A stretch of DNA of 34,220 bases from Acidobacteriota bacterium (lineage in GTDB: Bacteria; Acidobacteriota; Terriglobia; Acidiferrales; UBA7541). This document shows, piece by piece, positions 1 through 34,220 of this stretch. The DNA lies in NCBI GenBank assembly GCA_003223315.1, contig QHYR01000263.1:1-34220 (forward strand), in the 5' to 3' direction. Numbering within the stretch: the stretch's first letter is position 1; each line of letters starts with the position of its first letter. Made by a program: the position numbers and the translations under genes. Under the pieces are notes generated by a model. That model was given only the letters and a program-made list of their open reading frames with translations. It did no database searches and was not told the DNA's origin.

Positions 1-666
1 TCCCTGAACGACAAGAGGCTAAACATCCAAGACAAGAGTCTCCCAGGCGAGATGAGGGCGCAGAGTTACCCGCCTGCCATGACGGCTTGGGGAAAAGCAA
101 AGTTCGAAGCCACGCAACCCAGCTACGGCCCCAGATCCGTTCCTCCTGGATTGGGGAATGACCTGGTTTCCACCTGTGAACCGATGGGTTATCCGCGCGA
201 CCTCTGGGAAGCGAATCTGAGACCCTTTGAATTCGTTCAGGCATCTGACCGGGTGTTGCAGCACATGCAGTATCACGATCTGTGGCGTACGATCTGGACG
301 GACGGACGGGCACTTCCGAAGGACCCCGACCCCGCCTGGAGTGGATACTCAATCGGGCATTGGGATGGAGACACCTTTGTCGTGGAGTCCATTGGCTACG
401 ACGACAGGACCTGGCTCGATCATTTCGGCGACCCGCATAGCGATCAGATGACGCTCGTGGAGCGCTACAAGCGCCTGGATGCCGACACCTTGCAACTGGA
501 CATGACGTTGACCGACCCGAAAACATATACGGTCCCTTGGGTGGCTGACACGATCACCTTCGAAAGGGTGAAAGTGGCCATTTTTGAAGAGATTTGCGCG
601 CCCTCGGAAGAAAATCGGTTTAACGATCGCGTCAGGGATGCGGCGGTTGGAAAGTCCAAACCTTGA
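1..666 (+). CDS. C-terminal part of an unnamed acidobacterial-type protein (5' end outside window)
   Basis: The reading frame is open from base 1 without a stop, and the first ATG (52) has no ribosome binding site, so the gene very probably begins before the window. About 220 residues are visible. The protein is rich in aromatic and acidic residues, with conserved-looking segments such as WRTIWTDGR, GHWDGDTFVVES and DDRTWLDHFGDPHS. I recognise these from hypothetical proteins common in Acidobacteriota and some Proteobacteria, often encoded beside DUF6152 proteins, which is the case here (gene at 737, 70 bases downstream, same strand). No catalytic motif can be named. The function is unknown; an exported beta-rich protein is a guess from family context because the N-terminus is missing. 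It could be co-transcribed with the next gene, since no terminator lies between them. Confidence 0.75.
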   Translation, partial: SLNDKRLNIQDKSLPGEMRAQSYPPAMTAWGKAKFEATQPSYGPRSVPPGLGNDLVSTCEPMGYPRDLWEANLRPFEFVQASDRVLQHMQYHDLWRTIWTDGRALPKDPDPAWSGYSIGHWDGDTFVVESIGYDDRTWLDHFGDPHSDQMTLVERYKRLDADTLQLDMTLTDPKTYTVPWVADTITFERVKVAIFEEICAPSEENRFNDRVRDAAVGKSKP

Positions 667-736
667 CAGGTGTTTTGCATTCCGATAGATTCAGGTCAAC
701 TTGGTCATTTGCAGCTTGGATAAGGAGATTTCCTAA

Positions 737-1225
737 ATGAGACGTCAACTCCCAGTCGCAATCTTGGTGAATTTGAGCCTTCTGGCGGCGAGCTCTCTGT
801 TGCTGGCAATTCCGGTATTCGCTCATCACGGTTTTCAGTTCGAATTCGATGGAAGCAAATACATCTACATTACCGGTACGCTGACGAAGGTGGAATGGGA
901 AAACCCGCACCTCTATTTTAACGTCGAATCCAAGATGTCGCCGCAGGATCCAACGGTTCCGGATCCTAGCGGCAAGGTGACCAGCTGGCGCTTTGAGGGC
1001 TCCTCGGTGAGCTTGGTGCAAAGGACCGGGACACGACGGGCGGATTTGGTCGAGAGCATCGGCAAGACGGTCACGGTAAGAGCATGCCCTGGGAAGGGCG
1101 GTCTGGCGAAGGGCGCTGCCGAGACAGTAAAGGTGGCGGATGATCGGGAAGTCGTGGTCGGCAGAAAGCGATATTACGGAGAAGGGCCTGCTCCCGCGGA
1201 TATCGATAAGGACCCCGTGAACTAA
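737..1225 (+). CDS. DUF6152-like secreted protein
   Basis: This is a 162-aa protein with a Sec signal peptide: basic start MRRQ, hydrophobic stretch to about residue 28, and likely cleavage just before AHHGF. The mature protein opens with HHGFQFEFDGSK and continues with TGTLTKVEWENPH, the pattern I associate with DUF6152 (AHHSF... then T-L-x-G-x-V-K...W-x-N-P-H). The function of that family is not known; the two N-terminal histidines suggest metal binding, which is inference. A ribosome binding site (aaggag, 722-727) precedes the ATG. It follows the unnamed gene ending at 666 and is closed by a strong terminator at 1259-1298, so these two genes probably form one unit. Family assignment is moderately sure. 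Confidence 0.8.
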   Translation: MRRQLPVAILVNLSLLAASSLLLAIPVFAHHGFQFEFDGSKYIYITGTLTKVEWENPHLYFNVESKMSPQDPTVPDPSGKVTSWRFEGSSVSLVQRTGTRRADLVESIGKTVTVRACPGKGGLAKGAAETVKVADDREVVVGRKRYYGEGPAPADIDKDPVN

Positions 1226-1258
1226 GCCGCTTCCCTGCTTCTTAATGATCTCCAATCT

Positions 1259-1298
1259 TTTGGCAGTGTCTCACTTTCGGACACTGCCAAATTTTTTT
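1259..1298 (+). terminator. Rho-independent terminator after the DUF6152-like gene
   Basis: There is a perfect 12-bp stem, 1259-1270 (with core GGCAGTGTC) against 1280-1291 (GACACTGCC plus A's), around a 9-base loop. It is followed at once by a run of seven T's at 1292-1298. It lies 33 bases after the stop codon at 1225, on the plus strand. Confidence 0.93.
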
Positions 1299-1426
1299 CC
1301 CGACTAATTACAACGTGATAGGATATGCGGCCTCAGGGAAAAATGCGCTGAGGCGTGCCAGTCCCCATTAACCCGCTCGTGCGAACGGATCCGCTATCTT
1401 CGCGCGCGGCAAGCAAGGAAGGCGAC

Positions 1427-2602
1427 ATGAAAGTCCGGTCCAGGCGAATCATCGTTGACGCCATCTCCATGGCGATCATCTTCCTGCTGGGTGTTGCGTC
1501 GGCAAACTGCCAGGCTGCGCCGGAAGACAAGCCGCAAATGGCGGATGAGATCTTTAAGAACGTTCAGGTTCTCCGAGGACTTACCGTGGACGAATTCATG
1601 GGAACAATGGGCTTCATTGCCGCCTCCCTGAGCATGAATTGCATTGATTGCCACACCACGGAAGCGGCCAGCGACGTGACTAAATATGCCGTCGACACCC
1701 CGACCAAGCAGACCGCACGCAAAATGATCCTGATGGTGAAGTCCATCAATGCGGCGAATTTTGGCGGGAAGCAGATCGTCACCTGCTACTCCTGCCATCG
1801 TAGCGGTAACGCCCCAAAGAACATACCGAGTTTGGCGGAACAGTACGGCACCCCGCCTCCGGAAGATCCGAACGAGGTCGAAATTGTCGGCGAGTCCAGA
1901 CCCGGGGTGCCCTCCGCCGATCAAGTTTTGGACAGATATATCCAGTCAATCGGCGGCGCGGCGCAAGTGGCCAAGCTCACCAGCTTTGTCGCCAAGGGAA
2001 CTTACGAGGGTTTTGACACCGGTGAGGAACCGGCGCCAGTAGAAGTCTACGCCAAAGCCCCCAATCAACTCACTACTATCGTTCATATCCCGCAAGGGGA
2101 CAGCATCAGAACCTATGACGGCCGGACAGGTTGGACGACATCCACGGGAACACTCTTGCCCGTACCTTTCCTGATGCTGGCCGGAGGAAATCTGGGGGGC
2201 GCCAAGCTGGATGCGGAGTTATGCTTTCCTGCGCAGATCAAGCAGACGCTCAGTGAATGGCGTACAGGATTTCCGACCACTGTGATTGACGAGAAGGAGG
2301 TCGACGTCGTTCAAGGCACCAGCGCGGCCAAGACTCCCGTGAAACTGTATTTCGACAAAAAATCTGGCCTGCTCGTGCGGCTCGTGCGCTATACAAACAC
2401 CGCCATTGGCACCAATCCTGCGCAGATCGATTATGCTGACTACCGCGACGTCGGCGGAGTGAAGATGCCCTTTCACTGGACCGTGACTTGGACCGATGGA
2501 CGATCCACCACGGAGCTCAGCTCGGTGCAGCCGAATGTGCCCATCGAAGCCTCGAGATTCGCCAAGCCAGCACCCGCGACGCGCAAACCCGGAACCCCCT
2601 AA
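1427..2602 (+). CDS. Reaction-centre-type di-haem cytochrome c fused to a LolA-like domain
   Basis: This is a 391-aa exported protein. The ATG at 1427 is chosen over upstream starts because AAGGAAGG sits just before it and it gives a clean signal peptide (MKVRSRR, then a hydrophobic core to about residue 30). Residues 40-125 resemble the photosynthetic reaction-centre cytochrome c subunit family (PF02276), which is common outside phototrophs in Acidobacteriota: NVQVLRGL, MGFIAASL, two CXXCH haem sites (CIDCH at 72-76, CYSCH at 120-124) and KQTARKMILMVKSIN between them. Two haems are seen rather than the four of the purple-bacterial subunit. Residues 165-385 look like a LolA/LppX-type outer-membrane lipoprotein-sorting fold, with IDYADYRDVGGVKMPFHW near the end. 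The likely role is periplasmic electron transfer; partner and donor are unknown. Confidence 0.85.
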   Translation: MKVRSRRIIVDAISMAIIFLLGVASANCQAAPEDKPQMADEIFKNVQVLRGLTVDEFMGTMGFIAASLSMNCIDCHTTEAASDVTKYAVDTPTKQTARKMILMVKSINAANFGGKQIVTCYSCHRSGNAPKNIPSLAEQYGTPPPEDPNEVEIVGESRPGVPSADQVLDRYIQSIGGAAQVAKLTSFVAKGTYEGFDTGEEPAPVEVYAKAPNQLTTIVHIPQGDSIRTYDGRTGWTTSTGTLLPVPFLMLAGGNLGGAKLDAELCFPAQIKQTLSEWRTGFPTTVIDEKEVDVVQGTSAAKTPVKLYFDKKSGLLVRLVRYTNTAIGTNPAQIDYADYRDVGGVKMPFHWTVTWTDGRSTTELSSVQPNVPIEASRFAKPAPATRKPGTP

Positions 2603-2665
2603 CCTTGCAACGACCGCTTCGTGGGCCCCGGAACGAATCAGAGGCACTGGTCTGCGCCCGCAGCG

Positions 2666-3298
2666 CTAACGCAAAGCTGCGAGATCGAACGTTGCGGAGA
2701 CCTCGTGGCCTTCGGGAGTGGATACCGTGACCCGCAACGGTCCCGAGGCAACTTCCGCCGCCCGGAATGTGAACCACACGTCGCCACCATTCCGATCGCC
2801 GTCACCGGAGTAGATCGGTACACCATAAGAGCGGATCGGCTGGAGGTCGTCCTTACTTTGCCTGAACCGGAACCGAAAATCGCGAAAGCAGTCCTGCACA
2901 GAGATCATACGGTTTACGCCTTGGCACGAAACTGGAGGCAGAAGCGGCGACGGCGCAGGGTAAAGAATCTGGATGCGCACCTGAAGCGTGTCAGGATCCT
3001 TTCTGTAGTCCTGCTCGGCCTGCATCGGGCTGTAGCCAACGGAGTGTTCGCGGGAGCTTACGACGACCTGAGCAAAAGGAGTTCGCACCTCCATTTCGGC
3101 GATGTCCGGGCCAGTCTTTGGACGTGGCAGCGTTTCCTTATATTTGGAGAGGAAATTGACAGACTCACTGTTGCTGCTTCCCAAGAAGTAAGCGTTGCGA
3201 ATCGCGGTGGAGTCCAGGGGGTGCTCGTAGGCGGCAGCCGACGCTGCGATCAATGAGATCAGAAGCATTCCGAGATATCTCCCGGACCAAGGCCTCAC
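2666..3298 (-). CDS. Secreted protein of unknown function
   Basis: This is a 210-aa protein that I do not recognise beyond similar hypothetical acidobacterial proteins. The start is GTG (3296-3298), supported by GGAGGAAGAAC directly upstream; a Met ten residues further in is the alternative. The N-terminus has a short signal peptide (hydrophobic MLLISLIAASAAA before YEHPLD). The mature part contains AIRNAYFLGSSN, FLSKYKETLPRPKTGPDIAEMEV and a central PVSCQGVN...DCFRDFRFRFRQ with two cysteines that could form a disulphide. It seems beta-rich, with a C-terminal GPLRVTVSTPEGHEVSATFDL. It converges with the cytochrome fusion ending at 2602; the 63-base gap shows no clear terminator. It may share a message with the esterase ending at 3471 upstream. 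Confidence 0.7.
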   Translation of the reverse strand: MRPWSGRYLGMLLISLIAASAAAYEHPLDSTAIRNAYFLGSSNSESVNFLSKYKETLPRPKTGPDIAEMEVRTPFAQVVVSSREHSVGYSPMQAEQDYRKDPDTLQVRIQILYPAPSPLLPPVSCQGVNRMISVQDCFRDFRFRFRQSKDDLQPIRSYGVPIYSGDGDRNGGDVWFTFRAAEVASGPLRVTVSTPEGHEVSATFDLAALR

Positions 3299-3470
3299 GT
3301 TCTTCCTCCAACTTCACAACGGCTTTGTGATTGCGGTAGTAAACCGGAAATTTTCGTTTTTGATCTCCTGGATGGGCACCCTTACACACCCGAAGCGCTT
3401 CGAATTAACCTCTGCGTAGCCAATTCTCGAAAAGTCCGATGATCGGAAAATGACCCATTGCCCTCCATTC

Positions 3471-4457
3471 CTAACGCCCTGCGCTCAGGGGCGTCGCTTT
3501 CTCTGTTGTCGATGTCGGCAGCCCATGCTGCGATAAGAACGAGCGAATCGCGGCGAATGCCTTCAGGTTTTCCTCATCCGTGAACCCGCCATGTTTGCCG
3601 TTGGGGATCGTGACGAGCTCGTGAGGCACGCCTGCCTTCGCGAGCGCCTGATGCAGCCGCTGTTTCTGTGTATAAGGAACCACCGGATCGGCGTCGCCAT
3701 GCACGCTAATGATCGGCGGAATGCCGGCGCGTACGTAGGTCAACGGCGACACTTGCTTGGCCAGCTCCTCGCGATTGGGCAGCGCGCCCAGCCAGGCCAC
3801 GGCCCAGGTCCGTTGATTGGCGCCGCTCAGCAATTCGTTCACATCGGCAATGCCGTACCAATCAATGATGGCCGCCACTTTCAATTCGTCTGTATTGTTT
3901 GGGCTGCTGCTTGAAGCGCCACCCGAGCGGTCGCCCGGACAAGTGTTGTCGAAGCCCGCCGACATCGGCAGCACTCCGGTGATCAGCGCCAAATGGCCGC
4001 CGGCCGACTGGCCGCTCGTGATGATCCTGCTTGTATCGAAATTGTACTGCGCGGCATTTCGATACACCCAGCGCAGCGCGCAGCGTGCGTCTTCGACTGC
4101 CGCCGGCGCCAGCGCCACGTTCGTCATTCGATATTCCACGTTCACAACGGTCCAACCCATCTGCAGATACGGAAGCAGCGAGAGAGTTGAGGCTTCCTTG
4201 GTTCCATTCGTCCAGCCGCCACCGTGAAAGAAGAGCATCGTCGTGTTCGGAGCCTTGAGCCCGCGCGGCTGATACACGTCCAGCTTCGCATCCCAGTTGC
4301 TCGCGGTGCGGTAAGTGACGTTCGGAGTCAGCTGGTAGCTGCCGGCGACGTGCACAAAATCGCGGATCGAGTCCGCTGATTGGGCGCGCACGGAAAGGGG
4401 CGCGTTTACGATAACGAGCGACACGACTGCCAGGGCCGAAAGCCAAAGTCTTTTCAT
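3471..4457 (-). CDS. Secreted alpha/beta-hydrolase (carboxylesterase / BD-FAE-like)
   Basis: This is a 328-aa exported serine hydrolase. The ATG at 4457 is preceded by GAGGAGGG and gives a signal peptide ending near VRAQS (about residue 26). The fold signature is complete: oxyanion-hole motif HGGGW at 78-82, nucleophile elbow GQSAGG with Ser151, HGDADPVVP with the probable catalytic Asp257, and GKHGGF with His289. This layout fits the hormone-sensitive-lipase/esterase group that hydrolyses short-chain or aromatic (for example feruloyl) esters; the substrate cannot be read from sequence. A Ser/Asn-rich stretch (residues 178-190) is an extra loop. It is divergent from the amidohydrolase at 5010 across a 552-base gap. 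The 172 bases after its stop show no strong terminator, so read-through into the 3298 gene is possible. Confidence 0.88.
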   Translation of the reverse strand: MKRLWLSALAVVSLVIVNAPLSVRAQSADSIRDFVHVAGSYQLTPNVTYRTASNWDAKLDVYQPRGLKAPNTTMLFFHGGGWTNGTKEASTLSLLPYLQMGWTVVNVEYRMTNVALAPAAVEDARCALRWVYRNAAQYNFDTSRIITSGQSAGGHLALITGVLPMSAGFDNTCPGDRSGGASSSSPNNTDELKVAAIIDWYGIADVNELLSGANQRTWAVAWLGALPNREELAKQVSPLTYVRAGIPPIISVHGDADPVVPYTQKQRLHQALAKAGVPHELVTIPNGKHGGFTDEENLKAFAAIRSFLSQHGLPTSTTEKATPLSAGR

Positions 4458-5009
4458 GGATACCCCCTCCTCGGAGTTAATTTCTTCTCTTTCGCATTCA
4501 AGGAATGTCCGTCGGCGCGCATGCACCAAATACGCTGCTTATAGCACCTCCTGCCGCATGCGTACAAGCCTCTCCGTGAAAGCCGCAATCGGTCCGTTTG
4601 AAGACCACCACCCGATTTCTTATTGGCCCGATTCTTAGTGGTTGACGCTTGCGGTAAAACGGCCATCCGACCAGATCCCCCCGGCGAAAGTCACCATCCT
4701 CCGCGAAAAGGCTACCAACAGGATGCACTTTTCGCGGGTAACAAAGTCGAACTGCAGCGAGGGAACTCTCTTGAAATGTGCACATACGAAGTGTTGACTG
4801 GAAGTCACGTAGAATGAACACTTGCAGAAAAATGGGGTGGGGGTATCCCCGCGTTTTGCGCCCGAGGGAAGCTCGTCCTTGCCGCAGCAGTGATGAGGAG
4901 TGTAGAGTGGCCTCGCCAGAGAGGCCGAGAAGCCACGCGTAGGGGGACGTCCGTGAAGCTCATTGCTCGCACACAACGAATAGCCGACGAGACTCGCGCA
5001 GGAGAAAAG
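4458..5009. promoter_or_regulatory. Divergent intergenic region, no convincing gene
   Basis: These 552 bases separate the divergent esterase and amidohydrolase genes and should hold both promoters. I see no convincing protein: the open frames here lack ribosome binding sites and homology. A 7-bp inverted repeat, AAGTGTT (4789-4795) and AACACTT (4817-4823), flanks a TTGACT (4794-4799) and a TAGAAT (4810-4815). Those two hexamers are only 10 bases apart, too close for a normal sigma-70 pair. The inverted repeat could be an operator; this is weak evidence. Confidence 0.35.
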
Positions 5010-6062
5010 GTGAACCGCCCGTTCTCTGCCGCAGCCGATTGGGGCCGCCGGGAATTCCTCGCCGGCCTCGCCGCCGTGGGCGCGGATGTTTTGATTTCCA
5101 GGACCCTCTCGGCAGCCCAGACCTCCACAGCCGCGCCGCACCGCATTGATGTCCATAATCACCTTACGCCCCCAAGCTACGCGTCGGAACTCGGTCCCAA
5201 GCACCTCATCTCGCAGCAAGTTCTCAATTGGACGCCTGCAAAAGATATCGAGGATATGGACCAGGCCGGAGTCGCGACTTCCATTACGTCGCTCGCGCCG
5301 CCCGGCGTATGGACCGGCGATGCCGCCGCAGCCCGAAGTCTTGCTCGCAAATGCAACGATGAAGCGGCGCGGCTGGTGGCCGATCACAAGGGGCGCTTCG
5401 GCATGTTCGTCAACTTGCCGCTGCCGGATATTGAAGGCAGTCTGCGCGAAATTGAGTACGGCTTGGACATGCTTAAGGCCGACGGCGTGGCCATGTTTAC
5501 CAACTACGGAGACAAATGGCTCGGCGATCCATTTTTCAATCCCGTTTTTGAGGAGCTCAATCGGCGCGGGGCCGTCGTCTACACGCACCCGAAATCCGCC
5601 AACTGCTGCAGGAACGTTCTCCCGAATATCCCGGATTCGGAAATTGAGTACGGGACCGACACGACTCGCGCGATCACAGAGTTGGTCTTCGGCGGTGCGA
5701 CCAGACGCTATCCCAACGTTCACATCATCTTTTCGCACGCCGGGGGCACGATGCCGTTCCTGATCGAGCGGTTCGTCAACTTAGCTAAAGGTCCCGCATT
5801 TGCGTCCCAGCTTCCACAGGGATTTTTGGCCGAGGCGACGAAGTTGTACTACGACACCGCGCAAACGGCCAATGCTGCGGCGATGTCCGCGCTGCTGAAG
5901 GTGGTGCCCGTGTCGCAAATTCTCTTCGGGACGGACTTCCCTTTCCGCACCGCAGCGGATCACGTGAAGGGGCTCAAGGCTTGCGGAGTATTTACCGCCA
6001 AAAATCTGCGGGATATCGATCGAGAGAATGCCGCACGGCTGCTGCCGCGATATAGAACATAG
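5010..6062 (+). CDS. Tat-exported amidohydrolase-2 family enzyme (ACMSD/decarboxylase-like)
   Basis: This is a metal-dependent hydrolase or decarboxylase of the amidohydrolase-2 group, whose known members include ACMSD, gamma-resorcylate and 5-carboxyvanillate decarboxylases. I chose the GTG at 5010 because AGGAG lies five bases upstream and the product then begins with a Tat-like signal (Arg-Arg at residues 13-14, GRREFLAGLAAVG). A GTG at 4953 is an alternative. Metal and active-site residues appear in family order: DVHNH (His49, His51), YTHPKS (His193), FSHAGG (His243) and GTDFP (Asp309). The usual cytosolic relatives lack an export signal, so a periplasmic site is inferred. The TPP enzyme follows 254 bases downstream on the same strand. 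The substrate is unknown; an aromatic acid is suggested by family and neighbours only. Confidence 0.85.
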   Translation: MNRPFSAAADWGRREFLAGLAAVGADVLISRTLSAAQTSTAAPHRIDVHNHLTPPSYASELGPKHLISQQVLNWTPAKDIEDMDQAGVATSITSLAPPGVWTGDAAAARSLARKCNDEAARLVADHKGRFGMFVNLPLPDIEGSLREIEYGLDMLKADGVAMFTNYGDKWLGDPFFNPVFEELNRRGAVVYTHPKSANCCRNVLPNIPDSEIEYGTDTTRAITELVFGGATRRYPNVHIIFSHAGGTMPFLIERFVNLAKGPAFASQLPQGFLAEATKLYYDTAQTANAAAMSALLKVVPVSQILFGTDFPFRTAADHVKGLKACGVFTAKNLRDIDRENAARLLPRYRT

Positions 6063-6316
6063 CGCCGCATGGGGTAAGCTCGTGCGCCGCTTCCAGGTAC
6101 CAGATCTTTTGTTTTTTACCCTCGGGGCCAGCCTGACGTTCGCGTTGCTCCGTCTTCGGCTTGCTGCCGTAGCAAACAACCGTCCGTGCTGGCCCGCTCT
6201 GGTCGCAAATTCGTTGCGTCCGAGGACAAGGGAAGCGTACGATGCACGAGACAGAGATCCAAGGCTGAGATTCCAGATGAACCTCGAAGAAGAGTCTAAT
6301 TGCAGAGGAGAATGCA

Positions 6317-8176
6317 ATGAAGCACCTGCTCTCAGGTTTAGGAACGCTTGGAATCACAGCCGCTGCGGCAAACTCCATGGCCCAGTCGCTGGCTCCGTTT
6401 CTCCCGGCGGCGGAAGACGGCGGCGCAAGCGCGTCGTCAGCATCGCGGAGCATGCAAGGGACGGGAGGCGCGCTGCTCGTCGCGCAGCTGAAAGCATCGG
6501 GTATCGAGCATATCTTCTTTAATCCTTCCTCTGGAGCAGCTCCCTTCTTCGATGCCTTGGTGGACGAACCCAAGATGCATTTGATCAAGGCTCTTCAGGA
6601 GGGTGCTCTGGTGGCCATGGCGGATGGTTACGCCAAGGCGTCCGGCAAGACTCCTTTCGTCATTTGCGCCAGACCTGGGTTCCCGAACTCGATGACTCAG
6701 TTATACAACGTGTGGAAGGATGAGATACCCATGGTGGTCGCGGTGGACTATGTGAACCGCGCGACACTGGGTGAAGATGGCTTCGAAGATGCCGACCATC
6801 TGGAAAATATCGCGCATCCGATCACGAAATGGAATTGGGTGGCTCAATCGGCAGACAAGATTCCGGAGGTTACCCGCCGAGCGTTCAAGTTTGCTTCCAC
6901 CATGCCCTCCGGCCCCGTTTTTCTGGCGTATCCGGAAGATATCCTCGACGAGGAAGCTCAAGCATCGGTAATCGATCAAGCTAAATTTGAAGTCTCGATG
7001 AAAGTGCGACCCGATCCAGACTTGGTCGAGAAGGCTGCACGCATGCTTCTCGAGGCCCAAAGCCCGCTTCTTTATGTCGGAGATGAAATTGTTCGGTGTG
7101 GCGCGCAGAAACAGGTTGCAGAGCTGGCCGAACTTCTGGGTATGCCGGTAACGCGTGACGGCGGCACCATCGGCTGGTCCAAAGCCTTCCCGACGCAACA
7201 TCCGCTATACCTCGGCACCAACCTCCGTGAGATGCGTTATCCGGCGCATGTGGACGTGACGTTGAATCTTGGAGGGCGTCTCGCCTATGGCGAGAGAATC
7301 CAGCCGGGCATAAAGCTGATTCAGGTCCGTATGGATCCCACCAACCTCGCTCGTACCGCTCCGACTGACGTGGCGATCTTTGGAGATTTGAAGTTTACGA
7401 CGGCCGACCTGATTGCCGCGTTGCGGAGCATGGCCACGGCAGACCGACTGCGCCAGATCAGCCAAGAACGCGCTGCCAAGACGCACGAATACACCACCAC
7501 GATGCGGAAGTTCCGCGAGTCCATTGGCCGTGAGACATGGAACCACAGCCCGGTCAGTTTCGAACGGCTGGGCATGGAACTCGAGACCGCTTTGGACAAG
7601 GACGCGTGCGTGGTAGCGGAAAGCGATTCGGGCCGAAAGATGGAAGACTTCATGTCCTTCGGCGGATCAGACAAGCAATACTTCACTACCACCGGAGCGG
7701 CACTGGGATGGGGATTGCCGGCAGCTTTCGGTGTAAAACTGGCACATCCCGACCTGCCGGTTGTGTCGGTAGTCGGGGACGGCGCATTCCTCTTTGCCGG
7801 CCCGCAACCTCTCTGGAGTTATGCCAGGTACAAGGCACCGGTCACCATCATCGTTTGCAATAACCGCAGCTACAATAATGAACGCAACCGCATCTGGAAC
7901 ATCGGCGGAAGGCAGTTCCAGACCGGCCGCGATATGACCTGCTATCTCGGCGATCCGGACATTGATTATGCCAAACTCGCATCAGGATTCGGCGTGGAAG
8001 GAGAGATTGTCGCCGAGCCTTCGCAGCTTCAAGCGGCGCTACAGCGTGCAAAACGTGCGACGGCGGATGGTCGGCCGTACCTGCTCGACGTCCATATCGA
8101 GCGGAATGGGATCGGCGCAACGTCGACATGGCATCCGTCCTATTCAATTGCCGAGTTGCGCCAAAGGAAGGTCTGA
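6317..8176 (+). CDS. TPP-dependent enzyme (acetolactate synthase / benzoylformate decarboxylase superfamily)
   Basis: This 619-aa protein has all three domains of the ThDP-binding decarboxylase/synthase superfamily. The N-terminal pyrimidine-binding domain (about 50-220) carries the activating glutamate, Glu95, in KALQEGALVAMADGYAKASG. A central domain spans about 230-370, and the C-terminal pyrophosphate domain (about 410-600) holds GDG (487-489) and NN (515-516), correctly spaced for the Mg-diphosphate motif. The reaction is probably decarboxylation, carboligation or oxidative decarboxylation of a 2-oxo acid; substrate residues cannot be assigned. The first 45 residues are unusual: MKHLLSGLGTLGITAAAANS looks like a weak signal peptide with no twin arginine. 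AGGAG precedes the ATG. The next gene, a di-haem cytochrome c, starts one base after the stop, so the two are co-transcribed and may act together. Confidence 0.88.
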   Translation: MKHLLSGLGTLGITAAAANSMAQSLAPFLPAAEDGGASASSASRSMQGTGGALLVAQLKASGIEHIFFNPSSGAAPFFDALVDEPKMHLIKALQEGALVAMADGYAKASGKTPFVICARPGFPNSMTQLYNVWKDEIPMVVAVDYVNRATLGEDGFEDADHLENIAHPITKWNWVAQSADKIPEVTRRAFKFASTMPSGPVFLAYPEDILDEEAQASVIDQAKFEVSMKVRPDPDLVEKAARMLLEAQSPLLYVGDEIVRCGAQKQVAELAELLGMPVTRDGGTIGWSKAFPTQHPLYLGTNLREMRYPAHVDVTLNLGGRLAYGERIQPGIKLIQVRMDPTNLARTAPTDVAIFGDLKFTTADLIAALRSMATADRLRQISQERAAKTHEYTTTMRKFRESIGRETWNHSPVSFERLGMELETALDKDACVVAESDSGRKMEDFMSFGGSDKQYFTTTGAALGWGLPAAFGVKLAHPDLPVVSVVGDGAFLFAGPQPLWSYARYKAPVTIIVCNNRSYNNERNRIWNIGGRQFQTGRDMTCYLGDPDIDYAKLASGFGVEGEIVAEPSQLQAALQRAKRATADGRPYLLDVHIERNGIGATSTWHPSYSIAELRQRKV

Positions 8177-8177
8177 T

Positions 8178-8735
8178 ATGCACTCAAAAGCGGCATTCCA
8201 CTTTCGGAAGCATCTCTTGGGTGTGTGTCTGGCCCTTCTGTCGATCAGCTTTACGGTACGAACCTATGCGCAGTCGGCGGCGAACAGCTTGCCAGCAGGA
8301 ACCGGAAGAGATTTGGTCGCCGCAGCATGTACGCAATGCCACGGCTTGAAACTGATTGTGGCTCTCCGCGATGGCCCTGTGGGCTGGAAGCATTTTGTAG
8401 ACGACATGATTTTGCGCGGAGCACAATTGACGCCCCAGGAGGCAGATAGCGTAACCCAATACCTCTCAAAAAATTTTGGACCCGGCACATCCCCGATGCA
8501 AAGCGGCCTCAAAAGTGAGCCGCTTCCGTCCGGCGATGGTGAAAAACTCGTCGAATCACACTGTGCCCTCTGTCACGACTTAGGACGAATCACCACTGTC
8601 GGAAGAAGCAAGGAAGAGTGGAACAACACCGTGAGCAACATGATGGCGCGTGCGGGCACGAACGTCGCGACCCAAGATGAAATCCTGACGATGGCGTCTT
8701 ATCTAGCCGCCCACTTCGGCAAGAAATCGGATTAG
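8178..8735 (+). CDS. Periplasmic di-haem cytochrome c
   Basis: This is a 185-aa exported cytochrome. The ATG at 8178 lies one base after the TPP-enzyme stop, with AAGGAAG inside the end of that gene as ribosome binding site, which indicates translational coupling. The signal peptide spans about residues 1-31 (hydrophobic LLGVCLALLSISF, then TYAQSA). Two short cytochrome c domains follow, each with one CXXCH: CTQCH at 51-55 and CALCH at 129-133. Each is followed by a WK/WN segment, a helix with Met-Met or Asp-Met (FVDDMILRGAQL; VSNMMARAGTNV) and an ITMASYLAAHF-like end, so it looks like a duplicated domain. It probably accepts electrons from a partner dehydrogenase or oxidase, most simply its operon mate. 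It converges with the hydrolase ending at 8751. Confidence 0.9.
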   Translation: MHSKAAFHFRKHLLGVCLALLSISFTVRTYAQSAANSLPAGTGRDLVAAACTQCHGLKLIVALRDGPVGWKHFVDDMILRGAQLTPQEADSVTQYLSKNFGPGTSPMQSGLKSEPLPSGDGEKLVESHCALCHDLGRITTVGRSKEEWNNTVSNMMARAGTNVATQDEILTMASYLAAHFGKKSD

Positions 8736-8750
8736 TCAATCTCTCTGCGA

Positions 8751-9815
8751 TCAGCGGGCAATGTAGGTTTTGCTGAACCCGTTGCGGCTATTGGTGACGG
8801 TGAATTTGCCGTCCGGCTGAACTGACGCTTTGACCCAGTTCCCCTTGCAGTCCGCGGTTTCCTCGAGGTTTGCAATCATGTCTGGCGAAGTATTGTGGTG
8901 GGGGTCCGGATCGAGCAGCGACAAATGTTCCTGCCAGATGCCCTCGATTCCGGGGATCTGCGCCAGCCGCAAATAAGCCACCTTTTCGTACCGAGCAGCA
9001 CCGCCAGGCGTGATCGATTTGGCGTTGGCGTCAACCTGGCCCATGCCCTTGCGCGGCCCATTATTGACGACCACGACCTGAGGTTTGATGGCGTCGAGAA
9101 ACGCGGGCGCTCCCGCGCCGTCGAATGCGCCGTGACGGCTGGTCTGATAGACGGTTACCGTGCCCAGCTTGTTTACCGGGCACGCGAGCTCCATCTCTTT
9201 TTCCCAATCGAGATCGATCAGATTCAGATATTTGAACTTGCCGTAGCTGACCAGCACGCCGGCCACGCGCTGATTTTCGAGCCCGATGGGAGCCTTTTGC
9301 TCCGCGGTGGCGCAAAGCGGATTCGGGCCTCCGCCGTTGACGGGCTTCGCCAGCACCTTTTGATCGGAAGCGACCACGAGCACGCGAAGTCCCTTCACCG
9401 GGATCTCATCTCCCGGCTTCACGATGGTGCGCTTGCCGGCGGAGGCAGTCGTGTAGCTATCGAGCCATTGCTGATTTTCTTTCTCGATGGCATCGCCGTG
9501 ATCGTAAAACTTGCCGATGGGGATCATTTTAGAAAGCGCGGCGAGCCCGCCCACATGGTCTGCGTGGAAATGGCTGATGAGCAGATAATCGATTTTTTTC
9601 AAGCCGGCGAGTTGAGCCGCCGCATAGATACGTTTAGCGTCACGATCGCCCACCGTCCATCCCGTATCGATCAGGAATGATTCTCCGGAGGGAGAGACCA
9701 TCAACGTCGCCGCACCACCCTCGACGTCGATCCAGTAAATATCGAGAGGCCGGGACTGGGCGTAGAGATTGCCGGACGGGACGAGCAGCGATGCGAGAAG
9801 TAAGAGCAGCAGCAT
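8751..9815 (-). CDS. Secreted metallo-beta-lactamase-fold hydrolase
   Basis: This is a 354-aa protein with a leucine-rich signal peptide (MLLLLLLASLLVPSGNLYAQ). The ATG at 9815 is preceded by AGGGGG; longer in-frame starts lie inside the upstream gene and are rejected. Just after the signal, DIYWIDVEGGAATLMVSPSGESFLIDTG is followed by SHFHADHVGG (HXHXDH at residues 82-87), the metal-binding signature of the superfamily. The opening resembles the ComEC/Rec2-like branch. Later ligands are probably DLDWE and SRHGAFDG. The substrate is unknown. It begins 40 bases after the M20 peptidase stop and is probably its operon partner. Four cysteines (in NPLCATA, ELACPVN and ADCKGN regions) are compatible with disulphides in an exported protein. 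Confidence 0.87.
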   Translation of the reverse strand: MLLLLLLASLLVPSGNLYAQSRPLDIYWIDVEGGAATLMVSPSGESFLIDTGWTVGDRDAKRIYAAAQLAGLKKIDYLLISHFHADHVGGLAALSKMIPIGKFYDHGDAIEKENQQWLDSYTTASAGKRTIVKPGDEIPVKGLRVLVVASDQKVLAKPVNGGGPNPLCATAEQKAPIGLENQRVAGVLVSYGKFKYLNLIDLDWEKEMELACPVNKLGTVTVYQTSRHGAFDGAGAPAFLDAIKPQVVVVNNGPRKGMGQVDANAKSITPGGAARYEKVAYLRLAQIPGIEGIWQEHLSLLDPDPHHNTSPDMIANLEETADCKGNWVKASVQPDGKFTVTNSRNGFSKTYIAR

Positions 9816-9855
9816 GATAACCCCCTGAATCTGCCGGCCGGTTCCGGCTTGGAAA

Positions 9856-11262
9856 CTATTTCTTTGACGCCGCAACGTCGATGGCGGCGGTGTAGAGGTA
9901 TTCCACGAACTTGCCGACGCCATCGAGCCGGACTCGTTCGTCATTCCCGTGAACGCGCAAAGCGTCTGAGTCACCGGTTGGCGGTCCGATCGCATAAGCC
10001 TGCACGCCTTTGGCTCGGAGTTGCGCGGAGTCCGTGGCTCCGGTTCCCATCATCGGCAGCGTTACAGCACTTGGAAACAATTTGGCCTGGGCGCGTTCCA
10101 GCGCCTCGAACATTTCGTTGTGAATGGAAGATGGTGCGCCCGCAGGTCTATCGTTGGATTTGTTGCGTACAATCTCGATTTCAGGATCGCTAATGACCTT
10201 GCGCAAGGTGGCCACGAGCTCATCCACGTTTTCATCGGGCAGTGCACGCACGTCCAGTGTGGCCTCAGCGTCAGCCGGGATCACGTTCACGCGAAAACCG
10301 CCCTTGATAATCGTAGGAACAATCGAAGTTCGCAGCATAGAGTTTTGAGAAATTTTGCCGGCTGCGAGTTTCTGCTGAACGGAGGGCTCTTGGAGATGCG
10401 TGTAAAGATACGCATCTTCCGCAGAACTGATTTTGGCCAGCCTCGAAAAATATTCTCTGGTAGTTTCATTCAGCCGCATGGGCGGCTGCCATGCCAAGAG
10501 CTTCCCTACCGCCGCGCCTAGATGTGCGATCGGATTATCCAGGCGCGGCATGGAAGCGTGCCCACTCGATCCCCGCGCAATCAGCGTCATCTCGCGAGGC
10601 ACTTTTTCCGTCGTGCCCACGGAGGCATAGTCCACCCGGCCGTTGGTTTCATGAAGGGCTCCGCCTTCGTTGAGGACGTATTGGCATTCGATTTTGTCCC
10701 AGTGCTGAGCGACCATGAAATCGATGCCGTACCGCGTGGTTCCTTCTTCACCTGCTTCGGCGAGCAGGATCACATCCCGATCGAGCGCAATTTTCCTGCG
10801 GTGCAATTCGAGGAATACTTCGAGATTAGCGGCATCCATGGCTTTATCGTCACGCGAGCCGCGGCCATACAGGTAACCATCCTTTATAACCGCAGCGAAG
10901 GGATCCACTGTCCATTTATCCCGTTCGACCCCGACCACGTCCAAGTGGCCCATGAGCAGCAGCGGACGCTTGGCACCGTTGCCTTTGAGCCGCGCCACGA
11001 TGTTGCCGCGGCCTGGCGCTGATTCAAAGATCTCCGAAGCAACCCCCTCTTTATCGAGGACCGCTTTGATATAGTTCGCTGCCTTCACCTCATTGCCGGG
11101 AGGATTGCTCGTGTCAATCTTCACCAGATCCGTGAGGAATTGCACTGCCTCAGCCCGCGAGGCATCTGTTATCGCGCTCGAAGCTGCAGAAGATTGCTGC
11201 GCCGAAGCAGCAGACCCGAAGATAAGCGCGGAAACGATTACACCAACGAAGATCCTAGTCAT
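9856..11262 (-). CDS. Secreted M20-family metallopeptidase
   Basis: This is a 468-aa di-zinc peptidase or deacylase of the M20/M25/M40 family. The signal peptide covers about residues 1-21 (ending ASAQQ), and GGAG precedes the ATG. The motifs are complete: MGHLDVV with His106 (metal) and Asp108, GRGSRDDK with the bridging Asp at 138, and LAEAGEEG with catalytic Glu172 and metal Glu173. A dimerisation domain follows, with RGSSGHASMP at its start. A C-terminal GTGATDSAQLRAKGVQAYAIGP and a late VHGNDERV supply the last histidine. Such proteins release amino acids or acyl groups from peptides or N-acylated amino acids; the natural substrate is not evident. The amidase gene lies 135 bases upstream, suggesting peptide or amide scavenging. 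Confidence 0.92.
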   Translation of the reverse strand: MTRIFVGVIVSALIFGSAASAQQSSAASSAITDASRAEAVQFLTDLVKIDTSNPPGNEVKAANYIKAVLDKEGVASEIFESAPGRGNIVARLKGNGAKRPLLLMGHLDVVGVERDKWTVDPFAAVIKDGYLYGRGSRDDKAMDAANLEVFLELHRRKIALDRDVILLAEAGEEGTTRYGIDFMVAQHWDKIECQYVLNEGGALHETNGRVDYASVGTTEKVPREMTLIARGSSGHASMPRLDNPIAHLGAAVGKLLAWQPPMRLNETTREYFSRLAKISSAEDAYLYTHLQEPSVQQKLAAGKISQNSMLRTSIVPTIIKGGFRVNVIPADAEATLDVRALPDENVDELVATLRKVISDPEIEIVRNKSNDRPAGAPSSIHNEMFEALERAQAKLFPSAVTLPMMGTGATDSAQLRAKGVQAYAIGPPTGDSDALRVHGNDERVRLDGVGKFVEYLYTAAIDVAASKK

Positions 11263-11397
11263 GGCGAAGCTCCTCGGGGACGCGCAGACATCTTATCTGC
11301 ACTTATTAACTGCATGAAACCGCGGCTAGCGCAAAGACTATGTCATTCACATATTTGCGTCAATAAGGGGTGCGTGTGCGACGTCGTTGGCAACATT

Positions 11398-13128
11398 TCA
11401 GGGGAAAGAAGGCGGAGGAATGCGGCGCTTGGTGGCATGCTCGAGTGCATAGGCAAGTTCGATGAGTCGTGGCTCGCTGCACGCGCTACCCGTGAAGCTC
11501 ACACCGAATGGCGCTGGTTTGGCGTCGAATCCGTCGGGAAACGGCGGCGTCGACTCATTCGGAACCATGCCGAATGGGACGATTACTGTCGGGTAACCGG
11601 GTTTCGCGGCAATCGCGGCGCCCGTTGCGCCGGGAAATACCAGAGCATCCAGGTGATTCTCCTTGAGTGCTGCATCAATTCCCTGCGTAGCGGCCAAGGC
11701 AATATCCTTGGCGCGATCGGCTTCGTATCGGGCGCGGTCCGCATCCACATCCATTTCGTCTGAGATGTCAAGTTGAGACTGGCCGTACTTAATGGCGCCC
11801 GCGGGCTGGTGAGCAAGATTGAATTGTCGAAGGTCGGTCAGCGACTTAACGGGCGCGGCAGGTCCCAGGGTTTGGAGCCAATTGTTGAAATCGCGCTTCA
11901 TACCGTATTTCAAAACGATCGAGCAATTCTCGTCTTTTCCCTTTGCATTCTGATCGCCTGAGCACATGCTCCACAAAAGCAAATTGCTTTGCGGATCTGT
12001 AGAAGTGACGCTGGGAATGTCGGCTGGATCGACGATGATGGCTCCGAGTTTCTTGAGAATCTCGATGGCCTCATCCATAACGATCTTCTGGGCCGGCTTG
12101 AGACCCCCGCCGGCAATAATCGTGCCGGGCGGCACGACTTCGTCGTAGTAGAACGCTCGGGGAATGCCGATGCGCGCACCCTTCAAACCGTTCTGTTTGA
12201 GAAAGCGCCTATAGTCGTGTCTGGGCGGAGGTTTGCAGGCGCCCGTGGCCCGATCATTTGGGTCGGGCGCATCACCTTCCATGACTCCCAGCAGCATCGC
12301 CGCATCGGTCACGCTTTTGGCCAGAGGACCAGGTGTGTCCTGATCCGCGGTGATCGGAATGATGCCGTACCGGCTGATACGTCCGACGGTTGGCTTGATA
12401 GCCGCGAGCATATTTTGATTTGCCGGATTGAGAATGGAGCCGGAGGTCTCCGTCCCCACATTGGCAGCCCAGAAATTTGCCGCCGTGCCAATACCCGAAC
12501 TCGACCCACCGGCCGCAAGCGCGGGGCGGCCATCGAAGCTCCCTTCGCGCGGATCGCGTCTCGGATCGTAGGGGTTCATCCCATATCCGGCAATCGCGCT
12601 GTAGTTACCAGGCATGGGCGTGGGTGGGCCTGCGACCCAATTCGCCAATTCGGTCATGCTCGTCTTGGCGATGATCACGGCTCCGGCTCGCCGAAGATTT
12701 GTTGTGAGCGTCGCCTCGTAAGGCGGTGTGAAACCATCGAAAGTGAGAGCTCCGCCCGTTGTGGGCATGTTGGTCGTTTGGATATTGTCCTTGAGCGCGA
12801 TCGGTATTCCATGAAGGGGACCGCGTATTCTGCCTTGAGCGCGTTCGCGGTCGAGGGCCTCGGCCTCTTTCAGTGCGTTTGGGTTGACGGTAATGGCCGC
12901 GTGCAGCTTGTCTTCATAGAGCGCGATCCGGGTCAGGTATTGCAGGACCAACTCTCGCGAGGTGACGCGCCCCGTCCTCATTGCCGCTTGCATCTCGGGG
13001 ATCGAGGCTTCTACGACGGTAAATGATCGCTGAGTCCGCTTCAGCGCCCGAGGGTTCTGTTGATTCTGAGCAGACGCGGTGACAACTGATACGAAAGCGA
13101 GAAATACGAAAACGATCCGCGGTTTCAT
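11398..13128 (-). CDS. Secreted amidase (amidase signature family)
   Basis: This is a 576-aa amidase with the Ser-cisSer-Lys triad: Lys113 in GIPIALKDNI, the cis-Ser in AAGGSSSG (about 207-212) and the nucleophile Ser231 in GTETSGSILNP. I start at the ATG at 13128 because it gives a normal signal peptide (MKPRIVFVFLAFVSVVTASAQ); a TTG 15 codons upstream is the alternative, and neither has a strong ribosome binding site. The family hydrolyses carboxamides, aryl- and acylamides. An insertion rich in Gly, Pro and Asp follows the SMTELANW segment, typical of the long secreted members of soil bacteria. It lies in the minus-strand run between the PQQ enzyme (110 bases upstream) and the M20 peptidase. 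The exact substrate is unknown. Confidence 0.9.
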   Translation of the reverse strand: MKPRIVFVFLAFVSVVTASAQNQQNPRALKRTQRSFTVVEASIPEMQAAMRTGRVTSRELVLQYLTRIALYEDKLHAAITVNPNALKEAEALDRERAQGRIRGPLHGIPIALKDNIQTTNMPTTGGALTFDGFTPPYEATLTTNLRRAGAVIIAKTSMTELANWVAGPPTPMPGNYSAIAGYGMNPYDPRRDPREGSFDGRPALAAGGSSSGIGTAANFWAANVGTETSGSILNPANQNMLAAIKPTVGRISRYGIIPITADQDTPGPLAKSVTDAAMLLGVMEGDAPDPNDRATGACKPPPRHDYRRFLKQNGLKGARIGIPRAFYYDEVVPPGTIIAGGGLKPAQKIVMDEAIEILKKLGAIIVDPADIPSVTSTDPQSNLLLWSMCSGDQNAKGKDENCSIVLKYGMKRDFNNWLQTLGPAAPVKSLTDLRQFNLAHQPAGAIKYGQSQLDISDEMDVDADRARYEADRAKDIALAATQGIDAALKENHLDALVFPGATGAAIAAKPGYPTVIVPFGMVPNESTPPFPDGFDAKPAPFGVSFTGSACSEPRLIELAYALEHATKRRIPPPSFP

Positions 13129-13238
13129 GCCGAGAGATTTTATGCCAAATCGCCCGGGGCTTTTCAACCGCAAGGGAGCCGCCTGAGGAAGGTGCGCAAG
13201 TCTCCGGCCCGCCCCAGACTCGCGACGTCAGATGTTGA

Positions 13239-15464
13239 TTAACGGTTAGCCGGCTGCGTTGCAAGGTTGCGCGTGATTGCAGGCGCTTTGCTTGTGTTCC
13301 TGTCTGGCAAGGCGAAGACGTAGAGGGCATTGCCGGACTGAGGATGGCGCACGTCAGGCTCGATCATACGAGGAACGTTCCGCGGGCTGCCGCCGCCGAG
13401 TCCCGTGGTGACTGCGATGTATTGCTTGCCACCGACACTGAAGGACGCCGGAAAACCTTGCACCGACGTGCCGAGTCGAACCTGCCACAGAATTTCCCCG
13501 GTGTTCACGTCGAAAGCTCGGAAATTACGATCTAAATCGCCGGCAAAGACCAGACCGCTGTTGGTTGACAGCACTGCGGTCAAAAACGCCGGCCTTTGAT
13601 CATGCGTCCAAACCTGTTTCATGGTTTTGACGTCGAAGGCAGCGAGTTTGCCGACGTTGCCGTCCGAACCTGGCATCTCATAAAAACGCCGGTCACCCGC
13701 CGTGCCGCCTGAGCCCTCCGTGAAGGTGACTTTGCGTCCGGACATCTCCATGCAGCTCTGGCTTAGGGGAATGATCAGCACTTTACTTCCAGGGTCATAG
13801 CTCATGGCCTGCCAGTTATGACCACCTTCGGTGCTTGGACATGACGGGATCCATTGCTGAGTTTTAGACGCAATGATGTCCGGGCGGTAGGCGAGCAACC
13901 CCTTTTTCCGATCAAGCCAGGTGAAGACGTTCTGAAATACCGTTTCCTTGGCGTCAATAAACTCGCCGGTCTTGCGGTCAAGCTTCCACAGGATGCCAGC
14001 CTTGCCGATGGTGAAGGCGACTTTTCGATCGCCAATATCAACCAAGACTCGCTCGTAAACTTCGTCGAGATCGAGCGATTCACCAGGAACATGCTGGAAA
14101 TACCAGGCGAGTGTACCGTCGTTTGGCCGCAAAGCCAGCGTGGCACTGGAGTAAAGCGCCGCCGCAGCGCCGGTTCCCCGGCTGGCCTGCACCCAGGGCT
14201 TGGCCTGTGCGACGCCCCAGTAAGTGAGGTTCAACTCCGGATCGTAGCTTCCCGTGATCCAAGTCTCGGCGCCAACTCGCAGCATGTTGGGAACTTCGCC
14301 CCAGCTATCTCCGCCCGGCTCGCCGGATCGCGCCTCGGTGTTGAATCGCCAGAGCACTTTTCCGTTCGAAGGGTCGAACGCAGTGATGAAGCAGCCTTGC
14401 TCGGTATCCTTGGACTTGTAACGATCGCAGCCACCGAGCCCCTGCAGAACTTTGCCGCCGATTACATTCGGACCACTGCTGTTGCCATAGCCTTTGGCGT
14501 TGTCGGCAATAACGGCATCCCACACCGTTTCCCCCGTACGCGCATTGAGGGCGACCAGGTGCGCGTTGGTGGTTGCGACGAACACCTTGTCCTGATAGAT
14601 AGCGAGATTCCGCGTCGCACCGGTGCCGCCGCTCTGCTCTCCTCCTGAACTCAAGCGATTCTCCCAGATCAACTCGCCGGTGCGGGCGTCGAGCGCCTGA
14701 ACGATGTTGTTTATATTCGGCAGATAGATGATTCCATTGTGCACCAAAGGCGAGGGCTCATTAGCCCCGCTACCCTCATTCATGGCCCACACCCAGGCAA
14801 GACGCAGGTCATGTACGTTCTCGCGCGTGACCTGCGTCAGGGCTGAGTGATTCCAGGCCTGATAGTTGCCGCGAATCATCAACCAGTCGTTGGGATCGGG
14901 ACGACGCAGCATTTCGTCGGTGACCGGAACATAGTCCTTAATTTCACGGCTAAACGTGAGGCCCGCCGGGCTGGCCGGCCTTGCGGCAGCGACGCTTCGG
15001 GCCGCGGTTTGTGCGGAGATTTCCTGCGAGACCGCCACAGGCGTTTCGCCGCCGGCGAGTTCGCCAATTCCTATAGCGGTCGCTGCCGTGAGCGCCTTAG
15101 TGCCCGGAGTCGCACCATTGGACTGAAGAATGAAGGCGACAATCGCAACCACGCCCTGTTCCCCAACTGAGCCTAGCTTGCCCGGTGGCATGCTCGTCGA
15201 AATGCGGTTGAACAGGTCTCGGGTTGTGCGGCTACGCCATGTGTTCATGAAGTCCGGTCCAGCCAGCGGCAGCGCTTCGTTGCTACCCTTCAGATCGGGC
15301 ATGTGGCACGCCGCGCAATTGGCCAGATAGGCGGCTCGGCCAGCGGTGAACTGCTCGGCCGTATAAGAGTCTGATCTCACTAGCTGTTGTCCGGCAGCGC
15401 TCACCACGCCAACCACAATCACCGCGACCACGGTTAGAAACAGGCGCGCTCTTTTTCTGGTCAT
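13239..15464 (-). CDS. PQQ-dependent dehydrogenase with N-terminal cytochrome c domain
   Basis: This is a 741-aa quinohaemoprotein. The signal peptide spans residues 1-25 ([14 protein letters not shown]). Residues 35-115 form a class-I cytochrome c domain, with CAACH at 50-54 and a probable distal ligand Met92 in TSMPPGK. From about 165 onwards there is an eight-bladed PQQ propeller: [25 protein letters not shown] opens it, and repeated [37 protein letters not shown] and [12 protein letters not shown] tryptophan-docking motifs follow. In the usual type-II quinohaemoprotein alcohol dehydrogenases the cytochrome is C-terminal, so the order here is inverted. It oxidises an alcohol, aldehyde or other hydroxyl substrate in the periplasm and passes electrons through its own haem. 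The upstream CHRD gene ends 12 bases before it. The substrate is not predictable. Confidence 0.93.
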
Positions 15465-15476
15465 GTCAGCACCCTT

Positions 15477-15917
15477 TCAACGCAATATCCATCCCCACAG
15501 GTTCCCCTCTGGGGCGCGTTCGGAATCAATTTGCACGTAGAGGCGGCCATTCCTGAGGTCCTCAACCTCTGAAGATGCTAAATCGAGCGACCCACTAACG
15601 CCGCCGGTCTTCTCTTTGGTAACGGTGAGATCGTGGACCGCGGGACCACGAATACCCTTTTGTGGACCGATGTGGAGGCTCGCGCGAAGAGCAGGTGAGC
15701 GCAATCCCTCGAATGACCCTGTGATCGTGAGCTTGTTACCTGCCAAAACTGCCTTTAGGGAACCTGAGCCGGCGACGGTAGACAGCATGGTCGCGTCCAC
15801 CGGAACCGTGGAGAGTCGTGCCTTGAACGATTCTCCATTCTGGGCAATGGCTGAACACCCCGCCAGTACAATCAAGGTGCCAACCAGAGCGTTGATGCGT
15901 CCGCGTTGCTTCGCCAT
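15477..15917 (-). CDS. CHRD-domain lipoprotein
   Basis: This is a 146-aa protein with a lipobox-like end to its signal peptide (GTLIVLAGCSA), so it is probably lipid-anchored. Residues 35-145 match the CHRD domain found in chordin and many bacterial exported proteins: GSFEGLRSPALRASLHIGPQKGIRGPAVHDL, then the closing YVQIDSERAPEGNLWGWIL (canonical form YVNVHT...PGGEIRGQL). The canonical second histidine is replaced (YVQIDSE). The bacterial role of CHRD domains is not known. It sits 12 bases upstream of the PQQ dehydrogenase on the same strand, so the two are very probably co-transcribed, possibly as an anchored accessory. ATG 15917 is used; a TTG two codons upstream is equally open. Confidence 0.85.
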   Translation of the reverse strand: MAKQRGRINALVGTLIVLAGCSAIAQNGESFKARLSTVPVDATMLSTVAGSGSLKAVLAGNKLTITGSFEGLRSPALRASLHIGPQKGIRGPAVHDLTVTKEKTGGVSGSLDLASSEVEDLRNGRLYVQIDSERAPEGNLWGWILR

Positions 15918-16068
15918 TGTCAAAAAGGGTTACGAAATTGTTTCAGGCTAACGCCTGCGGGGCATCTTACGCCTACTGTTTCCCGGCTTGCAAACCTTAA
16001 ACGCTGTCTATTTCTGGATCAGCTGCCGCAGTAGCGAAGTCCAGAACTGCGGAAACGCCGCGGTCACT

Positions 16069-17442
16069 TCACCGGCCCACTGCAGCAGCTTTTTCGCCTG
16101 GGACCGCGCTCGGTGATTCGGTGCGCCCGAGCAGGAGGATAGCCAGAGCTGCCGCCCCTGCCAGCACTACGAGTGGTAGGAGGGCCAGCGAAAACCTCCC
16201 GGTCAGGTCCTTAATAAATCCCATTAGATATGTCGTGCCGAAACCAGCAAGATTGCTGAGTGCGTTTATTTGCGCCAGGCCGGCAGCCGCTGTGCTTGCC
16301 GAAAGCCACTCGGTCGACACCGCCCACGCAGGTCCCTTGCCCGCATAAATACCGATCACGGCCAGGGACAGAATGACGAGGATCGAGAATAGCGAGTCAA
16401 ACAGGAGCGCTGCCGCAAGGCTGAATGTCGTCAGCATTAGCGGCAACGCGGCATGCCAAATCCGTTCGCCGCTTTGGTCCGATCGCCTTCCCCACCAGAC
16501 CATGATCACCGAAGCCAGCGCAAAAGGGATGGAATTGAGCAGCCCGGTCTGCAGGTTAGTGAGGCCGTAAGATTTGATAATCTGCGGCTGCCACAGCTGG
16601 AGGCCGCTGCTCACGGCCGTGCTTCCCGCGAAAACCACGCTGAGCGCGAGAACATGCTTGTTCCACAATACCTGCCAAAGACTCAGACGCCCTACGGGCC
16701 GCTCCTGCCGCGTCTCAGCATCGAGCCTGCTCTCCAGCCAGTTTCGCTCATTGGCGCCGAGCCATTTCGCATCCGTGGGCCGGTCGCTCAGCACGAACAG
16801 GCACGCCAAGCCCAGCACAACGGCCGGAGCGCCCTCCAGGATGAACATCCATTGCCATCCGCGGAGCCCTAGCCATCCATCGATTCCAAGCAGAGCCGCG
16901 GAGATCGGCGACCCGAGGAAACTCGAGACAGGAATAGCCACCATAAAAATTCCGATGATTCGCCCACGATAGTTGGCCGGAAACCAGTAAGTCAGGTAGA
17001 GAATCACTCCCGGGAAAAAGCCGGCCTCCGCCGCCCCTAGCAGCAGACGCATCGCATAGAACGAGTGCGGACCTTTCACCAGGGCCATTCCGCCGGCCAG
17101 AAATCCCCAAGTGATCATGATTCGGGCGATCCAGCGACGCGCGCCGACCTTTTGCAAGAGCAAGTTGCTTGGCACTTCGCAGAGAAAATAGGAAACAAAA
17201 AAAAGACCGCCCCCAAGGCCAAATACGGTGGCTGACAGGTGGAGGTCCTGGACCATCTGCAGCGCCGCGAAACCAAGATTGACCCGGTCCACAAAGGCAA
17301 TGAAATAACAGATCATCAAGAAGGGCACGATGCGCAGGGCAACCTGGCGCATCGTGCTGGCTTCCAGTGTGTTTCTCTCGGCCAGCGTGTTTCTATCGGA
17401 AGGTTCGCTCTTGGGAGTCATGTAGGATTCGTCCTTTGACAT
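16069..17442 (-). CDS. MFS transporter, anion:cation symporter (ACS) type
   Basis: This is a 457-aa membrane protein with 12 expected transmembrane helices and the ACS-family signature early on: FLMICYFIAFVDRVNLGFAALQM, with the charged Asp-Arg pair in helix 1. GARRWIARIMITWGFLAGGMAL and GAAEAGFFPGVILYLTYWFP follow, also typical. Family members import organic anions such as hexuronates, phthalate, 4-hydroxyphenylacetate and tartrate. It is divergent from the LigI-like hydrolase (124 bases between starts), so a substrate converging on 2-pyrone-4,6-dicarboxylate, or a related aromatic acid, is a reasonable inference. The start could be ATG 17442 or the ATG at 17421; the latter has AAAGGA upstream. 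It heads the minus-strand run that continues to 8751, after a 151-base gap. Confidence 0.9.
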   Translation of the reverse strand: MSKDESYMTPKSEPSDRNTLAERNTLEASTMRQVALRIVPFLMICYFIAFVDRVNLGFAALQMVQDLHLSATVFGLGGGLFFVSYFLCEVPSNLLLQKVGARRWIARIMITWGFLAGGMALVKGPHSFYAMRLLLGAAEAGFFPGVILYLTYWFPANYRGRIIGIFMVAIPVSSFLGSPISAALLGIDGWLGLRGWQWMFILEGAPAVVLGLACLFVLSDRPTDAKWLGANERNWLESRLDAETRQERPVGRLSLWQVLWNKHVLALSVVFAGSTAVSSGLQLWQPQIIKSYGLTNLQTGLLNSIPFALASVIMVWWGRRSDQSGERIWHAALPLMLTTFSLAAALLFDSLFSILVILSLAVIGIYAGKGPAWAVSTEWLSASTAAAGLAQINALSNLAGFGTTYLMGFIKDLTGRFSLALLPLVVLAGAAALAILLLGRTESPSAVPGEKAAAVGR

Positions 17443-17566
17443 CCGCCCGTCTTATCCGAGAAGGCGGCTGCTTGGCCATCGGAGAGACCATTGACGGCGC
17501 TGGAGTCCAGATTCTACATTCTGTCGAATGTTTTTTAACACATTCCATTCATCACACGGAGGATAA

Positions 17567-18448
17567 GTGGATTCTTGGACCGATTCTTGTACGGGGCCCG
17601 ATCCTCACACGAAAGTTCCGCGGTTCAAGATGCCTTCCTTGGCCTGCGACGCACATTGCCATGTCTTCGGTCCTGCCGCGAAATTCCCCTACGCCTCCAA
17701 GCGCGCCTATACGCCCCCCGACGCCCCCAAGGAGAGCCTGGCGGCGCTGCACAAAACTCTCGGAATTGAGCGATGCGTGATTGTTCAAGCGAGCTGTTAC
17801 GGCACCGACAACCGTGGCATGCTCGATGCCATTGCCACAAGCGGCGGCCGTTATCGCGGCATCGCCATCGTCGATGAGACGTTCACCGACCAGGATTATG
17901 CTGCGTTGCAGGAGGGCGGGATCCGAGGCGTGCGCTTCAATTTCGTCAAGCACCTGGGCGGCATGCCGGACATGAATGTCTTCCGCCATGTTGTCGAGCG
18001 GATTCAGCCGCTCGGATGGCATCTAGTCGTTCATCTCGACGCCGCCGATATCACCGAGCTTTCCGGGATTTTGCGCAAGCTTTCGCTTCCGTTTGTCATC
18101 GACCACATGGGGCGCGTCAAGGCAGGTGCGGGCATCGAACAAGAGCCATTTCGGGCGCTTCTTGGTCTGCTGAAACTTGATAGCTGCTGGGTCAAGGTTT
18201 GCGGCTCCGAGCGCGTTTCGGCGACGGGCCCCCCGTTCCTGGACGCAATTCCGTTCGCCCGGGCGCTAGTGAACGCCGCTCCCAGACGTGTGCTGTGGGG
18301 CACCGACTGGCCTCACCCAAACGTCGGCCGCCACATGCCGAACGACGGAGATCTGGTCGACCTCCTGCCGCTGATCGCGCCCAGCGAGGAGCTCAGGGAA
18401 AAACTTTTGGTCAAAAACCCGGCGACTCTGTACGATTTTCAACCCTGA
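17567..18448 (+). CDS. LigI-like amidohydrolase (2-pyrone-4,6-dicarboxylate hydrolase family)
   Basis: This is a 293-aa enzyme of the LigI branch of the amidohydrolase superfamily, which opens the lactone of 2-pyrone-4,6-dicarboxylate in the protocatechuate 4,5-cleavage route. GTG start at 17567 with GGAGG five bases upstream. LigI-type features in order: CDAHCHVFGP (His30, His32), AYTPPDAP with Tyr48, VQASCYGTDN, GVRFNFVKHLGG with Arg123, WHLVVHLD, PFVIDHMGR with His180, VKVCGSERVS with Arg216, and VLWGTDWPHPN with Asp247. One position differs from LigI as I recall it: after FNFVK the substrate-binding Arg is His129 here, so activity on the same substrate is not certain. No export signal, unlike many neighbours. 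The transporter next door is the natural functional partner. Confidence 0.88.
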   Translation: MDSWTDSCTGPDPHTKVPRFKMPSLACDAHCHVFGPAAKFPYASKRAYTPPDAPKESLAALHKTLGIERCVIVQASCYGTDNRGMLDAIATSGGRYRGIAIVDETFTDQDYAALQEGGIRGVRFNFVKHLGGMPDMNVFRHVVERIQPLGWHLVVHLDAADITELSGILRKLSLPFVIDHMGRVKAGAGIEQEPFRALLGLLKLDSCWVKVCGSERVSATGPPFLDAIPFARALVNAAPRRVLWGTDWPHPNVGRHMPNDGDLVDLLPLIAPSEELREKLLVKNPATLYDFQP

Positions 18449-18547
18449 TCGTTCGCGCCATATGTTGGGCACAGTAATGGTGTCACGTTGCAGGACACCG
18501 GGAGAGAGAACGCATTCGTTTGACGGCGCCTTGACCGAAATCTGTGC

Positions 18548-18640
18548 TATAATGCAGTTGCGTTTGTTGCTCTTGTAAAACCTTTAGATCTGTTTAAAGG
18601 GGCTGCGAGTCCAATACAACTTGCGGCCCCTTTTTGTATT
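18548..18640 (+). ncRNA. Repeated leader RNA, copy 1, upstream of the cold-shock gene
   Basis: An extended -10 (TG-C-TATAAT, 18545-18553) is followed by the conserved leader from 18560. CGTTTGTTGCTCTTGTAAAA (18561-18580) comes first, then CCTTTA (18581-18586), a spacer, and TAAAGG (18595-18600), which runs into a GC-rich terminator hairpin. Two other copies lie at 22808-22900 (plus) and 22472-22546 (minus). The leader ends about 60 bases before the GTG of the cold-shock gene. CCTTTA can pair with TAAAGG, and that pairing uses the first bases of the terminator stem, so the two hairpins exclude each other. It may act as an attenuator, or be released as a short RNA. I cannot match it to a named RNA family from memory. 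Confidence 0.8.
18596..18635 (+). terminator. Terminator hairpin inside leader copy 1
   Basis: A 15-bp stem pairs 18596-18610 (AAAGGGGCTGCGAGT) with 18619-18633, with two G-U wobbles, an 8-base loop CCAATACA, and a T-run at 18631-18635. It lies between the promoter and the cold-shock gene, so it would have to be bypassed for that gene to be expressed from this promoter. Confidence 0.85.
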
Positions 18641-18698
18641 CTGCTGAGGGCGGCTCGAGACGCACCAGATAGCTCAGAAAAAAAGAAGGAACAACTAA

Positions 18699-18902
18699 GT
18701 GAAAGAACAAGGAACAGTAAAGTGGTTCAATGCCAGCAAGGGATTCGGATTCATCCAGCGTCAGTCCGGCGAGGATGTTTTCGTGCACTTCTCCGCGATT
18801 CAAGGAGACGGGTACAGGTCACTCGCCGAGGGGCAAGCGGTCGAATTCGATGTCACTAAGGGTCCAAAGGGCCTGCAGGCAGCGAACGTCACCGCCCTCT
18901 AG
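18699..18902 (+). CDS. Cold-shock protein (CspA family)
   Basis: This is a 67-aa single cold-shock domain, the normal length for the family. It starts with [19 protein letters not shown] (RNP1 region KGFGFI at about 14-19) and continues with [11 protein letters not shown] (RNP2 VFVHF) and the closing [18 protein letters not shown]. The start is GTG (18699), with AAGGA ten bases upstream. It binds single-stranded RNA or DNA and melts secondary structure; in E. coli, CspA-family proteins act as transcription antiterminators. That is relevant because a terminator-bearing leader lies directly upstream and recurs before two further operons here. An RRM protein gene follows 157 bases downstream, after a strong hairpin. 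Confidence 0.96.
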
Positions 18903-18920
18903 TCCGAACGGGCTTGCAAA

Positions 18921-18955
18921 GTTTCCCATCCCCGGGTCTGCCGGGGATGGGAAAC
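18921..18955 (+). terminator. Strong perfect hairpin after the cold-shock gene
   Basis: A 15-bp perfect stem pairs 18921-18935 (GTTTCCCATCCCCGG) with 18941-18955, with loop GTCTG, 18 bases after the cold-shock stop codon. No T-run follows (ACAATTTA), so it is either a weak intrinsic terminator or an RNA-stabilising 3' structure separating the short csp message from the RRM gene. Confidence 0.6.
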
Positions 18956-19059
18956 ACAATTTAGAAGCTGCACTCCGGGCGAAAAAGGGACGGCCATTGG
19001 ATCTCTTTTAACGCCCACTGTGCGTCAAATGAATAAGCACGCCTCAGGAGAAAGCAATA

Positions 19060-19449
19060 ATGAAGAACTTGTTTGTAGGCAATATGAGTTTTCAAACGAT
19101 GGAAAGCGACCTACGCGCCCTCTTCGAGCCTTTCGGGCAAGTCACGCGCATCCACATCGTGAGCGATCGGGAAACCCACCAGCCACGAGGATTCGCTTTC
19201 GTCGAAATGGCCAAAGACGATGAGGCCGCTAAGGCGATGAGTGAACTTAACGGAAAAGAAGTGGCCGGCCGCGCCCTGCGGGTCAACGAGGCCACTCCGA
19301 AGCCGGAACACAGCGGTCCCCGCGGCAACAGCGGTTTTGGCTCACGGGGCGGCGGGGAGAAAAGAGGAGGGGGCCCACGGGGTCGCGGCGGATTTTCGAC
19401 TGAGGATTATCGTGGCGCCGCCCGCCAGCCCAAAGAACCGCGCTGGTAA
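19060..19449 (+). CDS. RRM RNA-binding protein with RGG-rich tail (first of three)
   Basis: This is a 129-aa protein with one RNA-recognition motif at residues 1-80: RNP2 is LFVGNM (about 4-9) and RNP1 is RGFAFVEM (about 43-50). The tail (about 85-129) is rich in Gly and Arg, with several RGG/RG repeats (SRGGGEKRGGG, PRGRGGF), like eukaryotic glycine-rich and cyanobacterial cold-inducible Rbp proteins. AGGAG lies upstream of the ATG. It is followed 63 bases later by a 55-aa basic protein gene. The same two-gene pair is repeated in mirror orientation at 20345-19737. It probably binds RNA under cold or stress; the role is inferred from family and the cold-shock neighbour. Confidence 0.95.
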   Translation: MKNLFVGNMSFQTMESDLRALFEPFGQVTRIHIVSDRETHQPRGFAFVEMAKDDEAAKAMSELNGKEVAGRALRVNEATPKPEHSGPRGNSGFGSRGGGEKRGGGPRGRGGFSTEDYRGAARQPKEPRW

Positions 19450-19512
19450 CTTCGTGAAGCGCCGCGAGCTGCAACCGCACGCTTCATAATCCTGTCCGCT
19501 AGAGGAGAATCG

Positions 19513-19680
19513 ATGAGCATCACCTTCCAGAAGCGCCAAAAAGAGATGAAGCGATTGGAAAAGCAACGTGCCAAAGCGGAGCGACGCGCGCAGAGGAAAG
19601 TTGCCAAGCGAGCAGCCACTGAAAACCCCGAAAACAATCCAACCCTAAGTACACCTCAGCCTGAAGAAGATGCGAGATAG
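19513..19680 (+). CDS. Small Lys/Arg-rich helical protein (55 aa), paralogue of the 19895 gene
   Basis: This is a short gene with an excellent ribosome binding site (GAGGAG, 19502-19507) ahead of ATG 19513. The product begins MSITFQKRQKEMKRLEKQRA and continues with alternating Lys, Arg, Glu and Ala (KAERRAQRKVAKRA), which predicts one long charged alpha-helix, then a Pro/Asn/Glu-rich acidic tail. Its first 33 residues are nearly identical to a 52-aa protein encoded on the other strand at 19895-19737, and each follows an RRM gene. That conservation supports it as a real gene. The function is unknown; nucleic-acid binding, or partnering with the RRM protein, is inference. Confidence 0.82.
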   Translation: MSITFQKRQKEMKRLEKQRAKAERRAQRKVAKRAATENPENNPTLSTPQPEEDAR

Positions 19681-19736
19681 GTCTGCGCGCCTGCCCCGCT
19701 TGTCGCCCCCCGGTTCAACCAAATCCAGTAAGTTAC

Positions 19737-19895
19737 TCATGGCTCTGACCTAGCGGGAACCGATACGGTCTCTGCCTGCGCTTCGTTTTCCGCGTTCCTG
19801 GCTATTTTTTTCTGGGCGCGGCGCTCGGCCTTCAGACGCTGCTTCTCCAGCCGCTTGACTTCCTTTTGGCGCTTCTGGAACGTAATCCTGCTCAT
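19737..19895 (-). CDS. Small Lys/Arg-rich helical protein (52 aa), paralogue of the 19513 gene
   Basis: ATG at 19895, preceded by AGGAG (19905-19909), and a stop at 19737-19739. The product begins MSRITFQKRQKEVKRLEKQR and continues KAERRAQKKIARNAENEAQ, a charged helix followed by a short Val/Pro/Ser tail. It matches the 55-aa protein at 19513 through the FQKRQKE-KRLEKQR-KAERRAQ core, with a one-residue insertion near the start and a different tail. It follows the RRM gene 20345-20034 by 138 bases on the same strand and converges with its paralogue across 56 bases. The function is unknown; RNA or ribosome association is possible given the charge, but not shown. Confidence 0.82.
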   Translation of the reverse strand: MSRITFQKRQKEVKRLEKQRLKAERRAQKKIARNAENEAQAETVSVPARSEP

Positions 19896-20033
19896 TACGA
19901 TCTCCTGAAATCGGGATTGAACTGCGCGAACAGAACTGCGAGATACGGGACGAGAAAGTCCGGCAGGATTGTCTCACGCCTGGAGCCTACCAGCGAGGTT
20001 CGCTTGGCCTTCGGGCCGATTCGCTTCCTTAGT

Positions 20034-20345
20034 TCAAAATCGGTCGCGTCCACCTCTACCGCTGTTCCGATTTTCGCCGCCGCGTGAACCGCCGCGCTCC
20101 GGCCTGGGTGTGGCTTCGTTCACCTTCAAGGCGCGTCCGGCAACTTCTTTCCCATTCAAAGCAGATATTGCCTTGGTCGCTTCGGCATCATCGGCAATCT
20201 CCACAAACGCAAATCCCCGAGGCTGCCCGGTTTCACGGTCCGTCACGATGTGAATACGCGTGATCTGTCCGAATGGCTCAAACAGCGCGCGCAGGTCGCT
20301 TTCCGTAGTCTGAAAACTCATGTTGCCGACAAACAGGTTTTTCAT
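20034..20345 (-). CDS. RRM RNA-binding protein with short RG-rich tail (second of three)
   Basis: This is a 103-aa protein starting at ATG 20345 (AAGGAG upstream). The RRM, residues 1-80, is nearly identical to the one at 19060: [23 protein letters not shown]1 RGFAFVEI, and [22 protein letters not shown]. The tail ([19 protein letters not shown]) is shorter but still Arg/Gly rich. The gene begins 33 bases after the sigma-factor stop, so it probably belongs to the sigma-factor operon. It is part of a mirror-image duplication with 19060-19680. Cold-inducible RNA binding is the likely role, by family. Confidence 0.95.
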
Positions 20346-20378
20346 ATCTTCTCTCCTTAGCAACCACAGGTCCCAGGA

Positions 20379-22079
<1,701 letters not shown>

Positions 22080-22099
22080 AGGGCCTCCGTTTCGTTCCT

Positions 22100-22420
22100 T
22101 TAGTCTTGCCGTTGTTTCTGAAAGTAGCTCCCCGACTTGGGCCTGTTGTGAGTGTTGTAGTCGGCCAACTCCAAATCGGTAACGCAAAACTGCGTTGTGG
22201 AGAGATCAATTGCGTTGGCGGCGAGTTCGCGACGGAGTCTCAACGAACAAATAATGGGTCCGTCCTGATACCGCGCTCGATGGGACACGAATGCTTCGTT
22301 TTCGATCGTCACGGTGTAGTCGCGAGGCCGGCCGGATTCATCACGAACAACAAAGCTGTATTCGCGAACCACAGCGCCAGCCGTGAAGCCAACGTACTGT
22401 ACGGTAATCTGGTCAGCCAT
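22100..22420 (-). CDS. 106-aa protein of unknown function, first gene of the sigma-factor operon
   Basis: This is a small soluble protein with no signal peptide. It begins [20 protein letters not shown] and continues [35 protein letters not shown], a pattern of alternating hydrophobic residues suggesting a beta-rich fold. Then come [20 protein letters not shown] and a charged C-terminus ending KQRQD. I do not recognise a family. GGAAG precedes the ATG. The gene lies about 50 bases after the hairpin of leader copy 3 and 20 bases before the proposed start of the sigma factor. An anti-sigma, RNA-related or other regulatory role is conceivable only from position. Confidence 0.75.
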
Positions 22421-22471
22421 TTGTATGCTTCCGGGCGATTTCGGCTTCTCGAACGCCCTGAGCCGAAAACA

Positions 22472-22546
22472 TAAAGGGGCCGCGAGTTGTGTCGGCTCGC
22501 AGCCCCTTTAAACGAATCCAAAGGTTTTTACAAGTGCAACAAACGC
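22472..22546 (-). ncRNA. Repeated leader RNA, copy 3, upstream of the sigma-factor operon
   Basis: On the minus strand from 22546: GCGTTTGTTGCACTTGTAAA, then CCTTTG paired potentially with TAAAGG, then the terminator hairpin (22509-22473), then the 106-aa gene 52 bases further on. It differs from copy 2 in the 5' block by a single base (GCACTT for GCTCTT). The -10 is less clear than in the other copies (TAAGAT at 22553-22548 is only one base from the conserved block). The preservation of sequence and spacing in both orientations argues for function as RNA. Confidence 0.78.
22473..22509 (-). terminator. Terminator hairpin inside leader copy 3
   Basis: A 14-bp stem, AAAGGGGCTGCGAG against CTCGCGGCCCCTTT with one U-G wobble, closes a 9-base loop. 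The T-tract is interrupted (TTTATGTTTT), so termination may be weaker than in copy 1. It stands between the leader and the first gene of the sigma-factor operon. Confidence 0.75.
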
Positions 22547-22807
22547 AATCTTATTTTCTCATATATCCGGCTGTGGCGCACATCGAATTCTCCGTGGCGG
22601 GTTCCCGAAGATAACGCCGCTGTTCGCACCTTTAAAGCCGTGCAGATGTGGGCGGCTCGTTCCCCAGTGGGCGGGCCGAATGCTCTCAGGCGTTGAGACG
22701 GGGACGCTTCGGCAATGAGTTCTCGGCGTGATGAACTCGCTTGCATCGGATCAGATTTGCTTCAGGCTTCCCGTCACATTCCGCGTCAGCGCCATCCGTT
22801 ACTGTGC
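22547..22807. promoter_or_regulatory. Divergent spacer between leader copies 2 and 3
   Basis: These 261 bases separate two leaders that point away from each other, so this is a divergent promoter region for the sigma-factor operon and the 79-aa gene operon. I see no supported gene here. An AT-rich patch (ATTTTCTCATATATC, 22553-22567) marks the minus-strand promoter area, and the extended -10 TGCTATAAT at 22805-22813 ends the region on the plus strand. Confidence 0.5.
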
Positions 22808-22900
22808 TATAATAACGCCTGCGTTTGTTGCTCTTGTAAAAACCTTTTGATCCATTTAAAGGGGCTGCGAGTCCACACCAACTCGCTGGCCCCTTTTGTG
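22808..22900 (+). ncRNA. Repeated leader RNA, copy 2, upstream of the 79-aa gene
   Basis: TATAAT (22808-22813, extended by TGC) is followed by the conserved block from 22821, GCGTTTGTTGCTCTTGTAAA. CCTTT (22843-22847) can pair with AAAGG (22858-22862), which opens the terminator hairpin. The leader ends about 87 bases before the ATG at 22987. It matches copy 1 over the whole block except for one extra A before CCTTT and changes in the spacer and loop. The promoter hexamer and its distance to the conserved block (6 or 7 bases) are the same in copies 1 and 2. Confidence 0.8.
22858..22897 (+). terminator. Terminator hairpin inside leader copy 2
   Basis: AAAGGGGC pairs with GCCCCTTT and GCGAGT with ACTCGC around loop CCACACCA, with a small internal bulge (T against TG) and a TTTT tail at 22894-22897. 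Compared with copy 1, the inner pair G-U has become G-C, a compensating change that keeps the stem. Confidence 0.8.
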
Positions 22901-22986
22901 TTTTCGGACTCAAAGGAGGGAGACTACGAATTGGCCCGCCAAGGCCTCCTGTAAGCAACCGGTAGAACCAGAGAAAGAGGCACGCC

Positions 22987-23226
22987 ATGAACCCAGCGGA
23001 GAAACACGGTTACCGTGTCGATCGGCTGGTCCGCGAACGATGGATAGTCGAAGAGACGCTGACCCATCTGAAGGCCGCCGCCAGAAAATTGCTGCGGGCC
23101 CATGCGAGTCTGGACCGCATTCGCGCCACTGCCCTGGCGCTGCGCGCAACGTTGAAGATCAAGGACGAACTGGAAAAGCAGCTGGCGGAATCTCATTGCA
23201 CCGTTCAATCTGTCTACCCGCTCTGA
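22987..23226 (+). CDS. 79-aa helical protein of unknown function
   Basis: ATG with AGAGG upstream. The product is almost entirely helical by composition: RVDRLVRERWIVEETLTHLK, then AAARKLLRAHASLDRIRATA and LRATLKIKDELEKQLAES, with heptad-like leucine spacing that suggests a coiled coil. No signal peptide and no recognised family. It is the first gene after leader copy 2, followed 59 bases later by the 86-aa protein and then the third RRM gene, so it is probably part of an RNA- or stress-related operon. The function is not assignable. Confidence 0.72.
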   Translation: MNPAEKHGYRVDRLVRERWIVEETLTHLKAAARKLLRAHASLDRIRATALALRATLKIKDELEKQLAESHCTVQSVYPL

Positions 23227-23285
23227 GTGTTGTTTCACACACACGAGCGATCGTTTTCGTCGCCTGTTAACAAAGGAGGCTCGCT

Positions 23286-23546
23286 ATGAAGGTGATCCCA
23301 GAAGGGCAATACGTTAAACATTATCGCTACGGCATGGGCGTGGTCACCGAGTCCGATACCAAGCAGACTTCCATTGATTTCGACCTCCACGGCCTGAAAA
23401 GATTCGTCACCACCTTGATGGTCGTGGAACTTTCTGACCTCACTCCTCCCCCGCGAGTGCGCGCCAAACACGGCGCCAAGGTCTATGCCCGGCTCGCATC
23501 GAGCAAGGCCGGCGGCAAATCTGCCTCCCCATGCAGAGAAAGGTAA
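23286..23546 (+). CDS. 86-aa protein, probable SH3/Tudor-like fold
   Basis: AAAGGAGG ahead of ATG 23286 is a strong ribosome binding site. Residues 8-50 read YVKHYRYGMGVVTESDTKQT, then SIDFDLHGLKRFVTTLMVVE. The pattern (basic patch, Y-G-x-G-V-V, acidic turn, I-x-F-D, G-x-K-x-F) resembles the small SH3/Tudor-like domains found in UvrD C-termini and similar proteins, which bind RNA polymerase or nucleic acid; this is fold-level inference. The C-terminus is short, basic and Ser/Ala rich. The stop is one base from the ATG of the third RRM gene, so translation is coupled. Confidence 0.75.
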   Translation: MKVIPEGQYVKHYRYGMGVVTESDTKQTSIDFDLHGLKRFVTTLMVVELSDLTPPPRVRAKHGAKVYARLASSKAGGKSASPCRER

Positions 23547-23547
23547 A

Positions 23548-23844
23548 ATGAAAAGCGTTTTTGTCGGCAATATGAATTTCCAGACCACCGAAGCCGATCT
23601 GCGGATCTTGTTCGAGCCTTTCGGTGAGATTGCGCGCATTAACATTGTCAATGATCGAGGCACCGGCCTGCCCCGCGGTTTTGCCTTCGTGGAGATGGCG
23701 GACGATATCGAAGCCGCGAACGCCATCGCCGATCTCAACGGCAGAGAGCTCGCCGGCCGCAGCTTGACAATCAACGAGGAGGCTCCCAGGCTGCAACGCA
23801 GCCGCCCCCGCGGGCGCTCAGATTCCGGCCCTGGTGCCCGATGA
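23548..23844 (+). CDS. RRM RNA-binding protein (third of three)
   Basis: This is a 98-aa protein with one RRM: MKSVFVGNMNFQTTEADLRI (RNP2 VFVGNM), RNP1 RGFAFVEM, and DLNGRELAGRSLTINEEAPR. The tail is short and basic (QRSRPRGRSDSGPGAR) and lacks the long RGG stretch of the 19060 protein. It is more divergent from the other two than they are from each other. The ATG lies one base after the stop of the 86-aa gene. Family and operon context suggest RNA binding in the same stress response as the cold-shock protein. Confidence 0.94.
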   Translation: MKSVFVGNMNFQTTEADLRILFEPFGEIARINIVNDRGTGLPRGFAFVEMADDIEAANAIADLNGRELAGRSLTINEEAPRLQRSRPRGRSDSGPGAR

Positions 23845-23955
23845 AGGTCCGGTGGAAAATCAGACGAAGCCCCGGACGAAGTCTGGACGGAGCTAGATAA
23901 GGCGGCCTTTCTCGGTGATTCGCGAAGCTCGGCTTTCTGCACACGGAGAGGATTG

Positions 23956-24168
23956 GTGTTTGCATACTTCTGCAGGCGCTGTTCACGCTGCAAGGTTGGA
24001 TTCGTCTTGCAACTGCTCGTAGACCCCGGGAGGGGCACGCCGGTAATGCCTTTCTACGTCTCGGAGGGTGATTCGTGTCCTTTATGCCACGCGACTTTTG
24101 AACCGTGGAACTATTTCGTGATCCAAAGATCGTCGCCCCTCGGCCAATCGCTCGGCCCCAATAGCTGA
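23956..24168 (+). CDS. Possible small zinc-ribbon protein (70 aa)
   Basis: GTG start at 23956, with GGAGAGG just upstream; TTG 23953 is the alternative. The product starts MFAYFCRRCSRCKVGFVLQL and ends with DSCPLCHATFEPWNYFVIQR plus a short tail. The C-x2-C-x2-C cluster and the later C-x2-C, about 30 residues apart, could bind one zinc ion. No family is recognised. It lies 111 bases after the third RRM gene on the same strand. It is small and not supported by a paralogue, so this is a tentative call. Confidence 0.5.
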   Translation: MFAYFCRRCSRCKVGFVLQLLVDPGRGTPVMPFYVSEGDSCPLCHATFEPWNYFVIQRSSPLGQSLGPNS

Positions 24169-24259
24169 CCCCAGGCACGCGGAAACGGCCTATAGGCACC
24201 AGCAAGTCTTCTGTAGGAGTTGATCCCCGGTCAGCCGCCTGCCGCCAGAAGAAAGCTAG

Positions 24260-24391
24260 CGCGCGGTACCCACAATCATAGCGGTCTGCAAGGCCCTCGA
24301 ATACATCCACAACCACGGAATCGTGCACCGCGATCTCCGACCGGAGAACATCCTGGTGGACGCCGAGGATCACATCACGCTGCTCCTGAGT
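24260..24391 (+). pseudogene. Remnant of a Ser/Thr protein kinase (catalytic loop only)
   Basis: The frame beginning after the stop at 24257-24259 reads [20 protein letters not shown] followed by [14 protein letters not shown]. This is the alphaE helix and catalytic loop of an eukaryotic-type kinase (HRDLxPEN), with the usual catalytic-loop Lys replaced by Arg. Neither the glycine loop nor the VAIK lysine is found upstream, and where the DFG motif should follow the frame runs into [14 protein letters not shown] and a stop at 24443. It is therefore a fragment, with no start or ribosome binding site seen. Acidobacteria carry many such kinases, so decay of a former neighbour is likely. Confidence 0.75.
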
Positions 24392-24397
24392 TGCACG

Positions 24398-24431
24398 AAA
24401 AAAGAGAGCCCGGCTTCGTGCCGGGCTCTCT
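24398..24431 (-). terminator. Rho-independent terminator for the large secreted protein gene
   Basis: A perfect 11-bp stem, GAGAGCCCGGC (24404-24414) against GCCGGGCTCTC (24420-24430), has loop TTCGT. On the minus strand it is followed by six T's (the A-run 24398-24403). It lies 21 bases after the stop codon at 24452, and correctly ends the minus-strand gene. Confidence 0.94.
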
Positions 24432-24451
24432 CCTCGTCCGCTTAGAGGTTG

Positions 24452-26662
24452 TCACGGGTGAGACGAATCGGCGTGCGCCTCGCCCACTATGACATTCGCG
24501 CCTTGGGGAACGCCCAAGACATTCGGGTTGTCGACAATCACATGGATGGCGCGGACTCGTATACCGCTGCTGGTGGTGCCAGAACACGGTGGACCGCCTC
24601 CGCCATCGCAGGTCTGCTCGTTGAGGGTGACCGAGCCGATCCCGGGCACCAGGATAGTCGTGTTGGGCGGAGGATTGTCGGCCACCGACATGCCTCCGAC
24701 GGAGAGTCCAAGCAGACTAGTGCCTTGCGCGTCGGATGAAGATATTCCGCTACCCGAGGAGCTGTTGGCTTGCGAAATGATCGCGCTGGCGGCCGCCGCC
24801 GTACAGATACCGTTCACCGGCAGCACGCAAACATTTTGCGCCTTCGCGACACTCGACGACTGGCTACTGGAGGTGAGAATCGTACCCGCGCTATCGCTCA
24901 CCGAGGTTCCGCCGCTCACCAACGAGGTTGATAGCTGGTCTAGATCCTGATGATCATGCCCGCCCTGCGGCGGAATGCCCACGAAGCCAACTACCAAGGG
25001 TAATTGCGACGGATTGGTCTGCTCGTTGACGATGGTGGCATTCCCGCTCACCGTTCCCACCAGCGAGGGACATCCAGCGGGCTGCGGGAAGTCGGCGTGC
25101 GCTTGGGCATGGGAGACCACCACGTCAATCGCCTCGCCGGTCAGCGCCAGGCCAGTAATGTGAACCCTGATCATGTTAACGATTAGGTCGGCGGCAAAGG
25201 TCCCGCCAGCAAGCTGGCCAGATGGAGGCTGGGAACTAGACCCGATCTCCTCGTCGAGCTTCACAAAGCTGCCGGCTCCGAACTGGGCCGCGGGCAGGTC
25301 TATCGTTGTGTTCGGGTTAACGTTATTCAGCTGGGTGCCGTTAACGACCAGGTTGTTGAATGACGATCCCGCTGAACTGAAGGACGAGTTGAAGCCAGAG
25401 GCTTGCGCGCTAGCCACTGCCCGCACCACATCTGCGGTGACCAGCCCACCCACGAGGTTGACTCCAGCCGACTCGGCGACGCCAGTATCGGTCGCCGTGT
25501 TCGTCGTCGAATCAACCGTGCTCGTGCTCGACGCGCTCAGCACGTTCGCCTTCAAGACGCTGCCACCGGAAGGTGGAACCGCGACGCTCAGGACTTGGTT
25601 GCTGCTGCTCGTCGACCCGATGCCGGACTGCGAACTGCAAACGCCTTGTGTACAGGTGGCGGGGGTGGCAGCCGGTAGCGCCAGGTTGATTCCCAAGAGC
25701 GTGTCGTGGACACCAGCCGCCAAGGCGTTGCCGCTAGCGTTCGCACCTGCAGGATTGAAGATGGTGAAATTGGCCGGCCTGACCCTGGTACGGTCCTTTA
25801 GTTCGGCGCTCAACGACGTCGAAGCCCGCGTCTTCATGGACACGAAAAGAACTTTGTTGCAGGGGATTTCTCCGATTGTATCGGTGACATTGAGGGCGAG
25901 TTCGCCGAAAAGGTTGGTTCCCGTCGCCGTTAACCCGGTGATGCTGGGCACTGTGTTTACTGCGGCGTCCCAAAGAATCCCCTGACTCCCCACCGAGAGC
26001 GGCACGAAAGTAGTGCCGTTCCAGGTGAAGGCGCTCACGCCGATCACCGCACCTCCAAACTGTGTATCAAATGCGATTAAGAAGTCGCCGGGCGTACGTA
26101 GCGGCAATTGCGGGCAGCCGGAAACACGATTCGTCGAGGGGTCTGCCTGGTTGAACTCGTAATCGATATGGGCGTCGCCGTTGTTGGATAGGCGCGACCA
26201 GTTAGCGTAGAGGAACTGCTTCTGCACGCCGCTGGCAGGAAAGAACCGGAAGGCGATCTCACCGGCTATTGGAGGAGCGCCATTCACTGAGATTTCGTTT
26301 ACGACGTCGTCTTTGGGGGGAGCGCTTCCTGTGGTGCAGACCCAACTGCTCTGGTCATTCTCTTTGGAGCCCTGCCCGAAAATATCGTCGGTCGACCCCG
26401 TCTTATCGGTGAACGTGGTGAGGGCGGCGGGAAAGGGGCTGCTGTCCCAATCGATGGGCTCTGACGGCGGCACGAGGTGATCGACGCTTAGGTTTCCGTC
26501 GATCTCGAAGCTGCCTACGGTGTTACCGGCAAACGTGGTGCGATTTGCGACCCGCGTACCCATCAGGAGCAACAATAGAAAAGTTGTGATGAGCAATAGG
26601 AGGCGCGGGGTAGTGCTTGCAACCACGCGCCAATGCTTCTGGACACACGCTTTCTTCGCCAT
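24452..26662 (-). CDS. Large secreted protein with two choice-of-anchor-P-like modules
   Basis: This is a 736-aa exported protein. The ATG at 26662 is preceded by GAGAGGG; a TTG six codons upstream is rejected. A hydrophobic segment lies at about 20-35 (LLLLITTFLLLLLMGTRVA). Residues 50-310 form a bacterial surface-protein domain I recognise by sight but cannot name: FEIDGNL, FGQGSKENDQSSW, PPKDDVVNEI, ANWSRLSNNGDAHIDYEF, TPGDFLIAFDTQFGG. The second half resembles choice-of-anchor-P proteins and contains two related modules, NTTIDLP...VKLDEE...VNMIRVHITG...VVSHAQAHAD (about 451-524) and NTTILVPGIGSVTLNEQ...RAIHVIVDNPN...VIVGEAHAD (about 667-732), separated by Ser-rich linkers. A cell-surface or extracellular role is likely, the ligand unknown. 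It is monocistronic, with its own terminator. Confidence 0.85.
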   Translation of the reverse strand: MAKKACVQKHWRVVASTTPRLLLLITTFLLLLLMGTRVANRTTFAGNTVGSFEIDGNLSVDHLVPPSEPIDWDSSPFPAALTTFTDKTGSTDDIFGQGSKENDQSSWVCTTGSAPPKDDVVNEISVNGAPPIAGEIAFRFFPASGVQKQFLYANWSRLSNNGDAHIDYEFNQADPSTNRVSGCPQLPLRTPGDFLIAFDTQFGGAVIGVSAFTWNGTTFVPLSVGSQGILWDAAVNTVPSITGLTATGTNLFGELALNVTDTIGEIPCNKVLFVSMKTRASTSLSAELKDRTRVRPANFTIFNPAGANASGNALAAGVHDTLLGINLALPAATPATCTQGVCSSQSGIGSTSSSNQVLSVAVPPSGGSVLKANVLSASSTSTVDSTTNTATDTGVAESAGVNLVGGLVTADVVRAVASAQASGFNSSFSSAGSSFNNLVVNGTQLNNVNPNTTIDLPAAQFGAGSFVKLDEEIGSSSQPPSGQLAGGTFAADLIVNMIRVHITGLALTGEAIDVVVSHAQAHADFPQPAGCPSLVGTVSGNATIVNEQTNPSQLPLVVGFVGIPPQGGHDHQDLDQLSTSLVSGGTSVSDSAGTILTSSSQSSSVAKAQNVCVLPVNGICTAAAASAIISQANSSSGSGISSSDAQGTSLLGLSVGGMSVADNPPPNTTILVPGIGSVTLNEQTCDGGGGPPCSGTTSSGIRVRAIHVIVDNPNVLGVPQGANVIVGEAHADSSHP

Positions 26663-26994
26663 AGGTTCCCTCTCACCCAAGCGTTACACTCTCCCTTTTC
26701 GGGATGGATACTCAGGTTGTATGTGGCTTCCGGAGGGGCAGGGGCGGCCAGGTTCCGATAAATCTGAGAGGGAGCCTGGTCGGCTTCCGGTTAGCTCTGC
26801 ATGAGATGATGAATGTAGTGCAGAGAACTACCCATACGTGAGATACCTGAACACAGAGACCGTTGACACTTTAGTACTTTCGTACTAGAGAATTACAGTG
26901 CTAGAGAATTACACCTCTAGTAAATCATCACGTTTCTTCACTGCGGCTCCGGACGCAGTCCAGACCGCCATTCTTGCTAGCGCAGCCCTCCCTT
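26663..26994. promoter_or_regulatory. Repeat-rich control region
   Basis: This region holds the upstream side of the secreted-protein gene and a compact set of repeats on the other side. TTGACA (26863-26868) is followed after 17 bases by TAGAGA (26886-26891), a possible plus-strand promoter with a weak -10. Inside the spacer lies AGTAC-TTTC-GTACT (26873-26886). A 13-base direct repeat CTAGAGAATTACA occurs at 26885-26897 and 26901-26913. An 8-base inverted repeat, TACTAGAG (26883-26890) and CTCTAGTA (26915-26922), encloses them. This looks like a regulator-binding region; the regulator is not in the window. Confidence 0.5.
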
Positions 26995-27189
26995 ATGGCA
27001 CTCTTCGTTCTGCGTGCCATTGTCGCAGCGATCAGATTTCGCAACGGGCCCATCCGCACGCTTGATGATCGTATTTCCGTGGTTAACTCCAAAATGTCGG
27101 AGCCGGAGAACTACTATCGGCGCGTGCTAACTCCTGAGCAACGGGGCGCATTCGGAGGCAATCCCGTGCTACCTCCCGGAACCGCATGA
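26995..27189 (+). CDS. Doubtful small ORF downstream of the repeat region
   Basis: An ATG at 26995 opens 64 residues beginning MALFVLRAIVAAIRFRNGPI and ending EQRGAFGGNPVLPPGTA. No ribosome binding site is visible; a TTG at 26974 would add seven residues. No family is recognised. It is listed because it lies about 100 bases downstream of the possible promoter at 26863-26891 and no other gene covers this stretch. It may equally be non-coding or a gene remnant. Confidence 0.25.
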   Translation: MALFVLRAIVAAIRFRNGPIRTLDDRISVVNSKMSEPENYYRRVLTPEQRGAFGGNPVLPPGTA

Positions 27190-27239
27190 CTCCCGATAAA
27201 CGGGATCCTGGGAACCTGCCTCAGGCCGGCGGCTCAGGG

Positions 27240-28670
27240 CTAGTCTTTCTTGCCGACGGCTCTATTCAGTTCTGCGACTGTGACCTTGCGGCTATCAGCC
27301 GGATAGTGGATCGGTATGATCGTTTCCACGTCAAGTTTCAGCCGGTCAATGTTCTCCACAAGATCGGTGTTGTTTGCGGTGGGGGGATTGGGCGGCGGCG
27401 CGTCGGCTTGAGCGGGCGGATTGAACGCGTCCGCTTCGACCAGAATCTTCTCCTTGGGCAGATAAGCGACGATCAGACCGTCATTGTGATTACTCCCCTG
27501 GAGGCGGTGCAGCTCGATCACGTGGTTGCCATCGGTGAGAACCTTTTTATCGGTCATGGTTTCAATCGAGATCTTCTTCTTGGCCGCTGACTGCCGGTCG
27601 GGATTGAGCGTGTGAGGCAGGGCAAAGATCTTCTCGTAATAGGCCTTATTGCCCTGGTACGTGATGATCGTGGCGCCCTCGGCGACGAAGGTACGGAGGC
27701 CGCCCAAATGATCGAAATGATTGTGGGTATTGACCACGTACTTGATGGGTTTATTCGGGATCAGCCGCTTGGCCTCGGTGATGATCGCGTTGGCGCGCTC
27801 CTCGCTCTGCGGCCCCTCAATGACGACGATGTAGTCTTTAAAATCGACGGCCAGTGCCGCATAGGCGGGCAGGATCAAGTAGACGCCATCCGCGAGTTTT
27901 TGGGACGTGGCTGGAGGCGTTTGTGGTGCGCCAGCCGGATTGCCTTGGATGTTGACAGGCGCGTTGGGCTTCACATCCGTGACGCTGAGATCGAGCGTGG
28001 GATACCCGCCCTGCTTCTGCACAATGGCGGTGGGAAACTTCACGCCACCGAAATCCTTATAACCATTGTAGGTGACCTCAACGAGTGTGTCGCCGAGCAT
28101 CGGAGTATCGATCCATGTCTCAACTCGAGAGAGCATGTTCTGCCCATCGATATAGCCGTTGAACTTCGCTTTGTTGGGCGCGGTGAAGGTCACAACGGTG
28201 TATTTCTTCCCGTTCATCGATTTTGACGCGACTGCGGCGTTATTGTTGGCGGCCTCCCTCAAGAAACCGTAAGGGGTCAGCCAGAGGTCCACCTTCTGGG
28301 CCCACGAAGTATTCGCGCCAATAACAACGGTTTGGGTCGGACCGGGAGGCAGCCCGCCGCCACGGCGATTCGGGGGTATAGCGGCGAGGACCCTGTCGAC
28401 GCGCCACGCGGGTGATTCGTAGTTGATGGTTCGGGTGTAGGACGTTTCTGCGAATCCCGGCCAGGGCGAACTTGGGTTCACGGCCTGTCCGAAGGCGAAT
28501 TCTGTAGCGGTCCCAGAATATTGGACGGTTTTCAGATTGTCTGCGCCCATCGCTTTGGAAGCATTGCTGAGAATGGTCTTGGCATCTTGCCCGAGCGCAG
28601 CAGGTACAGCCCACGCCACGGCAGTCGCGACAGTCGCGAGCAGTACGAGAGTCACGGATTTCTTGAACAT
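27240..28670 (-). CDS. Secreted LolA-like / metallo-beta-lactamase-fold protein
   Basis: This is a 476-aa exported protein. ATG 28670 has GAGGTG upstream; the signal peptide spans about residues 1-28 (VTLVLLATVATAVAWAVPAALG). Residues 30-235 look like a LolA/LppX-type beta domain (LSNASKAMGADNLKTVQYSG; VTYNGYKDFGGVKFPTAIV). Residues 255-470 are a metallo-beta-lactamase fold with YVVNTHNHFDHLGG (HXHXDH at 316-321), GSNHNDG supplying the third metal histidine, an Asp in VEADAFNPP and a final PIHYP. The second domain resembles class-B3/SoxH-like hydrolases; the substrate is unknown. It is followed in the operon direction by the repeat-rich region, and its upstream region (28671-28892) is a 222-base gap to the NAD(P)-binding gene. 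Confidence 0.9.
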   Translation of the reverse strand: MFKKSVTLVLLATVATAVAWAVPAALGQDAKTILSNASKAMGADNLKTVQYSGTATEFAFGQAVNPSSPWPGFAETSYTRTINYESPAWRVDRVLAAIPPNRRGGGLPPGPTQTVVIGANTSWAQKVDLWLTPYGFLREAANNNAAVASKSMNGKKYTVVTFTAPNKAKFNGYIDGQNMLSRVETWIDTPMLGDTLVEVTYNGYKDFGGVKFPTAIVQKQGGYPTLDLSVTDVKPNAPVNIQGNPAGAPQTPPATSQKLADGVYLILPAYAALAVDFKDYIVVIEGPQSEERANAIITEAKRLIPNKPIKYVVNTHNHFDHLGGLRTFVAEGATIITYQGNKAYYEKIFALPHTLNPDRQSAAKKKISIETMTDKKVLTDGNHVIELHRLQGSNHNDGLIVAYLPKEKILVEADAFNPPAQADAPPPNPPTANNTDLVENIDRLKLDVETIIPIHYPADSRKVTVAELNRAVGKKD

Positions 28671-28892
28671 AGGCACCTCTTCGTTGCGCTCCTCTTGGGA
28701 GCGGAAAGTGCATCCGGCACGCGACCCCATCCCGCAGCCGAAGGGGGCTATGGTCGCGGGCGATGGATGCCGCAAGATTTTATCCCACTTGCAGGAAACC
28801 TTTCGATTGAATCTTTCGACGGCGAAGCAAACGAATGATGCGCCGGAACCAGCAGCGGTCCAGCCGTTGTCAGACTCTCCAGGGCACTTCGT

Positions 28893-29519
28893 TCAATTGC
28901 ACACCCCTACGACTCTACCGATGGACGCACGTTTTTCGATGGCTCCGATCATGAAATCGGCCACATCTGCGCGCGAGATGGTGAAACCAAAACTGGGTAG
29001 ATGCCCTTCCCTCACGCGATACTTGCCGATGCGCGGTTTGTCGGTAAGTCTGGGCGGGCGGACGATGGTCCAGTCGAGTCCGCTCTTCCGAAAGACATCT
29101 TCCATTCCAGATGCATCGGCGACTATATCTTGGAAAAACAACCGACCGAGAAGGTACGCTGGAGGGATGATGGAGTCCTTGAACAAGAATGCCACCGACT
29201 CGACCATGACGCGCCGGACTCCCACATGTAACATGGCGCTCGTCAATGTGACTGCGAAGCGCTCCAGAAGGTTCCTTTCAGCTTTCGAAATGGGGTACCG
29301 TGGACCGAACCCAGATAGGACGGCGTCGTGACCTTGAATTGCCTTTCCCAACTCGGCGCTGTTGAGCAGGTCTCCTTGAATGACGGCGATGCGGTCGCCG
29401 AACGGTTTCAGGCGCTCTGGATTGCGAACGAATGCGGTGACTTGGTGGCCATGCTCAATAGCCTGGCGCACGATCTCTAAGCCCGTACCTCCTGTGGCAC
29501 CCAATACGGCGAGTTTCAT
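28893..29519 (-). CDS. NAD(P)-binding Rossmann-fold protein (NmrA / atypical SDR)
   Basis: This is a 208-aa cytosolic protein. AGGAGG six bases before the ATG is a near-perfect ribosome binding site. The dinucleotide-binding motif GATGGTG is at residues 7-13, followed by VTAFVRNPERLK (a basic residue that suggests NADP), VIQGDLLN and VLSGFGPR. The later part has MVESVAFLF and SGLDWTIVRPPRLTD, typical of the atypical short-chain dehydrogenase group (NAD(P)H-binding, NmrA-like, often quinone reductase- or flavin reductase-like). The catalytic YxxxK is not evident, in line with that group. It lies 73 bases after the efflux pump gene on the same strand and may be its last operon member. Confidence 0.88.
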   Translation of the reverse strand: MKLAVLGATGGTGLEIVRQAIEHGHQVTAFVRNPERLKPFGDRIAVIQGDLLNSAELGKAIQGHDAVLSGFGPRYPISKAERNLLERFAVTLTSAMLHVGVRRVMVESVAFLFKDSIIPPAYLLGRLFFQDIVADASGMEDVFRKSGLDWTIVRPPRLTDKPRIGKYRVREGHLPSFGFTISRADVADFMIGAIEKRASIGRVVGVCN

Positions 29520-29592
29520 AATTCCTCCTGTGTACGAAGAACGCCGATCAACGGCCTGTTTGGCGGGACTCCCTAATACGAGCCGTGTGGAC

Positions 29593-31185
29593 CTAATGGC
29601 CTCCAGCTGCCGCGCCCTTCGGTGGTCGCTTCATCAAGAATACGAAAGGAATCACCGCCAGCGCGGAGACTCCCAACATCCAGAAGTTGTCGAGGTAGCC
29701 GATCATGTTCGATTGGCGAAGGATATCGCCGTAGAGTTGCCCATAGGCTTGTTGCTGCGCGGTCGCCGGTCCTGAGGCCATGAAAATCTGGCTTGCACCC
29801 TGCAATGCGGCTCCGAATTGAGGGCTATACGCTGTGGCGTGAGCAGTCATTACGCTCTGATGGAATTGCGTCCGGCGCGCCAGCATGGTGGTAACGAAAG
29901 AGATCCCCACGCTCGCGCCGATGTTGCGAAACAGATTGATCAATCCCGAGGCGGTGTTGTTCTTCTCGCGCGGAAGATAGGAATACGCAGCAGTGTTGAT
30001 GGGAATGAATAGAAAAGCCAGGCTTACCGCCTGAAAGACGCGCGCCCACATCATGGTCTTGAAGTCCACATCGAGATCGAAGCGGTGAGCCATTAGGAAC
30101 ATGGACATGGCCAGCATCAACAGCCCCAAGGCAATCATGACCCGCGCGTCATACCTGGATAGCAGGAAGCCCACCAATGGCAAAACCATGATGAGAGCAA
30201 ATCCTCCCGGCATGATCATCAGTCCGGCGAGTTCAGCGGTGTAACCGAGCAGCGTCTGGGCCAGTTGCGGCAGCAACAGCGTCGTCGCGTAAAGCACGAA
30301 GCCCACCATGAAAAGCATGACGCAAGCCATCAAGAACGTGCGGTCGCTGAAGAGGCGAACCTCGATGATGGGCTGTTTGTGGCGAAGCTCCCAAAAGTAA
30401 ACTGTTACGAGACAGATGATGGCAATGACAGTGAGGACCACGATATAGCGCGTCTCAAACCAATCTTCGCGTTCTCCTTTGTCGAGCACAACCTGCAGCG
30501 CGCCGAGACCCAGGGCGAGCAGGCCGAAGCCGATGTAGTCTACTTTCACGCCACCGCTCTTCCTGCTTTTCAGCCAGGGCGGGTCCGATACGAGCAGCGA
30601 AGTCAGAAACACCGAGAGTATGCCGAACGGGATATTCATGAAGAAGATCCACCGCCAGCTGTAGTTGTCGGTGATCCAGCCGCCGATCGTCGGTCCTAAT
30701 GCTGGAGCGACGACCACGGCCATGGCGTAAACTGCGAAGGCCATGCCACGCTTCGCCGGCGGAAACGTATCCGCGAGGATAGCCTGCTCACTCGGCTGCA
30801 ATCCTCCGCCGCCTATGCCCTGTAAAACGCGAAATACGATGAGCAAGGGAAGGCTAGGCGCAATACCGCACAGAAACGAGCTGAACGTAAACAGGACGAC
30901 ACAGCTCATGTAGAAACGCTTCCTGCCGAAAATCGAAGAGAGCCAGCCGCTGAGTGGAAGGACGATGGCATTCGAGACAAGATAAGAAGTTAGCACCCAG
31001 CTACTCTCATCTTGACTCGCTGCGAGGCCGCCGCCGATATGGGGAAGCGCGACATTGGCGACACTCGTATCGAGCACCTCCATGAAGGTTGCGATTGTGA
31101 CGGTGAGAGCAATCAACCACAGGTTGTGACCCGGCGTCCATGGTGCCTCGGGATTGGTTTGCAGTGTTTTCGCCTGTTCGCTCAT
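29593..31185 (-). CDS. emrB: Drug efflux MFS transporter, DHA2 (EmrB) type
   Basis: This is a 530-aa inner-membrane protein with 14 expected helices. DHA2 signatures: ATFMEVLDTSVANVALPHIG (helix 1, motif D1), LSGWLSSIFGRKRFYMSC (motif A), FRVLQGIGGGGLQPSEQAIL (motif B), and GPTIGGWITDNYSWRWIFFM (motif C, then the NIPFGI segment). It pumps hydrophobic drugs or toxic organic acids using the proton gradient, together with the EmrA and TolC proteins encoded directly upstream (28-base gap to emrA). The drug range is not predictable. The start is ATG 31185; the ribosome binding site is weak. Confidence 0.93.
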   Translation of the reverse strand: MSEQAKTLQTNPEAPWTPGHNLWLIALTVTIATFMEVLDTSVANVALPHIGGGLAASQDESSWVLTSYLVSNAIVLPLSGWLSSIFGRKRFYMSCVVLFTFSSFLCGIAPSLPLLIVFRVLQGIGGGGLQPSEQAILADTFPPAKRGMAFAVYAMAVVVAPALGPTIGGWITDNYSWRWIFFMNIPFGILSVFLTSLLVSDPPWLKSRKSGGVKVDYIGFGLLALGLGALQVVLDKGEREDWFETRYIVVLTVIAIICLVTVYFWELRHKQPIIEVRLFSDRTFLMACVMLFMVGFVLYATTLLLPQLAQTLLGYTAELAGLMIMPGGFALIMVLPLVGFLLSRYDARVMIALGLLMLAMSMFLMAHRFDLDVDFKTMMWARVFQAVSLAFLFIPINTAAYSYLPREKNNTASGLINLFRNIGASVGISFVTTMLARRTQFHQSVMTAHATAYSPQFGAALQGASQIFMASGPATAQQQAYGQLYGDILRQSNMIGYLDNFWMLGVSALAVIPFVFLMKRPPKGAAAGGH

Positions 31186-31213
31186 CGCTCTGTCGGATCT
31201 ATTCGATAATGTT

Positions 31214-32500
31214 TTACTGAACTTTTACTTTCGGCTCGACGGACAAACCGGGTCTGAGCCGATGATCGGGATCTTGCCCCTGATCGAAGCGGAGCCGCAC
31301 GGGCACGCGCTGAACCACCTTCACGTAATTGCCGGTGGCATTCTCGGGCGGCAGCAAACTAAAGATGGCCCCTGTCCCACCGGCGATGCTCTCCACGTGA
31401 CCGGTATAGTCGCGGCCATAGGCATCGACGAAGATTTCCACCGGCTGGCCCGGGCGCACGTTCTTGAGTTGCGTTTCTTTGAAGTTCGCCGTTACCCAAA
31501 TGTCCTCGAGCGGTACAACGGCGAGTAACTGCTGGCCTGGCGCGACGTATTCGCCGACTTGCACGGATCGCTTGGCAATGAGGCCGTCCACCGGCGCCAT
31601 GATGCGCGTGTAATTCAGATTGAGTTGGGCTTGTTCGACGGCCTCTTGGGACTTCTCTGCCAAGGCTGCTGCGGCTACGGCACGCGACTGTTGAATGCGT
31701 ACTTGCTGAGGGCCGGTGCGAGCCGACTCGAGGGCAGCGACGGCCTGATCCGACTTCCCCTGAGCCTGCGTTACGCCATCTTGATCGGCTTGAACATTCG
31801 CCGCAGCAACCTCTACCGCAGCGGCGGTGGCATTGGCCGTCTGGACGGCTTGCACATACTGCTGCTCAGCGATTTCCTGCTTGTCCACCAATTGCTTGTA
31901 GCGCTTCACATCGTCCTGAGCCTTGGCGTTGTTCGCTTCAGCCTGCAAGAGACTGGCTCGCGCCGCAGCGAGTTGCTTTTCTGACCCAGATATGGCGGCT
32001 CGCGAGTTGTCGACATCCGCCTGGGCTGAAGTGATTTGACTCACGGCGTTGACCGAGGTGATGGGGACATTCACCTGGCTGGCGTCGGCGGTGGCTCGAT
32101 CGTTGGCCAGCGTGGCCTGGGCGCTGCCGAGAGCTACTTGATAATCCGTTGGATCGATCTGCGCCAGCAGCGTTCCGGCTTTCACATATTGGTTATCTTC
32201 CACATAGACCTTTGTAATGTAACCGGCCACTCGCGAGCTGATGGGGTTCACATATCCATCGATCTGCGCGTCATCGGTGGATTCCCAGCCCGCGAAAAAA
32301 TAGTATCCGGCCGCCGCTGCGGCGGTTATAAGGAGCACGCCGGCAACGCCCAGAAGGATTTTGGTCCGTGGCTTACGTTTTGCTGACGCATTGTCAAGAC
32401 TCGCGGAAGCGCTGGAGCTTTGAGGCGAAGTTCGATCATGCTCGCCCACTCCCTCCGGCTGGACTTTTTCTTCTAGGTCGATCGTAACGTCTTGTGGCAT
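31214..32500 (-). CDS. emrA: Membrane fusion protein, HlyD/EmrA type
   Basis: This is a 428-aa periplasmic adaptor. A charged, Ser-rich cytosolic stretch (1-46) precedes one membrane helix (about 48-69, ILLGVAGVLLITAAAAAGYY). STDDAQIDGYVNPISSRVAG and then YVEDNQYVKAGTLLAQIDPT form the first lipoyl half. Long Ala/Gln-rich coiled-coil hairpins span about 125-275. QLNLNYTRIMAPVDGLIAKR and VGEYVAPGQQLLAVVPLEDI close the lipoyl domain, followed by a beta-barrel (VTANFKETQLKNVRPGQPVE). GGGAGG precedes the ATG, which begins one base after the tolC stop. It links EmrB to the TolC-like channel. Confidence 0.93.
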   Translation of the reverse strand: MPQDVTIDLEEKVQPEGVGEHDRTSPQSSSASASLDNASAKRKPRTKILLGVAGVLLITAAAAAGYYFFAGWESTDDAQIDGYVNPISSRVAGYITKVYVEDNQYVKAGTLLAQIDPTDYQVALGSAQATLANDRATADASQVNVPITSVNAVSQITSAQADVDNSRAAISGSEKQLAAARASLLQAEANNAKAQDDVKRYKQLVDKQEIAEQQYVQAVQTANATAAAVEVAAANVQADQDGVTQAQGKSDQAVAALESARTGPQQVRIQQSRAVAAAALAEKSQEAVEQAQLNLNYTRIMAPVDGLIAKRSVQVGEYVAPGQQLLAVVPLEDIWVTANFKETQLKNVRPGQPVEIFVDAYGRDYTGHVESIAGGTGAIFSLLPPENATGNYVKVVQRVPVRLRFDQGQDPDHRLRPGLSVEPKVKVQ

Positions 32501-32501
32501 T

Positions 32502-33974
32502 TCACTGGCCTCCCAGGTAGGTTTTCACGGCTTGTTCCGCTACGCCCATGGCCCGCGCGAGCTGCACTTTGGCGATGTTGAAGGCGTAGAGACTCGAGAT
32601 ATACGCTTGGTCGGCTGCAGACACTGATTCCTGCGCCTGGACGACTTCGATGTTGTCGGTGACGCCGGCTCCAAAACGGTCTTGCGCCTCGCTCAGAGTC
32701 TCGCGAGCAAGGCCCTTATTGCTTTGGGCCACGTTCACAAGGTCTGTAGCGGAAGTGAGATCCAAAAAAGCAGACCGCACATCCTGATCGATTCGTCCCC
32801 GAAGGTCCTGCACCTCTGCGCGCCTCCGCTGCAGCTTCGCATCCGCCTCCAGGACATCACCTCTTACGCGGGTTCCCTGGAAGATCGGGATATTCACACT
32901 GGCGGCCGCGCTGAAGGTGCCGTGTGAGTTCGCAAAATTCGGGCCGATATCGCCGTAGTCCACTTGTGAGCTGACGGAGGGGTAGTTCTCAGCGGCGGCT
33001 GCTTTTCGCGAGAGCTCCGCGGCTTGCACTTCAAGCTGGGCGCTTAGGTAGTCGGACCGATTCGCGTAGGCGTCCTGAAGCGCTTTTTCGAGTGTGACTC
33101 CTTGCAGAGGAGCGTAAGCTGCGCTGTCCGTCAGCGTGAAATCCTGTCCGGGCGGAAGGCCGATGGCGCGTGCCAAACTCAAGAAGTCCTTGGCCTGTTG
33201 ATCTTGCGCCGCGATCAGCCGCTGCTGCTGGGTCTGCAGCTCTACGTTAGCGCGCAGTTCGTCGATCCGCGCCGCGACGCCCGCTTTCGTCTGATCCAGC
33301 GCTCTCTGATAGAGCGCCCGCGAAGTCTCTAACTGCGCCTGCTGCGATTCGACCGTCGCCCGATCGGAAAGGACCTGTAGATACGCGTTGGCGACCACCA
33401 GGATTACAAGGTCGCGGCTGTTCTTATAGGAATAATCCGAGGCTCGCAGACTTTTCTGAGACGCGCGCAGTTTTTCCACTGCGTTCCAATCGAAGAGCTT
33501 CTGGGACCAATACGCGCGAGCGTCCTCCACGCCGAAGGGGCCGACAACCACAGGGAAACCCGGTAGTGGGAGTTTGAGGCCCAGCGCCCGGAGATTCACT
33601 TGCTCAGCGGTCTGAGATACAGAAGCAATGACATTCGGTAGCAGCTCGCTCAGAGTCTTGAGCCGTTCCGCGCGAGCCGTGCGGGTGCCCAAGTCACTTT
33701 CGATCAATCCGAGGTTGTACTTCAGACCACGGTCCAGAGCATCGCCCAGCGAGAGTGAAATAACCGTACCCGTGGGTCTGCCCATGGGAACACTGCCTAG
33801 GAAAGGACTCTGAGTTCCGAGAGGGCCGGAAACGAAAACCCCCGACGCAGGGGACGTAAGCTGCCCCTGGTTCGCAGAAGTTTGTGCAAGCAGCGATCGC
33901 GGCGTCGCGACCGTCATGCAGAAAATCGCCAAAGCTGCCAGGCTGTTCAAGATCGCTTGTCGAATCCAAAGCAT
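32502..33974 (-). CDS. tolC: TolC-family outer-membrane efflux protein
   Basis: This is a 490-aa protein with a signal peptide ending near LLAQTS (about residue 30); ATG 33974 is preferred to the TTG at 33983, which overlaps the upstream gene. It has the two outer-membrane efflux (OEP) repeats: LSLGDALDRGLKYNLGLIES opens the first, and the long helix pair includes ARIDELRANVELQTQQQRLI. The second opens near LEKALQDAYANRSDYLSAQL and ends with GAGVTDNIEVVQAQESVSAA. It is the outer-membrane exit duct for the EmrAB pump encoded next (one-base gap). The gene follows the DUF2934-like gene by five bases. Confidence 0.93.
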   Translation of the reverse strand: MLWIRQAILNSLAALAIFCMTVATPRSLLAQTSANQGQLTSPASGVFVSGPLGTQSPFLGSVPMGRPTGTVISLSLGDALDRGLKYNLGLIESDLGTRTARAERLKTLSELLPNVIASVSQTAEQVNLRALGLKLPLPGFPVVVGPFGVEDARAYWSQKLFDWNAVEKLRASQKSLRASDYSYKNSRDLVILVVANAYLQVLSDRATVESQQAQLETSRALYQRALDQTKAGVAARIDELRANVELQTQQQRLIAAQDQQAKDFLSLARAIGLPPGQDFTLTDSAAYAPLQGVTLEKALQDAYANRSDYLSAQLEVQAAELSRKAAAAENYPSVSSQVDYGDIGPNFANSHGTFSAAASVNIPIFQGTRVRGDVLEADAKLQRRRAEVQDLRGRIDQDVRSAFLDLTSATDLVNVAQSNKGLARETLSEAQDRFGAGVTDNIEVVQAQESVSAADQAYISSLYAFNIAKVQLARAMGVAEQAVKTYLGGQ

Positions 33975-33979
33975 GGCTC

Positions 33980-34220
33980 TCAAACCTCTCTACCATCGTC
34001 GGCCGTCAGTCCTGGGTCCATTTCATCTGCCATCTCCAGCTGCGTTGGGTTGGTTCTTTCGGGACGCGCGCTCCACGCCTGGGCCCAGTCTTCGAAGTCA
34101 TAGCCAAACATCCCGCCGTGCTGGCGATGAATCTCACGCGCACGTCGCAGGATCTCCTCGATCTTCAGTATTTCTCGGGCCTCTGGGCTTGCCACGCGCA
34201 TCTCCGGGGTTCCGATCGGG
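33980..34220 (-). CDS. DUF2934-like small protein (5' end outside window)
   Basis: The frame is open to the window edge. An ATG at 34201 may be the start, because GGAG touches it, but that spacing is too short, so the real start is probably outside. The visible part, about 79 residues, contains EEILRRAREIHRQHGGMFGY and DFEDWAQAW. This matches my memory of the DUF2934 helical motif (R-A-x-E-x-x...G...H-D-x-x-D-W-x-x-A). The role of that family is unknown. It lies five bases upstream of tolC in the same direction, so it is the first visible gene of the efflux operon. Confidence 0.6.
   Translation of the reverse strand, partial: PIGTPEMRVASPEAREILKIEEILRRAREIHRQHGGMFGYDFEDWAQAWSARPERTNPTQLEMADEMDPGLTADDGREV

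Follow-up and report, generated by a model that had tools for sequence, protein, structure and literature searches.

Two RRM genes, each followed by a short ORF for a basic helical protein, converge tail to tail in an acidobacterial genome and give the locus the look of a mirror image. The locus raises the questions of whether the short ORFs are genuine genes, whether their place behind RRM genes points to a shared function, and how the mirror image arose. The window, by which we mean the whole analyzed stretch of 34,220 nucleotides, comes from a 4.3 Mb acidobacterial MAG (contig G000:C308). The small gene, the RRM genes and a leader RNA were followed through 61 genomes, with the window's own genome counted in. 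A literature search found no papers on RRM operons in Acidobacteria.

Two facing operons and a third RRM operon

All four ORFs of the mirror image lie where an earlier, sequence-only reading had placed them (Table 1). That reading saw the two RRM–small-gene cassettes only. It missed that each of them closes a larger operon, csp-RRM1-sm1 in one case and orf106-rpoD paralogue-RRM2-sm2 in the other, and that both operons begin with a common RNA leader. A third RRM operon (22820-23844, plus strand) has the order leader C, 79-aa ORF, 86-aa ORF and RRM3. Its two ORFs have no Pfam match and are both kept in a congener (G003, L186), and no small gene was found after RRM3. A protein similar to orf106 is encoded immediately after a leader in another genomic locus (L321).

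Table 1. Features of the two facing operons and of the third RRM operon, in window coordinates
Feature	Position	Strand	Evidence or remark
Predicted -10 box TATAAT	18548-18553	+	5 nt upstream of leader A; sequence
Leader RNA A, before csp-RRM1-sm1	18559-18639	+	R1 model 90.3 bits, E 5.4e-16; copy in R1 training set
Parts of leader A: invariant 5' block TGCGTTTGTTGCTCTTGT, then terminator-like hairpin, then T run	hairpin 18596-18633	+	
csp, cold-shock domain protein, first gene after leader A	18699-18902	+	PF00313 E 1.7e-31
RRM1, Gly/Arg-rich linker, C-terminal FSTEDYRGAARQPKEPRW tail	19060-19449	+	PF00076 E 1.6e-22; NF058537 105.5 bits; tail conserved in relatives
Shine-Dalgarno AGAGGAGA of sm1	19501-19508	+	sequence
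sm1, 55-aa basic helical protein, acidic variable tail	19513-19680	+	ORF, selection, AlphaFold
sm2, 52-aa paralogue of sm1	19737-19895	-	ORF, alignment, selection
RRM2, RRM1 paralogue without EPRW tail	20034-20345	-	PF00076 E 2.9e-24; NF058537 110.2 bits
Second RpoD-type sigma factor, upstream of RRM2-sm2	20379-22187, start codon uncertain	-	TIGR02393 386.4 bits
orf106, 106 aa, between leader B and rpoD	22100-22420	-	without Pfam/NCBIfam match
Leader RNA B, before orf106-rpoD-RRM2-sm2	22467-22547	-	R1 83.7 bits, E 1.5e-14; in training set
Leader RNA C, before third RRM operon	22820-22901	+	R1 77.8 bits, E 2.7e-13; in training set
79-aa ORF of third RRM operon	22987-23226	+	
86-aa ORF of third RRM operon	23286-23546	+	
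RRM3, third RRM gene in window	23548-23844	+	PF00076 E 4.2e-21; NF058537 93.9 bits

RRM1 and RRM2 pass the curated cut-off of 100 bits for NF058537 (Rbp_regulator), and RRM3 falls below it. The motifs LFVGNM and RGFAFVE are readable in the RRM sequence, and RNA binding through RNP1 and RNP2 is predicted. The RRM domains had been described as almost identical, which overstates the 79% identity of RRM1 and RRM2 over 100 aa. Paired RRMs within the family end in a near-invariant C-terminus (...FSNEDYREAARQPREPRW). It is kept in RRM1 and was lost from RRM2 as well as from the congeneric orthologues of RRM2.

The sigma factor upstream of RRM2 scores above the TIGR02393 cut-off of 354 bits. It cannot be taken for the canonical housekeeping RpoD of the genome, as a copy of canonical type on another contig (G000:C267) scores higher (414.6 bits, the best score). 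A second rpoD is linked to the RRM gene and the small gene in many relatives.

The cassettes had been interpreted as a mirror-image duplication. The inversion is present in the DNA, with inverted arms of 267 nt (75%) and 91 nt (76%), but the cassettes are no fresh duplicates; they are old paralogues from two different operons. An RRM-domain tree places RRM1, RRM2 and RRM3 each nearest to its own orthologues in the congeners G001 and G003, and the genus-level group that encloses the three and these orthologues has moderate support. Synonymous sites are saturated in the RRM1/RRM2 and sm1/sm2 comparisons and unsaturated between congeners. This saturation, together with the moderately supported locus-wise grouping of orthologues, rules out a recent duplication or gene conversion of the cassettes. 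The tail-to-tail layout was seen in this genome only, apart from a reduced version (L044) in which a convergent rpoD-small gene pair lies opposite csp-RRM, one RRM and one small gene fewer than in the window. In two congeners, csp-RRM1 was not seen adjoining the rpoD locus. From these sequence comparisons, the mirror image appears as the juxtaposition of two old paralogous operons. The conserved feature is the gene order inside each operon, not the tail-to-tail placement.

A conserved small gene behind RRM genes

Of the 61 genomes searched, the window's genome included, 36 have homologues of the small ORF, and many class-level relatives carry the gene. Almost all named loci with the small protein belong to Acidobacteria, namely to subdivision 2, the Acidiferrum type and Terriglobia. 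One contig labeled Betaproteobacteria (L089) bears an acidobacterial RRM–small-protein pair and is probably mis-binned. The homologues share the core TFQKRQKEMKRxEKQRxKAERRAQ and an acidic variable tail. Their start is conserved, and almost all have an AGGAG-type Shine-Dalgarno sequence a few bases upstream of it. The median dN/dS of 0.18 (602 pairs) indicates purifying selection, and third codon positions are the most variable (entropy 1.30 vs 0.58). sm1 and sm2 are 67% identical over 46 aa and differ by 5 amino-acid changes, where 13.3 are expected from random substitutions. AlphaFold predicts for sm1 a single helix (residues 3-37, core pLDDT about 90) and a loose tail.

A chance or untranslated ORF might be suspected from the shortness of the frame and from the lack of a fitting curated family. 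Given the purifying selection, the conserved Shine-Dalgarno sequence and start, and the broad occurrence, this is hardly credible. With homologues in 36 of 61 genomes and codons under purifying selection, the inverted pair is far beyond chance. The small ORF is a genuine, conserved gene, as the sequence-only reading had supposed.

The protein belongs to no family that we could name. Searches of Pfam, NCBIfam and PDB sequences gave no significant match, only isolated weak ones. Its identity with the ribosomal protein bS21 is ruled out by profile comparison with 13 S21 relatives (HHalign probability 0.3%, E 0.24) and by the absence of a Pfam match to PF01165; the genome has a genuine bS21 of its own (G000:C33). 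A homologue from another class found no match among PLSDB plasmids, nor did sm1 among INPHARED phages.

Since both cassettes keep the two-gene order, the small protein had been thought to work with the RRM protein. A search beside RRM genes in other genomes carries this order well beyond the window: 32 of the 40 small genes in the 61 genomes start 134-339 nt downstream of a same-strand RRM domain. In addition, a set of 141 partly overlapping loci holds 115 RRM–small-gene adjacencies. The pair, on the other hand, is not obligatory. All 32 paired RRMs belong to a high-scoring class, in which 32 of 67 members are followed by the small gene. None of the 58 lower-scoring RRMs is, which rules out the small gene as the obligatory partner of every RRM. 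It is also missing after the csp-RRM1 of two congeners and from a congeneric rpoD-RRM locus (L187); the genomes of this close group are mostly draft MAGs, in which absences may reflect assembly gaps.

The small gene has other neighbors as well. It stands right after rpoD with no RRM between (L035, L044, L053), right after csp (L199), and after DEAD-box RNA helicase genes whose carriers belong to different families (L114, L203, L128). All of these are likewise RNA or expression genes. In some loci of other classes it stands apart with no RRM nearby, and in one genus of another class it is solitary and has a DPDIAGIVPGPQPLP tail. Homologues from other acidobacterial classes (L118 to L141) often end in a conserved tail of this type, and many have no RRM nearby. 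Conversely, bS21 occupies the slot after the RRM in two class-level relatives, G046 and G044 (L192, L193). We conclude that the RRM–small-protein pair is conserved, not obligatory.

These placements bear on what the small protein may do. It could be a ribosome-associated, S21-like helper that is co-regulated with RRM genes and does not act on the RRM protein. Such a role would suit its basic helix, the presence of bS21 in the same slot in two relatives, and the copies that follow rpoD, csp or helicase genes or lack an RRM nearby. RRM genes are, however, by far its commonest neighbors, it has no homology to bS21, and the genome already encodes that protein. We regard an S21-like helper as rather unlikely, though it deserves to be taken seriously. 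Passive pairing, in which an ancient operon was retained by common descent and its two proteins are functionally unlinked, strikes us as distinctly improbable. Block inheritance is possible within the order, and the leader and the operon context vary between loci, but the pair is kept in several contexts (after csp, after rpoD and alone) with different flanking genes, and it is also found in other families and classes. The reading that we favor is a small protein that assists the RRM protein.

An uncatalogued leader RNA

Alignment of csp upstream regions yielded an invariant block and a hairpin. Together they form a leader of ~80 nt, in which the invariant 5' block lies at the predicted transcript start and is followed by a covarying, terminator-like hairpin. 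The window holds three copies of the block, against a chance expectation of none: one ahead of csp-RRM1-sm1, one ahead of orf106-rpoD-RRM2-sm2, and one ahead of the operon that ends in RRM3. A covariance model (R1) built from 32 copies, leaders A, B and C included, finds the leader in 43 of the 61 genomes, with four copies in the window's genome. Elsewhere in the phylum the leader is scarce by the same model (5 of 247 genomes, the window's included).

The leader repeats up to six times per genome, in sense orientation relative to the downstream gene. In 66 of the 76 copies checked the next gene is csp, mostly 50-100 nt away. The remaining copies include ones that precede rpoD and RRM operons, a DesA-like desaturase gene, a TypA/BipA GTPase gene or orf106. 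The loci with leaders before DesA-like fatty-acid desaturase and TypA/BipA genes are L014, L045, L325 and L322, and both are plausible cold genes; the DesA-like protein scores 99.6 bits, under the family cut-off of 400.

Seven of the 11 stem pairs covary, with 47 both-side changes vs 15.5 in shuffles, a count from an alignment that was fitted to the model and is hence biased towards structure. A MAFFT alignment gives the same picture (6/13 pairs covary). A T-rich run follows 61 of 65 clear stems. Upstream, 58 of 76 copies have a TANNNT box at a distance of 11 nt from the block, and 67 of 76 have one within 9-12 nt. A -35 element of TTGACA type was considered for the csp promoter and dropped: the candidate, TTGACC, stands a mere 11 nt ahead of the -10 box, and congeners do not share it. 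The -10 box is the one promoter element that we claim. The conserved hairpin with its U run, placed between the promoter and the first gene and maintained by compensatory changes, has the form of a terminator-type cis-regulatory leader.

The hairpin has the form of an intrinsic terminator and could simply end transcription of the upstream gene. Its position close behind a fixed -10 box and the invariant block, the regular placement of csp behind it at short distance, and its multiple sense-oriented copies per genome all speak against this, and we consider such a role very unlikely. The reading as a regulatory leader is the one that we carry forward.

No Rfam family matches the leader. The cspA thermoregulator RF01766 reaches 48.7 bits over 18551-18954, under its gathering score of 78 bits; most of this span is csp coding sequence, and a scan of the leader region by itself gives no match to the family. 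By comparison with Rfam 15 and a limited, non-exhaustive search of open papers, the leader is an uncatalogued conserved RNA that covaries and precedes cold-type genes. Most RRM–small-protein pairs outside csp- or rpoD-linked loci have no leader detected nearby, which makes pair and leader separable from each other.

A possible cold-responsive scheme and known systems

We propose, with reasonable if far from complete confidence, that the window holds two RNA-chaperone operons, probably cold-responsive, that share a leader, and that the small basic protein acts as a helper of the RRM protein on RNA or the ribosome. Transcripts of both operons are predicted to start at the 5' block of the leader and would run through the terminator-like hairpin before the first gene, and the genes of each operon would be co-transcribed. 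The leader would hold expression down by ending or slowing transcription, and cold would lead to more read-through or to stabilization of the transcript. The position and form of the leader suggest control at the terminator or of transcript stability, and cold or translation stress is suggested as the signal because the leader accompanies csp, desaturase and TypA/BipA genes. Release from such attenuation would yield the small protein together with an RRM RNA-binding protein and either a cold-shock protein or a sigma factor. With its ~35-residue K/R/E-rich helix and acidic tail, the small protein may bind to RNA or to the ribosome alongside the RRM protein, as its physical partner.

Cold-shock proteins could themselves feed back on the leader. 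E. coli CspE melts intrinsic terminators (PMC7858274), whereas CspB and CspD, major cold-shock proteins of B. subtilis, favor termination, not antitermination (PMC8307031). The sign of any csp feedback may therefore go either way.

A more far-reaching version is possible, and we put it forward tentatively for the Acidobacteria of this order. The leader would be a new cold-shock class that co-regulates csp, the alternative RpoD, the RRMs, the desaturase and TypA/BipA, and the small protein would be a dedicated RRM partner in a two-protein RNA chaperone.

Several known systems resemble parts of this arrangement. Sato and co-workers reportedly described cyanobacterial rbp-rpsU (S21) pairs, in which an RRM gene is followed by a gene for a small basic helical protein. 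RRM-bS21 pairs of this kind occur in this phylum too, in the two relatives with bS21 in the slot, but the small protein studied here is not S21 by profile comparison. In E. coli, the operon order is rpsU-dnaG-rpoD, and rpoD likewise has as neighbors genes for small proteins that bind RNA or the ribosome. The rpoD of the window differs in being a second paralogue, and its partners are an RRM gene and the small protein gene. The cold-box type of 5' UTR control known for csp in E. coli (cspA) and in B. subtilis (cold shock boxes) similarly combines a conserved 5' block with structure, although the leader described here differs from them in sequence and in its architecture of a block followed by a terminator-like hairpin.

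Among bacterial RRM proteins, Rbp1/RbpA of cyanobacteria and RbpB of Bacteroides have a single RRM, as here, and Rbp1 has a Gly-rich C-terminus, as do the RRM proteins of the window. Rbp1 is required for cold adaptability in cyanobacteria, and its 5' UTR carries cold-response boxes (PMC9333190). RbpB is a global RNA-binding protein (PMC11697453). In contrast to these Rbps, the acidobacterial RRMs mostly have a ...QPREPRW tail and are then followed by the small protein. This tail (19396-19449, plus strand, and in relatives) resembles the PDPRWA motif of cyanobacterial type II Rbps (PMC9333190). The likeness is a resemblance only, and the two may share a short motif.

Little is understood so far about RRM proteins in bacteria, and one clade of them can now be assigned a partner gene that is conserved beside it. 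The small protein clearly suggests itself for a new family model, and the leader for a new Rfam entry. The common leader defines a concrete candidate regulon of csp, the RRM–small-protein pair, the RpoD paralogue, the desaturase and TypA/BipA, in a dominant and hardly cultivated soil phylum. It suggests a way in which these bacteria may sense cold or translation stress without the known types of csp leader.
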